Positions 1 through 64,000 of a stretch of 64,000 nt of DNA are shown here, one piece after another (the stretch's first letter is position 1; every line of letters starts with the position of its first letter). The notes below the pieces were generated by a model, which saw only the letters and a list, made by a program, of their open reading frames with translations, searched no databases and was not told the origin of the DNA. Source of the stretch: Streptomyces sp. SID8374 (GTDB lineage Bacteria; Actinomycetota; Actinomycetes; Streptomycetales; Streptomycetaceae). The stretch is from positions 1,116,001 to 1,180,000 of the forward strand of contig NZ_WWGH01000001.1 of assembly GCF_009865135.1 (NCBI RefSeq). The letters run 5' to 3'. The position numbers and the translations under genes were made by a program.

Positions 1-91
1 GCCCTAGGGGGCGCCTGCCCCCGCCGTTACGATGCGAACGGTGACGGCGGGCAGGGCCGGACGGGAGCGGCGGACACGGGAGGACGGCTCG

Positions 92-1402
92 GTGGCAGCG
101 CGCAGGACCACGGGGGCGGGGGCGGCGACGGCGGCCGGACCGGGCGAGGACACGGTGTCCGTGGAGCTGGACGAGCTGATGCCGTGGTCGGTACGCCCCC
201 TGCGAACCGGCCGCTCCTGGGTGAGCGGCCCCGATCCCGCCGCGCTCCGCGCCCGTTGGGAGCGGCTGGCCGCCGCCGAGGGCGCCGAGCAGGAGCGGCT
301 GTTCCGCCCGAGCCGCTCCCGTACGCCGCACACCCCGGTCGCCGCGCTGCCCGGCCGGTCCACCACCGGCACCGGCGCCGGGACCGCCGCAGGCACCGGC
401 CGCTTCGCCCGCGAACCGGGCGCCTGCCCCGACCCCGTACGCATCCTGCACGGCCCGTTCGACGAGCAGTGGCTGCTCCCCGACCACCGGCTGATCGACG
501 CGGCCCGCCCGGAGCTATGGCGGGTGGGCGACGAGCGGCAGCTCTTCGCGGTCGAACACGGTTACGTCCCCCAGGCCGACGGGCCAGCCCTGTCGGTGAC
601 CCATCTGCTCCCCGACGGGCACTCCCCCGCCGGGCGCCCGGGCCGGATCCGGCCGCTGTACCGGCGGCCCGACGCCACCGACCCCAACCTGGCGCCCGGC
701 CTGCTGGACGTGCTGCGTACGCGGCTGGGGCCGGAGGTGGCGCCCGAGTCCGTACTGGCCTGGATCCTGGCCGCCGCTCTGCCCTCCCCGTCCGGCTGCC
801 GGGTCCCGCTGCCCGCCGACGCCGAGGTGTGGGCGGCCGGGGTGGAGCTCGGCCGGGAGTTGACGCGGGTGCAGCTGCGGGGAGCCAGGGGCGGGGAGCG
901 GCCCCGGCTGCCGGGCGGGCGCAGGCCCTACGTACGGGCGGCGCTCCCGGCCCGGCCCACCGGGATCGTGTACGACGCGGAGGCCGAGGCCCTGGTGATC
1001 GGCGATGGCCGGATCTCGCCGGTGGACGCGGGGGCGTGGGAGTTCACGGTGAGCGGCGTACGGGTGCTGGAACTCTGGTTCGAGCGCCGGGCGGCGGCAG
1101 CGGTGGGCACCCTCCCGGAGGGCGCGGAGGCGGACGGGCTGGACGCGGTCGGGGCGCGCGGGTGGACCCCGGAGTGGACCTCGGAGCTGCTGGAGCTCGT
1201 CTCCGTACTGACGCTGCTGGACGGTCTGCGGCCCCGGCAGGCGGCGTTGCGGGCCCGGCTGGAGCGGGCCGAGGTGCCCCTGATCTCCCGGGACGAGCTA
1301 CGGGCGGCCGGGGTGCTGCCGGTCCCGGCGGCGGTACGGCGGCCCGCCTCGGTGCTGGGCCACCAGGAGGAGGGGCCGGAGGGGCAGTTCGCGCTGCTGT
1401 GA
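92..1402 (+). CDS. Type ISP restriction/modification enzyme, C-terminal specificity-type domain protein
   Basis: The protein resembles the C-terminal target-recognition region of single-chain type ISP (LlaBIII-like) restriction-modification enzymes. The landmarks are LMPWSVRPLRTGRSWV near the N-terminus, FDEQWLLPDHRLIDAARPELW, RIRPLYRRPDATDPN, and VRVLELWFERR with WTSELLELVSVLTLL near the C-terminus. Full ISP enzymes are about 1500 aa and carry nuclease, helicase and methyltransferase modules. Here only about 436 aa are present, with no methyltransferase motif, so this is a stand-alone domain and its activity is unclear. I prefer the GTG at 92 because GGAGG sits 8 bases upstream; an in-frame ATG at 32 has no comparable site. 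Family assignment is from remembered similarity among Streptomyces homologues. Confidence 0.7.
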   Translation: MAARRTTGAGAATAAGPGEDTVSVELDELMPWSVRPLRTGRSWVSGPDPAALRARWERLAAAEGAEQERLFRPSRSRTPHTPVAALPGRSTTGTGAGTAAGTGRFAREPGACPDPVRILHGPFDEQWLLPDHRLIDAARPELWRVGDERQLFAVEHGYVPQADGPALSVTHLLPDGHSPAGRPGRIRPLYRRPDATDPNLAPGLLDVLRTRLGPEVAPESVLAWILAAALPSPSGCRVPLPADAEVWAAGVELGRELTRVQLRGARGGERPRLPGGRRPYVRAALPARPTGIVYDAEAEALVIGDGRISPVDAGAWEFTVSGVRVLELWFERRAAAAVGTLPEGAEADGLDAVGARGWTPEWTSELLELVSVLTLLDGLRPRQAALRARLERAEVPLISRDELRAAGVLPVPAAVRRPASVLGHQEEGPEGQFALL

Positions 1403-1470
1403 GCCTGCTCTGAGCCTGCCGTGAGGGGCGGGAGTGGCAGATGGGCCGGTCAACAAGGTAAGCACGGGCC

Positions 1471-2667
1471 ATGAACACATCGCCACTCCCCCTCGACGGC
1501 ATCACCGTGGTGGCCGTCGAACAGGCCGTCGCCGCCCCCTTCGCCACCCGCCAGCTCGCCGATCTCGGGGCCAGGGTCATCAAGGTGGAGCGCCCGGACG
1601 GCGGCGATTTCGCGCGCGGCTACGACACGGCGGCGCGCGGTCTCGCCTCGCACTTCGTCTGGTGCAACCGGGGCAAGGAGTCCCTGGCGGTGGATCTGAA
1701 GGACCCGCGCGGTCTCGCGGTGGTGCGTGAACTCGTCGCCGGGGCCGATGTGTTCGTGCAGAACCTGGCCCAGGGCGCGGCGGCCCGGCTGGGGCTGGAC
1801 GCCGCCACGCTCTGTGCGGCGCACCCGAGGCTGGTGGCCGTGGACATCTCCGGTTACGGGGAGAGCGGACCGTACGCCCACAAGCGGGCCTACGACATGC
1901 TCGTGCAGTGCGAGGCGGGCCTGGTCTCCGTCACCGGGACGGCTGAGCAGCCGGTGAAGGCGGGCATCCCGGCGGCGGACATCGCGGCGGCCATGTACGC
2001 GTTCTCCGGGGCGCTGGCGGCGCTGGTCCGGCGGGGTACGACCGGACGGGGCGGGCCGGTGGAGGTCTCCATGCTGGACGCGCTGGCCGAGTGGATGGGC
2101 CACCCGCTGCACCAGGGGATGCACGGGGCCCCGCCCCCGCCGCGTACGGGGCTCGCGCACTCGGTGATCGCCCCGTACGACGCCTACGGCACGGCCGACG
2201 GCGAACAGGTGCTGCTCTCCGTGCAGAACGACCGGGAGTGGCGGCGGCTCGCCGAACAGGTTCTCGTACGGCCCGAGTTGGCCGACGATCCGGAGTTCGC
2301 GACGAACACCGCGCGCACGGCGAACCGGAAGCGGACCGACGAGGTGGTGGGGCGGGCGCTGGGGCGGCTGACGGGTCGGGAGGCGCTGGACGCGCTGGAG
2401 GCGGCGGGGATCGCCTGTGCCCGGCTGAACACGGTGGCCGATGTGGCGGCGCACCCGCAGCTGGCGGCGCGGGACCGGTGGCGGGAAGTGGAGTCACCGG
2501 TCGGGCCGTTGCGGGCGCTGCTGCCGCCGATCACGCTGCCGGGCGGCCCGGAACCTCGGATGGGTGCCGTACCGGCGCTGGGTGAACACACCGATGCGCT
2601 GCTGCGGGCCCTGGGGATGACGGACGAACAGGCATCGGTGCTGCGCCGGGACGGGGTGATCGCCTGA
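1471..2667 (+). CDS. CaiB/BaiF family (class III) CoA-transferase
   Basis: Class III CoA-transferase of 398 aa, the normal length for the family. These enzymes move CoA between carboxylic acids through an aspartyl-CoA thioester. The N-terminal block LDGITVVAVEQAVAAP, the KVERPDGGD element, NRGKESLAVDLKD, and the active-site region KRAYDMLVQCEAG with the expected catalytic aspartate at residue 142 are all visible. It starts 68 bases after the preceding gene and stands alone, followed by a hairpin. The physiological substrate cannot be read from the sequence; oxalate, carnitine and succinyl-type acceptors all occur in the family. Confidence 0.88.
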   Translation: MNTSPLPLDGITVVAVEQAVAAPFATRQLADLGARVIKVERPDGGDFARGYDTAARGLASHFVWCNRGKESLAVDLKDPRGLAVVRELVAGADVFVQNLAQGAAARLGLDAATLCAAHPRLVAVDISGYGESGPYAHKRAYDMLVQCEAGLVSVTGTAEQPVKAGIPAADIAAAMYAFSGALAALVRRGTTGRGGPVEVSMLDALAEWMGHPLHQGMHGAPPPPRTGLAHSVIAPYDAYGTADGEQVLLSVQNDREWRRLAEQVLVRPELADDPEFATNTARTANRKRTDEVVGRALGRLTGREALDALEAAGIACARLNTVADVAAHPQLAARDRWREVESPVGPLRALLPPITLPGGPEPRMGAVPALGEHTDALLRALGMTDEQASVLRRDGVIA

Positions 2668-2703
2668 GCCACCCCATGAGGCGGGAAGCCTCAGGGGGTG
2701 GGC
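2668..2703 (+). terminator. Hairpin terminator after CoA-transferase gene
   Basis: A 14-bp stem with one mismatch (2669-2682 paired with 2688-2701) closes a GGGAA loop directly after the TGA of the CoA-transferase gene. There is no U tract, as is usual in this genus. It sits between convergent genes and could act in both directions. Confidence 0.6.
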
Positions 2704-2780
2704 CGCCCCGAGCGGTGGGCCGGCCCAGTGGTTGACGCGGCGTCGGTCGAGAGACGCTGCCGAATCGACCCTGGCGTCGG

Positions 2781-3044
2781 TCAGTGGCGGCTGCCGAAGA
2801 GCGAACGCCGCAGTCGCCGCAGCGGGGCGAAGAGCGACACACGGGCGCTCCTGCTCCGGCGGGTGTGCGCGGCATCACGCGAGGTCAGCTCGCGCATCAG
2901 CAGCGTCGCTTCCGCCGACTCGCGCTGCGGGACGACAGGGCCGCCGAGCACCGCGAGATGGCGGTCGAGGCGCGTACTGGTCGCACCGCTTCCGCATGTG
3001 ATGGCAGGCACTCGCGGCCTGCTCCGCACCGTTATCTGTTCCAT
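2781..3044 (-). CDS. Small conserved basic protein of unknown function (87 aa)
   Basis: The protein begins MEQITVRSRPRVPAITCG and ends LFAPLRRLRRSLFGSRH; it is basic, with an arginine-rich C-terminal third and one cysteine. The start at 3044 is supported by GGGGAG five to six bases upstream, whereas the longer open frame reaching 3389 has no ribosome binding site and runs into the next gene. I recognise it as a widely conserved Streptomyces hypothetical protein from memory. No domain or motif of known function is visible. The basic amphipathic tail could bind nucleic acid or membrane, but that is inference. Confidence 0.65.
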   Translation of the reverse strand: MEQITVRSRPRVPAITCGSGATSTRLDRHLAVLGGPVVPQRESAEATLLMRELTSRDAAHTRRSRSARVSLFAPLRRLRRSLFGSRH

Positions 3045-3286
3045 GTCACTCCCCACCCGTACGAGGGCACCCGGTCCGGGCAGGTTAACCCTATCGCCCC
3101 ACGGTGACACACGGGTATCCCGCCCACAGGATCGAGCACACACATACGGAGGTTGACGACCAGTTACCGAATCCGCCCGATTCCAGGGCGACTTCGGACA
3201 GTTCGGATGGCCTGTTCGATGGAGCGGGAGGCCCGGACAGCCGGGGCCCCCCGCCCAGCGGGACGGATGGCGGCGCAACTCGCCTG

Positions 3287-4096
3287 TCAGGCCGCCGAGT
3301 TGAAGACGGGCAGATAGCCGCCCGACTGTCCGGCGGCGGTGGGGTGGTAGGACTCGCCGATGTTGAGCCAGTTCACGCTGTGCAACCACGAGTTGCTGGA
3401 GCAGATCTCGTGCCCGGTGAAAGTCGCCCTGACGTCACCGAAGGTGAAGCCGTGGTCGGCGGCGCGCTTGGCGGTGGCGGCGTTGAGGTGGTCGGAGGCG
3501 CCGTTGATGGCGGAGCGCTCCTTCTCGCTGAGGCCGGCCACGCAGCTGCCGCCGAGTTGGTAGAAGCGGGGGTAGCCGAGGACGACGACCCGGGCGGAGG
3601 GGGCCTTGGCCTTGATGGCGGAGTACACGGAGTCCAGCCGGGCGGGCAGGGTCGAGTCGACGTAGGCGCGGGCGGTGGCGATGCGGTTGAGGCAGGTGGC
3701 CTCGGACTGGAGGACACAGGTCGTCATGACGTCGGCGAAACCCGCGTCATTGCCGCCGATGGAGATCGAGACGAGATCGGTGGAGGCGTTGAGCGGCCCG
3801 AGCTGGCTGCTCGTGACGTCGTTGGTGCGGGCGCCGGAGCAGGCGGTGAAGGCGAAGCTGGAGGGGGAGTTGGCGTTGGCCCAGAGCCGGGGGAAGGCGC
3901 GGGTGCTGCGCTTGCAGTCGCCGCTGGAGCTCTCGTAGCTGCCGGCGCCGACGCCGGAGGAGTACGAGTCGCCGAGGGCGACGTAGTCGACGGCCTGGGC
4001 GGAGGAGTCGGCGTTCGCGATCCCCGCACCGGTCAGGGCGAGGGCGGCACCGAGGAGGAGCGAGGACGAGAACGCCACGAGTCTGGACATTTTCAT
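3287..4096 (-). CDS. Secreted SGNH/GDSL-type lipase/esterase
   Basis: A 269-aa secreted ester hydrolase. Residues 1-29 form a signal peptide ending ANA. The SGNH blocks are in order: GDSYSSG with nucleophile Ser44, GGND with Asn116 in the oxyanion hole, and SYHPT with catalytic His251. Six cysteines (61, 86, 127, 135, 185, 232) match the three-disulfide pattern of the Streptomyces rimosus/S. coelicolor lipase group, which hydrolyses fatty acyl esters outside the cell. It is monocistronic, divergent from the AAA ATPase gene 257 bases away. The ribosome binding site is AAGGAG, close to the start. Substrate chain length cannot be inferred. Confidence 0.93.
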   Translation of the reverse strand: MKMSRLVAFSSSLLLGAALALTGAGIANADSSAQAVDYVALGDSYSSGVGAGSYESSSGDCKRSTRAFPRLWANANSPSSFAFTACSGARTNDVTSSQLGPLNASTDLVSISIGGNDAGFADVMTTCVLQSEATCLNRIATARAYVDSTLPARLDSVYSAIKAKAPSARVVVLGYPRFYQLGGSCVAGLSEKERSAINGASDHLNAATAKRAADHGFTFGDVRATFTGHEICSSNSWLHSVNWLNIGESYHPTAAGQSGGYLPVFNSAA

Positions 4097-4353
4097 GGGG
4101 GGACTCCTTGAGCAGGGGTAACTGCGTTACTCCGTAGTAGCAGCGCACCCACTTCTCTGGAAGTGTTCATGCCAAAAATAAGTGACGAGTGCTTCCGCCC
4201 GCCCCCAGGAGTTCAACGCACGCGCCTTGACGCGCCGGTGTCGTGGGGTCACCTCCGGCGTGCGTACGGTGACGGGTCGTCGGCAGGGAACGGGGATGCC
4301 GGGCCGGTGAAACCCGGGTGCGTGGGGTGGCCCCGTGCCGGATCATGGGCGCC

Positions 4354-5448
4354 ATGTCTGCCAACCCCGAGTCCGCTCTGCCGATCCGGCTCACCGTCGA
4401 CGACAGCGACTCCCCCTCCGACGTCGTCGACGCGCTCTTCCTCGGCCGCTTCGCGACGGGCGAGCAGCCCTACTCCCACAGCTCCTCCCTCGACCGGGTC
4501 AAGGCCGCGGCGACCCTGCTGCCCCCGCACGCCTCGGTGCTGCGGGCCGCCCGTGACGACGACCGCAGCGCCACCCTGGCCGAGGGCGACGGCTGGACCC
4601 TGCTGGTCTCGCGGTGGAACCGGGGCGCGGACGTCACCGTCACCGCGACCAGCCCCGAGCTGGCGGAGAAGATCCTCGGGCAGGCGACCGACGGCGCCCA
4701 GGACGAGCCGGAGCCGCAGCCCGACAACGTGACCATGGGCTTCTGGTACGTCTCCCCGCGCCGCGGCCCGTACCGCACCACCCGGCAGATCAGCGCCGGC
4801 AGCTGGGACGAGGTGCGCCCCAACTACACCGCCCCGGTGGCCGATGCCATGGACCGGCTGATGAAGGTCACCCCGGACGACATCGCGGGGAGGCTGCTCC
4901 TGCTCCACGGGCCGCCCGGCACCGGCAAGACCTCCGCGCTGCGCACCCTGGCCCGCTCCTGGCGCGACTGGTGCCAGGTCGACTGCGTACTGGACCCGGA
5001 GCGGCTCTTCAACGACGTCGGCTATCTGATGGACATCGCGATCGGCGAGGACGACGGCACGGCGAAGGGCCGGTGGCGGCTGCTGCTCCTGGAGGACTGC
5101 GACGAGCTGATCCGGGGCGAGGCCAAGCACACGGCGGGCCAGGCGCTGTCCCGGCTGCTGAACCTGACGGACGGTCTGCTCGGCCAGGGCCGGAACGTGC
5201 TGGTGGGGGTCACCACCAACGAGGACCTGGAGCGGCTGCACCCGGCGGTCGTCCGGCCGGGGCGCTGCCTGGCCCGGATCGAGGTGGGCCCGCTGACCCG
5301 CCAGGAGTCGGTGGCCTGGCTGGGCACGGAGGAGGGCGTGAGCCGGGAGGGCAGCTCGCTCGCGGAGCTGTACGCGCTGCGCCGGGGCATCGGCCCCGCG
5401 TCGGTGCCGAAGCAGGACGCGGGGGCGGACGCGGGGCTGTATCTGTAG
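4354..5448 (+). CDS. AAA-type ATPase with N-terminal DUF5925 domain
   Basis: A 364-aa protein with an N-terminal region of about 165 aa typical of the actinobacterial DUF5925 family and a C-terminal AAA module. Walker A is GPPGTGKT at residues 186-193 and Walker B is RLLLLEDCDE at 242-251. GVTTNEDLERLHPAVVRPGRC supplies the sensor and arginine-finger region. Such proteins probably remodel protein partners, but no target is known. I start at the ATG at 4354 because the upstream GTG frame (4318) overlaps non-coding sequence. No strong ribosome binding site is visible, so translation may be leaderless. It stands alone, with no operon partner. Confidence 0.8.
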   Translation: MSANPESALPIRLTVDDSDSPSDVVDALFLGRFATGEQPYSHSSSLDRVKAAATLLPPHASVLRAARDDDRSATLAEGDGWTLLVSRWNRGADVTVTATSPELAEKILGQATDGAQDEPEPQPDNVTMGFWYVSPRRGPYRTTRQISAGSWDEVRPNYTAPVADAMDRLMKVTPDDIAGRLLLLHGPPGTGKTSALRTLARSWRDWCQVDCVLDPERLFNDVGYLMDIAIGEDDGTAKGRWRLLLLEDCDELIRGEAKHTAGQALSRLLNLTDGLLGQGRNVLVGVTTNEDLERLHPAVVRPGRCLARIEVGPLTRQESVAWLGTEEGVSREGSSLAELYALRRGIGPASVPKQDAGADAGLYL

Positions 5449-5621
5449 CCGTACGGGGGTGGGCGCCTGGAGCCGGTACGGGGGTGGGTGCGGGGTCCGC
5501 GGTCGGTACGGGAGCAGGCCCGAGGCATGGGGGCGCGCTCGGGCACGGGGCGGCGGGCTCGGGGCACGCGGCGCGTGAGGGAGGCGGGGCGGGCCCGGGG
5601 CGCGCGAGGGGGCGGGTCCGC

Positions 5622-6011
5622 TCAGCGCGCGTACGCCGCCCGGACCGCGTCCTGGGCGAGCGACAGCGCCCGGTCCCGGGGCAGCCCGAGCCGCTGGGCG
5701 GCCTCCGCGTAACTCTGCGCGGCGGCGGCCGCCTTCTGCTCGGCCGCTCCCCCGGCGGCCGCGACGAAGGTCCCGTTGCGGCCCCGGGTCTCGATCACCC
5801 CATCCGCCTCCAGGGCGCGATAGGCCTTGGCCACGGTGTTGGCGGCGAGGCCCAGCTCCTCGGCGTAGCCGCGTACGGTCGGGAGGCGGTGGCCGACCGG
5901 GAGCACGCCGGAACGGGCCAGTTCGGAGAGCTGGGTGCGCAGTTGCTCGTACGGGGCGATGCCGGAGTCCGGGTCCAGGACGATCTTCTCAGTCACGGGC
6001 TTCTCAGTCAC
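5622..6011 (-). CDS. Short GntR-family (YtrA-like) transcriptional regulator
   Basis: About 129 aa: a winged helix-turn-helix (LPTVRGYAEELGLAANTVAKAYRALEADGVIETRGRNGTFV) followed by a short helical tail of roughly 50 aa, the architecture of the YtrA subgroup of GntR regulators. The start lies at one of two tandem GTG codons, because GTGACTGAGAAG is duplicated at the 5' end; 6011 has a GGGGG element upstream, while 5996 is the alternative. YtrA-type regulators normally sit beside ABC transporter genes and repress them, but none is adjacent here. It is divergent from the GNAT gene with 82 bases between and may control it. Confidence 0.83.
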   Translation of the reverse strand: MTEKPVTEKIVLDPDSGIAPYEQLRTQLSELARSGVLPVGHRLPTVRGYAEELGLAANTVAKAYRALEADGVIETRGRNGTFVAAAGGAAEQKAAAAAQSYAEAAQRLGLPRDRALSLAQDAVRAAYAR

Positions 6012-6093
6012 CGGCCGATTGTCCCCCACGGGCGCCGCCACGGCGGGAAAAAGGGGAGGCGGTCGCGGCGGGGCCGCGCGTAACCTCCGCCGC

Positions 6094-7014
6094 ATGACTG
6101 TGATTGTGCGCGATTTCCGGCCGTCCGATGCGGAGGCGTGGACCCGCGTCCGGCGGGCGGCGGTCCCCTACCTGGTGTCCACGCCCGAGCAGGTGACCCA
6201 CGATCTGGCCCACGCCCATCCGGACCGGCACTACCGGCTGCTGGTGGCGGAGCGGGACGGCGAGGTCGTCGGCACCGCACAGGCCGGGATCGCCCACGAC
6301 AGCCCGGAGCCGGGACAGGGCTTCTGCACCCCGCATGTGCTTCCCCGCCACACCGGCCGCGGGGCGGGTTCACTGCTGCTGAGCACGGCGGAGGAACATC
6401 TGGCGCAGGCCGGGGCCACGGTCGTGCACGCCTGGGTGCTGGACACGCCGGAGAGCCTGGGGTTCGCCCGCGCCCGGGGCTACCGGCCGGGCCGCTCCGC
6501 CCACTTCCAGCACCTGGACCTGGCGGGCGGCGCCCTGCCCCCGCTCCAGGAGGTCCCGGCGGGCGTGGAGCTGAGACCGGGGGCCGACTTCGCCGACGAT
6601 CCCCGGCCGCTCTTCGCGGCGGACGCCGAGGTGACGCGGGACGAGCCGAGCGACATCCCCACCGCGCTGGACGACTACGAGGACTGGCTGACGAACACCT
6701 GGCGCCACCCGACCTTCGACGCCGCCCTGACCACGGTGGCCCTGGTGGACGGTCAGGTGGCGGCCTTCAGCGCGGCCGGCACCGACGGGACCCGGACGTA
6801 CTCCAGCAACATGACCGGCACCCTGCGGGCCTTCCGGGGGCGGGGTCTGGCCAAGCTGGCGAAGAACGACTCGCTGCACCGGGCGCGGGCGGCCGGATAC
6901 ACGGACGCCTACACCGCCAACGACACGGGCAACAGCCCGATGCTGGCCATCAACAAGTGGTTCGGCTACACCGTCTGCGCCACGGAGGTCCGCCATGCCC
7001 GCACCCTCGGCTGA
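6094..7014 (+). CDS. Double-domain GNAT N-acetyltransferase
   Basis: A 306-aa protein with two tandem GNAT folds. The N-terminal domain carries VVGTAQAG and the acetyl-CoA loop PRHTGRGAGSLLLS; the C-terminal domain carries FRGRGLAKLAK and the closing TANDTGNSPMLAINKWFGY. The C-terminal copy looks the better conserved catalytic unit. The ATG at 6094 has no purine-rich site, and TAACCT lies about 8 bases upstream, so a leaderless transcript is possible. The gene overlaps the next one by 20 bases, implying coupling. Acceptor substrate unknown: small-molecule amines and antibiotics are typical, protein N-termini less so. Confidence 0.87.
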   Translation: MTVIVRDFRPSDAEAWTRVRRAAVPYLVSTPEQVTHDLAHAHPDRHYRLLVAERDGEVVGTAQAGIAHDSPEPGQGFCTPHVLPRHTGRGAGSLLLSTAEEHLAQAGATVVHAWVLDTPESLGFARARGYRPGRSAHFQHLDLAGGALPPLQEVPAGVELRPGADFADDPRPLFAADAEVTRDEPSDIPTALDDYEDWLTNTWRHPTFDAALTTVALVDGQVAAFSAAGTDGTRTYSSNMTGTLRAFRGRGLAKLAKNDSLHRARAAGYTDAYTANDTGNSPMLAINKWFGYTVCATEVRHARTLG

Positions 7015-7507
7015 GCCCCGCGCACCGCGCTCCAAGGGCCTGGTGGTCACGTTGACCAAAGCGGGCCGCACCAAGATCAGATACCCGGCGGAGCTGGTCC
7101 GCGACGACGGCACCCGCGTCACCGTCCGGGCGCCCTGGGCCGCGCCCGGGGTACGGGACTTCGGCTTCGTCCGGTTCGAGCCGGGCGATGTCTTCACCGA
7201 GCACTACTGGCGGGACCGGTGGTTCGCGGTGAAGGAGGTCCGCACCGGTGACGGCGAGCTGAAGGGCTGGTACTGCGACATCACCCGCCCCGCGGTCCTG
7301 GCCGACGGGGTGCTGGCGGTCGAGGACCTGGACCTGGACCTGTGGGTGTCGGCGGACGGCTCGTGCGTACTCCGGCTGGACGAGGACGAGTTCGAGGCGA
7401 GCGGCCTGGCCGCCCGCGACCCGGAGGCGGCGGGTTCGGCGGCCCGGGCTCTGGACGAGCTGGAGCGGCAGGCCAGGGCGGAGGGGCTGACGGGACTGTT
7501 GGCCTGA
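6995..7507 (+). CDS. DUF402 domain protein (FomD-like)
   Basis: A 170-aa protein with the DUF402 beta-barrel signature FTEHYWRDRWFAVKEVRTGDGELKGWYCDITRP followed by DLDLDLWVSADGSCVLRLDEDEF. DUF402/FomD proteins are metal-dependent nucleotide phosphoesterases; the acidic residues in LDLDLW and DEDEF match the predicted metal site. Its start codon lies inside the end of the GNAT gene, so the two are translationally coupled. Function here is inferred only from the family; a nucleotide diphosphate-type hydrolase is most likely. Confidence 0.78.
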   Translation: MPAPSAEPRAPRSKGLVVTLTKAGRTKIRYPAELVRDDGTRVTVRAPWAAPGVRDFGFVRFEPGDVFTEHYWRDRWFAVKEVRTGDGELKGWYCDITRPAVLADGVLAVEDLDLDLWVSADGSCVLRLDEDEFEASGLAARDPEAAGSAARALDELERQARAEGLTGLLA

Positions 7508-7550
7508 CCTCCTTCCCCCCTCCCCCCACCCCCACCGCCAACCAGGCGCT

Positions 7551-9044
7551 TCAGGGGCGGGGCGTGGACCTTACGACCAGCTCCACCTCGTACCCCGCCT
7601 CGTCCTCCAGATAGGCGGCGCAGTGGCCCTCACCCCCGGCGTACGGGTGGCGGTCGGGGTGGAGCAGCCGCCAGCCGTACGAGGGGGCCTCGGCCGTCAG
7701 GGCGTCCAGCGTGGCCCGGTCCGCGACGTGGAACGCCAGGTGGTTGAGGCCGGGGCGGCGGCGGTCGTGGTGGTCGGCGGAGAGATCGGGGGACTGCTCC
7801 ACGACCACGTAACTCTCACCGCGCCGCCAACTGCGGCCGTCCGCCCAGCGCTGGTACGGAAGGTGGCCCAGCCGGGTCAGCAGCCAGCCCCAACGGCGCT
7901 CCGCCCCCGCGAGGTCGGGCACCCACAACTCGATGTGGTGCACCCGGCCGGTCCGCTCGGCGGCGGGTGGCAGCGCCACAGCCCGGCCGGGGCCGTCGGG
8001 CCGGTGGGCGATCGGGTCGCCGTCCTCGTGCCAGTGGATCATGAAGTGCTCGCCCGCCCGGTAACCGTCCAGGCCCGCACGGCAGTACGCGACCATGTCG
8101 TCCGGCAGGGCGTCCAGCGGGAACCAGTCCAGCTCGGAGCACTTCTCCGGCTCCGCGTTGCGCGGCGGGTGCTCCGCGTCGTACTCCGCGACGAAGAACC
8201 AGCCCATCCGCGCCCCGCCACCGGGCCCCCGGTGCTGCATCACGAGCGCGACCCGCACCTCGTCCGGACCCAGGACGACACCGATCTCCTCGGCGGCCTC
8301 CCGGATCATCGCCTCGCGGACGTCCTCCCCGTCCTCCGCGTGGCCGGAGGGCAGGTGCAGCAGGCCGTCCGCGTAACCCGTGTTGGCGCGGCGGGCGAGC
8401 AGGACGTCCGGGCCGCGGCGCAGGATCAGGTGGACGTCGACGACCTCGGTGTGCCGGTGGGGCGGCTCGGCGCGGGCCACCAAGGCGTACCGCTCGTCGT
8501 CGACCTCCTTGCCCCACAGCCGCGCGTCACCGGCCAGGTCCTCATGGTGGACGCGCTCGGTGTGCGGAGCGAGCAGGGCGGTGGTCCGGGCGGCGGAGAG
8601 GCCGACCCCGCCCCAGACCCCTTCGATCAGGACCAGCCGCCCGCCGGGCTTCAGCAGCCCGAACCAATGGGCCAGGGCGGCCGCCGGATCGGGCAGCAGC
8701 CAGACGACATGCCGGGCCAGGATCACGTCGAACGCCCGCTCCCCCACCGGCGGCAGGCCCGCATCCCCGACCAGGACCTCGGCGCCGGTCCCGACGAGCT
8801 TGGCGCGGGCCAGCTCGGCCATCCTGGGCGAGCGGTCGACGGCGGTGACCCGATGTCCCTGGCCGGCGGCGAGCAGCGAGAGGCTCCCCGTACCGCACCC
8901 CAGGTCCAGCAGGTCACCGCGGGTGGCGGGCAGCCAGCTCTCCAGCCGCCCGGCCCACGCGTCGCGCACGGCGGGGTCGAGAAGCCCGTGGTCGGGCTCC
9001 TCGTCGAAGGATCCGGCCGCCGCGTCCCAGTCGATCGTCGTCAT
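7551..9044 (-). CDS. Trifunctional fusion: SAM methyltransferase - Nudix hydrolase - VOC (glyoxalase-fold) protein
   Basis: A 497-aa chain with three complete domains. Residues 1-200 are a class I methyltransferase with SAM motif LLDLGCGTG at 46-54. Residues about 205-340 are a Nudix hydrolase with a canonical box, G-x5-E-x7-REAAEEIGV. Residues about 360-497 are a VOC fold (RVHHIELWVPDL, GLNHLAFHV, YEVELVV). Each part usually exists as a separate protein. The ATG at 9044 lies 13 bases after the tctA stop; a GTG at 9065 overlapping tctA is also possible. It is the last gene of the tctCBA operon by position. No substrate can be named; the fusion implies sequential action or simply co-regulation. 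Confidence 0.85.
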   Translation of the reverse strand: MTTIDWDAAAGSFDEEPDHGLLDPAVRDAWAGRLESWLPATRGDLLDLGCGTGSLSLLAAGQGHRVTAVDRSPRMAELARAKLVGTGAEVLVGDAGLPPVGERAFDVILARHVVWLLPDPAAALAHWFGLLKPGGRLVLIEGVWGGVGLSAARTTALLAPHTERVHHEDLAGDARLWGKEVDDERYALVARAEPPHRHTEVVDVHLILRRGPDVLLARRANTGYADGLLHLPSGHAEDGEDVREAMIREAAEEIGVVLGPDEVRVALVMQHRGPGGGARMGWFFVAEYDAEHPPRNAEPEKCSELDWFPLDALPDDMVAYCRAGLDGYRAGEHFMIHWHEDGDPIAHRPDGPGRAVALPPAAERTGRVHHIELWVPDLAGAERRWGWLLTRLGHLPYQRWADGRSWRRGESYVVVEQSPDLSADHHDRRRPGLNHLAFHVADRATLDALTAEAPSYGWRLLHPDRHPYAGGEGHCAAYLEDEAGYEVELVVRSTPRP

Positions 9045-9057
9045 GCCGTCGATACTC

Positions 9058-10593
9058 TCAGCCACCAGTGACAGCGCCGGTTTTCCCGTTCTCCTTCTCC
9101 TGGTCGCCGCCCCGCCGCACGACGACCAGCCGGTACACCAGCGGCCAGACGAGGATCAGAGCCACGATCGCGTAAACGGTGATGGAGAACGGGGTGTCGA
9201 CCAGCCCGGTCGCGCTGCCGTCGCTGATCTGGAGCGCGCGCCGCAGCTGCTGCTCGGCGGCCGGGCCGAGGATGACCCCGATGACGGCGGGGAGCACCGG
9301 CAGCCCGTAGCGCCGCATGCCGAACCCGATCAGGCCGATGACCAGGAGGATCACCAGGTCCAGGGACTCCCCGCCGACCGCGTACGCGCCGACGGCGGCG
9401 AAGAAGAGGATGCCCGCGTACAGATAGGGGCGCGGGATTCGCAGGAGCTTCGCCCAGACGGGGGCGAGCGGCAGGTTGAGGGCGAGCAGCAGCACCATGC
9501 CGACGAAGAGCGAGGCGATGAGGCCCCAGACCAGTTCCGGTTCGCGTTCGAACAGCAGGGGCCCGGGCTGGATCCCGTACTGCTGGAAGGCGGCGAGCAT
9601 CACGGCGGCGACGGCGGTGGTGGGCAGGCCGAGGGTGAGCATCGAGACGAGGGTTCCGGCGGCGGAGGCGGAGGCCGCCGACTCCGGTCCGGCGACGCCT
9701 TCGATGGCCCCTTTGCCGAACTGGGCGCGGTGCTTGGAGAGCCGCTTCTCGGTGACGTAACTGAGGAAGGTGGGGATCTCCGCACCGCCCGCGGGTATCG
9801 CCCCGAACGGGAAGCCGATGAGCGGGCCGCGCAGCCAGGGCTTCCAGGTGCGGCGCAGGTCGGCCCGGCCGAGCCAGGGGCGCCCGACGGGGATCGCTTC
9901 CCCGGTCGTACGGCGCAGATGGGCGGCGACCCAGAGGGCCTCGCCGATCGCGAAGAGGCCGACCGCGACGATCACCACGTCGACCCCGTCGGCGAGTTGG
10001 AGCGAGCCGAAGGTGAGGCGCTGCTGCCCGGTCATCTGGTCGAGGCCGACCAGTCCGATGGTGAGGCCGATGAGCAGGGAGGCCAGGCCCCGGATGCGGG
10101 AGGCGCCGAGGACGGAGGTGACGGCGATGAAGGCCAGCACCATGATCGCGAAGTAGTCGGGCGCTCCGATGCCGATGGCGAGGGAGGCGACGGTCGGCGC
10201 GAGGACGACCAGCAGGATCGTGCCGATCATGCCGCCCGCGAAGTGGCCGATCGCGGCTGCGGCCAGCGCCTGGGCGCCGCGTCCGGCCTTCGCCATCGGG
10301 TTGCCCTCGATCGCGGCGACCACGGCGGCGCTCTCGCCGGGGGTGTTGAGGAGGATCGAGGTGGTGGAGCCGCCGAACATCGCGCCGTAGTAGATCCCGG
10401 CGAACATGATGAACGCGCCGGTCGGGTCGAGTCCGTACGTCACCGGGAGCAGCAGGGCCACCGCCATGGCGGGCCCGATGCCGGGCAGCACACCGATGGC
10501 GGTGCCGAGCAGGACACCGAGCGCGGCCCAGAGCAGGTTGGCCGGCGTGAGCGCCGTACCGAAGCCGTCGAGGAGGGAGTTGAGGGAGTCCAT
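9058..10593 (-). CDS. tctA: Tripartite tricarboxylate transporter large permease TctA
   Basis: A 511-aa membrane protein of about 12 helices. The TctA hallmarks [20 protein letters not shown], the [22 protein letters not shown] loop and the internal repeat [16 protein letters not shown] are clear. With TctB and TctC it forms a sodium- or proton-coupled secondary transporter for tri- or dicarboxylates such as citrate. It starts 3 bases after the tctB stop, with GGGAG of tctB's last codons serving as ribosome binding site. The operon is read leftward as tctC-tctB-tctA-fusion gene. Confidence 0.95.
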
Positions 10594-10596
10594 CGG

Positions 10597-11166
10597 TCAG
10601 ATCACTCCCATCAGCGGGCCGCCCGGGAGGGGGACGCCGAGCAGGTTGTCGAAGAGGAAGTAGGTGGCGAGGGAGAGGACGGCGGCGATGAGCGGATCGC
10701 GGTCGTGGTGGCGGCTGCCGAGGGCGTAGGCGGAGCCCCAGAAGAGCAGCGCCCCGGCGATCGGGAAGCCGAGCGGGCCGATGAGGACGGCGGCGGCGAG
10801 GAAGACACCGCTGAGCAGGAGGACGGTGCGCCAGTCGGCGGGCTCGTCCAGATCGACGTCCTCACCGCCCTCGGCCTCACCGCGTCCGCCGCGCAGGACG
10901 TCGACGGCGAGGAGGACGGCGACCAGGAGGAGCGCGGAGCCGACGACGAAGGGGACGGTACGGGGGCCGATGGGGCCGCGCTGGGCGATGTCGACGCTCA
11001 TGGTGAGGGCGTCGGTGAGGACCAGGGCGCCGATGGCCAGGAGGAGGACGCAGATGCCTAGTTCGGAGTGGTCGCGGAGCCAGGAGCGGGTGGTGGTGTC
11101 GTGCTCCGGGGCGGGCGTTGCGGGGTCCACAGGTTCCGCGGTGGGGCCTTCGGGTCCGACGGTCAC
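10597..11166 (-). CDS. tctB: Tripartite tricarboxylate transporter small subunit TctB
   Basis: A 189-aa protein with four predicted membrane helices (LGICVLLLAIGALVLTDAL, RTVPFVVGSALLLVAVLLAV, TVLLLSGVFLAAAVLIG, AGALLFWGSAYALG) and a charged loop between helices 2 and 3, as expected for TctB. The N-terminal 30 residues are proline- and threonine-rich and cytoplasmic. Its GTG start overlaps the tctC stop in a GTGA motif (11163-11166), so translation is coupled. It is the small membrane partner of TctA. Confidence 0.92.
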   Translation of the reverse strand: MTVGPEGPTAEPVDPATPAPEHDTTTRSWLRDHSELGICVLLLAIGALVLTDALTMSVDIAQRGPIGPRTVPFVVGSALLLVAVLLAVDVLRGGRGEAEGGEDVDLDEPADWRTVLLLSGVFLAAAVLIGPLGFPIAGALLFWGSAYALGSRHHDRDPLIAAVLSLATYFLFDNLLGVPLPGGPLMGVI

Positions 11167-12146
11167 AGCCCCAGCTCCTTCAGCACGGTGGCGACGCGCC
11201 GGTCCTGCTCGGCGAGGAAGTCCCCGAAGGGCTCACCGGCGAGGAAGGCGTCGTCCCAGCCGTTCTTCTCCATCGACTCCTGCCACTCCTTCGACGCGTG
11301 CAGCTTGGTGATCAGGCCGATGAGCTTGGTGCGTTCGGCGTCGGAGAGGCCGGGCGGGGCGACGATGCCGCGCCAGTTGGTGAACTCGGTGTCGAGTCCG
11401 GCCTCGCGCAGGGTGGGCGCGTCCATGCCGGGCACCCGCTTCGGGCCGGTGACGGCGAGCAGGCGCAGTTCGCCGGCCTCGATCTGGTCGCGGTACTCAC
11501 CGAGGCCGGAGACGCCGAAGCCGACCTTGTTGCCGAGGACGGAGGCGAGAAGCTCACCGCCGCCGTCGAAGGGGACGTAGTTGACCGCTTTGGGGGCGAT
11601 CCCGGCGGCCTGCGCCATGAGCATGGGAGCGAGGTGGTCGGGCCCGCCGGGCGACGATCCGCCACCCACCGGCACGGCGGCCGGGTTCTTCTTCCAGGCC
11701 GCAAGCAGTTCACCGATGGTGCGGTACGGGGAGTCCTTACCGACAACCACGATGTCCGGCTCCTCGGTGAGCCGGGCGATGGGGGTGGTGTCGGCGAGGG
11801 TGCTCGGGGACCTGTTGGTGTGGACGGCGCCGACGACGCCGAGGCCCATGGAGAGGGCGAGCTTGCCGTTGCCGTGCTCGCCGACGAGCCGGGTCAGGCC
11901 GACCGTGCCGCCGGCTCCGGGGAGGTTGAACACCTCGATGTTGTGGGTGAGTCCGGCGTCCTCGGCGTTCTTGGCCATGGTGCGGGCGGTGATGTCGTAG
12001 CCGCCGCCGGGGGTGTTGGGGACCATGAAGCGGAGCCCGGGGATCTGGGTGCCGGTGTCGGAGCCGTCGCCCGTGGCGAGCAGGGGCGGGCCCACGAGCA
12101 CCAACAGGGCGGCTCCGAGCAGGGCGAGGGGGGTGCGTAGTCGCAC
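11163..12146 (-). CDS. tctC: Tricarboxylate-binding periplasmic-type receptor TctC (Bug family)
   Basis: Extracytoplasmic solute receptor of 327 aa. The signal peptide runs over LRTPLALLGAALLVLVGPPLLA with no lipobox cysteine, so it is either secreted or held by an uncleaved helix. The Bug/TctC fold is shown by FMVPNTPGGGYDITARTMAK, NLPGAGGTVGL, GGGSSPGGPDHL and VPFDGGGELLASVLG. It captures carboxylated solutes for TctAB. I chose GTG 12146, which has AAAGGCGGA upstream, over the ATG at 12179. It heads the operon and is divergent from the response regulator gene, which is probably its regulator. Confidence 0.93.
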   Translation of the reverse strand: MRLRTPLALLGAALLVLVGPPLLATGDGSDTGTQIPGLRFMVPNTPGGGYDITARTMAKNAEDAGLTHNIEVFNLPGAGGTVGLTRLVGEHGNGKLALSMGLGVVGAVHTNRSPSTLADTTPIARLTEEPDIVVVGKDSPYRTIGELLAAWKKNPAAVPVGGGSSPGGPDHLAPMLMAQAAGIAPKAVNYVPFDGGGELLASVLGNKVGFGVSGLGEYRDQIEAGELRLLAVTGPKRVPGMDAPTLREAGLDTEFTNWRGIVAPPGLSDAERTKLIGLITKLHASKEWQESMEKNGWDDAFLAGEPFGDFLAEQDRRVATVLKELGL

Positions 12147-12226
12147 GGGTTCCGCCTTTCGCTGTGAAGTGGCCCACATGTTGCCCGCGCGTTAAGAACC
12201 TGTCTCTCTTCCGGAATCAACGGACG

Positions 12227-12255
12227 TTGTGGTCGTTGCGGTCGCGGCTTAGCGT
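12227..12255 (+). promoter_or_regulatory. Candidate leaderless promoter for the response regulator gene
   Basis: TTGTGG at 12227-12232 and TAGCGT at 12250-12255 are separated by 17 bases, fitting a housekeeping sigma promoter. The -10 element ends 6 bases before the GTG at 12262 and no ribosome binding site is present, so transcription would begin at or beside the start codon. Confidence 0.5.
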
Positions 12256-12261
12256 GTCGGC

Positions 12262-12948
12262 GTGACGACGGTGCTGGTGGTGGACGACGACTTCATGGTC
12301 GCGAAATTGCACAGCCGCTACGTATCCGCAATGGACGGTTTCACGGTGGCCGGTGTGGCACACAACGGCGCCGACGCCCTGCGGGCGGCGGAGCGGCTGC
12401 GCCCCGACCTGGTGCTGCTGGACATCTACCTGCCGGACATGGACGGGATCGACGTCCTGCGCGCCCTGCGTACGGCGGAGGAGCGGGACGCCTCACGCCC
12501 CAGCGCGGACGCCCTGTTCATCACGGCGGCGAGGGACGCGGGGGTGATCCGGTCGGCGCTGCGGGCCGGGGCCCTGCACTACCTGATCAAGCCGTTCAGC
12601 CGGTCGGCCCTCCAGGAGCAGCTGCGCCATGTGGCTGCGCTCCGCACCCGCCTGGACGAGCTGGGCGAGGCGCGCCAGGAGGACGTGGACCAGATCTTCG
12701 GCCCCCGCCCACCCGGCTCCCGCGAACTCCCCAAGGGCCTGGCCGCCCCCACAGCAGACCTGGTCGAACGCACCCTGCGCGCCCGCCCCGAGGGCCTGTC
12801 CGCCTCGGAGTGCGCGGAGGCGGGCGCCCTGTCCCGGGTGAGCGCACGGCGCTACCTGGAACACTTCGTGGGCACGGGGCGGGCGGAGGTGACCTTGCGC
12901 TACGGGGGCACGGGCCGTCCGGAACGCCGCTACCGGTGGACGGCCTGA
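12262..12948 (+). CDS. CitB/DcuR-type two-component response regulator
   Basis: A 228-aa response regulator: receiver domain at residues 1-125 with acidic pocket D9/D10, phospho-acceptor D54 (LVLLDIYLPDMDG), T88 and K110 (YLIKPFS), then an IclR/MarR-like winged helix (SASECAEAGALSRVSARRYLEHF) near the C-terminus. This layout is that of the citrate/fumarate regulators CitB and DcuR, which switch on carboxylate transporters. It is divergent from tctC, which fits control of the tct operon. No CitA-type sensor kinase gene is adjacent, so its partner is elsewhere or it is an orphan. Confidence 0.9.
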   Translation: MTTVLVVDDDFMVAKLHSRYVSAMDGFTVAGVAHNGADALRAAERLRPDLVLLDIYLPDMDGIDVLRALRTAEERDASRPSADALFITAARDAGVIRSALRAGALHYLIKPFSRSALQEQLRHVAALRTRLDELGEARQEDVDQIFGPRPPGSRELPKGLAAPTADLVERTLRARPEGLSASECAEAGALSRVSARRYLEHFVGTGRAEVTLRYGGTGRPERRYRWTA

Positions 12949-12985
12949 CCCCCGGCGCCACGCCCCCACCCCTGTACGCCCACTC

Positions 12986-13498
12986 TCACCGCGTACCGCC
13001 GGCGCACCGCTCCTCCCAGGTGGACCGCACGAACTCATGGGCACGCCGGAAGCGGTGGTCCGGGTTCTCGGCGAGATCGACAGGCGCCTGGAGCGTCACG
13101 GCACGGCTGTCCTGGCGTATGAGCTGGATGAAGGTACGGGCGCTGGGGCCCATCCCCGTCTGCACGGTGGTGACGGTCCGTATCTCCTCCCACCGGCACA
13201 ACCGCCGGCTGGGCCAGACCCCGGTGGTGACCCCGTCGTCATCGATACGGGTCCCTCCAGCGGCCTTACGCCACGAGTGCACCGCCCCGGCCATCACCGG
13301 CAGACAGACGAGAGCAGCCACCCACAACGGCAGAGCGGCATCGCTGCCCGCCCCCATGTACAGGGCGGTCAGGGCATAGGTCACCGTCCACCCTCCGGCG
13401 ATCCACCGCCACAACCTGCGCTGCCCGGGCAGCACGGCGTACTCCAACGGCAGGCTCCCGCCCTCCGCCGCCTCGTGTTCACCCCAACGGTTCGTCAT
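12986..13498 (-). CDS. Membrane protein with bacterial PH domain
   Basis: A 170-aa protein with two membrane helices (WRWIAGGWTVTYALTALYM and ALPLWVAALVCLPVMAGAV) followed by a pleckstrin-homology-like beta domain (GTRIDDDGVTTGVWPSRRLCRWEEIRTV and FIQLIRQDSRAVTLQAPV). This resembles the small PH-domain membrane proteins common in actinobacteria, whose role is unknown. It converges on the response regulator gene with 37 bases between them. The start ATG at 13498 follows GGGGGCCTGGAG. No binding partner is suggested by the neighbours. Confidence 0.75.
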   Translation of the reverse strand: MTNRWGEHEAAEGGSLPLEYAVLPGQRRLWRWIAGGWTVTYALTALYMGAGSDAALPLWVAALVCLPVMAGAVHSWRKAAGGTRIDDDGVTTGVWPSRRLCRWEEIRTVTTVQTGMGPSARTFIQLIRQDSRAVTLQAPVDLAENPDHRFRRAHEFVRSTWEERCAGGTR

Positions 13499-13855
13499 CT
13501 CCAGGCCCCCGCCCCCGTAACGCCTCGGCGTTTCCTCACGTGCTGCCGAGTATCACGCACAGCACTGACAACGGCCGTGGAGAGGCGGGGCCGGTGGACG
13601 TCCTGAACGCCGCTCGGACGCCGACCCCGCCAGCCGTGGGACGGCACCCGCCGACCAGTTCGGCGGACTTCGCTCCCGCTCTCAACGGCTCCCGTCTCAG
13701 CCCCCTCTTAGCCCCTCCTTAAAGCGACCATAAGGATCCCCTCCACCCCGTCCCAGCAGGGTTTTTCGCCCTTCCGAGCGGCTAGCTTGCTGATCGCCGG
13801 GACGGATTCAGGGCCCGGCGCCCCACCGTTGTGCCGCTTTGAAGGAGAACCCTCC
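13499..13855. other. Intergenic region upstream of the LPMO gene
   Basis: 357 bases between the divergent PH-domain and LPMO genes with no coding signal. The segment from about 13690 to 13800 is less GC-rich and must hold the LPMO promoter; TAGCTT at 13783-13788 is a weak -10 candidate, but I see no convincing -35. A GAAGGAG ribosome binding site at 13841-13847 serves the LPMO gene. Confidence 0.5.
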
Positions 13856-14926
13856 ATGACCGCTCGTCGCAAGGCCGCCGGGATCGTCGCCCTCGGCTTC
13901 GCACCGTTCGCGCTGGCCGGAATCACCGCTACTCCGGCGCTGGCCCACGGTTCGCTCACCGACCCGGTGAGCCGGGTGTCCGCGTGCTTCGCGGAGGGGC
14001 CGGAGAGTCCGGTGTCTGCGGCGTGCAAGGCGGCGGTGGCGGCGGGCGGGACGCAGGCGCTGTACGACTGGAACGGGGTGAACATCGCCAACGCGGCGGG
14101 CAAGCACCAGGAGTTGATCCCGGACGGCAAGCTGTGCAGCGCCGCCAATGACAAGTTCAAGGGTCTCGACCTGCCGCGCGCCGACTGGCCGGCCTCCCCC
14201 GTGAAGGCGGGCAAGCACACCTTCAAGTTCCGGGCCACGGCGCCGCACAAGGGCTCCTTCGAGCTGTACCTGACCAAGCCGGGCTATGACCCGACGAAGC
14301 CGCTGGCCTGGTCGGATCTGGAGGCCGAGCCCTTCGCCCAGGCCACCGATCCGGCACTGGTGGACGGTTCGTACGTGTTCGACGGGACCATCCCCGAGCG
14401 GGCCGGGCGGCAGCTGATCTACACCGTGTGGCAGCGCTCCGACTCGCCCGAGGCCTTCTACGCCTGCTCCGACGTGGTCTTCGGTGGTGGGTCGGGCGAT
14501 GCCAGTGGTGGCGGTGGCGGTCAGGAGGAGAAGCCTGCGGGTGAGGCGCCGAAGCCTCAGGAGAGTGCGCCTGCTCCCGCCCCCTCCGCTCCCTCCGAGG
14601 ACGCCATCACCGAAGGGGCCGAGAAGTCCTCCGTGGAGCACAACGGGCACGGCGACGACGACGCGAACACCAACGCGAAGGTCGACACCGCCGCCCCGGT
14701 CGCCGAGACCGAGGCCGACGCCGGTGCCGGTGACGATGCCGCCGAGGGCAACTCTCCGCAGGTCAACGCCGCCGGGCAGGGTGACGTGCTCGCCGAGACC
14801 GGTGGTTCGAGCAGCAGCACCTACCTCGCCATGGGCGGCGCCGCCGCGCTCGCCGTCGGTGCGGCCGTGCTGTTCTCCTCCCAGCGCCGCCGGGCCACCG
14901 CCTCCGGTGGTCGTCACGGCCGCTGA
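13856..14926 (+). CDS. Cell-wall-anchored lytic polysaccharide monooxygenase (AA10) with LAETG sorting signal
   Basis: A 356-aa copper monooxygenase precursor. The signal peptide ends ALA at residue 30, exposing His31 as the mature N-terminus. His31 and His131 (TAPHKGS) form the histidine brace, and SPEAFYACSDVVF holds the axial aromatic. Residues about 210-310 are a glycine-, proline- and acid-rich linker. The C-terminus has LAETG at 312-316, a hydrophobic helix and a basic tail: the substrate pattern of class E sortases, so the enzyme is probably tethered to peptidoglycan. AA10 enzymes oxidatively cut chitin or cellulose. From memory this matches the S. coelicolor LPMO next to a lipase gene that was linked to morphological development. 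Confidence 0.92.
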   Translation: MTARRKAAGIVALGFAPFALAGITATPALAHGSLTDPVSRVSACFAEGPESPVSAACKAAVAAGGTQALYDWNGVNIANAAGKHQELIPDGKLCSAANDKFKGLDLPRADWPASPVKAGKHTFKFRATAPHKGSFELYLTKPGYDPTKPLAWSDLEAEPFAQATDPALVDGSYVFDGTIPERAGRQLIYTVWQRSDSPEAFYACSDVVFGGGSGDASGGGGGQEEKPAGEAPKPQESAPAPAPSAPSEDAITEGAEKSSVEHNGHGDDDANTNAKVDTAAPVAETEADAGAGDDAAEGNSPQVNAAGQGDVLAETGGSSSSTYLAMGGAAALAVGAAVLFSSQRRRATASGGRHGR

Positions 14927-14954
14927 CCCCACGCGTAGCAGGCCATGACACACG

Positions 14955-14997
14955 GGCTGAGGCCGCTGTCCGCCCCACCGGACAGCGGCCTCAGCCC
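14955..14997. terminator. Bidirectional terminator between LPMO and lipase genes
   Basis: An 18-bp perfect stem (14955-14972 with 14980-14997) and a 7-base loop lie between the convergent stop codons of the LPMO and lipase genes, 28 and 24 bases away respectively. Confidence 0.85.
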
Positions 14998-15020
14998 CGT
15001 TGTACGTCGTACGTCGTGTG

Positions 15021-15914
15021 TCAGACGATCACCGAGGAGCAGGTGGTCGGGGTCGCGCGCGCCGGGTCCAGGGCGTTGGCCACCTCGTGGAAGGCGATCC
15101 GGTCGACGGTCCCGATCGCCACGTGCTCGGACAGGTCCAGCGGGCACAGGTCCTGGAGCAGGACGTTGCGTACGTTCGGGCCGTCCAGGTACTGCGTACG
15201 GTACGGGGTCACCACCTGGTCGTACTTGGTGGCGATGACCGTGTAGCGGACGCCGGGGACGGTGTCGCCGCCCGCGGTGAGCTTGGTGATGAAGGGGGAT
15301 CCCGCGACCTGGTCGGCGAGGCCGGGGGTCTTGTCGCTGATGAACTTCTCGACGCCGGGGAAGTACGGCAGCAGCTTCGTGAGGCCGAGCAGCGTGGTGC
15401 CGTGGTTGTCCGGGGCGAGGCCGATGAGGGCGTTGACCTTGGGGGCGCCGCCCAGGAACTTCAGGTAGTAGTTCGGCATCATGCCGCCCTGGGAGTGGCC
15501 GACGATGTCGGCCTTGGGCGCTCCGGTGGAGGCGAGCACCTTGTCGACGAACGCGTCGAGTTGTTCGGCGGACTTGTCGATGGGGCCGAGGCCGTGGAAG
15601 AACGGCACGCCGGGGAGCTGGCCGTAGTCGAGGGAGAAGACGCAGTAGCCCCGGTTGACCAGGTAGGGGGCGAGGACCAGCCAGTTGTCGATCGAGTTCC
15701 CGAAGGTTCCGTGGACCAGGACGACGGGGCGGGGATGGGCGGCGGAGGGCTTGCAGGAGTAGTCGTTCCAGCCACGGGAAGTGGCCGTCGCGGCGGTGGG
15801 GGCAGCCGCGGTCGCGGTCGCCGTGGGGGCGACCAGCAGGGTGACGGCCAGGAGGAAGGCGGCGAAGACGCTGCGCGTGCGGGGGACGCGCGCAGCACGG
15901 AACCAGGGCAGCAT
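15021..15914 (-). CDS. Secreted alpha/beta-hydrolase lipase
   Basis: A 297-aa secreted lipase. After an N-terminal basic stretch, a signal peptide (VFAAFLLAVTLLVAPTATATAAA) leads to the mature enzyme. VVLVHGTFGN gives the oxyanion loop, VGHSQGG the nucleophile elbow with Ser141, KYDQVVTP the acid Asp232, and SEHVAI the catalytic His264. Cysteines 54, 91, 257 and 292 could form two disulfides. This is the Streptomyces exfoliatus-like class 2 lipase family that hydrolyses extracellular triacylglycerols or esters. It is monocistronic and convergent with the LPMO gene. Confidence 0.92.
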   Translation of the reverse strand: MLPWFRAARVPRTRSVFAAFLLAVTLLVAPTATATAAAPTAATATSRGWNDYSCKPSAAHPRPVVLVHGTFGNSIDNWLVLAPYLVNRGYCVFSLDYGQLPGVPFFHGLGPIDKSAEQLDAFVDKVLASTGAPKADIVGHSQGGMMPNYYLKFLGGAPKVNALIGLAPDNHGTTLLGLTKLLPYFPGVEKFISDKTPGLADQVAGSPFITKLTAGGDTVPGVRYTVIATKYDQVVTPYRTQYLDGPNVRNVLLQDLCPLDLSEHVAIGTVDRIAFHEVANALDPARATPTTCSSVIV

Positions 15915-16247
15915 CGTGTGGTCTCCTTGCGGCTCAAGGGAGGTGCGATGGCGGTGCGCCCTGTGGCCCGGACCACAAGCTTTATGTGCTCATGCCAAAT
16001 TACGCACGGGTAAGGTTCGGTGGGAAGTTACGCGTCGGTAAAAGGTGGCGCGGTATCGCCGTCGGCCGAGTAGAGGGTGTCCCGGACGTCTCCGGCTCGT
16101 CAGCCCTGGACGTGCGGCCCCGCTCCACCGGACACCCTCGCGCGTCAGCCCTGGACGTGCGGCCCCGCTCCACTCGACACCCTCGTGCGTCAGGCCCGGA
16201 CGTGCGGCTCCGTTCCCCCGCCCACCCTCGTACGTCAACCCCGCCGA
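15915..16247. other. Intergenic region with 45-bp tandem repeat
   Basis: 333 bases between the lipase start and the imuB stop. The left part holds the lipase promoter in a less GC-rich stretch (15975-16050); the right part is taken up by the 45-bp repeat described separately. I see no gene in it. Confidence 0.5.
16098..16241. repeat. Three tandem copies of a 45-bp unit
   Basis: Units start at 16098, 16143 and 16188, each beginning CGTCAG and containing GGACGTGCGG and ACCCTCG, with the start of a fourth at 16233. The first two are nearly identical, the third has diverged. The period is a multiple of three, so every frame shows a 15-residue repeat, but no frame has a ribosome binding site or joins a gene. 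Confidence 0.8.
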
Positions 16248-17249
16248 TCAGGCCGCGAGTCCCGCCGGCTTCACCGCACCCGGCCCGAACCTCTCCCGCA
16301 GCCGGTCCGCCACCTCCTCGATCCGGCGCGACCGCTCGTCCGCCGGGTCGAAGGTGAGCTGGCGGGAGGACCGGCCGGCGTCGACCAGCCCCTCCGCCCG
16401 CAGCGCGATCCCCCGCACCCGGGCCCGCTGGAGCCCGAAGGACTCGTGGATCCGGTAGGCGAGCTCGGTGAGCGCCGCCGAGTGCGCGGTGGCCTCCCCC
16501 AGCGTCCGGCTCCGGGTCAGCGTGGCGTAACCGGTCCGGTCCGCGTACCGCACCGAGACCGCCAGCGACCGGCACACCTGCCCCTCGCCCCGCAGCCGCG
16601 CCCCCAGCTCCTCGGTGAGCGAGAGGAGGGCCCGGCGGTGCTGCTCGGGGGACAACTCGTCGCGGGGGAAGGAGCGTTCGGCGGCGAGCGAGCGGGCGGC
16701 CGCGTTCGGGACGACCCGGGTACGGTCGATGCCCCGCGCCCGTTCCCACAGCTCACGCCCGGTGCGTACGCCGGTGATGCGCTGGAGCGTGGCGAGCGGT
16801 GCGGCGGCGATCCGGCCGACGGAGTCCAGCCCGTATCCGCACAGGGTGCGCGCCGTGGCGGCACCGACGCCGTCCAGGGCGGCGGCCGGGAGCGGGGCGA
16901 GGAAGGCCGCCTCCTCGCCCCGGCCCACCACGAAGGTGGTCCCGGGCGCCGCCCGCCGGGCCGCCATCCGGGCCACCATGGGGTTGCTCCCCGCCCCGAT
17001 CGCGCAGTCCACACCGTGCAGGGCGAGCGCCCGGACCCGGATCACCGAGGCCAGGCCCTGCGCGTCCCGCCCGAAGTAGCGCAGCGCGCCGCCCACATCG
17101 GCGAGCGCCCCGTCGGGCGGTGCGGCCTCGACGAGCGGGGTGAAAGCGCCGAGCAGGGCGAGCAGTCCGATGTAGCCGGCGCTGTCGGGGGGCCCGCCGG
17201 CGGTCCTGCGGAACCGCAGGTACAGGACGCCTCCCGGGTCTTGCGTCAT
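16248..17249 (-). CDS. imuB: ImuB-like inactive Y-family DNA polymerase homologue
   Basis: A 333-aa Y-family polymerase homologue with the normal palm, thumb (GVGAATARTLCGYGLDSVGRIAAAP helix-hairpin-helix) and little-finger regions. The catalytic acids are gone: the first motif is VLYLRFRR instead of a D-M-D type, and the second reads GALADVGG where active enzymes have S-x-D-E. This is the ImuB condition, a scaffold for DnaE2 in mutagenic repair. RQLTFDP near the C-terminus resembles a beta-clamp binding motif. Its ATG overlaps the dnaE2 stop (ATGA, 17246-17249), so the pair is made together. No imuA' gene is adjacent. Confidence 0.85.
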   Translation of the reverse strand: MTQDPGGVLYLRFRRTAGGPPDSAGYIGLLALLGAFTPLVEAAPPDGALADVGGALRYFGRDAQGLASVIRVRALALHGVDCAIGAGSNPMVARMAARRAAPGTTFVVGRGEEAAFLAPLPAAALDGVGAATARTLCGYGLDSVGRIAAAPLATLQRITGVRTGRELWERARGIDRTRVVPNAAARSLAAERSFPRDELSPEQHRRALLSLTEELGARLRGEGQVCRSLAVSVRYADRTGYATLTRSRTLGEATAHSAALTELAYRIHESFGLQRARVRGIALRAEGLVDAGRSSRQLTFDPADERSRRIEEVADRLRERFGPGAVKPAGLAA

Positions 17250-20200
17250 CCCGCGCTCCCCTGCGACTGGTGCCACAACTTCCTTCCGGTGGGCGTCCCT
17301 TCGCCGGGTGGCTGGAGGTCGGCCCAGGGGTTCATCTCGTAACCGGTCTCCATCCGTATACGACGGCCGGGGCCGGGCGTCTCCTCATCCGTGCCCTTCT
17401 CCGGCTCCCCCTCCTCTTCCGCCAGCCGCGCCGCCACCGCGTCGAGTCCTCCGGTACGGCGCAGTTCGGCCAGTTCGGCGAGGTTCCAGGCCGCCTCGCC
17501 CACCACGCTCAGGCTGCGCGCGCCGCGCCGCTGCACCACTCCGCGTACCAGCAGCAGCCAGGAGTGGAAGACGGTGTGCGCGCAGGCGGCGTGGCTGTCC
17601 TCGAAGAACGCCAGGTCGGCCAGGCCGCTGCCGTCGTCCAGGGTGGTGAAGACGACCCGGCGGCCGGAGCGGATCGGCGGCGTCTGGGTGGCCACCTTGG
17701 CCCCGGCGACCAGCACGGTCTCGCCGTGCCGCGCCTCACGCAGCCGCTTGGCGGAGACCACGCCCAGCTCGTCCAGGAACGCCCGGTGGTCCCCCATCAG
17801 ATGGCGGGAGACATCCATGCTCAGCACCCCGAGCTCGGCGCTCAGCCGCTCCGCCTCGTTGAGATCGGGCAGCCCGATGGAGCCCGTGCGGTGGCCGCCG
17901 CCCAGCGGGAGCTGGGCTTCCCGGGCGCCGGAACCGGAACCTGAACCGGAGCGGGAGCCGGAGCCCGAGCGGGCGCCTCGGTGGGCACGGTGGGCACGGT
18001 GCAGCTCGGAGAGGTGCAGCAGCAGATCGCGGCGGTTGGCGCCGAAGGCGTCCAACGCGCCGACCTGCGCGAGCCGTTCGGCGACCGGACGGCCCGGGCG
18101 GGCCCGCTGCCAGAAGTCCAGCAGCGAGGTGTACGGCTGCCCCTCCTCGATCCGGGCGGCCTCGGCCTCGCTGATGCCGTGGACGTCGGAGAGCGCGAGC
18201 CGCAGCCCCCAGGAATCCACCTCATCAGACACCAGTTCGATTCGGTGAGCGACCGCCGACCGGTTCACATCCAGCGGCAGCACCGGCACCCCGCGCCGCC
18301 GGGCGTCCGCGAGCAGCAGCCGCTTCGGGTACATCCCGGGGTCATGGGTGAGCAGACCGGCGTAGAAGGCGGCCGGGTGGTGCGCCTTGAGCCAGGCCGA
18401 CTGGTACGTCGGTACGGCGAACGCGACGGCGTGCGCCTTGCAGAAGCCGTAGCTGCCGAACGCCTCGATGATCTTCCAGGTACGGGCGATCACCTCGGGG
18501 TCGTATCCCCGGGCCTCCGCATGCCGCGCGAACCAGACCTTGATCAGCCCCGGCGACTCGGGGTGGGAGAGCCCGCGCCGCACCCGGTCGGCCTCGCCCC
18601 GGCCGCAGCCGGTCATGATGTCGACGATCTCGATGATCTGCTCGTGGAAGACGACCACGCCGTAGGTGCCGCTCAGCGGTTCTTCCAGGTCAGGGTGGGG
18701 GTAGCGGACCGGGGCTCGGCCGTGCCGGGCCTCGATGAACGGCCGCACCATGTCGGCGGCGACCGGCCCCGGCCGGAACAGCGAGATGTCGACGACCAGG
18801 TCGTGGAAGGTGGCGGGCTGGAGCCTGGAGACCAGGTCGCGCTGGCCGGGCGACTCGATCTGGAAGCAGCCCAGGGTCTCGGCGGTGCGGATCAGCCGGT
18901 ACGTCTCCGGGTCGCCCGGCGGCACGGCGTCCAGGTCCACCTCCGTGCCCGAGGCGCGCTTCACCTCGGCGACGGCGTGCGCCATCGCCGACTGCATCCG
19001 TACGCCCAGCACATCGAGTTTGAGCAGCCCGAGGTCCTCCACGTCCTCCTTGTCGAACTGGGACATCGGGAAGCCCTCGCCGCTGGTGGGCATCACCGGC
19101 GTACGGCGCATCAGCCCGGCGTCCGAGAGCAGCACCCCGCACGGGTGCATGGCGACGCCGCGCGGCAGCGCGTCCAGCCCCTCCACCAGCTCCCAGAGCC
19201 GCCCGTACTTCTCCTGGTTCCGCGCGACCTCCTTCAGCTCGGGCAGCTCCTCCATCGCGGCGCGGGCGTCGCGGGCCCGGATGTGCGGGAACGCCTTGGC
19301 GAGCCGGTCGGTCTCGGCCGGGTCCATGGAGAGCGCGGCGCCGACGTCGCGGATGGCGTGGCGCACCCGGTAGGTCTCGGGCATGGCGACGGTGGCGACG
19401 CGTTCGGGTCCGAAGCGTTCGATGATCCGGCGGTAGACGTCGAGGCGGCGGGCCGATTCGACGTCGATGTCGATGTCGGGCAGGACGAAGCGGCGCTTGG
19501 AGAGGAAGCGCTCCATGAGCAGCCCGTGCTCCACCGGGTCGGCGTGGGCGATGCCGAGGAGGTGGTTGACCAGGGAGCCCGCGCCCGAGCCGCGCGCGGT
19601 GACCCGGATGCCCATCTCCCGTACGTCGTCGACGACCTGGGCCACGGTCAGGAAGTACGAGGCGAAGCCGTGGTGGGCGATGATGTCCAGCTCCTCGTGC
19701 ATCCGGTCCCAGTACGCGCGGTCGCGGTCGTGGCCGCGCAGCACCATCCCGGCAGCGGCCCGGGAGGCGAGCACCCGCTGGGCGGTACGCCGGCCGGCGC
19801 CGACCAGGTGCGGCTCGGGGAAGTGGATGCCGTTCAGTCCGAGGTCGGCGGCGGGGTCCACCCGGCAGGCGTCGGCGGTGTGCCGGGTCTCCGCCAGCAG
19901 CCGGGCCGCCGCGCTCTGCCCGAGCCCGGCGGCGGAGGCGATCCGCCCGGCGGCCTCCCGCATCGCGTCCTCACCCTTGAGCCAGCGCTCACCGCTGTCC
20001 AGGGGCGAGCGGCGCGGGTCGACGGGGACGAGCCTGCGGGCGGAGTCGAGTACGTCGGCGAGGGGGCCCTGCCCCGGGTCGGCGTACCGGACGGCGTTGG
20101 TCAGCACGGCCCGTACGCCCTGGTCGGCGGCGAAGCCGAGGGTACGGGCGGCCAGCCGCAGCGATCCGGCCCCGGCGCCCGGGCGGCCGTGGTCGACGGC

Positions 20201-20794
20201 TTCGAGGCGGAGGTCGTCGCCGTACATCTTCCGCCAGGGCGCGAGCAGCGCGGCGGCCCGGTCGGGGCGGCCCGCGGCGAGCGCCCGGCCCACCTCGGAG
20301 GCGGGCCCGAGCAGCACGGTCAGCCCGTCGGCGGGCAGCGCTTCCCGGCCGACCAGGGGCGGTCCGGTGACGTCCGGCGGCCCGGACCCGTCCAGCGGCC
20401 GGGAGCCGGTGCCCCGGGTGTGGGCGGCGGTGACCAGGCGGCACAGCTCGGCCCAGCCGTGTGCGCCGTCCCGGGCGAGGAAGGTGGCCCGGGGTGCGGA
20501 TTCATCGACAAAGGCACCGCCCCGCGCGGGGGTGCGCGGGCGCACAGCAGCCCGCCCCTCCCCATCCGCGTACGGAGCCACCGCGAGGTCCACCCCGAAG
20601 ACCGGCCGGACCTCGACACCCTCCTCCTGGCACGCCTTGGCGAACCGGACCGCCCCCGCGAGGGTGTCGCGGTCGGTCAGCGCGAGGGCGCCCATCCCCC
20701 GCTCGGCGGCGCGCCGGGCGAGCTGCTCGGGGTGCGAGGCCCCGTACCGCAGGGAGAACCCCGAGGCGGTATGGAGATGCGTGAAACCGGACAT
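17246..20794 (-). CDS. dnaE2: Error-prone DNA polymerase III alpha subunit DnaE2
   Basis: An 1182-aa C-family polymerase. The PHP domain starts at HLHTASGFSLRYGASHPEQL; the palm carries the catalytic aspartates in LPDIDIDVES and the downstream TARGSGAGSLVNHLLG; helix-hairpin-helix and OB-fold regions follow, and no tau-binding tail is present, separating it from replicative DnaE1. DnaE2 copies damaged DNA during the SOS response. A Ser-Gly-Arg-rich linker ends in QLPLGG at residues 961-966, a clamp-binding-like motif. The start at 20794 has AGGAGGT upstream; the longer open frame does not. A LexA-like box lies 71 bases upstream, and imuB follows with an ATGA overlap. Confidence 0.95.
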   Translation of the reverse strand: MSGFTHLHTASGFSLRYGASHPEQLARRAAERGMGALALTDRDTLAGAVRFAKACQEEGVEVRPVFGVDLAVAPYADGEGRAAVRPRTPARGGAFVDESAPRATFLARDGAHGWAELCRLVTAAHTRGTGSRPLDGSGPPDVTGPPLVGREALPADGLTVLLGPASEVGRALAAGRPDRAAALLAPWRKMYGDDLRLEAVDHGRPGAGAGSLRLAARTLGFAADQGVRAVLTNAVRYADPGQGPLADVLDSARRLVPVDPRRSPLDSGERWLKGEDAMREAAGRIASAAGLGQSAAARLLAETRHTADACRVDPAADLGLNGIHFPEPHLVGAGRRTAQRVLASRAAAGMVLRGHDRDRAYWDRMHEELDIIAHHGFASYFLTVAQVVDDVREMGIRVTARGSGAGSLVNHLLGIAHADPVEHGLLMERFLSKRRFVLPDIDIDVESARRLDVYRRIIERFGPERVATVAMPETYRVRHAIRDVGAALSMDPAETDRLAKAFPHIRARDARAAMEELPELKEVARNQEKYGRLWELVEGLDALPRGVAMHPCGVLLSDAGLMRRTPVMPTSGEGFPMSQFDKEDVEDLGLLKLDVLGVRMQSAMAHAVAEVKRASGTEVDLDAVPPGDPETYRLIRTAETLGCFQIESPGQRDLVSRLQPATFHDLVVDISLFRPGPVAADMVRPFIEARHGRAPVRYPHPDLEEPLSGTYGVVVFHEQIIEIVDIMTGCGRGEADRVRRGLSHPESPGLIKVWFARHAEARGYDPEVIARTWKIIEAFGSYGFCKAHAVAFAVPTYQSAWLKAHHPAAFYAGLLTHDPGMYPKRLLLADARRRGVPVLPLDVNRSAVAHRIELVSDEVDSWGLRLALSDVHGISEAEAARIEEGQPYTSLLDFWQRARPGRPVAERLAQVGALDAFGANRRDLLLHLSELHRAHRAHRGARSGSGSRSGSGSGSGAREAQLPLGGGHRTGSIGLPDLNEAERLSAELGVLSMDVSRHLMGDHRAFLDELGVVSAKRLREARHGETVLVAGAKVATQTPPIRSGRRVVFTTLDDGSGLADLAFFEDSHAACAHTVFHSWLLLVRGVVQRRGARSLSVVGEAAWNLAELAELRRTGGLDAVAARLAEEEGEPEKGTDEETPGPGRRIRMETGYEMNPWADLQPPGEGTPTGRKLWHQSQGSAG

Positions 20795-20864
20795 CCGCAC
20801 CTCCTGAACCGTTCCGATCGTTCCGTCACTCACCACCCCCCTGTTCTCCACCATAGACCAGCTT

Positions 20865-20878
20865 CGAACATTCGTACG
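20865..20878. promoter_or_regulatory. LexA/SOS box upstream of dnaE2
   Basis: CGAACATTCGTACG matches the actinobacterial LexA operator CGAAC-N4-GTTCG with one mismatch. It lies 71 bases upstream of dnaE2 in the divergent gap shared with the membrane protein gene at 20981. Confidence 0.75.
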
Positions 20879-20980
20879 ATATCCAGAGTGCGGGGCATAT
20901 CACCGACCGGCGGCGGGCCCACTACGCCGTTCGGCCCCGCCCCGCCTGCACGAACACCGTCCCGCCCGGACGGTGGGGGC

Positions 20981-22054
20981 ATGACTTTCGTCGACGAGGT
21001 GAAGAACGCCGTCACTCCACGGGCCGCCCTGCTCGTCATCGGCGTACTCGGACTCCAGCTGCTGTTCATCGCCTCCTACGTCGGCGCGCTGCACAAGCCG
21101 AAGCCGACGGACGTGGCCTTCGGGGTGGTGGCCCCGCAGCAGATGTCCCAGCAGCTCGTCAGCCGACTCGACGGACTTCCCGGCGGGCCGCTGGACCCCC
21201 GCACGGTGAGCAGCGAGGCCGAGGCGCGCGAGCAGATCATGAACCGTGACATCGACGGCGCCCTGATCGTCTCGCCGGAGGGCCGGACCGACACCCTGCT
21301 GGTGGCCTCCGGCGGCGGGACCGTCCTGTCCAGCGCCCTGGAGCGGATCCTCACCCAGGTCGAGGGCTCCCAGCAGCGGACCGTACGGACCGTGGACGTG
21401 GCGCCGGCCTCCGCCGACGACTTCGACGGGCTGTCGTCCTTCTACCTGGTGGTCGGCTGGTGCGTGGGCGGCTACCTCTGCGCCTCGATCCTGGCGATCA
21501 GCGCCGGCACCAAGCCCGCCAACCGGCAGCGCGCGCTGATCCGGACCTTGGTGATGGCGGTGTACGCGATCGCGGGCGGCATCGGCGGCGCGATCATCAT
21601 CGGCCCGATCCTCGGCGCGCTGCCGGGCAGCGTCTGGGGCCTGGCCGGTCTCGGGGCGCTGGTCGTCTTCTCGGTCGGCATGATCACGCTCGCGCTGGAG
21701 GCCCTCACCGGCATCGTCGGCATCGGCCTGGCCGTCCTGATCATCGTCATCGCGGGCAACCCGAGCGCGGGCGGCGCCTTCCCGCTCCCGATGCTCCCGG
21801 ACTTCTGGCGGGCGATCGGCCCGGCCCTCCCGCCGGGCGCGGGCACCTGGGTGGCCCGTTCGATCGCCTACTTCCGGGGCAACGCGGCCACCGGCCCACT
21901 GCTGGTGCTCTCCGCCTGGGCGGTCGTGGGCACGGCGCTGACCCTGCTGCTGTCGATGCGGCACCGGGGACATGCCACGGAAGCCGACGCGGCCGACACC
22001 CCTGCCACGGCCGCCGGTCCGGCACCGGGCACCGGCGGGTCGACGGCGGTCTGA
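20981..22054 (+). CDS. Multi-pass membrane protein, YhgE/ABC-2-type permease-like
   Basis: A 357-aa integral membrane protein. One helix near the N-terminus (ALLVIGVLGLQLLFIASYV) is followed by about 110 aa of extracytoplasmic domain and then five or six helices (LVVGWCVGGYLCASILAI, VMAVYAIAGGIGGAIIIG, VWGLAGLGALVVFSVG, IVGIGLAVLIIVIAG, LLVLSAWAVVGTALTLL). This is the layout of YhgE/Pip and DUF3533 proteins, distant relatives of ABC-2 permeases. The ATG follows GGTGGGGG; the much longer open frame upstream is antisense to dnaE2. It is divergent from dnaE2 and shares the gap with the SOS box, so damage regulation is possible but unproven. Confidence 0.8.
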   Translation: MTFVDEVKNAVTPRAALLVIGVLGLQLLFIASYVGALHKPKPTDVAFGVVAPQQMSQQLVSRLDGLPGGPLDPRTVSSEAEAREQIMNRDIDGALIVSPEGRTDTLLVASGGGTVLSSALERILTQVEGSQQRTVRTVDVAPASADDFDGLSSFYLVVGWCVGGYLCASILAISAGTKPANRQRALIRTLVMAVYAIAGGIGGAIIIGPILGALPGSVWGLAGLGALVVFSVGMITLALEALTGIVGIGLAVLIIVIAGNPSAGGAFPLPMLPDFWRAIGPALPPGAGTWVARSIAYFRGNAATGPLLVLSAWAVVGTALTLLLSMRHRGHATEADAADTPATAAGPAPGTGGSTAV

Positions 22055-22271
22055 GGCCGCTCCTCTCCCCCTTCGCCCGATTCCTCCGTGATGATCCATC
22101 CGTGGGGCCGCCCTGGTGGCGGCCCCGTCCGACGTTCACCCCAATTCCTGATGACAGGTCGGTACAACGGCTAGGCATGACAGGTACATGACGACATCCT
22201 GGAGCGGCCTCGTACCACCCGACGAGGAGCACGGCCAGGTCAACTCCTTCCCACCCCCACGGAGGTCGCTC

Positions 22272-22769
22272 ATGCGTCGTCGATCCATGGCTCCGCTCGC
22301 CGCAGTCGCCCTGTCTCTCCCGCTCGCCCTGATCACCGCCCCGTCCGCCTCGGCCGCCCCCGCCGACAAGCCCCAGGTGCTCAGCTCCTGGACCCAGACG
22401 AGCGCCTCCAGCTACAACTCCTGGAACGCGGCCCGCAACAACCGGGGCGCCTGGTCCGCGTACGGCTTCGACTGGTCGACGGATTACTGCAGCAGCTCCC
22501 CCGACAACCCCTTCGGCTTCCCCTTCCAGACCGCCTGCGCCCGCCACGACTTCGGCTACCGGAACTACAAGGCCGCCGGTACGTTCTCCGCCAACAAGGC
22601 CCGCATCGACTCCGCCTTCTACGAGGACCTCAAGCGCGTGTGCGCCGCCTACTCCGGAGCCAAGCGGACCTCGTGCAACAGCACCGCCTGGACGTATTAC
22701 CAGGCCGTGAACATCTTCGGCATCGCCCCGGCCAAGGCGGACTCGGGCAGCCTGGCCAAGGCCGCCTGA
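22272..22769 (+). CDS. Secreted prokaryotic phospholipase A2
   Basis: A 165-aa precursor. The signal peptide ends SASA at residue 28. The mature enzyme is about 137 aa, close to the S. violaceoruber enzyme. CARHDFGYRNY contains the catalytic pair His92-Asp93, and the preceding TDYC segment supplies the calcium ligand Asp71. Four cysteines (73, 89 and two in KRVCAAYSGAKRTSC) give the expected two disulfides. It releases the sn-2 fatty acid of phospholipids outside the cell. The ATG at 22272 has GGAGG six bases upstream. It is single and followed by a strong terminator. Confidence 0.95.
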   Translation: MRRRSMAPLAAVALSLPLALITAPSASAAPADKPQVLSSWTQTSASSYNSWNAARNNRGAWSAYGFDWSTDYCSSSPDNPFGFPFQTACARHDFGYRNYKAAGTFSANKARIDSAFYEDLKRVCAAYSGAKRTSCNSTAWTYYQAVNIFGIAPAKADSGSLAKAA

Positions 22770-22808
22770 CCCGGGCCGCCCATGGGATGACCACAGGCTG
22801 ACCACGGG

Positions 22809-22836
22809 AAAGGCCCCCGGCGGACCGGGGGCCTTT
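22809..22836. terminator. Bidirectional terminator, phospholipase/protease
   Basis: A 12-bp perfect stem AAAGGCCCCCGG with CCGGGGGCCTTT and a CGGA tetraloop, flanked by A and T on each side, between convergent genes. This is the most canonical intrinsic terminator in the window. Confidence 0.92.
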
Positions 22837-22862
22837 CCTTTCTGCCGTGGTGCGGTGTTACG

Positions 22863-23948
22863 TCAGCCGATCTCGGCACCGTAGGCGGCGAGCGCCTCGG
22901 GGACCGGCTGGAAGAACGTCGTACCGCCCGAGGAGCAGTCGCCGCTGCCGCCCGAGGTCAGGCCGAGCGCGGTGCTGCCCGCGAAGAGGGCGCCACCGCT
23001 GTCGCCAGGTTCGGCGCAGACCGTCGTCTGGATGAGGCCGTTGACGATGTCGCCGTTGCCGTAGTTGACCGTGGCGTCCAGCGCGGTGACCTCACCGGTG
23101 TGCACCTGGGTGGTGGAGCCGCTGCGGGTGACCTGCTGGCCGACCGTCGCGTCGCCCGCCTGGGTGATCTCCTGGGTGGAGCCGTCGTAGAGGTTGACCT
23201 CGCTCGGATGCTCGACGTCCGAGGTGTACTTGACCAGGCCGTAGTCGTTCTCCGGGAAGCTGGAGCCCTCGTTCGCCCCGATCTCCGAGCCGCCCTGGGT
23301 GTCCGACCAGCTGGTGACCGACTCGGTGCAGTGGCCGGCGGTCAGGAAGTACGGCTCGCCGTCCTTGACCACGTTGAAGCCGAGCGAGCAGCGGGAGCCG
23401 GAGCCCCAGATCGCGTCGCCGCCCGCGATCAGCGGCTTGAACTCGCCCTCGGTCTTGTTCAGTTCGGCCTTGCCGCCGAGCCCTTCGACCACGGCCGAGA
23501 GCTTCTTCCAGGCCGCGCCGTCGACCGTGCGGTCGGCGGTGACGAGGACCTTGTTGCTCACCGGGTCGACGGCCCAGGAGGTGCCCGGGATCGTCGCCTT
23601 GTCGGTGAGGGTCTGCCGGGCCGACTTCAGCTCGGCGAGGGAGTGCTCCACGACTCTGGCCTTGCCGCCCGCCTGGCGGACCTGCTCGGCGGCGGCCTCG
23701 TCGACGACGTTCACGACGAGGGCCTTCGCCTTGCTGTCGTAGTACGAGCCGGCCGCGTCCGCGCCCAGGTCCCGGTCGAGGGTGGTGGCGAGCTTTCCGG
23801 CCGCGTCCGCGTTGAGCGTCTTGACCGCGAACTGGGGTACTTCGTCACTGGCGTTCGCACTCTGGAACGTGAAACCCGCTACGACCAGGGCGGCCACGGC
23901 CGATCCGGCCACCGTCGCGCGCTTCCTGGATATGCGTCGATGCTTCAA
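22863..23948 (-). CDS. Secreted chymotrypsin-fold serine protease (S1E, streptogrisin family) with prodomain
   Basis: A 361-aa preproprotease. The signal peptide ([22 protein letters not shown]) is followed by an alpha-lytic-type prodomain of about 140 aa and a mature domain starting near IAGGDAIW at residue 174. The triad is His206 (TAGHCT), Asp235 (NDYGLV) and Ser317 (GDSGG). Cysteines 187/207 and 311/338 form the family disulfides. The start is the rare TTG at 23948, placed ideally after AGGAGG; no ATG or GTG fits as well. The prodomain acts as folding chaperone and is cut off outside the cell. Specificity cannot be read with confidence. Confidence 0.9.
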
Positions 23949-24423
23949 CTTCGACCTCCTGTGGGGCCGTGCACGGAACAAGTGGGGTGCTCGTACACGG
24001 AGGATGGGGCGCCCACTATTCCGAGGGGGCCAGTAGCACACAAGGTCGACTTCCAGACGTGCACACGACACCGACGCTTCAGGCGCGCGACGTTCACTTA
24101 CCCGCGGTCATGCCATGTCGGTTCCGTTCGCGAACACCCGGTGCAACCATCGACGGCCCCTGGGTGAGGACTAGTCCTGTCCGGTATTCGCCCCTGCCGG
24201 TCCGGATGTTGTACGCACCCGTCCGGATCGAGACGGAAATCGTCCGCCACAAGCACCTCGGGACCTTCACAGATCCTGCCTCCGGAGGACCGGCGGACGG
24301 CCCGGCCGCACGCCGGTAAAGGAGTCCCCGTAATTGCCCTGATGGGTCATCATCGAGAAGGCGGCAACACGCCGGGGCACACCGTGCCCGGGCCGGCCGG
24401 GTGACCGAGCTGAGGAGGCGCGG
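23949..24423. other. Intergenic region between divergent protease and hydrolase genes
   Basis: 475 bases with no coding signal and locally lower GC, especially 24160-24260. It must contain the promoters for the S1 protease (left) and the alpha/beta hydrolase (right). No repeat or clear -35/-10 pair stood out. Confidence 0.45.
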
Positions 24424-25332
24424 GTGCGCAATCGGGTGCGCGCGGCGGACGGGCGGCATCTGATGGTGGAGCGGCTGGGGGACCCCCGCGGCAGACCGGT
24501 GTTCCTGCTCCACGGGACACCGGGCAGCAGGCTCGGGCCCGCTCCCCGCGGCATGGTCCTCTATCAGCGCCGTACGCAACTGATCACCTACGACCGCCCG
24601 GGGTACGGCGGCAGCGACCGGCAGGAGGGGCGCCGGGTCAGCGATGTCGTCGAGGACGTCCGGGCGATCGCCGACTCGCTGGGGCTGGAGCGGTTCGCCG
24701 TCGTGGGCCGTTCCGGCGGGGCCCCGCACGCGCTGGCCTGCGCGGCGCTGCTGCCCGAGCGGGTCACCCGTACCGCCGCTCTGGTCACCCTGGCCCCCTG
24801 GGGCGCGGCCGGTCTCGACTGGTTCGACGGGATGGCCGCGTCCAACGTGCTCGCGTACTCCACGGCCGCAGCCGATCCGGACTCCCTCGCGGAGTCGTTC
24901 ATCGTCCGCTCGGCGCAGATCCGGCAGGACCCGGTCCGGCTCCTGGACGATCTGCGCCGGGAGCTGACCGACTCCGACCGGATGGTGGTCAACGACGCGG
25001 GGATCCGGTCCATGCTGCTGCGCAACTACAGCGAGGGGCTGCGCACTTCGGCGTACGGCTGGATCGACGACGCGATCGCGTTCTGCAACCCCTGGGGGTT
25101 CGATCCGGCCGGCATCACCGGCCGGGTGCTGCTCTGGCACGGGGTGAAGGACGTGTTCTCGCCGGTGGGCCACTCCCGCTGGCTCGCCGGGCAGATCCCG
25201 GGCGCCACCGCCGTACTGGAACCGGCGGCGGCGCACTTCGACGCGCTCTCCGTACTCCCCCGCATCCTCAACTGGCTGCTGGACGAGCGGGAGCCCCCGG
25301 GCGAGCCGCTGCCCGCCACGGCACCGGGGTGA
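24424..25332 (+). CDS. Alpha/beta-fold hydrolase, cytoplasmic
   Basis: A 302-aa hydrolase without signal peptide. VFLLHGTPGSRLGP forms the oxyanion loop, YDRPGYGGSDR the typical strand-4 region, and VVGRSGGAPHAL the nucleophile elbow with Ser97. LLWHGVKDVFSPVGHSRWLA provides the acid, and AAAHFDAL the catalytic histidine near the C-terminus. The elbow is G-R-S-G-G, a common variant of G-x-S-x-G. The GTG start has AGGAGG at about 10 bases. It ends just before the fxs operon's downstream end, facing it. Substrate unknown; proline iminopeptidase-like and haloalkane-like members share this fold. Confidence 0.85.
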   Translation: MRNRVRAADGRHLMVERLGDPRGRPVFLLHGTPGSRLGPAPRGMVLYQRRTQLITYDRPGYGGSDRQEGRRVSDVVEDVRAIADSLGLERFAVVGRSGGAPHALACAALLPERVTRTAALVTLAPWGAAGLDWFDGMAASNVLAYSTAAADPDSLAESFIVRSAQIRQDPVRLLDDLRRELTDSDRMVVNDAGIRSMLLRNYSEGLRTSAYGWIDDAIAFCNPWGFDPAGITGRVLLWHGVKDVFSPVGHSRWLAGQIPGATAVLEPAAAHFDALSVLPRILNWLLDEREPPGEPLPATAPG

Positions 25333-25390
25333 GCGAACGACCGGGGCGGGCGGAGCAGCCGGGCTGAGCGAACGACCGGAGCAGCCGGGC
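25330..25390. repeat. Imperfect direct repeat after hydrolase gene
   Basis: TGAGCGAACGACCGG occurs at 25330 and again at 25365, each followed by AGCAGCCGGGC. The unit is about 35 bases, the second copy shortened. It lies between the convergent hydrolase and fxsT genes, overlapping the hydrolase stop codon. Confidence 0.6.
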
Positions 25391-25469
25391 CCACCAGTCG
25401 GCCGGGCCCACCGCGGCGCCGGGTGACCCAGCCGGCCGGGCCCGCCTCGACGGCCCCGGTCGCCCGCCC

Positions 25470-28400
25470 TCACACGGCCAGCGGTTCCAGTTCCCGCCGG
25501 AAGCGCCGCTCGTCCCGGGCGACCTGGGTCAGCGGGTGCTCCTCGCCGAGCTGCCGGGCCAGCTCGCCCAGCAGCTCGGCCCGCACCTGCGCCGCCTCCT
25601 CCTCGCGCCCCATCGCGTCCAGCGTGACCGCCATGTTCGAGATCATCGCCAGGGTCTCGGGGTGGTGGGCCCCCAGCGCCGCCGTCAGCTGCGTCGCCAG
25701 CCGCTGCTCCGTCTCCAGCACCAGGGGGAGGTCGCCCCGGACGGCCGTGGCGTTGGCCAGGTTCATGACGCAGAAGAGCGTGTTCGGGTGTTCCCGGCCG
25801 AACCGCTCCCGCATCGAGGCCACCACCAGCGTCAGGATCTTCTCCGACCGCTCCGCCTCCCCGGTCCCCGAGAGGTAGACGCCCAGGTTGTTCTGGGCGG
25901 CCAGGGTGTACGGGTGCTTCTCCCCCGGCACCTTCATGTACTGGTCCACCACCTCCTGGGCGGTGTCCCGGGCCTGGACCGCATCCCCGGCGGCGAACAG
26001 GTCGGCCGCCAGGTTGAGGTCGCAGGCCAGCGAGTCGGGGTTGGCGGAGGTGTACTTCGCCCGGTACCGGGCGCGGGTGGCGACCGTCAGCCGGTGGGCG
26101 TCCTCGAACCGGCCGGCCCGCCGCAGCGACACCGCCAGGCTCTTGGCCGCGCTCAGCGTCGTCGGGTAGGTGCGGCCGAGCGTCTCCTTGAAGCTCTCGT
26201 AGGTGCGGCTGAGGAGGCCCACGGAGTCCTCGTACCGCCCCACCTCCCGCAGGTCGCGGGCGAGGTTCATGGCGGAGGAGAGGGAGTAGGGGTGCTTGGC
26301 GCCGAGCACCTCGGTGCGCCGGTCGTAGACGTCCTGGTCGATCTCCCGGGCCCGGGCGTACTGGCCGATGCTGCGCAGGTTCAGGGCCAGGTTGTTGGCG
26401 GCCGCCAGGGTCCTGGGGTGCGAGTCGTGGAAGATCTGGCTGAAGCCGTCGTGGGCCTCGGTGGCCAGCTCGATCGCCCGGCCGTAGTCCCCGAGCAGCC
26501 CCAGGTCGATCGCCAGGCTGCTGGTGGTCATGTACGTGTGCGGGTGCTCGGGGCCGAGCACCTCCCGCTGGCGGCGCAGGGTGAACTCGTCGAGTTCCTT
26601 GGCCTCCACGTAACGCCCCCGCGTGCGCAGGATGTTGGAGAGGTGGAAGCAGAGGTAGAGGTACTGGAGGTCGCGCTCGCCCAGCATCTCCAGCCAGATC
26701 TGCCGCAGCTCCTCCCCCAGCGTCCCCGCGGTGCTCACGTCCCCGCGCTTCCACAGGTAGCGGACCCGGTCGATCAGGAGCCTGCGGGTCTCCGGCTCCT
26801 TGCAGTGGCGGGCGTCGGAGGGGCCCAGGTGCGGCCAGATCGTGGCGAAGCGCGGCCAGGTCTCCGGGTTGTCGATCGGCTCGTCGTCGTCGGGCCGGGC
26901 GCCGGCCAGGATGCGGTGGACGACGTGGCGCGCCTCGCGCTGCTCCTCCTCGGTGAGCTGGGCCTTGATCACCGCCTGGACGAGTCGGTGCACCTGGATG
27001 GAGTTGGAGACCTGGTCGACCTTGGCGAGGGCGAACCGGCCGATCTCCCGGATGACCCGGCCCAGCACCAGCTTCTCCTGGAGCGAGGAGTCGTACGGCT
27101 TCAGCGCCTCGATCATCTCCTTGCTGTAGAGGAGGTTGGCGGAGATCGGCTCGGGGGCGAAGAAGGCGCAGAGCTGGAGGAGGCGCACCGCGGCGGGCGA
27201 GCGTTCCCGGAGCCGGGCGATGGAGATGTTCCAGGTCGCGGCGACCGGTTCCGGGTAGCCGGCGGGCTGGTTGAGGGCGAGCACCTGCGGCGCCTGCCGG
27301 GCGAGCTGTTCGAGGTAGGTGTCGATAGGGGTGGCGGTCTCCGCGATCCAGGCCGCCGCCTGCTCCACGGCGAGCGGCAGGTCGCCCACGGCGGTGGCCA
27401 CCTGGTCGGCGTCCTCGTCGCTCAGCCCCGGGGCCCGGCGCTGGAGGTGTTCGACCGACTCCTCCCGGAGGAAGACGTCGACGGGCAGCGCGTCCCCGTG
27501 CTGGGACCAGCTCTGGTTGCGGGAGGTCACCAGGATGTGGCCGGAGCCTCCTTGCGGGAAGAAGCGGCGCAGCGTCTCGGGGTCGTCGGCGTTGTCGAAG
27601 ACCAGCAGCCAGCGCTCCGAGGGCACCCCGCGCCGCAGCAGGTCGACGGCCTCCTGGGAGGCGGCCGCCATGTCCTCGCCGCCCTGGGCGCCGAGCCGGA
27701 CGGCGAGTTCGGCCAGCGAGGCGACCACGTCGTCGCCCTGCTCGGACGATATCCACCAGACCAGGTCGTAGTCGGCCATGAAGCGGTGCACGTACTCCAG
27801 GGCGACCTGGGTCTTGCCGACGCCGCCGAGCCCGTACAGGGTCTGGGGCTGCGGCAGGACGACGGCCATGCCGCCGCCGAGCTGGTCGCGCATCCGCTCC
27901 AGGACGAGGGAGCGGCCGGTGAATCCCGGGTTGCGGGGCGGTACGTTCCAGATCCGGGGGACGGTGCCGGGGAAGCGCGGTCCGGGCGAGACCCCGTCGG
28001 CGGGCTGCACCGGCCGGTCCAGGGCCCGCATCAGGGCGGTGGTGGCGTGCACCTCGTCCAGGCGGAAGAGGTCGACCGGGTTGCGGTCGATGTACGGGGC
28101 GGACAGCCGTACGTCCCCGACGCGCAGCGGCAGCAGCTGGCGCCGCCCGCCGCCCGGGTCCTCCGCGACGGCCCGCTCCCACAGGTCGACCGCGCGCTGC
28201 GACTTGAGATAGGCGCTGGAGAGCAGCACCACGGTACGGGGGGCGCTCGCGGCGGTGGCCGCCGGTTCGGGCGCGACCGGTTCGGCGGAGACGTCGCGCG
28301 GGACGACCCGGAAGCCGGCCCGGGTGAGGACCGATTCGATCCAGTCGGCCCACATCCGGTTCTCCGCCACATAGCTGAGGAAGAGGTCGGCGGGCAGGGC

Positions 28401-29402
28401 GGGCCGGCGCCGGGTGAAGGCGTCGCGGATCCGCAGGCGTACCTCTTCGCCGACCGGGGGCATCGAGGTGATCTCGCGGTCGGTGATGACGGCGGTGAGC
28501 CGTTCGAAGGCGGAGAGGAGGGAGTTGGTGAGCCCGGCCTCGTCGCCGAAGGTGGCGAGCGTCTCCTCGTAGGCGTAGTAGGGGCGGTAGGGGATCTCCA
28601 CCGCGCCCCAGTAGGCGGTGAGTTCGTCGCCGGACAGGTCGCGGGGCAGCCGGTCGAACTTGAGCCGGGCCAGCGCCCGCCCGGCGTCCGCCTTCTCCTT
28701 CTCGCCCTCGTCGATGCGCATGGGCACGGGGAAGATGGCGATGGGGCGGCCGGTGTAGCGCTCGGCGATCTGGCGGGCGACGGAGGCGGCGCCGTCGATG
28801 GACTGGTCGCTGAGGGTGAAGCAGTCGACGAGGACGTCGGGGAGGTGGACGGTGCAGATGTCGGCGATGTCGCTGAGGCCGGTCCGGCTGTCGATGAGGA
28901 CGTAGTCGTAGTTGGTCTTCATGTCCTCGCGCAGCGCGTCGAAGAAGTGGCCGCCGCCGAGCCGGTCGTAGAAGTTGTCCCAGTCGAAGGTGGAGACGGT
29001 CGCGGAGTATTCGCGGTTCTGCCGTCCGGCGGAGACGAAGTCGAGGGTGCCGCCCTGCGGGAACTCCCAGCCGAGCGCCTCCGGGGTGAGCGAGACGGCG
29101 TGCGGCTGGATGCGGGCGTAGTCGCGGTGCCAGTCCTCCGCGCGCTGGGCGGGGCTGGTCGCGGCCCAGGCGTACTCGGTGATCAGGTCGATCACGCCGG
29201 TGGTGGCGCCGAGGGTGGCGGGGTCGAGGAAGGGGTGGAAGAACCGGTGCAGCCCGGGGGCCTCCAGGTCCCAGTCGACGGCGAGCACCCGCTTGCCGTT
29301 GGCGGCGAGGATCCAGGCGGTGTTGGCCAGGGCCATGGTGCGCCCCGTGCCGCCCTTGTACGAGTAGAAAGTGACGATGCGCCCGTCACGACCGGCACTC
29401 AT
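25470..29402 (-). CDS. fxsT: FxsT: ParA-like NTPase - TIR - NB-ARC - TPR protein of the FxSxx-COOH RiPP system
   Basis: A 1310-aa multidomain protein. Residues 1-330 are a MinD/ParA-like ATPase with deviant P-loop YSYKGGTGRT (14-22). Residues 337-465 are a TIR domain (PADLFLSYVAENRMWADWIE) with candidate catalytic Glu409. Residues about 490-800 are an NB-ARC STAND ATPase: Walker A GLGGVGKT at 524-531, Walker B LLVFDNADD at 599-607, and DLPLAVEQAA. The rest is about ten TPR-like repeats of the kinesin-light-chain type (LGxxHPxTLxxxxNLA). This is a bacterial NLR-like sensor. It starts by ATGA overlap with fxsC. The chain could detect a ligand through the TPRs and trigger TIR NAD cleavage; that is inference. 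Confidence 0.92.
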   Translation of the reverse strand: MSAGRDGRIVTFYSYKGGTGRTMALANTAWILAANGKRVLAVDWDLEAPGLHRFFHPFLDPATLGATTGVIDLITEYAWAATSPAQRAEDWHRDYARIQPHAVSLTPEALGWEFPQGGTLDFVSAGRQNREYSATVSTFDWDNFYDRLGGGHFFDALREDMKTNYDYVLIDSRTGLSDIADICTVHLPDVLVDCFTLSDQSIDGAASVARQIAERYTGRPIAIFPVPMRIDEGEKEKADAGRALARLKFDRLPRDLSGDELTAYWGAVEIPYRPYYAYEETLATFGDEAGLTNSLLSAFERLTAVITDREITSMPPVGEEVRLRIRDAFTRRRPALPADLFLSYVAENRMWADWIESVLTRAGFRVVPRDVSAEPVAPEPAATAASAPRTVVLLSSAYLKSQRAVDLWERAVAEDPGGGRRQLLPLRVGDVRLSAPYIDRNPVDLFRLDEVHATTALMRALDRPVQPADGVSPGPRFPGTVPRIWNVPPRNPGFTGRSLVLERMRDQLGGGMAVVLPQPQTLYGLGGVGKTQVALEYVHRFMADYDLVWWISSEQGDDVVASLAELAVRLGAQGGEDMAAASQEAVDLLRRGVPSERWLLVFDNADDPETLRRFFPQGGSGHILVTSRNQSWSQHGDALPVDVFLREESVEHLQRRAPGLSDEDADQVATAVGDLPLAVEQAAAWIAETATPIDTYLEQLARQAPQVLALNQPAGYPEPVAATWNISIARLRERSPAAVRLLQLCAFFAPEPISANLLYSKEMIEALKPYDSSLQEKLVLGRVIREIGRFALAKVDQVSNSIQVHRLVQAVIKAQLTEEEQREARHVVHRILAGARPDDDEPIDNPETWPRFATIWPHLGPSDARHCKEPETRRLLIDRVRYLWKRGDVSTAGTLGEELRQIWLEMLGERDLQYLYLCFHLSNILRTRGRYVEAKELDEFTLRRQREVLGPEHPHTYMTTSSLAIDLGLLGDYGRAIELATEAHDGFSQIFHDSHPRTLAAANNLALNLRSIGQYARAREIDQDVYDRRTEVLGAKHPYSLSSAMNLARDLREVGRYEDSVGLLSRTYESFKETLGRTYPTTLSAAKSLAVSLRRAGRFEDAHRLTVATRARYRAKYTSANPDSLACDLNLAADLFAAGDAVQARDTAQEVVDQYMKVPGEKHPYTLAAQNNLGVYLSGTGEAERSEKILTLVVASMRERFGREHPNTLFCVMNLANATAVRGDLPLVLETEQRLATQLTAALGAHHPETLAMISNMAVTLDAMGREEEAAQVRAELLGELARQLGEEHPLTQVARDERRFRRELEPLAV

Positions 29403-30715
29403 AGGTCCTCCGCTTCCGTCGCAGGGTCGTGCGGGTCGGGTGTGTAGCTGGTGTCGCCCATGGGGCCCGTCAGCCGGGTCCGTTCGCCGTGTCCTCCGCC
29501 GGCGACCGGCGGATAGGCCTTCGCGTGCCGCAGGTACTGCTGGGCGGCGACCTCGACGACCTGGGGCAGGATCTGGCCGAACGCCTCCATCGTCGGCACC
29601 CCCCGGGCCGCGGCCCGGCAGAAGGTCCGCCCGTGGTGCATCTTGGCCGGCATGGTCGCTTCGAGCTTCTCGGTCAGTTCGGCCTCCGCGGCCCGGCTCT
29701 GGTGGTCCTCGCGGCTCCACGGCACGACCATGGTCACCCAGGGCCGGTCCTCGGCGTCGAAGGCGGCGAGCCTGCGGCGGCGGTCCTCGTCCTGGAGGGC
29801 CCAGCGGTCGACGAGGAGGATCTCGGGGGTGGTGGGCGGCGACTTGCCCTCGGGCCGCCCCGACTCCTCGTCGAACGAGGTGATCTGGGCCTGGTAGTTG
29901 AGCGAGCGCACCAGCTCCTCGGCGACATAGGCCAGCGGGCGGGCGGCGGAGGGGTGGTAGGGGTTCCAGTCCTGCGGGTGGTCGCCGTAGTAGTCGCTGT
30001 CGCGCCCGTCGGGCAGGTCGTGGCGGGTGGGTGCGGCGATGGTGATCCGCATCGGGCGGGGGGCGCCGACCCCGCTGCTCGGGGAGCCGAAGGCGCTGGG
30101 TGCGAGGCGGTAGTCGACGGGTCTGCCGGTGTCGATGCGGACGGTGTCGGCGACCCGGACGATGCGCTTGGCCAGTTCGTAGACGGCCCGTTCGTACTCC
30201 TGGGCGAAGAGTCTGAGCTTGATGAGGCCGTAGAGGCCGTCGGTGACGTAACGGTCCCCGAAGTCGCGGTGGTTGAACTGTAACCGCTCGGCGGATCCCG
30301 GGAGTTGGCTCGGCGGCACCGGCACCCACAGGGCCGGGACGATCGCTTCGGCGGGCTGGTTGGAGCGGGCCCGGTGGTGGATGGCGCGCTGTTCGAAGGC
30401 ATGCCACTCCTTGCCGCACATCTCGCTGGCGAAGTAGCGCGGGGAGAACAGCGGGACGAAGACCCGGCAGGTGGCGAGGACTTCACCGAGCCGCTCGGAC
30501 CAGCCCTCGCCGGAGCGTATCTCGCGGTCCATGAAGCCGGCGGACGCGCCCGCGGGAAGATCGGTCATGGCCATCACATGACCGCAGAGGTCTCGAAAAA
30601 GCCGTTCGACCCACATATCGGGATCGGTGCCGCCGGCGTACCCCGGAGTGTGCGCGTAACTCAGAAAGAAGTACGGCCGATGGTCCGCCGCTCGCTGCTG
30701 CGTCGATGCGTGCAC
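29399..30715 (-). CDS. fxsC: FxsC: TIR-like protein of the FxSxx-COOH RiPP system
   Basis: A 438-aa protein. The N-terminal TIR-like domain (RPYFFLSYAHTPG, GFMDREI, CRVFVPLFSPRYFASEMCGKEW) keeps the glutamate expected for NADase activity at residue 103. The C-terminal half (MRITIAAPTRHDLP, DWNPYHPSAARPLAYVAEELVRSLN, ILLVDRWALQDEDRR) is the FxsC C-terminal domain, found only in this system. A TTA codon lies at 30281-30283 (residue 145), making translation dependent on the bldA tRNA. GTG 30715 follows GGACGGGGG; an ATG at 30745 is possible but lacks a site. Its stop overlaps the fxsT start. Confidence 0.9.
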   Translation of the reverse strand: MHASTQQRAADHRPYFFLSYAHTPGYAGGTDPDMWVERLFRDLCGHVMAMTDLPAGASAGFMDREIRSGEGWSERLGEVLATCRVFVPLFSPRYFASEMCGKEWHAFEQRAIHHRARSNQPAEAIVPALWVPVPPSQLPGSAERLQFNHRDFGDRYVTDGLYGLIKLRLFAQEYERAVYELAKRIVRVADTVRIDTGRPVDYRLAPSAFGSPSSGVGAPRPMRITIAAPTRHDLPDGRDSDYYGDHPQDWNPYHPSAARPLAYVAEELVRSLNYQAQITSFDEESGRPEGKSPPTTPEILLVDRWALQDEDRRRRLAAFDAEDRPWVTMVVPWSREDHQSRAAEAELTEKLEATMPAKMHHGRTFCRAAARGVPTMEAFGQILPQVVEVAAQQYLRHAKAYPPVAGGGHGERTRLTGPMGDTSYTPDPHDPATEAEDL

Positions 30716-30856
30716 ACGACCCCCGTCCTGTGTGAGCACTCGCATCCGAGGAGTAGGAAAGGAATGCGAGCGAATTCATCATTCCGGAGCGGACTGCGCT
30801 CCACCCCCCTGCCGTTCGGTCATTGAACGCTACTTTTCAGTCAACCGCGCCCGGGT

Positions 30857-33154
30857 TCACCGCACTGCGGCGCGCTCCGTATCGGTCTTGCAACCGTTCC
30901 TCCCGGATGTCCCGTGTGTACCGTTGATCTCTTTGCGCATCCCGGCGAGCAATTGTTTTCCGTCGACGGTCGTTTCGGCCGCTTCTTCGATCAGGTCGAA
31001 CGCTTGCGGAACTCCGGCGAGGAACCGTGGTGCGAAGAGAGCGAGACCGACCCGCTCGTACGTTTCCGACAGCAGCCGGGAGAACGGAACGGGCTCCTCC
31101 TGCCAGGGCATCCGATGATCCCAGGAACCGTCCGAGGCGTACAGGTCCGTGACCTCGGCCAGCGCCCGCAGTTTCGCCCGGCGGAACCCGCGCAGCAGCG
31201 CGAGCGCCAGGGTGTGGGCGTCCCCGCCGGCCGCGATGCCCAGCGCCCCGTACCCGTGGCGCCCCACCTGGACCGGCGCACCCTCCGCGAGCGGGGTGAC
31301 CGTGGTGAGGACGGCGGCCGCTTCGGCCGCCTGGCCGGGGACGGCCCGCGCCAGCAGCTCCCAGGCCTGGGCGAGGGAGGCGGACCAGGCGTCGGCGGCC
31401 TGGGGAGCGAGCCGGCCGGCGGCGGGCGTGTCGAAGCAGGTGCGGTACGGATCGAGATCGTCCCGTACGAGTGTGGGTACGGGGCCGGGGCCGGGCTCCC
31501 CGGCGGCTGCCCCGGGACGGCGTACCGGCGACCAGTTCGGGCCCTCCCCCGCGCCGCGCGCGATGTGGAGCGCGCCCCCTTCGGTCCGGACGGTGAACCC
31601 CTCGCCGTCCGCCCGCACCAGGGCCGTGCCCGTCTCCCCCGTCCCGCCGACCCGGACCTCCCCGAGCGTCGGCAGGAAGAGGCGGCCGTCGCGGTGGACC
31701 ACCGGGACGGCCAGGTCGAGACCGGCGTGCACGGCGGCGGCGGCCACCGTGGCGGCGAGCCGCTCCACCGGGGGGCCCTGCACCGGCCGGCCCGCCCGTA
31801 CCGCGTCCAGGGTGGAGAGCAGCCAGGTGCGGGTGTAGGGGTGGGCGAGGACCCGGTCGATCCCCTCCTGCCCGGCCGGGTCGCTCTCCAGCTCGGCGGC
31901 GAGCGCCCACGCCGTCTCCCAGGCCTCCCCGCCGCTGCCGTCGAGGCTGTCGTGGAGGTGGGCGAGCAGGGTGCGGGTCAGATCCTGCTGGGCGGTGAGC
32001 AGTTCGTACGGGTCGCGGACGGCGGGCGACTCGGTGGCGGCGGCCGTCCGGTCCTCGATGCCCCGGATCAGCGCGGCCAGGTCGGCGCAGTAGACGGACG
32101 GGTTGTCGAAGCCGTCCGGCGAGCGGTAGCGGTGGGTGTAGAGCCCGCCGCCGCATGAGCGTACGACGGGGCAGCGGCGGCAGGTCTCGCTGACCCCGGC
32201 CAGGCCGAGCTGGCGGGCCCGGACCCCGGGGTGCGCCGCCACCTCGTCGAAGGTGTGGGTGAAGACGTCGAACCCGGTGGCCGCGGCGCCTTCGTAGGCG
32301 CTCTTGAGGGAGTCGACCTGCTCCAGCTGGCCGTCGGTCTCGACGACGACCAGGTCCGTGGGGGCGAGCCCGAGGGATTCGGTGAGGCTGGGGCCGCCGC
32401 TCAGGGTGGAGAGCACGGAGGAGAAGAGGCGGACCGGCACCGGCCGCCCCTGCTCCTGCCAGCGGTCGAAGACGGTGAGGAGCCACTCGGCGTAGGCGGT
32501 GGGGGATCCGTCCGGGCGGGGCGGGGGCTCGTCCCAGGTGGCGTGCGGGAGGAGGAAGTCGATGAGCGGCGGGTCGAGTTCGGTGAGCGCGTCGAGGACC
32601 GCGACCGGGTCGTTGGCGATGTCGATCGTGCACAGGAGGCCGAGATCGAGGTGGCGGTAGCGCTCCTGCCGGAGCAGCTCCACGGCCTTGAGGACCAGGG
32701 GGTGGCTGCTGCGCCCGTCGGCGTAGCGGCGGTGGCGGTCGTTGGCGGCGCGGTCGCCGTCGAGGGAGATGCCCACCTTGACGTCGAACTCGTCGAACAG
32801 GTCGAGATAGCGGGGGCTCAGCTGGAGGCCGTTGGTGTGGATGCGCAGATCCAGCTCGGCGATTCCGGCGAGGGCCGAGGTGAACTCCTCGCAGACCAGG
32901 CGCAGTCGGGCCGGTCCGGCGAGCAGGGGCTCCCCTCCGTGCAGGATCACTGTCACGGAGGGCAGGGCGTGGGTCCTGGCGTGTTCAGCCAGGCGTTGAG
33001 CCGTCCGGGAAACAACATGGTCAGAGATTGCCTTCGGCCGGGTTCGCCAGCTCTGATCAGCATGTTCGTAGACATAACAATGGTCGCAGGCCAGATCGCA
33101 CCTGCTGTGAACCTTCAGAACGATTTCGCGGAATGGGACCGCGGGTCCTGTCAT
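30857..33154 (-). CDS. fxsB: FxsB: radical SAM/SPASM peptide-modifying enzyme with inactivated HExxH-type extension
   Basis: A 765-aa protein. CDLACDHC (Cys19, 23, 26) binds the radical-SAM cluster, LHGGEPLL is the GGE motif, and CRRC-x5-C with YC (325, 328, 334, 356) is the SPASM-type auxiliary cluster region. The family is known to forge a cyclophane crosslink between an aromatic ring and a residue two positions on, here the Phe-x-Ser end of FxsA. Residues about 390-740 resemble the HExxH peptide-modification domain, but the zinc motif is replaced by RGFRR at 655-659, so this part should be catalytically dead. It follows fxsA by 50 bases. Confidence 0.93.
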   Translation of the reverse strand: MTGPAVPFREIVLKVHSRCDLACDHCYVYEHADQSWRTRPKAISDHVVSRTAQRLAEHARTHALPSVTVILHGGEPLLAGPARLRLVCEEFTSALAGIAELDLRIHTNGLQLSPRYLDLFDEFDVKVGISLDGDRAANDRHRRYADGRSSHPLVLKAVELLRQERYRHLDLGLLCTIDIANDPVAVLDALTELDPPLIDFLLPHATWDEPPPRPDGSPTAYAEWLLTVFDRWQEQGRPVPVRLFSSVLSTLSGGPSLTESLGLAPTDLVVVETDGQLEQVDSLKSAYEGAAATGFDVFTHTFDEVAAHPGVRARQLGLAGVSETCRRCPVVRSCGGGLYTHRYRSPDGFDNPSVYCADLAALIRGIEDRTAAATESPAVRDPYELLTAQQDLTRTLLAHLHDSLDGSGGEAWETAWALAAELESDPAGQEGIDRVLAHPYTRTWLLSTLDAVRAGRPVQGPPVERLAATVAAAAVHAGLDLAVPVVHRDGRLFLPTLGEVRVGGTGETGTALVRADGEGFTVRTEGGALHIARGAGEGPNWSPVRRPGAAAGEPGPGPVPTLVRDDLDPYRTCFDTPAAGRLAPQAADAWSASLAQAWELLARAVPGQAAEAAAVLTTVTPLAEGAPVQVGRHGYGALGIAAGGDAHTLALALLRGFRRAKLRALAEVTDLYASDGSWDHRMPWQEEPVPFSRLLSETYERVGLALFAPRFLAGVPQAFDLIEEAAETTVDGKQLLAGMRKEINGTHGTSGRNGCKTDTERAAVR

Positions 33155-33160
33155 TCCACC

Positions 33161-33166
33161 AGTCTA
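33161..33166 (-). promoter_or_regulatory. Possible leaderless -10 element for fxsB
   Basis: TAGACT on the minus strand ends 6 bases before the fxsB ATG, which has no separate ribosome binding site. This spacing fits a leaderless transcript, giving fxsB its own promoter within the operon. No good -35 accompanies it. Confidence 0.35.
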
Positions 33167-33204
33167 GTCCAGCGTTCCGTACCGAATTCCGACGGTGCGG
33201 GGGG

Positions 33205-33372
33205 TCAGAGCGCCGAGTTGAAGGTGGAAATACGGGAGGGGCGGCCGTCGTCCGCGGGGATCACTCGCGCAAGCTTCCGGACAGCGGAGCCACCGGAAAT
33301 GTCGATCTTGGCGAGCGGCACACGGCTCTTCTTCGCATCAGCGAAGAGAGGGGATGATTCGTAGGTCTTCAC
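33205..33372 (-). CDS. fxsA: FxsA: FxSxx-COOH ribosomal peptide precursor (55 aa)
   Basis: A 55-aa peptide starting MKTYESSPLFADAKK and ending RISTFNSAL. The last five residues, F-N-S-A-L, fit the defining F-x-S-x-x-COOH pattern, and the middle (VPLAKIDISGGSAV, ARVIPADDGRPS) is the usual leader-like region. FxsB is expected to crosslink Phe51 to Ser53. The GTG start at 33372 has AGGA five bases upstream. It lies 50 bases before fxsB in the same direction and is too short for most gene finders, yet it is the substrate on which the operon acts. There is no obvious cleavage site or exporter. Confidence 0.93.
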   Translation of the reverse strand: MKTYESSPLFADAKKSRVPLAKIDISGGSAVRKLARVIPADDGRPSRISTFNSAL

Positions 33373-33417
33373 GGCCGTCCTAGGGGGGCTCGTTCCGGTC
33401 AGGGGGACAACACCGGC

Positions 33418-33477
33418 AGTTGCACCATTGCAGTGCCTGGCGGCACGACTTTACTCTCATGACCTAGGTGTGCAACT
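33418..33477. promoter_or_regulatory. Inverted repeat AGTTGCAC-N44-GTGCAACT in the fxsA/SLATT divergent gap
   Basis: Perfect 8-base arms at 33418-33425 and 33470-33477 bracket the middle of the 211-base region between the divergent fxsA and SLATT genes. This placement suits a shared operator with two half-sites, though the spacing is wide. The rest of the gap is comparatively AT-rich; I cannot assign -35/-10 elements with confidence. Confidence 0.35.
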
Positions 33478-33583
33478 CGTGTCGCACCCTCGTAAGCCGA
33501 GTGACATACGGGACTGCTCCAAATGGTTCGGAATCCTTCATTCCGACAACGGAGCCCCGACTACATGGGATACGGGAGTGAAC

Positions 33584-34513
33584 ATGACGGCGATTCCCGG
33601 ACCTCTTCAGAGCATGGTCTTCAGGAACGCCGACCTGCCCGCCCTCTTCCACCGTACGGACGCCATCGCGGTGGCCCGCCAGCGCGAGGCCGTGAACACC
33701 ACCAGGGCCCAGCTGGCGCTGCTCGTGGCGGGCACGGTGCCCGCGGCCCTCCCCTGGCACGCCGAGGACGGTCTCGCCGTCCAACTCCTCTACGGCTCAG
33801 CGGTGTTGGCGTACCTGGGTGTCCTGTTCACGACGTACCTCGCCTCCCGCCGCAAAGCAAAGTCGCACTGGCAACTCAACCGCTCAGCAGCGGAGTTCAT
33901 CAAGTCCCTCTGCTGGCGTTACGCGGTCCACGGTTCGCCCTTCGAGAGTGCGGCGCCCCACCCCGAGGCGCTCTTCGCCAACCGGCTGGAGGAGGGGCTC
34001 CAGGAGCTGCGGAAGGTGGGCTGGGCCGATCCGCGCGAGGCGGTGGAGGAGGCCGACGGCGCGGTCATCACCCCGTCCATGCGGGAGTTACGGGACAAGG
34101 CCTTCACCGTACGCAAGGAGACGTATGTACGGGACCGGCTGATCGAACAGCGGCGGTGGTACCGCAGACGGCGGCTGGTCTCCCGGCGCGGGGCGCTCGT
34201 CTGGTCCGGGGCGATCGTCGCGCTGACCCTCCCGGCGCTGGCGCTGAGCGTGGCGCAGGCCTTCGGGGTGGGGCGCTCCCTCGGGCTGACCGGGGTGCTG
34301 TCGGCGGCCGCCGCGGCCTGCCTCGCCTGGAACGAGCTGCGCCGCCACCATCCGCTGATCTCCGCGCACTCCCTGGTGGAGGACGACCTGGAGTCGATGC
34401 AGGCCGCGATGGAGACCACGCTCACCGAGCGGCAGTGGCCGGTGGCGGTCTTCGAGACCGAGCGGATCGTCTCGCCGGAGCACACGGACTGGCTTGTGCG
34501 GCACCGTACCTGA
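33584..34513 (+). CDS. SLATT-domain (DUF4231) membrane protein
   Basis: A 309-aa protein with two pairs of membrane helices: LALLVAGTVPAALPW and LLYGSAVLAYLGVLFTTYLA near the N-terminus, then ALVWSGAIVALTLPALALSV and LTGVLSAAAAACLAW, each followed by a charged helical stretch. This double arrangement is that of SLATT_3 plus SLATT_1 proteins, predicted pore-forming effectors associated with SLOG and SMODS nucleotide sensors. Residue 169 is encoded by TTA (34088-34090), so translation needs bldA. The ATG at 33584 has GGGAG five bases upstream. It is divergent from fxsA and ends 7 bases from the converging SLOG gene. Confidence 0.82.
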   Translation: MTAIPGPLQSMVFRNADLPALFHRTDAIAVARQREAVNTTRAQLALLVAGTVPAALPWHAEDGLAVQLLYGSAVLAYLGVLFTTYLASRRKAKSHWQLNRSAAEFIKSLCWRYAVHGSPFESAAPHPEALFANRLEEGLQELRKVGWADPREAVEEADGAVITPSMRELRDKAFTVRKETYVRDRLIEQRRWYRRRRLVSRRGALVWSGAIVALTLPALALSVAQAFGVGRSLGLTGVLSAAAAACLAWNELRRHHPLISAHSLVEDDLESMQAAMETTLTERQWPVAVFETERIVSPEHTDWLVRHRT

Positions 34514-34520
34514 GCGGCTG

Positions 34521-35000
34521 TCACACCCGCTCCACGCCGTCCCGCCAGATGACGGTGACCGGGCGGCCCAGCGTACGGGCATAGGTCACGATGTCACCGG
34601 TGCCGCCGAGGCCCCGGGCCGGGCGGCCGTCCCAGACGGCGAGCAGCAGGTCGCAGTGGTCGGCGATGTAGGCGCCCGCCGCGTAGTACGCCTCGTCGGT
34701 GGAGTGCGGGAAGTGCAGCCGGACCTCCTGGGCGGCGCGGGACTTGAGGAGGCGGTAGCGCTCCAGGTCGGCGGTGGACTCGAAGCAGGCCTCGTAGTCG
34801 CCGCTGGGGATCACCACGGTCAGCTTGGCGCCGCAGTCGAGGGCGAGGCCGGCGAAGAGCTGGTCCGCGCCGACCGCCAGGCTGGAGAGCGCCTCGGTGG
34901 CGCCGTCGAGTCCGCACAGGGCGGCCCGCAGTCCGGCGAGCACATGGGCCCGGGCGCCGGCGGGGATGGTGCGGTGACCGGTGATTCCGATGCGATTCAC
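34521..35000 (-). CDS. SLOG-like Rossmannoid nucleotide-sensor protein
   Basis: A 159-aa Rossmann-type protein. The N-terminal IGITGHRTIP loop, AVGADQLFAGLAL, VVIPSGDYE, CDLLLAVWDG and GGTGDIVTYAR are the pattern of SLOG/LOG-related ligand-binding domains, in which G-x-x-G-H and GGTGD line a nucleotide pocket. SLOG proteins are predicted sensors of NAD derivatives or nucleotide signals in conflict systems, often with SLATT effectors, which fits the neighbour. The GTG start follows AGGTCC, a modest site. It converges on the SLATT gene with only 7 bases between. Enzymatic activity is not excluded. Confidence 0.75.
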   Translation of the reverse strand: MNRIGITGHRTIPAGARAHVLAGLRAALCGLDGATEALSSLAVGADQLFAGLALDCGAKLTVVIPSGDYEACFESTADLERYRLLKSRAAQEVRLHFPHSTDEAYYAAGAYIADHCDLLLAVWDGRPARGLGGTGDIVTYARTLGRPVTVIWRDGVERV

Positions 35001-35080
35001 GGACCTGGGACCCCCTGGTGTCGGCGCTTCCCGTGCGACCGGCCGTGGCGACATCCTCTCAAGAGCCGGGGGGCGCACGG

Positions 35081-35112
35081 GAGCCCCCGTCCGGAATTCC
35101 GGACGGGGGCTC
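35081..35112 (-). terminator. 32-base perfect palindrome, terminator of sprB
   Basis: A gapless 32-base palindrome centred on GAATTC, 80 bases downstream of the sprB stop. As RNA it forms a hairpin of about 14 bp with a GAAUUC-derived tight loop; as DNA it could also bind a dimeric protein. Confidence 0.75.
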
Positions 35113-35191
35113 GTCGGCACGGACGGTTCCGGGCGTGGCCGGTGCGCGGGCCGGGGAACCCGTGCGCCGGTGGGGATACCCGGTGCGCCCG

Positions 35192-36319
<1,128 letters not shown>

Positions 36320-37141
36320 TCAGGCGTCCAGGCGGTTCCGCTCCCCCGCCGGGACCGGCACGGTCAGGGTGTTGCCCGGGGGCGGGAAGGGGCAGATGAA
36401 GTGATCGGCGAAGGCGCACGGCGGCAGCAGCGCGCGGTTGAAGTCGACGTTCACGCTGCCGTCGGCGGCGGGCGCTCCGGGCCGCAGGAAACGGAAGCGG
36501 TAGCTGCCGTTCCCGCTGGTGGCGTCGGCGAAGACGGCCCAGAGCGAACCGTCCGGCTCCACGGCGACCTGGAGCGTGTGCTCGTCCCCGTCCACCGTGA
36601 AGGCGAGCTCCCCGCCGAGCCCGAGACCCCGCTCGGCCCCGTCCGCGTTGGGCACCCGCACGGCCCGCTCCTCGGCGTACGGACGGAAGGTCCCCGGCAG
36701 GGCCCAATTCGGGTCGTACGGGGTGGCGTCGATGGTCGAGAAGGCGTGCCGGGAAGGTGCCGCCGGGTCGAAGTCCCGTACCGCCCAGAGCCCTTCGCGG
36801 CGGAGCACCACCAGCCGCCGCTCGCCCTGCGCCACCCGGGAGTCGTCGATGGGGCCGCGGTCCGCCGAGAGCCGGACCTCGCCGGTCAGCGGCTTGCCGT
36901 CGACCACGATGCCGTTCTCCGCGGTGGCGGTCAGCACCACCTCGTCGCCGTCCTCGCGCCACTGACCCGGGACGGCCGGAATTCGCCCTTCCGGGTAGTC
37001 GGAGAGCCAGTGGGTTCCGGTCAGCGAGAGGGGGCCGTAGGGGGCCGCGACCGCGAGGACGCGCTCCTCGTGCCACCGCTGCCACTCCTGGGCGGCGTCC
37101 GGGTCCCCGGCCTGCTGGTGCTGCTCTGCGTCCGTGCTCAT
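36320..37141 (-). CDS. DUF1684 family protein
   Basis: A 273-aa soluble protein. The DUF1684 signature is plain: EWQRWHEERVLAVAAPYGPLSLTGTHWL at the start, DFNRALLPPCAFADHFICPFPPPGNTL and GERNRL at the end. Family structures show a beta-rich fold with conserved carboxylates, but no established activity. The gene starts 4 bases before the preceding monooxygenase gene ends, so it is the last cistron of the monooxygenase operon by position. Its role in sulfur compound use would be inference from that context. Confidence 0.85.
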   Translation of the reverse strand: MSTDAEQHQQAGDPDAAQEWQRWHEERVLAVAAPYGPLSLTGTHWLSDYPEGRIPAVPGQWREDGDEVVLTATAENGIVVDGKPLTGEVRLSADRGPIDDSRVAQGERRLVVLRREGLWAVRDFDPAAPSRHAFSTIDATPYDPNWALPGTFRPYAEERAVRVPNADGAERGLGLGGELAFTVDGDEHTLQVAVEPDGSLWAVFADATSGNGSYRFRFLRPGAPAADGSVNVDFNRALLPPCAFADHFICPFPPPGNTLTVPVPAGERNRLDA

Positions 37142-37145
37142 GCGA

Positions 37146-38438
37146 TCAACCTTTCCACACCGGCTCCGCGAGGCCGAGGTGCGACCGCAGCGTGGAGCCG
37201 GAGTATTCGGAGCGGAATGCTCCGCTCTCCTGGAGGAGCGGGACGACCCGGTCGACGAAGTCGTCCAGGCCGCCGGGGGTGAGATGCGGTACGAGGATGA
37301 AGCCGTCGGCCGCCCGCTCGTCGACGAACGCGGTCAGCTCCGCCGCGACGGTCTGCGGCGAGCCGATGAACGACTGCCGGGTGGTCGTCTCGATCACCGT
37401 CTGCCGCAGCGAGAGCCCCTTGGCCTCGGCGATCGCGCGCCAGCGGGCGACGACGGCGAACGGGTCCCCGTGCAGGACCCTGCCCTTGACGAGCCCGGAG
37501 TCGAGGACGGGGTCGATCTCGGGGAGCGGCCCGTCGGGGTCGTACGCGGAGAGGTCCGTGCCCCAGAGCTGCTCGGCGGCGAGGATCGCGTTCTGCGGGG
37601 AGACCTGCCGGCGGCGGATCTCGTACGCGCGCTCCTGCGCCTCGGCATCGTTGTCGCCGACCACCACGGTGACCCCGGGCATGATCTTGAGGTCGTCGGG
37701 CTGCCGCCCGTACGCGGCGAGCCGGCCCTTGACGTCGGCGTAGAAGTCGCGGCCCGCCTCCAGGGTGCCGTGCCGGGTGAAGATGATGTCGGCGGCGGAG
37801 GCGGCGAACTCGCGGCCCTCGCCGGAGTCCCCGGCCTGGATCACCACCGGGTGGCCCTGCGGGGAGCGGGGCACGGTGAACTCGCCGGAGATCGTGAACT
37901 GTTCGCCCTCGTGCGCGAAGGGCCGCGACTCGCCGTCCGGCGTCCAGGAGTCCCACAGCTCGCGGGCGGTGGCGACGAACTCGGCGGCCCGGGTGTAGCG
38001 GTCGGCCCGGTCCAGATAGCCGCCCCGGCGGAAGTTCTCCCCGGTGAAGGCGTCGGAGGAGGTCACCACGTTCCAGGCGGCGCGCCCCTCGCTGAGGTGG
38101 TCGAGGGTGGCGAGCCGGCGGGCCAGCTCGTAGGGCTCGTTGAAGGTGGCGTTGACGGTGGCGGCGAGGCCGAGCCGTTCGGTGACGGCGGCCAGCGCGT
38201 TCAGCACGGTCAGCGACTCGGGGCGGCCGACGACGTCGAGGTCGTGGATGCGGCCGTTGTGCTCGCGCAGCCGCAGCCCCTCGGCGAGGAAGAAGAAGTC
38301 GAACTTGCCGCGCTCCGCCGTCCTGGCCAGATGCACGAAGGACGAGAAGTCGATCTGGCTGCGGGAGCGGGGGTCGGCCCACACGGTGGTGGCGTTGACG
38401 CCCGGGAAGTGCGCGGCCAGATGCATGGTGCGGGGCAC
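37146..38438 (-). CDS. LLM-class flavin monooxygenase (NtaA/DszA/SnaA-like)
   Basis: A 430-aa flavin-dependent monooxygenase of the NtaA/SnaA/DszA branch: MHLAAHFPGVNATTVW, FDFFFLAEGLRLREHNGRIHDLDVVGRPE, TSSDAFTGENFRRGG and VIQAGDSGEGREFAA. These FMNH2-using enzymes cut C-S or C-N bonds in organosulfur or aminocarboxylate compounds using a separate flavin reductase, which is not encoded nearby. GTG 38438 has GGAGG and lies 2 bases after the stop of the companion monooxygenase. The neighbouring ABC transporter and the cysteine leader peptide support organosulfur as substrate. Confidence 0.88.
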   Translation of the reverse strand: MPRTMHLAAHFPGVNATTVWADPRSRSQIDFSSFVHLARTAERGKFDFFFLAEGLRLREHNGRIHDLDVVGRPESLTVLNALAAVTERLGLAATVNATFNEPYELARRLATLDHLSEGRAAWNVVTSSDAFTGENFRRGGYLDRADRYTRAAEFVATARELWDSWTPDGESRPFAHEGEQFTISGEFTVPRSPQGHPVVIQAGDSGEGREFAASAADIIFTRHGTLEAGRDFYADVKGRLAAYGRQPDDLKIMPGVTVVVGDNDAEAQERAYEIRRRQVSPQNAILAAEQLWGTDLSAYDPDGPLPEIDPVLDSGLVKGRVLHGDPFAVVARWRAIAEAKGLSLRQTVIETTTRQSFIGSPQTVAAELTAFVDERAADGFILVPHLTPGGLDDFVDRVVPLLQESGAFRSEYSGSTLRSHLGLAEPVWKG

Positions 38439-38440
38439 GG

Positions 38441-39517
38441 TCAGGCCTCCTTCGAAGCGGCCCTGGCGGTCGCGTAGCGGCTGGCGGGGCGGAGCAGCCC
38501 CAGGTGTTCGCGCAGGGTTCCGCCGGGATGGAAGGTGCGGAAGAGGCTGCGGTGCTGGAGGAGGGCGACGGTGCCGTTGACGATCCGTTCGAGGTCGCGC
38601 TCCGGGGTGATGGGGGTGAGGTGGAAGCCGTCGGACGCCCCCGCCCGGTGCCACTGGGCGATGAGGTCGGCGAGGTCGACCGGGCCGCCCCGGAAGTAGG
38701 TGCCGCGCCCGGCGAGTTGGGGGCCGCTCTCCAGTCCGGGTTCGGGAGCGCTCTCGACGTCGCCGAGGTCGACGGTGAGCGCGACGAGGACCCGCAGCGC
38801 GTCCGGGTCGCGCCCGTGGGCCGAGGCCTTGGCGCGCAGCTCGTCCCGGAGCGCGGCGGCCTGCTCGGGGCTGGTGGCCCGGATGTGGATGACGTCGGCG
38901 TGCCGGGCGGCGGCCTCCTTGGAGGGGGCGCCGACGGCGTCGATGACGGTGACGGGGTTCCCCTGGGGCGGGCGCGGCACGATGGCGGGGCCCTTCACCG
39001 TGAAGGTGGTGCCCTCGAAGTCGACGTAGTGCAGCTTCTCCCGGTCGATGAAGCGTCCGGTCGCGGTGTCCCGGATCTCCGCGTCGTCCTCCCAGCTGTC
39101 CCAGAGCCGCGCGGAGACGTCGGCGACCTCTCCGGCCTCCTGCCACAGGGCGGCGGGCGGGGCGGCCGGGCGGCGGCCGAAGAGCCGGGCCTCGGCCTCG
39201 GTGGTGGAGACGTCGGCGTGCCAGCCGGCCCGGCCGTTGCTGACCCAGTCCAGGGTGGCGACGGCCGAGGAGACGTGGAACGGTTCGGTGTGGGTGGTGG
39301 TGACGGTCGGGACGAGGCCGATGCGGTCGGTGGCGGGCGCGACGCGGGCGAGGACCGCGAGCGCGTCGAGGCCGGGGCGGGCGAAGGAGTCGCCGAGGGT
39401 GACGTAGTCGAGGGCGCCGCCTTCGGCGAGCCGGGCGAGGCGGAGGTAGTGGCCGGCGTCGTAGTGCGGCGGGCCGCCGATCTCGGCGGCCAGGTGGAGG
39501 GGTTTACGGGCGGACAT
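38441..39517 (-). CDS. LLM-class flavin monooxygenase, second enzyme
   Basis: A 358-aa bacterial-luciferase-like monooxygenase: KPLHLAAEIGG at the start, GGALDYVTLGDSFARPGLD, RIGLVPTVTTTHTEPFHVSS and WHADVSTTEAEARLFGR. It is shorter than and diverged from its neighbour, so the two probably act on different substrates or steps. I chose ATG 39517 with GAGAGG upstream; the frame open to 39574 adds 19 residues without a site. It heads a small operon with the second monooxygenase and the DUF1684 gene, separated from the ABC transporter genes by a hairpin. Confidence 0.87.
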   Translation of the reverse strand: MSARKPLHLAAEIGGPPHYDAGHYLRLARLAEGGALDYVTLGDSFARPGLDALAVLARVAPATDRIGLVPTVTTTHTEPFHVSSAVATLDWVSNGRAGWHADVSTTEAEARLFGRRPAAPPAALWQEAGEVADVSARLWDSWEDDAEIRDTATGRFIDREKLHYVDFEGTTFTVKGPAIVPRPPQGNPVTVIDAVGAPSKEAAARHADVIHIRATSPEQAAALRDELRAKASAHGRDPDALRVLVALTVDLGDVESAPEPGLESGPQLAGRGTYFRGGPVDLADLIAQWHRAGASDGFHLTPITPERDLERIVNGTVALLQHRSLFRTFHPGGTLREHLGLLRPASRYATARAASKEA

Positions 39518-39608
39518 TGCGGGACCTCTCGGGTCGGCGGTCGGGCGGGGGCCTCGCGGAACGGTCCTGGTCATCGGCGGTGCGAGGCCCCGGAGAGGGA
39601 GACCTGCC

Positions 39609-39652
39609 GGGCCTCGCGGGAGCGGCCGGACGGTGCCGGTCCCGCGAGGCCC
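39609..39652 (-). terminator. Hairpin between the ABC transporter operon and the monooxygenase genes
   Basis: A 13-bp perfect stem (39609-39621 with 39640-39652) with an 18-base loop, beginning 8 bases after the stop of the binding-protein gene. It may end the transporter transcript fully or partly. Confidence 0.7.
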
Positions 39653-39659
39653 GAGCGGG

Positions 39660-40634
39660 TCAGCTCTTGGTCTTGGGCAGGCCGGGCGGGTTGATCTCGG
39701 ACTTCTCCACGGCCTCGCCGGTCAGGCCCCAGCGCTTGAGGACCTTGCCGTACGAGCCGTCCTCGATGATGTGGTCGATCGCGGCGGCGTACGCCTCGAC
39801 CAGGCCGCTGTCCTTCTTGGTGGTCGCGGCGATCTTGCCCTGGAGGTCGCCGCCTGCCCCGGAGATCTGTCCGGCGATCTCGCTCTGGCCGGCCGTCGCC
39901 ACGTGGTAGGCGGCGGACGGGCTCGGGCCGAGGTGGGCGTCGATCCGGCCCGACTGGAGGGGCAGGTAGTAGTCGTTCTCCTTCTGGAAATACTTGATCT
40001 CCACGGGCTTGCGCCCGGCCTTGACGTTCTCCTCGCTCCACTCGACGAGGATCTTCTCCTGGTTGGTGCCGGAGGAGACCGAGATCGTCTTGCCTGCGAC
40101 GTCGGCGGGGCCGTTCACCTTCCAGCCGGAGCCCTTCTTGGCCTCGAAGGCGATGTTGTCCAGCCGGTAGGTGGCGAAGTCGTACTTCTCCTTGCGCTCC
40201 TCGGTCACGGTGACGTTGGAGAGGACCGCGTCGAACTTGGAGCTGTCCAGGCCGACGAAGAGGTTCTCCCAGGAGACCTGCTCGAACTCCGGCTTCAGGC
40301 CCAGGGTGTCGGCGACGAGGGTGGCGATGTCGATCTCGGAGCCGATGCGGGTCTTGTCGTCGGTGGCGTAGAAGCCGAGCGGCGGCACGGCGTCCGCGCT
40401 CGCCCCGATCTTGAGGGTGCCGCGCTTGCGGATCGCCTCGGGTACGAGGTCGGCGACGGCGTCCACCTTCTTGCCTCTGAGGCGGTCCTGGTCGGGACTG
40501 GTGTTGATCCCGGTGTCCTTCTTGTCCTTGGACGCGGCCACGTCGGTGGAGGCGTCGGAGTTGCCGCAGGCGGTGAGCAGTCCGGTGGCGGTGAGTGTGG
40601 CGATGGCGAGGGTGATGCTGCGGCGGACGGACAC
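39660..40634 (-). CDS. ABC transporter substrate-binding lipoprotein (family 3, amino-acid type)
   Basis: A 324-aa lipoprotein. The signal peptide ends in lipobox LLTAC with Cys23 as lipidation site. The mature part is a family 3 binding protein: [58 protein letters not shown] and a C-terminal [12 protein letters not shown]. Such receptors bind amino acids or related sulfur compounds (cystine, taurine-like) for the cognate importer. It begins 51 bases after the ATPase gene, closing the transporter operon. Ligand contacts are not certain enough to name the substrate. Confidence 0.9.
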
Positions 40635-40685
40635 GTACGTACTCCTTGTGGATGGTGCGGATGGGGTGGGGCGGGGAGGAGCGGT

Positions 40686-41459
40686 TCAGAGAACCTTGGA
40701 GAGGAACGCTCGGGTGCGTTCCTGGGTCGGGTGGTCCAGAACGTCGGCGGGCGGGCCCTGTTCGACGATCCGGCCCTCGTCCATGAAGACGACGGTGTCG
40801 GCGACCTCACGGGCGAAGCCGATCTCATGGGTGACGACGATCATCGTGGTGCCGCCGTGCGCCAGGTCCTTGATGACGTCCAGGACCTCGCCGACGAGCT
40901 CCGGGTCCAGTGCGGACGTCGGCTCGTCGAAGAGCAGCAGCCGGGGCTCCAGCGCCAGGGCGCGGGCGATGGCGACGCGCTGCTGCTGGCCGCCGGAGAG
41001 CTGGGCGGGGTAGGCCGAGGCCTTGTCGGCGAGGCCGACCCGGGCGAGCAGCTTCTCCGCCGCTTCGACGGCCTCCTTGCGGGGGCGGCGCAGCGCGGAG
41101 ACCGGCGCCTCGATGATGTTCTCCACCACGGTGAGGTGGGGGAAGAGGTTGAAGTTCTGGAAGACGAACCCGATCTTGGTGCGCTGGCGCAGCACCTCGC
41201 GCTCGCGGAGTTCGTAGAGCTTGTTGCCGTCCCTGCGGTAGCCGACGAGGGTGCCGTCGACGCTGATCCAGCCCTGGTCGACCTTCTCCAGGTGGTTGAT
41301 GGTGCGCAGCAGGGTGGACTTGCCGGAGCCGGAGGGGCCGAGGATGACGGTGACCTCGCCGGGCCGCACGGACAGGTCGACGCCGCGCAGCACCTCCAGG
41401 GAGCCGAAGTTCTTGTGTACGGAGCGGATCTCGACCATGGCTTCGCTGGGTGCGCTCAT
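40686..41459 (-). CDS. ABC transporter ATPase, polar amino-acid type
   Basis: A 257-aa ATP-binding subunit. Walker A is GPSGSGKST, the Q-loop [13 protein letters not shown] is typical of GlnQ/HisP proteins, the signature is LSGGQQQR, Walker B is [12 protein letters not shown], and the H-loop is [22 protein letters not shown]. It powers both permeases in the cluster, since only one ATPase is encoded. Its ATG overlaps the stop of the preceding permease gene (ATGA, 41456-41459). Confidence 0.95.
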
Positions 41460-42373
41460 CGCACGGCCCCCTTGGAGTAGTGGCGTTCGACGTAGTACTG
41501 GATGATCGAGAGGGCGGTGGTCAGGAGGATGTACCAGGCGGTGGCGACCATCAGCAGGGGGACGACCCGGCCGCTGCGGCCGTAGACGACCTGCACCTGG
41601 TAGAAGAGTTCGCCGATCGCCATGACGGAGACGATCGAGGTGCCTTTGAAGAGCGAGATGATCTCGTTGGCCGCGTTGGGCAGGATGGAGCGCATAGCCT
41701 GCGGCAGCACGATCCGGCGCAGCTGCCGGAACTTGGGGATGCCGAGGGCGGCCGCCGCTTCCAACTGCCCGCCGCCGACGGCCAGTACGCCACCGCGCAC
41801 GATCTCCGCCGCGTACGCCGCCTGGTGCAGCGCGAGCCCGAGGACGGCCGCGCTGACCGCGCCCACCAGGTTCATCGTGTCGAAGGTGAAGAAGCCCGGC
41901 CCGAACGGGATGCCGAACTTCAACTCCTTGTACAGATAGGCCAGGTTGAACCAGAACAGCAGCTGCACGATGAGCGGGATCGACCGGAACGCCCAGATGT
42001 AGCCGTACGCGACCGTCCGCAGGAACGGGCTGGCCGACAGCCGCATGAACGCCAGCACGATGCCGAGCGCGAAGCCGAGGACCGTGCCGTAGAAGGTCAG
42101 CTGGAGGGTGAGCCAGACGGCCTTGAGGATGACCGGCGCGGTGAAGAACTGCGCGAAGACGTCCCATTCCCAACCGGGGTTGGTGACCAGCCCGTTGATG
42201 AACTGGGCGACCAGGACGGCGGTCACGGCGACGGCGACCCAGCGCCAGGGGTGGCGGGCCGGGACGACGGTCAGCTCTCCGTAGTCGGTGCCGGGGTCGG
42301 CGCCTTTCCCGGGGGGCAGGCCGTCGGGGGTGCCGGCGGCTGGATCGATGGGTGGATCGCTGGTCAGCGACAT
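41456..42373 (-). CDS. ABC transporter permease, HisM/GlnP type
   Basis: A 305-aa permease. A cytoplasmic N-terminal tail of about 40 aa precedes five or six helices, and the EAA loop [29 protein letters not shown] is the ATPase docking site. The sequence [25 protein letters not shown] is characteristic of polar amino-acid permeases. AAGGA lies about 8 bases before the start. It is related to, but clearly distinct from, the permease at 44258-45127; the two may form a heterodimer, as HisM and HisQ do. Confidence 0.92.
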
Positions 42374-42419
42374 GGCGGGGTTCCTTGGGAGCGGTGGTAC
42401 GGGAAGGTCTGCGGCGGGT

Positions 42420-44261
42420 TCAGGAGGCGAGGCGGCCGTGACAGGAGAGGTCGCGCAGGAAGGTGAGCGCGGCGCGGGCCGCCGCGTCGTTCTGCCGGAA
42501 GGCGGGCCCGCCGGTGCGGGGGCGGGTGAAGGCCCCGCTGTTGCGGGCCGTGGTGAACGGGCCGAGCGCGAAGCGGCGCGGGTGCGGGCTCCCCTCGCGG
42601 TCGACGATGCGGCTGTCGCCCGGGTCCACGGAGAGCAGCCCGGTGTCGGTGACGGCGGCCCCGCCCTCGTACAGGGTGCGCAGCAGCGGGCTGGCGGTGT
42701 GCCGCAGCGAGGGGTCCGGGAGGCGGGCCTCCACCAGGGCGCGGGCCTCGATGTGCTCGCCGGGCACGGTGGCGCCGCTCGCCCGGAAGACGCCGCGCTC
42801 CTCGTCGGCCTCGACGGCGATGGAGGCGCCGAGGAAGCGGACGACGCCGGCCCGGGAGAGGGCGAGGAGCTGTTCCAGGCGGGGTCCGGGCGGGCCGGAG
42901 GCGAGGTAGCTGAAGAAGCCGTGCCACCAGTTGCCGATGTCGCCGAGCCGGATGAGCTGGGCGTAGGCGGAGAGCAGCCCGAGGAAGACCGCCAGATCCG
43001 TGCTGTGGCCCGGGTCGTGACGGCGGGTCAGGTCGGCGGTGATGTAGTCGCGCAGCCCGTCCTGGAGCGCCTCGGCACTCTCGTACGTCACCCCGTCCAG
43101 CGGCCGGTCGAGTGCGTCCAGGTCCAGCCGGTCGGCGGGGTCGGGTACGGCACCGGCGACCAGGTCGGCCAGTTCGGGTGAGCCGGGGTCGGCGGCGGCG
43201 TACTTCGCGTCGAAGACCTCGGGGTCCAGGGTGGTGCGCTCGGGGTGGGCGGTGAACAGGCGGTGGTAGTGGGCGTGGCCGAGCTCCTTGGCGACCAGCG
43301 GCCACACATCGCGCCGGAAGTCGAGCGTCCCGGGGCGGCTCAGCAGTTCGTCGGCCCATGCCGGGGTCAAGTAGCGCGGCAGGGGCGGGCGTTCACCGGT
43401 CCAGGTGTAGCCGATCTTCGAGTGGTACGGGACCCCGCGCCGCGATCCCACGTAGAGCACGGGCTCACGCCCCGAGGGCACGTAGACGCCGTTCTCGTGG
43501 CGGCCGCCGCGCCCCTCGGTGAGCAGGACCATCAGGTCGATGAAGGCGAGGCCGAAGCCCCGGACGATGACGGGTTCGCCTGCGGGCAGGGCGGTGAGGT
43601 CGGTGTCGGCGGTGAAGTCGGGCGGCAGGTGGATGAGCCCGTGCCGCGCCGCGAAGTCGCTCAAATCCGCCTGTTCCGGCTCCTGTTCGGCGTCCAGGTG
43701 GCCCACGGTCAGGACGACGAGGTCGGCGATGAGCGGTTGGTCGCGGTCCTTGAGGCGGACGCGCTGGCGGGAGCCGCGCGGCCCGGTGACGGAGAGGGCG
43801 GTGGTGCGGTGCTCATGGACGGTGACGGAGGGCGGCAGGGCCGCCAGGGCGCGCTGGTAGGTCCAGCGCAGATAGGCGCTCTGGAGCCGCCGGCTGGGGA
43901 AGTCCTGGCCGGTGAGGCCGTGTATCTCCGCCAGGACGGCGGGCTCGGCGTCGGGGGTGATGCGCCCGGCGCGGACGTCCTCGGCCCAGGCGTGCAGGGC
44001 GGGTCCCGCGACGACCGGTCCGGCCAGCTCCACCGTCTCGTCGGTGAACATGGTGACGTCCTCGGCCATGGAGTTCATCCAGAGCAGCGGCGACTGGTCC
44101 GGCCGCCAGATCCGTCCGCCGCCGGCCGGATAGGGGTCGACGAGGTGGATGTCCAGAGGCAGATCCCCGTACAGCTCACGGGCGTTGGCGGCGATGCGTT
44201 CGATGACACCGGTGCCGCGCGGACCGCCGCCTATCACCACGAGGGTGGGTGCCGCGCTCAT
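42420..44261 (-). CDS. FAD/NAD(P)-binding protein of the PF13454 (NAD_binding_9) type
   Basis: A 613-aa protein. The N-terminal dinucleotide fold LVVIGGGPRGTGVIERIAAN is a G-x-G-x-x-G variant. RIWRPDQSPLLWMNSMAEDVTMF and DFPSRRLQSAYLRW are hallmarks of the NAD_binding_9 group, and GEPVIVRGFGLAFIDLMVLLTEGRGG is a second nucleotide fold. Members are thought to be FAD-dependent oxidoreductases, sometimes supplying reduced flavin or hydroxylating amines. It sits between the two permease genes, joined by an ATGA overlap upstream (44258-44261). A role in oxidising the imported substrate, or as flavin reductase for the two monooxygenases, is inference. Confidence 0.85.
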   Translation of the reverse strand: MSAAPTLVVIGGGPRGTGVIERIAANARELYGDLPLDIHLVDPYPAGGGRIWRPDQSPLLWMNSMAEDVTMFTDETVELAGPVVAGPALHAWAEDVRAGRITPDAEPAVLAEIHGLTGQDFPSRRLQSAYLRWTYQRALAALPPSVTVHEHRTTALSVTGPRGSRQRVRLKDRDQPLIADLVVLTVGHLDAEQEPEQADLSDFAARHGLIHLPPDFTADTDLTALPAGEPVIVRGFGLAFIDLMVLLTEGRGGRHENGVYVPSGREPVLYVGSRRGVPYHSKIGYTWTGERPPLPRYLTPAWADELLSRPGTLDFRRDVWPLVAKELGHAHYHRLFTAHPERTTLDPEVFDAKYAAADPGSPELADLVAGAVPDPADRLDLDALDRPLDGVTYESAEALQDGLRDYITADLTRRHDPGHSTDLAVFLGLLSAYAQLIRLGDIGNWWHGFFSYLASGPPGPRLEQLLALSRAGVVRFLGASIAVEADEERGVFRASGATVPGEHIEARALVEARLPDPSLRHTASPLLRTLYEGGAAVTDTGLLSVDPGDSRIVDREGSPHPRRFALGPFTTARNSGAFTRPRTGGPAFRQNDAAARAALTFLRDLSCHGRLAS

Positions 44262-45127
44262 CGGGCACCCGCCGTGCCGCGGGCGTAGTAGCGCTCCACA
44301 TAGCGCTGGCCGACGCTCAGCAGGGAGGTGACCGCCGCGTACCAGAGGGTGGCGACGAGGAGCAGCGGGATGACCTCGTACGTGCGGTGGTAGACGAGCT
44401 GGACGGAGTAGAGAAGGTCCTGCACGGCGATGATGCTGACGATGGAGGTGCCCTTGAGGGTGCCGATCAGCATGTTCCCGGCCGGCGGGACGATGGAGCG
44501 CATCGCCTGCGGCAGCACGATCCGCCGGAAGCGGCGCCAGGGCCCGAGCCCCAGGGACTGGGCGGCCTCGACCTGGCCGCGCTCCACGGAGAGGATCCCG
44601 CCGCGGACGACCTCGGCGGCGTACGCGGCCTCGTGCAGAGTCAGCCCGATGACGGCGATGGTGACCGGGCCGAGGAGGGTGACCGTGGAGACGCCGAAGA
44701 TCTGCGGGTACAGGGCGCCGATGTTGAACCAGAACAGCAGCTGGACCAGGATCGGCGTGGACCGGAAGAGCCAGACGTACCCCCAACTGACCGCCTGGAG
44801 AACGGGGTTGCCCGAGAGCCGCAGGACGGCGAGGAGCGCCCCGAGCGCGAAGCCGAGCACCATGACGACCGCGGTGAGCCACAGGGTGAGCCAGAGCCCG
44901 CGCAGGACGGTCGCGGTGGCGAAGTAGGAGGCCACCACGTCCCACTGGAAGGCCTCGTTGCGGATGACCGAGTTCAGCGCCAGTGCGAGGAGGACGAGGA
45001 CGGCAACCGCCGCTGCCCAGCGGCCCGTTCGGCGTACGGGGACGATGCGGGGAACCGCACTGTCGTCGTTCTTGACGGGGGGCGGAGCGGAGGACGAGGG
45101 AGGCAGCAGATCGGTCTGCGGGGGCAT
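44258..45127 (-). CDS. ABC transporter permease, HisM/GlnP type
   Basis: A 289-aa permease with a proline-rich cytoplasmic N-terminus, five or six helices, and the EAA loop [56 protein letters not shown] matches the partner permease. ATG 45127 has GGAG at about 8 bases; the open frame up to 45265 is upstream leader. It is the first gene of the five-gene transporter operon and lies behind a good promoter at 45224-45253. Confidence 0.92.
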   Translation of the reverse strand: MPPQTDLLPPSSSAPPPVKNDDSAVPRIVPVRRTGRWAAAVAVLVLLALALNSVIRNEAFQWDVVASYFATATVLRGLWLTLWLTAVVMVLGFALGALLAVLRLSGNPVLQAVSWGYVWLFRSTPILVQLLFWFNIGALYPQIFGVSTVTLLGPVTIAVIGLTLHEAAYAAEVVRGGILSVERGQVEAAQSLGLGPWRRFRRIVLPQAMRSIVPPAGNMLIGTLKGTSIVSIIAVQDLLYSVQLVYHRTYEVIPLLLVATLWYAAVTSLLSVGQRYVERYYARGTAGAR

Positions 45128-45223
45128 GCGAGGGCTCCGTGGATGCTGAGATCGAACACGGGGCGTACCTTCACACCGGAGAACCACACACGGACCGGGC
45201 CCCTCAGCGCCGGTCCGCCTCCG

Positions 45224-45253
45224 AGATAAGCGGTGAACACGGCGCGTTGTCAA
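45224..45253 (-). promoter_or_regulatory. Promoter for the ABC transporter operon
   Basis: On the minus strand TTGACA (45253-45248) and TTATCT (45229-45224) are spaced by 18 bases, an excellent match to a housekeeping promoter, about 100 bases upstream of the first permease gene. Confidence 0.65.
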
Positions 45254-45324
45254 GCCCGTCCACACTCTGAGCGGCTTGTCTCATCTCAGTTGACGCGCAC
45301 CCGGATGCCTGTTCCACTGGCCCC

Positions 45325-45396
45325 ATGTATTCGCAGCAGTGGCTGGTCACCCGCTCCCACATCGACTTCGGTCGCGTGTGGTCCTCTTCCTGTTGA
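45325..45396 (+). CDS. Cysteine-ending leader peptide (23 aa), putative attenuator uORF
   Basis: ATG at 45325 opens a 23-codon peptide, starting MYSQQWLVTRSHIDFGRV and ending in three serines and a cysteine before TGA. Its R-x-H-I-D-x-x-R-x-x-S core is that of the actinobacterial putative leader peptides found before sulfur-assimilation genes, in which the cysteine codons near the stop sense Cys-tRNA supply. It lies 243 bases upstream of the binding-protein gene on the same strand. There is no ribosome binding site; TTGACG at 45290 and TCCACT at 45313 are spaced 17 bases and end 6 bases before the ATG, so the message may be leaderless. Confidence 0.72.
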   Translation: MYSQQWLVTRSHIDFGRVWSSSC

Positions 45397-45638
45397 GCTG
45401 ACCCTCTGCTTTCCGGTTTTCCCTGCTCACGCCTGGTCTGAAGGCGTTCGAGCACCGTTCCTCGCGTGACTTCACCTCCACCACACCGCGTCACCCTCCC
45501 CTCGCTCCGCCGTACTTTCCCGTGCTCACGCACCAGTGATCCGCGCTCACGCACCGCTGAACCCGTCGCCGCCGCTCCGTGCCCTTCCGGGCCCGGGGCC
45601 GGTCGGCATACCTTGACGAACCCGGAGAAAACAGAGCC

Positions 45639-46592
45639 ATGCCCAGATCGCGCCACAGCGCCCTCTTCGCCTTGATCACCGTCGCCGCACTGGCCCTCAC
45701 CGGCTGCGCGGACCCGGCGGAACCCGGGGCGGGCACCGCCAAGGGCGAGGCCAAGAAGGGGGACACCCCGACCACGGACGTGGTCTCCTCGGTGAAGAAG
45801 GACGAGGCCGCGGCGAAGCTGCTGCCCGAGGAGGTCCGCAAGGCCGGCACCCTGCGGATCGCCGCCGCCACCGGCTCCCCGCCCGGCGCCTTCTACGAGA
45901 AGGACGGCACCACGCTGTCGGGGGCGGACATCGACTTCGCGGACGCCGTGGCCAAGGTGCTGGGGATCGAGCTGAAGCGCGAGGTGGCGTCCTTCGAGGC
46001 GATCCTCCCGGCGCTCGGCAGCGGGAAGTACGACCTGGGCACGGGGAACTTCGGTGTCACCGACGTGCGCCGCAAGACCGTCGACTTCGTGACGTACATC
46101 AACGACGGCCAGGGCTTCGCCGTCCGCGAGGACAGCAAGCTGAAGGAGGTCACCGACCTCACCGACCTGTGCGGCCTGAACATCTCCACCGGTGCGGGCA
46201 CCACCTTCGAGGTGACGCTCCAGGAGAACCTCCCCCGGTGCGCGGAGAAGGGCAAGAAGCCCTACGAGGTGAAGACGTACGCCGACCCGGCGGCGGTCTG
46301 GCTCTCCCTCAAGCAGGGCCGCACCGACGTGAACATGTCCACCATCAACGGACTGCGCTACGCCGTGAGCCAGCAGGAGGGGCTGCGCTTCCTCAACGAG
46401 TACAAGCGCCTCGACGTGGGCTTCGCCTTCAAGAAGGGCAGCCCGCTGACCCCGGCCTTCCAGGCGGCGGTCAACCAGCTGAAGAAGGACGGGACCTACG
46501 ACCGGATCCTGGAGAAGTGGGGCACCACCGAGTCCGCGATCGAGACGTCGCAGATCTCGCCGCCGGAGCTGAAGGGCCCCGAGCCGAAGTAG
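45639..46592 (+). CDS. ABC transporter substrate-binding lipoprotein (family 3), second receptor
   Basis: A 317-aa lipoprotein with lipobox ALTGC (Cys at residue 23). The family 3 fold is shown by LRIAAATGSPPGAFYEKDGTTLSGADIDFADAVAKVLGIELK and GKYDLGTGNFGVTDVRRKTVDFVTY. It is a diverged paralogue of the receptor at 39660; both keep the V-K/R-K-x-GTL-x-I junction. No permease follows, so it probably feeds the divergent ABC transporter. It is preceded by the cysteine leader peptide, suggesting induction when cysteine is scarce. GGAG lies about 12 bases upstream of the ATG. Confidence 0.9.
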   Translation: MPRSRHSALFALITVAALALTGCADPAEPGAGTAKGEAKKGDTPTTDVVSSVKKDEAAAKLLPEEVRKAGTLRIAAATGSPPGAFYEKDGTTLSGADIDFADAVAKVLGIELKREVASFEAILPALGSGKYDLGTGNFGVTDVRRKTVDFVTYINDGQGFAVREDSKLKEVTDLTDLCGLNISTGAGTTFEVTLQENLPRCAEKGKKPYEVKTYADPAAVWLSLKQGRTDVNMSTINGLRYAVSQQEGLRFLNEYKRLDVGFAFKKGSPLTPAFQAAVNQLKKDGTYDRILEKWGTTESAIETSQISPPELKGPEPK

Positions 46593-46601
46593 CCCGGGGC
46601 C

Positions 46602-46644
46602 GGCGAGTCCTGCGGGGTCAGCAGTCGCACCCGCAGGACTCGCC
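46602..46644. terminator. Bidirectional hairpin overlapping the end of the DUF5685 gene
   Basis: A 15-bp perfect stem (46602-46616 with 46630-46644) spans the stop codon of the DUF5685 gene, so its right arm encodes part of that protein's cysteine tail. It starts 10 bases after the binding-protein stop and can serve both convergent genes. Confidence 0.8.
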
Positions 46645-47850
46645 GCAACAGCAGCACCCGTCGCCGCACTGGCCGCAGCAGTTGCAGGCATCGCAGCAGT
46701 CGCCGCAGCTGTTGCACGGCGCCTCCCGCCGCTCCCGGCTCCACGGGTCCTCGAAGCTCCCGCAGCACATCTGGCAGGTGCAGGCGAGCCCGGCCCACAC
46801 CAGGCACCCGGCGACCAGCCCGCGCCGCTCGCGCGGCGGCCGGGGCGGGGGCGGGGCGGCCGGGCCGCCGGGGGCCGGGCCGTAGGGGTTGCCGGGGGTG
46901 GGACCGTACGGATTGCCAGGGGTCGGGCCGTACGGGTTGCCGGGCGGCGGGCCGAAGGAGCCCTCCGGCAGTTCGAGCCCCGTGTGCGAGCAGGACGACG
47001 TGCCGAACGCCCGGTCGACCGAGCGCCGCAGCTCATGGGCGAGCAGGACGTGGACGAGCTCGCCGTCGGTGAACTCCACCTCCCGCAGCGCGAGCCGTAC
47101 GCCGTGCAGCGCGTCGTCGCAGAGCCGGCGCGCCTCGGTCAGCGGCGTACCGGTCACCGTCAGCGGGTTCCAGGCACCCGACGCGGCGTCAGCTTCCCGG
47201 TCCTCCACGGCGTCCAGCAGATGCGCGAGCCGCCCGAAGAGCCGCCCGGCCTCCGCGAGCGGGGCGGCGTTCTGCGGCTTCCCGGCGAGGTGCGCGGTGT
47301 GGGCGAAGGCGGCCGCGGTGGCGGTCTCGGTGGGTTCGGTGACCGTCAGCAGCGGGGTGCCGGGCCCGGCGAGGGTCTCGATGCCGGTCTGCCGGTCGAC
47401 CGCGTCGACCAGGAGGGCGGTGTCGAAGCCGAGCGCCGCCCCCGCACGAGCACCTGCCCGGTCCCAGCCCGCCGCCACCCGGCGCGCGGCCGCCGCGACC
47501 GGCCGCCGGGCCAACAGCCCGTCCCGGTCGGCGACGTGGTCGCGGACCTTAGCGGAGGCGAGGACGAGCGAGACGGCGGCGGCGAGCCTGGCCCCCTCCC
47601 CCATGGCGACCGGGGCGGTCCGCATCGCGCGCAGCGGGCACGGCCCGGCGGTACGGCGTCCGGCCGGGGTGGTACCCGTCTGAGCCTCCGTCAGGACCGA
47701 GACGATCAGACCGTCATAGTTCGTGACGATCCGGGCAAATTGTCCGTGATCCGCCCTCAGGGCCAGGCAGAGACCGCAGAGATGGGCCATCCACTCGGTC
47801 CGCAGACCTTCGGAGAGCCGGTGGGTACAGGGCCTCACGATTCCGAACAC
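46618..47850 (-). CDS. DUF5685 family protein with cysteine-rich C-terminus
   Basis: A 410-aa protein. The N-terminus FGIVRPCTHRL...WMAHLCGLCLALRADHGQ with conserved cysteines, VTNYDGLIVSVLTEAQ and GPCPLR define DUF5685, probably a metal- or cofactor-binding helical domain. A proline-rich linker has three near-identical copies of PGNPYGPTPG. The last 60 or so residues contain about 20 cysteines in CC and C-x-x-C arrangements. GTG 47850 (GGGGGA upstream) fits the conserved VFGIVRPC start better than the longer frame to 48057. Function unknown; the tail suggests metal binding or extensive disulfides. Confidence 0.8.
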   Translation of the reverse strand: MFGIVRPCTHRLSEGLRTEWMAHLCGLCLALRADHGQFARIVTNYDGLIVSVLTEAQTGTTPAGRRTAGPCPLRAMRTAPVAMGEGARLAAAVSLVLASAKVRDHVADRDGLLARRPVAAAARRVAAGWDRAGARAGAALGFDTALLVDAVDRQTGIETLAGPGTPLLTVTEPTETATAAAFAHTAHLAGKPQNAAPLAEAGRLFGRLAHLLDAVEDREADAASGAWNPLTVTGTPLTEARRLCDDALHGVRLALREVEFTDGELVHVLLAHELRRSVDRAFGTSSCSHTGLELPEGSFGPPPGNPYGPTPGNPYGPTPGNPYGPAPGGPAAPPPPRPPRERRGLVAGCLVWAGLACTCQMCCGSFEDPWSRERREAPCNSCGDCCDACNCCGQCGDGCCCCGESCGCDC

Positions 47851-48163
47851 GACGATCCCCCGAGAGCCGTTCCAACCGGGTGCGCGCCGCTCGCGCACCT
47901 GAGCGCCGTGCATCGTATCGAGTGATCCGTTCACCCGTACGTCCCCCATGTCACCCGTACGGACCGGTGCATCATATTTTCCCACCGGGACCGCCCTTAT
48001 CCAGGAGGAACCTTGACGAACCGCCACATGTTCTGCACCAGTACCGTCACGAATCACCTGTGCGGCGACTATCCACTTGGCGCGGTATCCGCATCATGGA
48101 CGACCATAGGGATACGAAAGAGATGCGGAACACCAAGGAACCGCGGTGTGAGAGGAGGCGTCC
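47851..48163. other. Intergenic region between DUF5685 and sflA
   Basis: 313 bases between divergent genes. GC is lower around 47965-48150. An AGGAGG at 48003 precedes a TTG frame (48013) that runs into sflA in another frame; its codons are not Streptomyces-like, so I treat it as chance. The promoters of both genes must lie here. Confidence 0.45.
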
Positions 48164-48607
48164 ATGGGATCGGTGCGCAAGGCGAGTGCCTGGCTGGGCC
48201 TCGTAGAGGACAACGACGAGCGGTACTACGACGACGAGTACGCCGAGGGTGCGGAGACGGGCACGGGCAACCAGGCCTGGGTCACCGACCCCCGGGTGCA
48301 GGTGGCCGCCGAGGCGGCGCAGGAGCAGGACCGCCGGATCGCCACGGTGACCCCGGACAGCTTCCGGGACGCACGGGCCATCGGTGAGCTGTTCCGGGAC
48401 GGTGTCCCGGTGATCGTCAACCTCACGGCCATGGACCCCGCCGACGCCAAGCGCGTGGTGGACTTCGCCGCCGGGCTGATCTTCGGTCTGCGCGGTTCGA
48501 TCGACCGGGTGGCCACCCGGGTCTTCCTGCTCTCCCCGGCCGACACCCAGGTGGTCGCCGGGGAAGCCGCCGGCCGCAAGGCCGACGGCTTCTTCAACCA
48601 GAGCTGA
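48164..48607 (+). CDS. sflA: SepF-like cell-division protein SflA
   Basis: A 147-aa SepF-type protein. The N-terminal amphipathic segment [21 protein letters not shown] is the membrane-binding and acidic linker region; the C-terminal part ([54 protein letters not shown]) is the SepF fold that binds FtsZ. Streptomyces has SepF in the dcw cluster plus two extra copies, SflA and SflB; lone location and sequence match SflA, reported to affect polarity and branching. The start has GAGGAGG at the ideal distance. Homology to SflA is from memory. Confidence 0.88.
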
Positions 48608-48611
48608 GCAG

Positions 48612-48641
48612 GGCGCTCGCCGGAAAGTTCCGGTCAGCGCC
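48612..48641. terminator. Hairpin between sflA and acyl-CoA dehydrogenase gene
   Basis: Two 6-bp stem segments (GGCGCT with AGCGCC, CCGGAA with TTCCGG) separated by a 2-base internal loop, just after the sflA stop. A second short hairpin CGCCCC-TC-GGGGCG follows at about 48653-48666. Confidence 0.65.
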
Positions 48642-48674
48642 TCCGGTCGGCACGCCCCTCGGGGCGGGTCGTGT

Positions 48675-49895
48675 TCACCGGAAGGCGTCGAGACCGGTGA
48701 GCGCCTTGCCCAGCACCAGCTGGTGCATCTCCACGGTGCCCTCGTACGTGAGCACCGACTCCAGATTCGTCGCGTGCCGCATCACCGGGTACTCCAGGGA
48801 GATCCCGTTGGCACCGAGGATCGTGCGCGAGGTTCGGCAGATCTCGATCGCCTCCCGCACGTTGTTGAGCTTGCCGAAGCTGGCCTGCTCGGGGCGGAGC
48901 CGCCCCGCGTCCATGCGCCTGCCCAGATGGTGGGCGAGCAGGATGCCCTTGTGCAGTTCCACGGCCATGTCCGCCAGCTTCGCCTGGGTAAGCTGGAAGC
49001 CGCCGATCGGCCGGCCGAACTGTTCCCGGGTCCTCGCGTAGTCGAGGGCCGACTCGAAGCTGGCCCGCGCGGCGCCCATGGCGCCCCAGACGATCCCGTA
49101 CCGGGCGTGGCTCAGACAGCTGAGCGGGCCGCGCAGCCCCCGCGCGTCCGGGAGGACCGCGTCGGCGGGGAGCCGCACGCCGTCCATGACCAGCTCGCTG
49201 GTGACCGAGGCGCGCAGCGACCACTTGTGGCGGATCTCGGGCGCCGAGAAGCCGGGGGTGTCGGTCGGGACGACGAAGCCCCGGATGCCGCGGCCCTCGT
49301 CGCCCTCGTCGGTCTGCGCCCAGACGACCGCCACGCCCGCGACCGATCCGTTGGTGATCCACATCTTGCGCCCGGTGAGCACCCAGTCCTCGCCGTCGCG
49401 CTTGGCGTACGTCCGCATCCCGGCCGGGTCCGAGCCGTGGTCCGGCTCGGTCAGCCCGAAGCAGCCGATGGTCTCGCCCGCCGCCATGCCGGGCAGCCAC
49501 CGCTGCTTCTGCTCCTCCGAGCCGAACCGGTGGATCGCGTACATGGCGAGCGAACCCTGTACGGAGACGAGCGAGCGGATCCCGGAGTCGGCGGCCTCCA
49601 GCTCCAGGCAGGCCAGCCCGTACTGGACGGCGCTCGCCCCGGCACAGCCGTACCCGTCGAGGGACATCCCGAGGGCGCCCAGCGCGCCGAGCTCCCGGGC
49701 CAGCTCCCGGATGCCGGGCAGCTCCCCCTTCTCGTACCACTCGGCGATGTGCGGCAGGACCCGGTCGGTGGCCCAGGTGCGGACGGTGTCGCGGATCGCC
49801 AGGTCGTCGGGGCCGAGCAGATCGTCGATGCCGAGGGGGTCGGTGGCGTCGAACGGCGGGAGCTTCGACGGCTTCGCGGAATCGGTGCTGGACAT
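48675..49895 (-). CDS. Acyl-CoA dehydrogenase, glutaryl-CoA dehydrogenase-like
   Basis: A 406-aa FAD-dependent dehydrogenase. FGLTEPDHGSDPAGMRT and KMWITNGSVAGVAVVWAQT are the flavin and substrate segments; RTREQFGRPIGGFQLTQAKLADM is the helical C-terminal half. LTYEGTVEMHQLVLGKALTG contains the catalytic glutamate in the Y-E-G-T context typical of glutaryl-CoA dehydrogenases. It would oxidise glutaryl-CoA in lysine or tryptophan breakdown, or a related acyl-CoA. ATG 49895 has GGAGG at 7 bases. It is single, so pathway partners give no help. Confidence 0.88.
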   Translation of the reverse strand: MSSTDSAKPSKLPPFDATDPLGIDDLLGPDDLAIRDTVRTWATDRVLPHIAEWYEKGELPGIRELARELGALGALGMSLDGYGCAGASAVQYGLACLELEAADSGIRSLVSVQGSLAMYAIHRFGSEEQKQRWLPGMAAGETIGCFGLTEPDHGSDPAGMRTYAKRDGEDWVLTGRKMWITNGSVAGVAVVWAQTDEGDEGRGIRGFVVPTDTPGFSAPEIRHKWSLRASVTSELVMDGVRLPADAVLPDARGLRGPLSCLSHARYGIVWGAMGAARASFESALDYARTREQFGRPIGGFQLTQAKLADMAVELHKGILLAHHLGRRMDAGRLRPEQASFGKLNNVREAIEICRTSRTILGANGISLEYPVMRHATNLESVLTYEGTVEMHQLVLGKALTGLDAFR

Positions 49896-49999
49896 GAGGG
49901 TGCCTCCGGCGGCTCGCACGGTGTCCGGAGGGGCGGGGGTCGGCCGCGGCCCTCCGAAAACTAGCAGTGGTAGTCAGGGCGTCGTGGAGACGTTACGGC

Positions 50000-51751
50000 T
50001 CAGCGTGCCGCTCGTCCAGAGCCGGTCGCCTCGGCCGGTTCGCGCCGCGCGGGGAGCCTCAGGCGCGGGGCGGCCGGGCGGTCCGGGGCGGCGACGGGGG
50101 CCTGGGGCGCGGCGGCCGCGCGGTCGACGGCCTTGGGCTCGGCGGCGAGGTGCTCGGAGGCCACGGGCTCGGAGTCCGGGCGGTCGCCCAGCGGGCAGAG
50201 GTCCTTCGGCGGGCAGTCCATCGCCCTCGGCAGGCGCAGTGCGGCGAGCGCGCCGAGCAGCAGCAGGCCCGCGCTGACGAAGAGCGTGACGTGCAGCCCG
50301 CCGACGAAGGCGTGCCGGGCCGTGGAGCGGAGCAGCTCCCCCGTCGGGCCGCCGAGCTGCCCGGCCACCTGGTAGGCCTCGCCCAGCGAGTGGGAGGCCT
50401 CCACGCCCGCGCGGGCGGGCACGCCCTTCTCCCGCAGGGAGGCGAGGCCGGGGGCGTACGCGGCGTTCATGACGCTGCCGAGGAGGGCGATGCCCAGGCC
50501 CGCGCCGAGCTGGTAGGAGGTCTCCCCTATCGCCGCGGCCCCGCCCGCCCGTTCGGCGGGGGCGTCGCTGAGCATCGACTCGTACGCCCCGAAGAGCGTC
50601 GTCTGGAGCCCGAAGCCGAGCAGGACGAAGGCGCCGGTCAGCAGGACGGGCCGGTCGTGGTGGCCCATCGAGGTGAGCAGCAGCACGGAGGAGGCCGTCA
50701 GGACGAAGCCCCAGCCGACCATCTTCCGGGGGCCCACCCGGCGCAGGGTGTACGAGCCGGTGGCGCCCGCCGCCATCGCGGCGAAGGTCAGCGGGAGCAG
50801 CCGCAGCCCGGTCTCCAGCGGGCTGAGGCCCAGCACCAGCTGGAGGTACTGGACGGCGATCAGCTGGAGGCCGACCAGGGCCAGCATGGCGAGCACGATG
50901 CAGCCGACGGCCGTGGAGAAGGCCGGGCGCGCGAACATGGAGATGTCGATCAGCGGGTGTGTACGGCGCCTCTGGCGGCGTACGAAGAGGATCAGGAGCG
51001 CGGCACCGAGGGCCAGCGGGCCCAGCGAGATGGGGTCCAGGAGGCCCGCGCCGCCGCCCAGGCGCTTGACGCCGAGGACGACTCCGAGCACCCCGGCGGC
51101 GGCGGTCAGCGCGCCCAGCACGTCCCACGGGCCGTCCTCGGCGCCGCGCGACTCCGGCAGGAGCCAGCGGCCGAGCGGCAGGATGACCGCCATCAGCGGG
51201 ATGTTGATCAGGAAGACCGAGCCCCACCAGAAGTGTTCGACCAGGAAGCCGCCGACGACGGGGCCGGTGGCGGCGCCGACCGCGGCGACCGCGGTCCACA
51301 CCCCGATGGCCATGGCGCGCTCGCGCCGGTCGGGGAAGACCTGGCGCAGGATCGACAGGGTGGCGGGCATGATCATCGCGCCGCCGACGCCGAGCAGGGC
51401 GCGGGCCGCGATGAGCACGGCGGGTGTGTCGGCGGTCGCGGCGAGCAGGGAGGCGACGCCGAACAGCGCGTAGCCGATGAGCAGCACCCGCCGTCGGCCG
51501 ATCCGGTCACCCAGCGTGCCGAAGAGGATGAGCAGCGAGGCGCAGACGAGGGGGTAGGCGTCGACGATCCACAGGAGTCCGGTGGCGCTCGGGCGCAGGT
51601 CCTCGGTGAGCGAGGGGACGGCGACATGGAGCACGGTCGCGTCGAGGGCGACCACCAGCAGGCTGAGGCAGAGGACGACGAGGACGACCCAGCGGTTGGC
51701 GCCGTCGGCGGCTCGGCGCAGCCGGACTCCGGCCGTGGTCGTCCCGGACAT
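50000..51751 (-). CDS. MFS multidrug efflux transporter, DHA2 (14-helix EmrB/QacA) family
   Basis: A 583-aa drug:proton antiporter with 14 predicted helices. Motif D1 LDATVLHVAVPSL in helix 1, motif A GDRIGRRRVLLIG between helices 2 and 3, and motif C GPVVGGFLVEHFWWGSVFLINIP in helix 5 are intact. After the last helix a cytoplasmic tail of about 80 aa is rich in proline, alanine and glutamate. GGAGGT lies 7 bases before the start. No adjacent TetR or MarR regulator exists. Substrates are likely lipophilic cations or antibiotics. Confidence 0.92.
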   Translation of the reverse strand: MSGTTTAGVRLRRAADGANRWVVLVVLCLSLLVVALDATVLHVAVPSLTEDLRPSATGLLWIVDAYPLVCASLLILFGTLGDRIGRRRVLLIGYALFGVASLLAATADTPAVLIAARALLGVGGAMIMPATLSILRQVFPDRRERAMAIGVWTAVAAVGAATGPVVGGFLVEHFWWGSVFLINIPLMAVILPLGRWLLPESRGAEDGPWDVLGALTAAAGVLGVVLGVKRLGGGAGLLDPISLGPLALGAALLILFVRRQRRRTHPLIDISMFARPAFSTAVGCIVLAMLALVGLQLIAVQYLQLVLGLSPLETGLRLLPLTFAAMAAGATGSYTLRRVGPRKMVGWGFVLTASSVLLLTSMGHHDRPVLLTGAFVLLGFGLQTTLFGAYESMLSDAPAERAGGAAAIGETSYQLGAGLGIALLGSVMNAAYAPGLASLREKGVPARAGVEASHSLGEAYQVAGQLGGPTGELLRSTARHAFVGGLHVTLFVSAGLLLLGALAALRLPRAMDCPPKDLCPLGDRPDSEPVASEHLAAEPKAVDRAAAAPQAPVAAPDRPAAPRLRLPARREPAEATGSGRAAR

Positions 51752-52204
51752 CTACGTACCTCCCGATGGGTTCCTCGCGCTCGGTGGACCGGCGGGGACG
51801 TGGTCTGACGTGTCTCCCGGGGCCCGGCATCGACGGGCGAGTGCGCCGTCAGCGTACGCGAGTTCGGCCTGGTGACACGTGGCCCACCTCATACGCCGGT
51901 CCGCCACACAGTGTGGCGTACGCCACTCGCGCCCCTCCTCCGGGGCCCCGCGGGAGCCGGGCCGGGCGGTGTGCGCCTCCCCCGAACGGCCGGATCAATT
52001 CCCGCGGATTCCTGTGTACGAAATTGGCCGGAAGATCAAACATGTTTCCGAACGGAACCCCGGGGAAATGGCCCGCAAGATCACGGAGATTCTTCTCCGC
52101 GCCCGGAAAAAGTCACCGTCCTGAGACAAAGTCCACATCACATCGTCATCACAAAGCGGCCGGATTGGCCTGCACACACACTCACTCGCTGTAACGTCGA
52201 TTGG
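51752..52204. other. Intergenic region between divergent MFS and PAP2 genes
   Basis: 453 bases with no gene. The segment 52000-52190 is markedly less GC-rich than its surroundings and should contain the promoters. Only the PAP2 -10 element could be assigned with some confidence. Confidence 0.45.
52192..52197 (+). promoter_or_regulatory. -10 element of a leaderless promoter for the PAP2 gene
   Basis: TAACGT ends 7 bases before the GTG at 52205, and no ribosome binding site is present. The spacing places the transcription start at the start codon. No clear -35. Confidence 0.45.
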
Positions 52205-53209
52205 GTGCGTACCGACATCTTTGCCCGCCTGGACCGGGAGCCGGAACCGCCGAAGATAGTGGCACCGCGGATGAGCCGTCACCGCATCGCCCTCTTCGGC
52301 GGGACGTTGGCGTTCTATCTCGCCATCGTCTTCGCCGTGCTCGTGACATCCTGGCTGGTGGCCCTGGACTGGAAGGTCATGCTGTTCCGGCCCTACCAGC
52401 AGTGGCCCGAAATGCACGCCTTCCTCGACTACTACGTCGTGCTCGGCCAGCGCGGACCGACGGCGGTGATGGTCGCCTGCTGGCTGGGCTGGCGCTCCTG
52501 GCGTCAGCACACGCTGCGGCCGCTGCTGGTCCTCGGCACCTCGCTGCTGCTGCTCAACGTGACGGTGGGCGCGGTCAAGCTGGGCCTGGGGCGGCTCGGC
52601 CCGCACTACGCGACGCAGATCGGCTCGGCCGAGATGTTCGCCGGCGGCGATATATTTCCCTCCGGCCACACCGCGAACGCCGTCGTGACCTGGGGAATCC
52701 TCGCCTATCTGGCCACCACGCCCAGGGCCAGGCGCTATCTGTCGGCGGTCTCCGCCACGGTCTCGCTGGGCGTCGGCCTTACCACCGTCTACATCGGCAC
52801 GCACTGGCTCAGCGATGTGGTGCTGGGCTGGGCGGCGGGGCTGCTCATCCTGCTGGCGCTGCCCTGGTTCGAGCCGCTGATCGCCAGGACGGAGAGCTAC
52901 ATCTTCGACGTCCGCGAGCGGTGGCGCGCGCGGCGCCGGGCGGGCCGTCCCGTGCCCACCCACGAGGTCGTGCCGCAGCCGGTGCTCCTCCCCCAGGCGA
53001 TCGCCGCCGAGGGGACGGCCCTGGCGGCCGGTGCGGGCGCTCCCGCCGCGCATGTGGCGACCGGGGCCAGGGCGCGGGCGCACACCGTGCCCACCGTCTG
53101 CCCGGAGCGGCCGCCGGTGGCCCCGGCGGGCACCCGCCGCCCGCCCACGCACCCGGACCACGGCCCCCGGGGCACCGCGAGCCCGGCGCGTCCGATGACG
53201 GGCGGCTAG
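52205..53209 (+). CDS. PAP2-superfamily membrane phosphatase
   Basis: A 334-aa integral membrane phosphatase with about six helices. Catalytic motifs are KLGLGRLGP (degenerate first motif), FPSGHTANAV (second, with the PSGH histidine) and VYIGTHWLSDVVLGWAAG (third, with nucleophilic His and Asp). It would remove phosphate from lipid phosphates such as phosphatidate or undecaprenyl diphosphate. The cytoplasmic C-terminal 90 aa are proline- and alanine-rich. GTG 52205 fits a leaderless start; longer open frames upstream cross non-coding sequence. It converges on the I78 inhibitor gene. Confidence 0.88.
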   Translation: MRTDIFARLDREPEPPKIVAPRMSRHRIALFGGTLAFYLAIVFAVLVTSWLVALDWKVMLFRPYQQWPEMHAFLDYYVVLGQRGPTAVMVACWLGWRSWRQHTLRPLLVLGTSLLLLNVTVGAVKLGLGRLGPHYATQIGSAEMFAGGDIFPSGHTANAVVTWGILAYLATTPRARRYLSAVSATVSLGVGLTTVYIGTHWLSDVVLGWAAGLLILLALPWFEPLIARTESYIFDVRERWRARRRAGRPVPTHEVVPQPVLLPQAIAAEGTALAAGAGAPAAHVATGARARAHTVPTVCPERPPVAPAGTRRPPTHPDHGPRGTASPARPMTGG

Positions 53210-53220
53210 GAACGCACTTC

Positions 53221-53270
53221 GTACGGGGAAGGCCCCGGCCACCATGTGGTGGCCGGGGCCTTCCCCGTAC
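53221..53270. terminator. 24-bp perfect hairpin terminator between PAP2 and I78 genes
   Basis: Arms 53221-53244 and 53247-53270 are exact reverse complements with a 2-base centre (TG), located between two convergent stop codons. Confidence 0.92.
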
Positions 53271-53284
53271 GACGGGAGCGGGGG

Positions 53285-53500
53285 TCAGCCCACCCAGCAG
53301 CGGGTCACCGTGGCGTCCTCGACCTGGAAGTTGATGCGTCCGGAACGGAACTCCATCGTCAGGAAGGTGCCCGGCGGCACCGCCCGGACCGTGTCCCAGC
53401 CGCGGCTTCTCGCCAGCTGTTCGGCGGTGTCGGCGCCGAGGCCGACGTACGTCTCGGGGGCATCGTCCGGCTGTGCGGGAGTGGTCGGTTCAGAGGCCAT
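53285..53500 (-). CDS. I78-family peptidase inhibitor
   Basis: A 71-aa protein matching inhibitor family I78: YVGLGADTAEQLARSRGWDTVRAVPPGTFLTMEFRSGRINFQVEDATVTRCW. I78 proteins block serine proteases such as subtilisin and trypsin-like enzymes by a substrate-like loop. No signal peptide is visible, so it would act inside the cell, perhaps guarding against the secreted proteases produced by this genome. I start at ATG 53500; GTG 53509 is possible and adds three residues. It is single. Confidence 0.85.
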   Translation of the reverse strand: MASEPTTPAQPDDAPETYVGLGADTAEQLARSRGWDTVRAVPPGTFLTMEFRSGRINFQVEDATVTRCWVG

Positions 53501-53819
53501 ACCCCTCACCGTAGGCGGCCGCGGACCAGGACGGAAGGCCGGACCCCGGGGCCGCCCCCTGCATCCCCGCGTGCCGTCGCGGTCACGCTTGTGTCACAGG
53601 ATCCCCACACACATATATCCCCGCTTATTCACTCGAACGGCCCGGCCGGAATGAGGGCGCGAAATAGCCGGGCCACCCTCGGAGCTGCGCACGGCGGGGA
53701 CGGTGGCCGGCCTCCGGAAACACATGCGGTGACCTGCTGCTTTTACCGTCAGGCGGCCCGTCACCCGAATGGCCGGAGCACCTGAATTTCATGCTTCCTT
53801 ATACCTCTCTTATATTCCC
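53501..53819. other. Intergenic region upstream of the I78 inhibitor gene
   Basis: 319 bases between two leftward genes. It includes AT-rich tracts at 53610-53640 and 53780-53830, unusual for this genome. It must carry the inhibitor promoter; I could not single out the elements. Confidence 0.45.
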
Positions 53820-54791
53820 TCACGTTTTCTCCCCGGCGAGCGCCCGGTCGAGCCGGTCCCTGGCCCGGACCATCACCTCGACGAGTTCGGGCGGCTCCAC
53901 CACCTCGAAGTCGATCCCCATGAGCAGCACGTGGATCACCAGGACGTCCAGGTCGGGCGCCCCGGCGGTGAGCCGGCAGGTCCCCTCGTCGACGGGCTCC
54001 AGGACCCCGGCGGAGGGCGGGATGCGCCGGGCCGCCTCTTCCACCGGAGCCTTCAGCAGAACCACCGCCCGGGCCGCGTAGGCGGAGACCGAGACGCCCT
54101 GGGAGACATAGGCGGCCAGGTCCTCGGCGGGCGGGGGCCGGGGTGTGAAACGGGGGCCGTGCGGCGGGGTCGGGGTGATCCGGTCCACCCGGAACGTCCG
54201 CCAGTCCTCCCGGTCCACGTCCCAGGCGACCAGGTACCAGCGGTGCTCGGTGCAGACGAGCCGGTGCGGTTCCACGGTCCGGCGGGAGTCCGCGCCTCCG
54301 TGGGAGCGGTAGGAGAAGCGGAGCCGCTCGCTGTCCCGGCAGGCTCCGGCCAGCTCGGTGAGGAGGGCCGGGTCGACGGTGGAGGTGTCCGCCCCGCGCA
54401 GCATCGGCACGGTGAAGGCGCCGAGCGCGCTCACCCGGCGCCGCAGCCGGTTGGGCAGCACCTGCTCCAGCTTGGCCAGCGCACGTACGGAGGTCTCGCC
54501 GATGCCCTCGATGCCGTGGCCGGCCGCCGTCCGCAGCCCCACGGCGACCGCGACGGCCTCCTCGTCGTCCAGCAGGAGCGGCGGCAGCTCGGCCCCGGCA
54601 CCGAGCTGGTAGCCGCCGCCGGTGCCGGGGCTGGCGTTCACCGGGTAGCCGAGCTCGCGCAGCTTGTCGACGTCCCGGCGTACGGTGCGCGGGGTGACGC
54701 CGAGCCGTTCGGCCAGGTCGGCGCCGGACCAGTCCCGGTGGGCCTGGAGCAGTGAGAGCAGGCGGAGCAGCCGTGCCGAGGTCTCCAACAT
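53820..54791 (-). CDS. WYL-domain (DeoR/YafY-type) transcriptional regulator
   Basis: A 323-aa regulator. Residues 1-60 form an HTH_11 winged helix (RLLRLLSLLQAHRDWSGADLAERLGVTPRTVRRDVDKLRELGY), followed by a linker and a WYL domain at about 140-225 (RLRFSYRSHGG, HRLVCTEHRWYLVAWDVDREDWRTFRVDRI) and a WCX tail. WYL domains bind nucleic acid or small ligands. No neighbour stands out as target; it lies back to back with the glycosyltransferase pair, all read leftward. The ATG follows a short spacer from that pair. Confidence 0.9.
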   Translation of the reverse strand: MLETSARLLRLLSLLQAHRDWSGADLAERLGVTPRTVRRDVDKLRELGYPVNASPGTGGGYQLGAGAELPPLLLDDEEAVAVAVGLRTAAGHGIEGIGETSVRALAKLEQVLPNRLRRRVSALGAFTVPMLRGADTSTVDPALLTELAGACRDSERLRFSYRSHGGADSRRTVEPHRLVCTEHRWYLVAWDVDREDWRTFRVDRITPTPPHGPRFTPRPPPAEDLAAYVSQGVSVSAYAARAVVLLKAPVEEAARRIPPSAGVLEPVDEGTCRLTAGAPDLDVLVIHVLLMGIDFEVVEPPELVEVMVRARDRLDRALAGEKT

Positions 54792-54839
54792 GGGGACGAG
54801 TCTGCCAGGGCTTGCGGACAGCTCCCGTCCGCAAGCGGC

Positions 54840-55658
54840 TCAGTCCTTGGCGGGCCGGGGCGAGAGGCGTACGCAGAGGTCGTTCTCGGCGGTGTAGCAG
54901 GGGGTGGCCCGGACACCGTCGGCCGCCGGGCGGCCCGGGTAGACGAAGGACCTGTTCCGGGACCAGACGTCGTCGAGGATGCGCGAGATCCTGACCGGGT
55001 CCGCGCCCGCCGAGGGGACGAGCCACAGCTGCCAGAGCTTCTCGCCCTCCACGGGGCCGGTGGCCAGCGGGGCGTAGGGGAGGGTGAAGGAGAAGGCGCC
55101 GCCCGGCTCCCCGGCGGCGGTGAGCGGCACGCGGTGGACCCGGGCGGGCTCCCCCGGCAGCCGGGCCTCGACCACGGCCCCCTCCCCCGCCGCGACCCCG
55201 TACAGCACGCCCTCGGTACTCATCCCGGACGGGCCGACACGGACGGCCCCGGCCTCGGCGTGCGGGGCACGGAGCCAGCAGCGCACCGCGAGGCGGCCGT
55301 CGAGGGTGGGGTAGGGCACCCGGGAGCTGACGGTGGCGGTGCCGGTGGCGGGGGTGCGGTCGACCAGGGCGCGCAGGTCCCGCAGCCCGGGCTCCACGGT
55401 CAGGGTGCGTTCGGAGCCGGGCTCCTCGACATAGGCGTCCCAGCGCCCCTCGGGCAGTTCGGTGGAGGGCTCCAGCACCGCCCGCAGCCGGCCGGGGGCG
55501 GTGCGGCTGAGCGGGAGCCGGACCGTGGTTCCCGCCGCTCCCCGGCGCCGCAGCAGGAGCACGGCCTCGGGGGCGGCGACGGGGGCCAGGTCGAAGGTGA
55601 GCGTTCCGGCCGGATCGGCGGCGCAGTCGGCCCGTACGGTGGTGGCGGTGGCGGTCAT
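54840..55658 (-). CDS. Conserved protein coupled to the glycosyltransferase gene
   Basis: A 272-aa beta-rich protein without signal peptide or membrane helix. The repeated style of VLLLRRRGAAGTTVRLPLSRTAPGRLRAVL, GRWDAYVEEP and GRLAVRCWLRAPHAEAGAV suggests immunoglobulin-like or transferase-accessory domains, as found next to teichoic-acid glycosyl- and glycerophosphotransferases in Streptomyces. No catalytic motif is visible. Its ATG overlaps the glycosyltransferase stop (ATGA, 55655-55658), so the products probably function together. Function unknown. Confidence 0.72.
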   Translation of the reverse strand: MTATATTVRADCAADPAGTLTFDLAPVAAPEAVLLLRRRGAAGTTVRLPLSRTAPGRLRAVLEPSTELPEGRWDAYVEEPGSERTLTVEPGLRDLRALVDRTPATGTATVSSRVPYPTLDGRLAVRCWLRAPHAEAGAVRVGPSGMSTEGVLYGVAAGEGAVVEARLPGEPARVHRVPLTAAGEPGGAFSFTLPYAPLATGPVEGEKLWQLWLVPSAGADPVRISRILDDVWSRNRSFVYPGRPAADGVRATPCYTAENDLCVRLSPRPAKD

Positions 55659-56938
55659 GCGGTCTTCCCCTTGCGGAGCACGTCGGCGGCCTTGTAGCGG
55701 AGGGCGTACGCCCCGTCGAGTACGGTGCCCCGGGTGCGGTGCAGAGCGGTGCGCAGGGGGCTGCGGCCCCGGCCCTGGGCGCCGCGGGCCACGAGTTCGG
55801 CGTACAGGCTCTCGTGGCGCTCCGCGATCCGCGCCGGGTCGAAGCGCTCGGATGCGGAGAGCGCGGCGCGGCCCATCCGGTGGCGCAGCCCGTCGTCCTC
55901 GATCAGCTGGAGCAGCGCGGCGGCGATCGCGTCGGAGTCTCCCACCGGGACGAGGCGGCCGTCGGTGCCGTCCTCGACGATCTCGGCAGGTCCGTGCGGG
56001 CAGTCGGTGGCCACGACGGGGAGTCCGCCGCGCATCGCCTCGACGATGGTCATACCGAAGGACTCGCGGTCCGAAGTGACGGCGGCGATCGACCCCTTGG
56101 GCCACTCGGCCTCCAGCGGGTTGACCGAGCCCATCAGGAACACATGGTTGTGCAGGTCGAGTTGGTCGATGAGCGCCCGCAGCGACGCCTCCTCGTTGCC
56201 GGAGGCGTCCCCGCCGCCGTAGATCCGCAGCCGCCAGTCGGGGCGGGCCGCGGAGACCTGGGCGAAGGCCCGCAGGAGCAGGTCGTACCGCTTGACCCGG
56301 TGCAGCCGGCCCGCCGCGACGACCCACTTCAGGTCACCGCCCGCGGGCGGACAGGCGGGCTCGGGAACGGCGTTGGGGATGGCCTCGATCCGTACGCCCG
56401 GCAGCTTCATCCGGCTGCGGTAGTCCTCGGCGTCGGCGCGGGTGACGGTGGTGAGGGCGTCGAGGAGGGTGTAGCGGTGGGCGATCTCGCGCCGCAGCCG
56501 GTAGCCGTGGTTGTCGAGGGTGAGGTGCTCCTGCCCGACGCGCACCGGGCCCCGGCGGGTCTGCCGGCTGATGTGGACGTTCAGACCGGGGCGGGTGCCG
56601 ACGACGACATCGGCTTCGAGTCCCTGGAGGTGGGCGGCGATCCGGGCGTCGGTGAGCCGGCTGTACTGCCTGTGCCGGCTGTCGCCGCGCGGGAACACCA
56701 CCGCGGGCCGGGCGTGTTCGGCCGCGTCGCCCTCGTACGTCGCGCTCTTCTTCCGCAGGTCGACGAGGTGGCTCATCGTCACGCCCTCGGGCGCGCCGAG
56801 CACGGGGGTGTCGCGGTGCCGGAAGACGGACACGATCTCGACGTCGTGCTGCTCGGCGAGCGTACGGGCGAGCGTGAAGGTCGTGCGGATCGTCCCCCCG
56901 ATGCCGTACGCATTGTGCAGAAGAAATGAAATATGCAT
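55655..56938 (-). CDS. Glycosyltransferase family 4
   Basis: A 427-aa GT-B glycosyltransferase. The N-terminal acceptor domain starts HISFLLHNAYGIGGTIRTT; the donor domain begins at VVAAGRLHRVKRYDLLLRAF and carries the GT4 E-x7-E motif in SDRESFGMTIVEAMRGGLPVVATDCPHGPAEIV. It most resembles cell-wall polymer glycosyltransferases that decorate poly(glycerol phosphate) or capsule chains. It acts at the cytoplasmic face. The gene is the first of a two-gene unit with the downstream beta-rich protein. Sugar donor cannot be inferred. Confidence 0.9.
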   Translation of the reverse strand: MHISFLLHNAYGIGGTIRTTFTLARTLAEQHDVEIVSVFRHRDTPVLGAPEGVTMSHLVDLRKKSATYEGDAAEHARPAVVFPRGDSRHRQYSRLTDARIAAHLQGLEADVVVGTRPGLNVHISRQTRRGPVRVGQEHLTLDNHGYRLRREIAHRYTLLDALTTVTRADAEDYRSRMKLPGVRIEAIPNAVPEPACPPAGGDLKWVVAAGRLHRVKRYDLLLRAFAQVSAARPDWRLRIYGGGDASGNEEASLRALIDQLDLHNHVFLMGSVNPLEAEWPKGSIAAVTSDRESFGMTIVEAMRGGLPVVATDCPHGPAEIVEDGTDGRLVPVGDSDAIAAALLQLIEDDGLRHRMGRAALSASERFDPARIAERHESLYAELVARGAQGRGRSPLRTALHRTRGTVLDGAYALRYKAADVLRKGKTA

Positions 56939-57469
56939 GGCGCCGCTGTTTCCCCCTGGTCTGGCCGGTCTCTTCCGACTGTACGTCCCGGCGATTCACC
57001 ACCCCGGATGTGCCCGGAATCCGGCTGGTTTCCGGCCGGATTCCGCTGCGGAATCCGTCGCGATTTCCGGTGGACCGGCCGCCTCCCCTGAACCCTGGCT
57101 GACCAGCACGTTCCTGGAATACCTGGATCCGGTTCACCGCCGGCGCCCGTCGGCCCGGGCATGTCACGGGGGCGGCCGGTCCACTCCCCGGACGCCTGCC
57201 CGCCACCCGATTCGGCGACGCTTTCCTCGGTGCTTGACGTGAAAGAAAGCGGGGAGGTTGCCTGCGTCCGGGCAAAAACTTCCCGGGAATACGCACGCCC
57301 GCTCCACACCGGTTCCCGGGACGCGGAAGTCGACTCCTCGACGTAGCGATGTGTCGACCTGGTCTGCACTTCCGTCCCCGCCGGTGCGTGACCCCGGCCA
57401 CGGATCCCGCGTTGTCTCTTCATGAGCCGGGAACCCCCCGGCCCACGTACCGAGTTCGAGGAGCCACCC
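56939..57469. other. Divergent intergenic region upstream of the glycosyltransferase
   Basis: 531 bases between the divergent glycosyltransferase and 57470 genes. The left part contains CGGAATCCG-type repeats (see separate entry); the right part has TTGACG at 57234 and two GTCGAC palindromes around 57325 and 57353. No gene is apparent. Confidence 0.5.
57016..57044. promoter_or_regulatory. Inverted repeat GGAATCCGGC-N9-GCCGGATTCC
   Basis: Perfect 10-base arms at 57016-57025 and 57035-57044, followed by another CGGAATCCG at 57050-57058. Located about 80 bases upstream of the glycosyltransferase start, it could be an operator or an RNA hairpin in the leader. Confidence 0.4.
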
Positions 57470-58252
57470 GTGCCGCGCATGCTCGACGTCAGCCAGGACG
57501 TACGCGCCGAGATCGGCGACGACGAAGCCGACCGGCTGCTCGTCGGCGACGACACTCCCGGCAGCTACGACTGCACCTCCTGCCGCACCCCCGGCGACTC
57601 CGACCAGGAGCGCACCAGCACGGTGCTGTTCATCGGGGACGAGACCGCCGTGCTCGCGTTCGCCCACGCGACGTGCATCCCCTCGCAGGTCGTCAAGGTC
57701 GCGGAGGACCAGCTCCAGGGCGCGGTGCGCAGTATCACCGGCAGCGAGCAGCAGAATACGGAGGGGCGCATGCCCGAACAGGCCGTCCTCGGCATCACCA
57801 GCGGTCTCGTTCTCATCGAGGACGATGTCCGCCCGGCCCTGGTCGTCGAACCGACCGGACCGGTCGCCCGGCCCGGCACCGACGGCAGCGGGGGCGACGA
57901 GTTCCTCCAGCTGCTGCTGGAGCAGGGCTTCCACCCGGCCCCCGACCTGACCGCGCTCCCGGCGCCGCTGCCCGGCTGGTCCGTGCTGCTCGCCGTGGGC
58001 CAGCTGCACGCCGTGCTCCAGCCGGGCTCCGGCGGCGGCAACCCGGTCGCCTGGTGGCAGGCCCATCAGCCGCTCCAGGTGACCGACGGCTGGCGGGCCG
58101 CGGTCAACAAGTCGCAGACGGTCCTCGTCTTCGCCGCCCCGGCCGGGACCATCGGCCAGCAGCCGCGCGAGGACCTGCTCCGGGACGCCCTGGAGAAGGC
58201 CGCGGTCAACGGGGTCCTGGTCGCCGCGTCCATGCCGCTGGCCGGGACCTGA
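57470..58252 (+). CDS. Conserved Streptomyces protein of unknown function
   Basis: A 260-aa acidic, soluble protein. SYDCTSCRTPGD has a C-x-x-C pair, and TVLFIGDETAVLAFAHATCIPSQ follows; the C-terminal half contains LLLEQGFHPAPDL and VNGVLVAASMPLAGT. It has no signal peptide or recognised domain. I recall it as a conserved hypothetical in the genus. GTG 57470 has GAGGAG at a good distance, whereas the frame open from 57422 does not. The two cysteines and one later cysteine might bind a metal, but that is speculation. Confidence 0.72.
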   Translation: MPRMLDVSQDVRAEIGDDEADRLLVGDDTPGSYDCTSCRTPGDSDQERTSTVLFIGDETAVLAFAHATCIPSQVVKVAEDQLQGAVRSITGSEQQNTEGRMPEQAVLGITSGLVLIEDDVRPALVVEPTGPVARPGTDGSGGDEFLQLLLEQGFHPAPDLTALPAPLPGWSVLLAVGQLHAVLQPGSGGGNPVAWWQAHQPLQVTDGWRAAVNKSQTVLVFAAPAGTIGQQPREDLLRDALEKAAVNGVLVAASMPLAGT

Positions 58253-58389
58253 TCATGTCCGCCCCGTCCGGGCACCCCCGCCGAACAGCGTTTTCTCCGG
58301 CGGGGCCGCATCCGACGGGCGACGAGGTCGTTGGCACCTACGTGCACTCATACGACCCCTCCCGCCAGCACCAGAGCCAGATTCCTGCC

Positions 58390-58719
58390 ATGCGTCCCTC
58401 GCAGGAGCCATCGGTGGGCACGTCCGCCACCCCGATCTACGACGCGCTGTACTCCGAGTACCGGCGCTCGTTCCGGGCGCTGCCGGGTGACCGGAGCGGT
58501 GAGGAGAACCTCCGCTTCCCGGCCTTCGGCGCCGGGCTCTTCGCCACCCGGGCGCCGCTGAGCGGCCACCCCTCCCCGGCCGCTCAGGGCCGGCACAGCG
58601 GGACCGGCAGCGCCCAGAGCCAGCACACCACCGGGACCCTCGGGTCCTGGCAGCGGGTGGGCCGGCACGCCGGACGCCCCCGGCCGGCGGCGCTTCCGCC
58701 GGGCTCCCGGGAGTCCTGA
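58390..58719 (+). CDS. Small conserved protein of unknown function (109 aa)
   Basis: A 109-aa protein. The best conserved-looking part is TPIYDALYSEYRRSFRALPGDRSGEENLRF; the remainder is glycine-, serine- and histidine-rich and probably disordered. The frame is open back to an ATG at 58255, two bases after the preceding stop, which would add 45 residues; I prefer 58390 because codons between the two are not G/C-ending as elsewhere. It may share a transcript with the gene before it. No function can be proposed. Confidence 0.6.
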   Translation: MRPSQEPSVGTSATPIYDALYSEYRRSFRALPGDRSGEENLRFPAFGAGLFATRAPLSGHPSPAAQGRHSGTGSAQSQHTTGTLGSWQRVGRHAGRPRPAALPPGSRES

Positions 58720-58721
58720 GA

Positions 58722-58777
58722 GCGGGTACGAGAGTGGCCCGGCACCCATGTGGGTGCCGGGCCACTCTCGTACCCGC
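58722..58777. terminator. 27-bp perfect hairpin terminator before der
   Basis: Arms 58722-58748 and 58751-58777 are exact reverse complements around a 2-base centre, the longest perfect inverted repeat in the window. It starts 3 bases after one stop codon and ends 7 bases from the der stop. Confidence 0.93.
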
Positions 58778-58783
58778 GACGTG

Positions 58784-60253
58784 CTACTTGTTGCGGCCGC
58801 GCTTCTCGCGGACGCGGACCGAGATGTGGATCGGGGTGCCCTCGAAGCCGAACTCCTCCCGCAGACGGCGCTCCACGAAGCGGCGGTAGCCGTGCTCCAG
58901 GAAGCCGGAGGCGAAGAGCACGAACCGCGGCGGCTTGGTGCCCGCCTGGGTGCCGAACAGGATGCGCGGCTGCTTGCCACCGCGGATCGGGTGCGGGTGG
59001 GAGGCGACGATCTCACCGAGGAAGGCGTTGAGCCGGCCGGTGGGGACGCGGGTCTCCCAGCCCTCGATCGCGGTCTCGATCGCCGGGACGAGCTTCTCCA
59101 TGTGCCGGCCGGTGAGGGCCGAGACATTGACGCGGGGCGCCCAGGAGATCTGCGCGAGCTCCGTCTCGATCTCGCGCTCCAGGTAGTAGCGGCGCTCCTC
59201 GTCGAGGGTGTCCCACTTGTTGAACGCCACGACGAGCGCGCGCCCGGCATCCACGGCCATGGTGATGATCCGCTGGTCCTGGACGCTGATGGACTCGCTG
59301 GAGTCGATCAGGACGACGGCGACCTCCGCCTTCTCCACGGCGGCCGCCGTACGGAGCGAGGCGTAGTAGTCCGCGCCTTCCTGGAGGTGGACGCGGCGGC
59401 GGATACCGGCCGTGTCGATGAACTTCCAGGTGATGCCGCCGAGCTTGATCAGCTCGTCGACCGGGTCGCGGGTGGTGCCGGCCTGCTCGTTGACGACGAC
59501 CCGGTCCTCGCCCGCGACCTTGTTCAGCAGGGAGGACTTGCCGACGTTCGGGCGGCCGATCAGCGCGATGCGGCGGGGACCGCCGAGCGTGGTGCCGAAC
59601 TTCTGCTCCGGGGCGTCCGGGAGGGCTTCGAGGACCGCGTCCAGCATGTCGCCGGTGCCGCGGCCGTGCAGCGAGGAGACCGGGTAGGGCTCGCCGAGGC
59701 CGAGCGACCACAGGGCGGTGGCGTCCGCCTCGCCGCTCTGGCCGTCGACCTTGTTGGCGCAGAGCACGACGGGCTTGCCCGCGCGGCGCAGCAGCTTGAC
59801 GACGGCCTCGTCGGTGTCGGTGGCGCCGACGGTCGCGTCGACCACGAAGACGACGGCGTCGGCCGTCTCGATGGCGTACTCCGCCTGGGCGGCGACGGAG
59901 GCGTCAAGCCCCAGCACGTCCTGCTCCCAGCCGCCGGTGTCCATGACCTTGAAGCGGCGGCCCGCCCACTCGGCCTCGTAGCTGACGCGGTCGCGGGTGA
60001 CGCCGGGCTTGTCCTGCACGACGGCCTCACGGCGGCCGATGATCCGGTTCACCAGCGTCGACTTGCCGACATTGGGGCGGCCGACGACGGCGAGCACGGG
60101 AAGCGGGCCGTGACCGGCCTCGCCGAGGGCGCCCTCGACCTCTTCGGGGTCGAAGCCCTCCTGCGCGGCGAGCTCCATGAACTCCGCGTACTCGGCATCG
60201 CCAAGTTCTCCGTGCTCGTGGTCCGAGCCGTCGGAGTGAATCTGGTCGTTCAT
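58784..60253 (-). CDS. der: Ribosome-assembly GTPase Der (EngA)
   Basis: A 489-aa protein with two tandem Era-type G domains. Each has the P-loop GRPNVGKS (T or S following), G3 DTGGWE / DTAGIR, and G4 NKVD / NKWD, followed by a C-terminal KH-like domain ([19 protein letters not shown]...[17 protein letters not shown]). Der matures the 50S ribosomal subunit and is essential. An N-terminal acidic extension of about 50 aa is typical for actinobacteria. ATG 60253 has AGAGGA upstream. It is the last gene of the core operon. Confidence 0.97.
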
Positions 60254-60331
60254 GAAGTCCGTTCCTCTTTGCATCATCATCGATGGACCACGATCACCGC
60301 GGTCCACTACTCAAGTCAGGTCAAGTCTCGC

Positions 60332-60988
60332 CTATCGCCCGGTGAGGCGCTTGGCGCTTTCCAGGTGGGCGGTGAGCTTCGCCTGGATCCGCAGCGTCGC
60401 CTCGTCCAGCGCCTTGCGGGTGCGCCGCCCGTCACCGGCGCTCGCGTCGAACGCGTCACCGAAGACGACGTCGACCCGGCTGCGCAGCGGGGGCAGCCCT
60501 CGTATCAACCGCCCGCGCCGCTCGGTGCTTCCCAGGACGGCGACGGGGACGATGGGCGCCCCGCCCCGTACCGCGAAGTACGCGAGTCCGGCCCGCAGCG
60601 AGGCGAAGTCGCCCTCGCCCCGGGTGCCCTCCGGGAAGATCCCGAGCGCCCCGCCGTCCGCCAGCACACCGAGCGCGTGGCTGATGGCGGTGCGGTCGAC
60701 GGTCGTACGGTCCACCTCGATCTGGCCGATCCCGTGCAGGAACGGGTCGAGGGGGCCGACGAACGCCTCCTTCTTGATCAGGAAGTGCACCGGCCGGGGT
60801 GCGGTCCCCATCAGCATCGGTCCGTCGATGTTGTGGGAGTGGTTCACCGCGAGTATGACGGGTCCGGCGGCGGGCACGCGCCACGCGCCGAGCACCCGCG
60901 GCTTCCACAGCCCGTACATCAGGCCGATGCCGATCCGCCGCCCGACCGCCGCTCCGCGCAGGGTGGGCGCCCCCGTGGCGTCGCTCAC
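60332..60988 (-). CDS. plsC: 1-acyl-sn-glycerol-3-phosphate acyltransferase (PlsC-like)
   Basis: A 218-aa membrane-associated acyltransferase. The family block I is NHSHNIDGPML, a variant of N-H-x4-D in which the second histidine is shifted. Block III is FPEGTRGEGDF, and block IV contains PIVPVAVLGS. It acylates lysophosphatidate to phosphatidate for phospholipid synthesis. Its GTG overlaps the cmk stop (GTGA, 60985-60988). The cmk-plsC-der order is conserved across actinobacteria. Catalytic efficiency with the altered block I is not obvious from sequence. Confidence 0.88.
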   Translation of the reverse strand: MSDATGAPTLRGAAVGRRIGIGLMYGLWKPRVLGAWRVPAAGPVILAVNHSHNIDGPMLMGTAPRPVHFLIKKEAFVGPLDPFLHGIGQIEVDRTTVDRTAISHALGVLADGGALGIFPEGTRGEGDFASLRAGLAYFAVRGGAPIVPVAVLGSTERRGRLIRGLPPLRSRVDVVFGDAFDASAGDGRRTRKALDEATLRIQAKLTAHLESAKRLTGR

Positions 60989-61668
60989 GCGGCGGTCCGC
61001 TTCTCCTCGACGAGGGTGACGACGCACTCGATGACCTGCTGGAGGGTCAGCTCGGTGGTGTCCACCTCGACGGCGTCGTCCGCCTTGGCGAGGGGGGAGG
61101 TCTTCCGGCCGGAGTCGGCGGCGTCCCGCTTGATCAGGGCCTCGCGGGTGGCCGCCAGGTCGGAGCCCTTGACCTCACCGCTGCGGCGGGCGGCGCGGGC
61201 TTCCGGGGAGGCGGTGAGGAAGATCTTGATGTCGGCGTCGGGCAGCACGGTGGTGCCGATGTCCCGGCCCTCGACGACGATGCCGCCCTCGGCGCCCGCG
61301 GCGATGGTGCGCTGGAGCTCGGTGATGATCGTGCGCACCTCGGGGACCGCGCTGACGGCGCTGACCTTGGAGGTGACCTCCTGGGTGCGGATCGGGCCCG
61401 AGGCGTCCTCGCCGTCGACGGTGATCGTCGGTCCGGTCGGGTCGGTGCCGGAGACGATCACGGGCTTGGCGGCGGCGGTGGCGATCTCGGCGGGGCTGGT
61501 CACGTCGATGCCGTTGTTCAGCATCCACCAGGTGATGGCCCGGTACTGCGCGCCGGTGTCCAGGTAGCTCAGGCCGAGCTTGGCGGCGACGGCCTTGGAA
61601 GTGCTCGACTTGCCGGTGCCGGAGGGCCCGTCGATGGCGACGATCACTGCGGAGCTTGCGGTTTCCAC
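60985..61668 (-). CDS. cmk: Cytidylate kinase
   Basis: A 227-aa (d)CMP kinase. The P-loop is DGPSGTGKSS, followed by LGLSYLDTGAQYRAITWWM, VVEGRDIGTTVLPDA and the lid RRSGE. It phosphorylates CMP and dCMP to diphosphates. GTG 61668 (reading VETASSAVIVAIDGPSGTGKSS) has AGGAAGG at 10 bases and matches the usual Streptomyces N-terminus; GTG 61680 sits too close to that site. It is separated from tyrA by a terminator and coupled to plsC. Confidence 0.96.
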   Translation of the reverse strand: METASSAVIVAIDGPSGTGKSSTSKAVAAKLGLSYLDTGAQYRAITWWMLNNGIDVTSPAEIATAAAKPVIVSGTDPTGPTITVDGEDASGPIRTQEVTSKVSAVSAVPEVRTIITELQRTIAAGAEGGIVVEGRDIGTTVLPDADIKIFLTASPEARAARRSGEVKGSDLAATREALIKRDAADSGRKTSPLAKADDAVEVDTTELTLQQVIECVVTLVEEKRTAA

Positions 61669-61773
61669 GGCGGTGGACACCTTCCTGGTACACGGGGTGG
61701 GGACGGACGGGCCTGCGGGCGGCCTCGTACCAGGTTACCGAGTGCCGGGCGCGCCCTTGTACCCCGTACGGCG

Positions 61774-61799
61774 GAGGCGGCCGGGCCCCCGGCCGCCTC
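61774..61799 (-). terminator. Terminator after tyrA
   Basis: A 12-bp perfect GC stem (61774-61785 with 61788-61799) with a 2-base loop begins 13 bases after the tyrA stop and separates aroH-tyrA from cmk. Confidence 0.8.
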
Positions 61800-61812
61800 T
61801 CCCCCACCGGCC

Positions 61813-62898
61813 TCAGCTGCGGACCGACCAGCCGCGCTCGGTGAGGGCGGCGCTCAGCACGGGGACCGAGCTCGGCTCCACCATGATCTGGACCAGGCCC
61901 GCCTGCTGCCCGGTGGCGTGTTCGATGCGTACGTCCTCGATGTTGACCCCGGCCCGGCCTGCGTCGGCGAAGATCGCGGCCAGCTCGCCCGGCTTGTCGC
62001 CGATGAGGACGGCCACGGTCTCGTACGCGGCGGGGGCGGCGCCGTGCTTGCCGGGGACCCGGACGCGGCCCGCGTTGCCCCGGCGCAGGACGTCCTCGAT
62101 GGCGTCGGTGCCCGCGCGCCGCTTCTCCTCGTCGGCGGAGTGCAGGCCGCGCAGCGCGGTCACGGTCTCCTCCAGGTCGGCGGCGACCCCGGCGAGGACG
62201 TCGGCGACGGGTCCGGGGTTGGCGGAGAGGATCTCCACCCACATCCGGGGGTCGGATGCGGCGATCCGGGTCACATCGCGGATGCCCTGGCCGCAGAGGC
62301 GTACGGCACTCTCGTCGGCCTCCTCAAGGCGTGCGGCGACCATGGAGGAGATCAGCTGCGGGGTATGCGAGACGAGGGCGACGGCCCGGTCGTGGGCATC
62401 GGCGTCCATGACCACCGGGACGGCCCGGCAGAGTGCCACCAGCTCCAGCGCGAGGTTGAGGACCTCGGTGTCGGTGTCCCTGGTCGGGGTGAGGACCCAG
62501 GGGCGCCCCTCGAAGAGGTCGCCGGTGGCGGCGAGCGGCCCCGAGCGCTCCTTGCCCGCCATCGGGTGCGTACCGATGTACGGGGTGAGGTCGAGGCCCA
62601 TCGCCTCCAGCTCACGGCGGGGCCCGCCCTTGACGCTGGCGACGTCCAGGTAGCCGCGCGCCACCCCGTCGCGCATGGCGCGGGCGAGGACGGTGGCGGT
62701 GTGGGCGGGCGGTACGGCGATGACCGCGAGGTCGACCGGGCCTGCGGGCGGCTCGTCCGTACCGGCGCCGAGGGCAGCGGCTGTGCGGGCCGACTCGGGG
62801 TCGTGGTCGACGAGGTGGACGTGGACGGAGCGGCCGGAGAGCGCGAGGGCGGCGGAGGTGCCGACGAGCCCGGTTCCGATGACGAGGGCGGTTCTCAC
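61813..62898 (-). CDS. tyrA: Prephenate dehydrogenase
   Basis: A 361-aa enzyme of tyrosine synthesis that oxidatively decarboxylates prephenate to 4-hydroxyphenylpyruvate. The NAD fold starts ALVIGTGLVGTSAALAL; THPMAGKERSGP holds the conserved catalytic-region histidine, and HDRAVALVSHTPQL a second. A C-terminal ACT domain (YETVAVLIGDKPGELAAIFADAGRAGVNIEDV) should give feedback regulation by tyrosine. Its GTG overlaps the aroH stop (GTGA, 62895-62898), tying it to the preceding pathway step. Confidence 0.95.
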   Translation of the reverse strand: MRTALVIGTGLVGTSAALALSGRSVHVHLVDHDPESARTAAALGAGTDEPPAGPVDLAVIAVPPAHTATVLARAMRDGVARGYLDVASVKGGPRRELEAMGLDLTPYIGTHPMAGKERSGPLAATGDLFEGRPWVLTPTRDTDTEVLNLALELVALCRAVPVVMDADAHDRAVALVSHTPQLISSMVAARLEEADESAVRLCGQGIRDVTRIAASDPRMWVEILSANPGPVADVLAGVAADLEETVTALRGLHSADEEKRRAGTDAIEDVLRRGNAGRVRVPGKHGAAPAAYETVAVLIGDKPGELAAIFADAGRAGVNIEDVRIEHATGQQAGLVQIMVEPSSVPVLSAALTERGWSVRS

Positions 62899-63257
62899 TG
62901 GGCGATGTCCTTGCGCAGGGCGGCGGTGGCACCGAGGTAGACGTGGCTGATCTCGGCGCGCGGGAGGTAGGTCTCGACGTGGGCGAGGAGGCGGACGACG
63001 CGGGGCATGGCGCCCTCGATGTCCAGCTCCTGGGCGCAGATCAGGGGTACGTCGACGACCCCGAGGCCGCGCGCGGCGGCGGCCGGGAAGTCGCTGTGCA
63101 GGTCCGGGGTGGCGGTGAACCAGATGCTGATCAGGTCGTCGGCGACCAGCCCGTTGCGTTCCAGGACGGCCGTGAGCAGCTCACCGACCCGCTCGTCCAT
63201 GTGTCCGGCCTCGTCCCGCTCCAGCTGGACGGCGCCTCGGACCGCTCGTACCGCCAC
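62895..63257 (-). CDS. aroH: Monofunctional chorismate mutase, AroH class
   Basis: A 120-aa trimeric-type chorismate mutase. VRAVRGAVQLERDE contains the active-site arginine corresponding to Arg7 of the Bacillus subtilis enzyme, and VPLICAQELDIEGAMPRVVRLLAHVET contains the conserved cysteine and arginine of the active site. It converts chorismate to prephenate, directly feeding the downstream tyrA product. GTG 63257 has AAGGAG seven bases upstream. It is the first gene of the aroH-tyrA unit. Confidence 0.96.
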   Translation of the reverse strand: MAVRAVRGAVQLERDEAGHMDERVGELLTAVLERNGLVADDLISIWFTATPDLHSDFPAAAARGLGVVDVPLICAQELDIEGAMPRVVRLLAHVETYLPRAEISHVYLGATAALRKDIAQ

Positions 63258-63325
63258 GTCGTACTCCTTGTTCGTTCACGTCAGCGCTGCTCCCGATCAC
63301 CCTAGAGGGGACGTGCCGGGCCCGG

Positions 63326-63928
63326 TCACCGCGCTCTCCGGTTGAGACGGGCGGTGGCGTGGACCGCGAGGAGCATGCGCCAGATCCGGCCGGCGAGCTG
63401 CCCGGGGTCGGCGGCGACCCGCCCGTGCACCCAGTCGGCGAGGACCCCGGTGAAGATCCCGGCGACGGCGCTCGCGGTGAGGTCGTGTCCGGTCTCCCCC
63501 GGGCGGCGGGCGCGCAGCTCGTCGAGGCTGCGCTGCCGCAGCTCCCGGTGGAGCAGCTCACCGAGCGGCCCGCCGCCGCCCTCGCGGAGCAGGCTGCGGT
63601 AGACGGGCGCCCGGGCGTGGACGGAGGCGAGGAGGGCGGCGAGCGGGGCCGGGGGCGCGTCGGGGCCGGGCGGTGCGCCGTCCCAGGCGTGCAGGGCGTC
63701 GACCGCCTCGGTGACGACCTCGGCGCAGGCGTCCACCGCGAGGGCGTGCAGGTCGTCGTAGTGGAGGTAGAAGGTGGCGCGCCCGACCCCGGCACCCCGG
63801 ACCACCTGCGCGACGCTGACCTGTTCGAGTGGCCGGTGCTCGCAGGCGGCGAGCAGGGCGGCGCGGAGCTTGGCCCGGGTGCGTGCGGTACGGGGGTCGG
63901 CGCTGCCGTCGGTCACCGCGGGCGTCAA
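63326..63928 (-). CDS. TetR-family transcriptional regulator
   Basis: A 200-aa regulator. The N-terminal HTH (VSVAQVVRGAGVGRATFYLHYDDLHALAVDAC) is canonical TetR; the C-terminal ligand domain (AGIFTGVLADWVHGRVAADPGQLAGRIWRML) is of the TetR_C type. The frame begins at TTG 63928, 7 bases after the stop of the upstream membrane protein gene; GTG 63916 is the alternative, neither with a strong site, so coupling to the upstream gene is likely. It probably represses that gene. Confidence 0.87.
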   Translation of the reverse strand: MTPAVTDGSADPRTARTRAKLRAALLAACEHRPLEQVSVAQVVRGAGVGRATFYLHYDDLHALAVDACAEVVTEAVDALHAWDGAPPGPDAPPAPLAALLASVHARAPVYRSLLREGGGGPLGELLHRELRQRSLDELRARRPGETGHDLTASAVAGIFTGVLADWVHGRVAADPGQLAGRIWRMLLAVHATARLNRRAR

Positions 63929-63935
63929 CGGAGGC

Positions 63936-64000
63936 TCACCCGGCGAGCAGGACGGCGCCGAGGGCGAGCGCGGCCGGCACGGCCTGGACGTAGAGGATCT
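63936..64000 (-). CDS. C-terminal end of a membrane protein gene (truncated by window edge)
   Basis: The last 21 codons read ILYVQAVPAALALGAVLLAG before TGA at 63936-63938. This is a final transmembrane helix. Its start lies beyond the window. It is co-directional with and 7 bases from the TetR gene, so it is probably the regulator's target, perhaps an efflux pump, but the family cannot be named from this fragment. Confidence 0.6.
   Translation of the reverse strand, partial: ILYVQAVPAALALGAVLLAG

Follow-up and report, generated by a model that had tools for sequence, protein, structure and literature searches.

An FxSxx-COOH operon with an NLR-like gene, found beside tandem SLATT, SLOG-fold and hydrolase genes in Streptomyces, as a possible intracellular alarm that opens the cell's own membrane

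We analyzed a stretch of DNA of 64,000 nt (the window; all coordinates count from its position 1) that contains an operon for a modified peptide, together with genes of types known from conflict systems. The following features were considered:

24424..25332, plus strand: alpha/beta-hydrolase gene (Pfam Abhydrolase_1, 65 bits), convergent with fxsT
25470..29402, minus strand: fxsT (NF040586, 1041 bits; NF047398), with KGGVGR-type ParA/MinD, TIR_2, NB-ARC and TPR parts
29399..30745, minus strand: fxsC (NF040588, 239 bits; TIGR04276, 257 bits; TIR_2), with a TIR-like domain and the FxsC C-terminal domain
30857..33154, minus strand: fxsB, radical SAM/SPASM cyclophane synthase (TIGR04269, 599 bits)
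33205..33372, minus strand: fxsA, FxSxx-COOH precursor peptide (TIGR04268, 33.4 bits, cut-off 28), C-terminus FNSAL
33421..33461, plus strand: conserved 41-bp element in the divergent region between fxsA and the SLATT gene, near-invariant in 22 aligned loci
33584..34513, plus strand: tandem SLATT gene (Pfam SLATT_3 at 130 bits and SLATT_1 at 112 bits, both with a cut-off of 26.3; NCBIfam matches as well)
34521..35000, minus strand: SLOG-fold gene, assigned from predicted structure; predicted nucleotide sensor

A first-pass annotation had read the four leftward genes, fxsA-B-C-T (minus strand, 33372 to 25470), as a complete FxSxx-COOH (Fxs) system, and the curated families agree: the precursor, FxsB, FxsC and FxsT all exceed the NCBI curated cut-offs. 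The fxsC and fxsT genes overlap by 4 bp, and FxsB of the window also matches NF040587 (494 bits), the family of an inactivated HExxH extension. FxsT can be classed as an NLR-like STAND NTPase, with an NB-ARC domain (Pfam, 35 bits), a P-loop pattern that is present in 66 of the 71 called FxsT proteins, and C-terminal repeats (TPR_12, 146 bits). The TPR part shows likeness to kinesin light chain, whose TPRs bind peptides. The annotation had also placed a divergent SLATT gene next to the precursor, correctly, as both SLATT domains score over the Pfam cut-off. This gene is separated from fxsA by 211 bp, and its product, a tandem SLATT_3–SLATT_1 protein with three hydrophobic stretches, is a predicted membrane effector. 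The gene list was incomplete on the other side of the operon, where the alpha/beta-hydrolase gene had been overlooked.

The last gene converges on the SLATT gene with a 7-bp gap and matched no NCBIfam, Pfam or PADLOC family at E 0.01. Its product is a single-domain protein of 159 aa, and the structural model (mean pLDDT 93.5) matches YpsA, DprA, ShosA and LOG, of which YpsA and DprA are closest. Because of these matches, the earlier label "SLOG-like" is correct at the level of predicted structure, and the protein is predicted to bind a nucleotide and to act as a sensor. A PADLOC scan of the module proteins named no defence system; it gave a PDC-M28B candidate on the ParA part of FxsT (80 bits) and a weak match to pVip on FxsB. 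The site is a core-chromosome site and not a defence island. It should be noted that genes for secreted alpha-lytic-type serine proteases (Pro_Al_protease prodomain) flank the module on both sides, at window positions 22863-24071 and 35192-36265; this pair may be a marker of the site or an old duplication.

To describe the association of these genes, each of 199 genomes of the genus was searched with SLATT (>200 bits), SLOG (>140 bits) and FxsC (above its own cut-off), and the positions were compared; the counts exclude 13 SLATT rows that scored under 200 bits and are fragments or distant SLATTs. SLATT was found at 56 loci, from 55 genomes. Each of these genomes also carries SLOG and, somewhere, FxsC, whereas 15 of the 70 genomes with FxsC have no SLATT of the window type. 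At 51 of the 56 loci, FxsC and SLATT are no more than 6 kb apart, and two further loci (L073 and L091), where the contigs break off with FxsB still visible, bring the number with fxs beside SLATT to 53. The remaining three (G057, G158 and G182:C26) have SLATT and SLOG without fxs. The distance from SLATT to SLOG is at most 217 bp at 51 of the 56 loci and larger at four, and SLOG is nowhere near at G182:C2; two loci have no SLOG close to SLATT, L101 and L099 (10.7 kb away in the latter). Random placement would give approximately 0.08 fxs neighbourhoods (56 loci x 12 kb / 8.5 Mb), a figure that is not a p-value, because the genomes are related and the counts are non-independent.

Two further samples were used. 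In a scan of GTDB species genomes, which overlaps the genus sample in strains, there were 74 named loci, all from Streptomyces by title except one [Kitasatospora] papulosa. FxsB and SLOG adjoin SLATT at 73 of them, and the exception (L203) consists of an AAC(3)-like gene, SLATT and SLOG. A class sample of 296 genomes, sharing three SLATT carriers with the genus sample (G000, G056 and G173), contained the window-type SLATT in nine genomes, all of the genus, and in each of the nine FxsC was on the same contig at a distance of less than 8 kb (in G379, SLATT was found as two pieces of 130 and 104 bits). Outside the genus, FxsC exceeded the cut-off in 16 genomes of the class sample, none with a window-type SLATT; thus, the SLATT–SLOG arm is an accessory of some Streptomyces. 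Distant SLATTs (28-35% identity) were found in five non-genus genomes of this sample and traces near 22 bits in three more, and none of these eight has FxsC.

The surroundings of the module were compared for 55 fetched SLATT loci, a set apart from the window's own locus. These fall into a group of 40 (flanked by dnaE, S1 proteases and DUF1684), a group of nine and six single loci; one of the single loci has no flank, which leaves seven distinguishable surroundings, each with fxs-bearing loci. At nine loci the fxs operon is inverted, such that hydrolase, fxsB, fxsC, fxsT and SLATT all point in one direction (in L086, the hydrolase gene was not seen within its stretch), and SLATT follows fxsT after 49-89 bp in all nine, in what is apparently one operon. 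A third order was found in G387, where fxsA, fxsC, fxsT, fxsB, a HExxH–AAC(3) fusion gene and SLATT are followed by a convergent SLOG. In the FxsT tree (70 rows, fxs-only loci taken as found), one clade consists of 52 rows, 49 of them SLATT loci, and a further two SLATT loci, L087 and L101, stand separately on long branches; the SLATT label changes 6 times, compared to a mean of 16.8 for shuffled labels, and the deep part of the tree is unsure because of the long branches.

These arrangements bear on the alternative that SLATT and SLOG are a self-contained pair, e.g., a toxin-antitoxin-like one, in which SLOG restrains SLATT as ShosA restrains ShosT (which we take to be the partner of ShosA in ShosTA) and no signal from FxsC is received. 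If such a pair were free, one would not predict that 53 of its 56 loci adjoin fxs, over seven surroundings and three gene orders, or that it follows fxsT in one apparent operon. In addition, SLATT of L101 adjoins fxs with no SLOG nearby, which is hard to square with a needed antitoxin. We therefore consider a self-contained pair unlikely.

The loss of the module was examined at the same chromosomal site, whose DUF1684 flank gene is present in 144 of the 199 genus genomes. Twenty loci without intact SLATT were hand-picked among the genomes with this flank gene, and G005 was added. Among the 20, fxs, SLATT and SLOG are jointly absent at 18 (L107-L122, L124 and L125), and among these 18, L119 has a hydrolase relative. 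The remaining two loci are partial: only FxsT is left in G029, and fxs with a SLATT fragment in G167. G005 retains a hydrolase gene in damaged form, the final 5% of fxsT and a part of SLOG, while fxsB, fxsC, most of fxsT, SLATT and half of SLOG are missing together. Its dnaE, PLA2, S1 and DUF1684 genes have 93-97% identity to those of the window and mark the same site; thus, one deletion is the simplest account. The flanks of G057 and G158, which have SLATT and SLOG only, are common to the window-type site.

The first-pass annotation had proposed that all these genes form one module, to be checked by co-occurrence across Streptomyces and to be abandoned if SLATT and SLOG accompanied fxs by shared core synteny only. 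The co-occurrence was found, at 53 of the 56 loci of the genus sample and 73 of the 74 named ones. It extends over several sites, an inversion and a third gene order, and the genes are missing together at all 18 hand-picked empty sites. That fxs, SLATT and SLOG stay together at different sites and through rearrangements suggests that they are likely to be one defence module. The linkage is not absolute: 3 of 56 and 1 of 74 loci are without fxs, 15 of 70 FxsC genomes are without this type of SLATT, and many fxs loci have neither SLATT nor SLOG.

The hydrolase gene accompanies fxsT in 47 of the 55 fetched SLATT loci and in 11 of 22 fxs-only or broken loci, and a G-x-S-x-G motif is present in 57 of 59 called hydrolase homologues. 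We conclude with high confidence that fxs is linked with SLATT, SLOG and the hydrolase. In L101, the usual hydrolase place is occupied by a TIR_2 gene (L101:15357-16574) that is convergent with fxsT.

The two TIR domains of the module differ at one informative position. In an FxsC alignment of 73 rows, the Glu of the CGKE stretch, which we take to be the catalytic Glu of TIR enzymes, is present in 72 rows and replaced by Gln in one. In an FxsT alignment of 72 rows, the same column has Glu in none, and many rows have Asp or Glu one residue ahead of the missing Glu. The FxsC model (pLDDT 59) is too poor for checking the position of the Glu. Since this residue is present in FxsC and missing in FxsT, FxsC is the likelier signal maker. 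Judged from these alignments, FxsC is likely the sole active TIR of the module and a candidate NAD-cleaving enzyme, and the TIR of FxsT is likely a scaffold. The earlier suggestion that the NLR/TIR proteins make the signal thus applies to the TIR of FxsC, but not to that of FxsT.

Precursor peptides were sought near fxsB with the FxSxx motif built into the search and the remaining positions free. Under these conditions, an FxSxx-type end was found at 50 of the 52 genus SLATT loci with FxsB (missing in L093 and L099) and at 72 of 73 named loci (missing in L200). The ends at the 72 named loci are FNSAL (41), FSSAL (19), FNSSL (10), FSSSL (1) and FNSAV (1); this low variation fits an internal ligand better than an arms-race toxin. 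A HExxH string is present in 6 of 72 called FxsB genes. A zincin-like metallopeptidase that could free the peptide was not found in the module of the window, where the HExxH domain of FxsB is the inactivated form. Many loci have a gene for an AAC(3)-like acetyltransferase (Antibiotic_NAT, 246 bits; e.g., L074:9272-10018), mostly between fxsB and fxsC; it was found in 30 of the 55 SLATT loci fetched and in 7 of the 21 that have fxs only, but not in the window. In L238 this enzyme is fused to a HExxH beta-hydroxylase domain, and it looks like an enzyme of peptide tailoring rather than of drug resistance. Another gene of approximately 227 codons, with no Pfam match, lies between fxsB and SLATT in L054 (11986-12669) and 9 other fetched loci, and in 19 of 74 named loci.

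Antibiotics such as darobactin are known among the radical-SAM cyclophane peptides of other classes. By analogy, the FxSxx product could be an exported toxin or signal, with SLATT/SLOG and the hydrolase as self-protection or response, and the hydrolase could then be an immunity enzyme. We regard this as improbable: the module genes named in the scans include no recognised transporter gene, an export system would not be expected to contain an NLR-like FxsT and a TIR protein, and the peptide end is nearly uniform.

The 41-bp element was defined from 22 aligned close loci, including that of the window, and a second exact copy is absent from its own genome. Other loci were searched with a 20-bp core, allowing up to 4 mismatches. 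The core adjoins SLATT in the fxs-less loci L062 and L066; where another gene intervenes, it is on the fxsA side (L054, L055, L057 and L058), and in L059 it is on both sides. At this threshold it is missing from the nine inverted loci, from L087-L101 and from some close loci (e.g., L048-L053, L060 and L076). A joint regulation of fxsA and SLATT by the shared element is possible, as far as its placement in these alignments can indicate.

Distant tandem SLATTs are present on 54 plasmids, with 22-28% identity in the best 20 listed. In 8 of 10 plasmid records inspected, a TIR gene is directly convergent with SLATT, in the position held by SLOG in the window; these eight cases are not all independent, because three share one TIR accession. 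Of the other two records, H5 has TIR genes farther away and H10 is barely annotated. Five plasmid TIR proteins were scanned, with matches to ThsB_TIR for four and to TIR_2 for the fifth. Two-gene convergent cassettes of tandem SLATT_3–SLATT_1 and TIR were seen in L220, L221, L223, L224 and L226-L229, on plasmids of Rhodococcus, Vibrio, Klebsiella, Enterobacter and Yersinia, and are likely small TIR–SLATT systems. At 5 of 12 distant SLATT loci of the genus and class samples (L104, L105, L230, L233 and L235), a TIR gene was found by Pfam among the scanned neighbours; the actinobacterial cases include TIR–WD40 neighbours in L104, L105 and L235 and a ThsB-type TIR in L233. For phages, TIR–SLATT neighbourhoods are described in the part of PMC9503650 drawn on here, with SLATT predicted to answer ADP-ribose derivatives, and the part of PMC7159879 used here places SLATT beside TIR effectors of GAP1-type systems.

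No phage record matched the window-type SLATT, and most copies (40 of 55 fetched loci) are at one chromosomal site near dnaE, as might be expected if the module served Streptomyces in the regulation of development or stress and not in defence; this is the least probable of the alternatives, as the module is present in only 55 of 199 genomes, is lost at the same site in others, and consists of parts that are those of conflict systems.

We favour, at somewhat below even probability, the reading in which the fxs operon with its NLR-like gene, together with the tandem SLATT, SLOG and hydrolase genes, is an intracellular alarm that ends in the opening of the cell's own membrane. The possible course of events is as follows. 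FxsB would crosslink the F-x-S end of FxsA; in other genomes, a hydroxylase with HExxH or an acetyltransferase of the AAC(3)-like type would assist. In its modified form, the peptide would sit in the TPR groove of FxsT as a guarded ligand. An invader that disturbs the peptide, or its making, would cause the NB-ARC part of FxsT to oligomerise; with its own TIR probably serving as a scaffold, oligomerised FxsT would gather and activate FxsC, the TIR of which would convert NAD to a signal of the ADP-ribose type. On binding this signal, the SLOG protein would free or gate the SLATT protein, which in turn would make the membrane permeable. By trimming or destroying the peptide, the hydrolase may set or reset the system. 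The full chain, i.e., a bacterial NLR that guards a ribosomal peptide crosslinked by a radical SAM enzyme and acts through an NAD-derived messenger from the FxsC TIR on a SLOG-regulated tandem SLATT, is more tentative than the general reading as an alarm.

If a membrane effector arm is wired to FxSxx peptides, these peptides would acquire a testable intracellular partner and a measurable output, such as NAD loss or membrane leakage, and a post-translationally modified peptide would be part of a bacterial NLR circuit. Tandem SLATTs would be exchangeable output ends for TIR signalling on chromosomes and plasmids. If the NLR-guard reading is true as well, RiPP chemistry, NLR sensing and Thoeris-like signalling would be joined in one system.

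Another close likeness is to Thoeris (a ThsB TIR with a ThsA SIR2–SLOG protein), in which a TIR enzyme is thought to feed a SLOG-bearing output; the ThsB-type TIR neighbours of distant tandem SLATTs are a second point of likeness. Compared to Thoeris, the module has no SIR2, its SLOG is a protein separate from the effector, the effector role falls to a tandem SLATT, and an NLR-like protein and a modified peptide are placed upstream. FxsC matched no PADLOC family at E 0.01, the ThsB-type TIR included. A ThsA-like fusion of SIR2 or another effector with SLOG was not seen, as the SLOG gene is single-domain and SIR2 is present in none of the six module proteins scanned. With respect to ShosTA (ShosA structure 8zva), SLOG of the window is a short single-domain protein and its partner is SLATT. 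The phage TIR–SLATT and GAP1-type systems follow the same logic of SLATT with TIR, but the parts of the sources used here have no radical-SAM peptide in them.

In the literature searched, with subscription journals partly covered, no paper was recognised that links fxs to SLATT/SLOG, and no tested role for FxSxx peptides was found. In the part of the work by Kaur et al. 2020 (PMC7159879) drawn on here, stand-alone FxSxx peptide-processing systems with an AP-ATPase are predicted to be conflict systems, and this AP-ATPase carries an inactive MinD/ParA-like domain. These systems share with the window the FxSxx precursor, the radical SAM/SPASM enzyme and the TIR–AP-ATPase–TPR protein with its degenerate ParA/MinD-like domain. 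As described in that part, they also have a metallopeptidase, whereas the module of the window has none and its HExxH domain is inactivated. Neither SLATT nor SLOG is mentioned in section 24 of the same paper, which also lists no hydrolase and no AAC(3)-like gene among the partners. Relative to this part of PMC7159879, the fxs core is thus already known as a predicted conflict system, and the SLATT–SLOG arm, the hydrolase and the AAC(3)-like gene are additions of this analysis.
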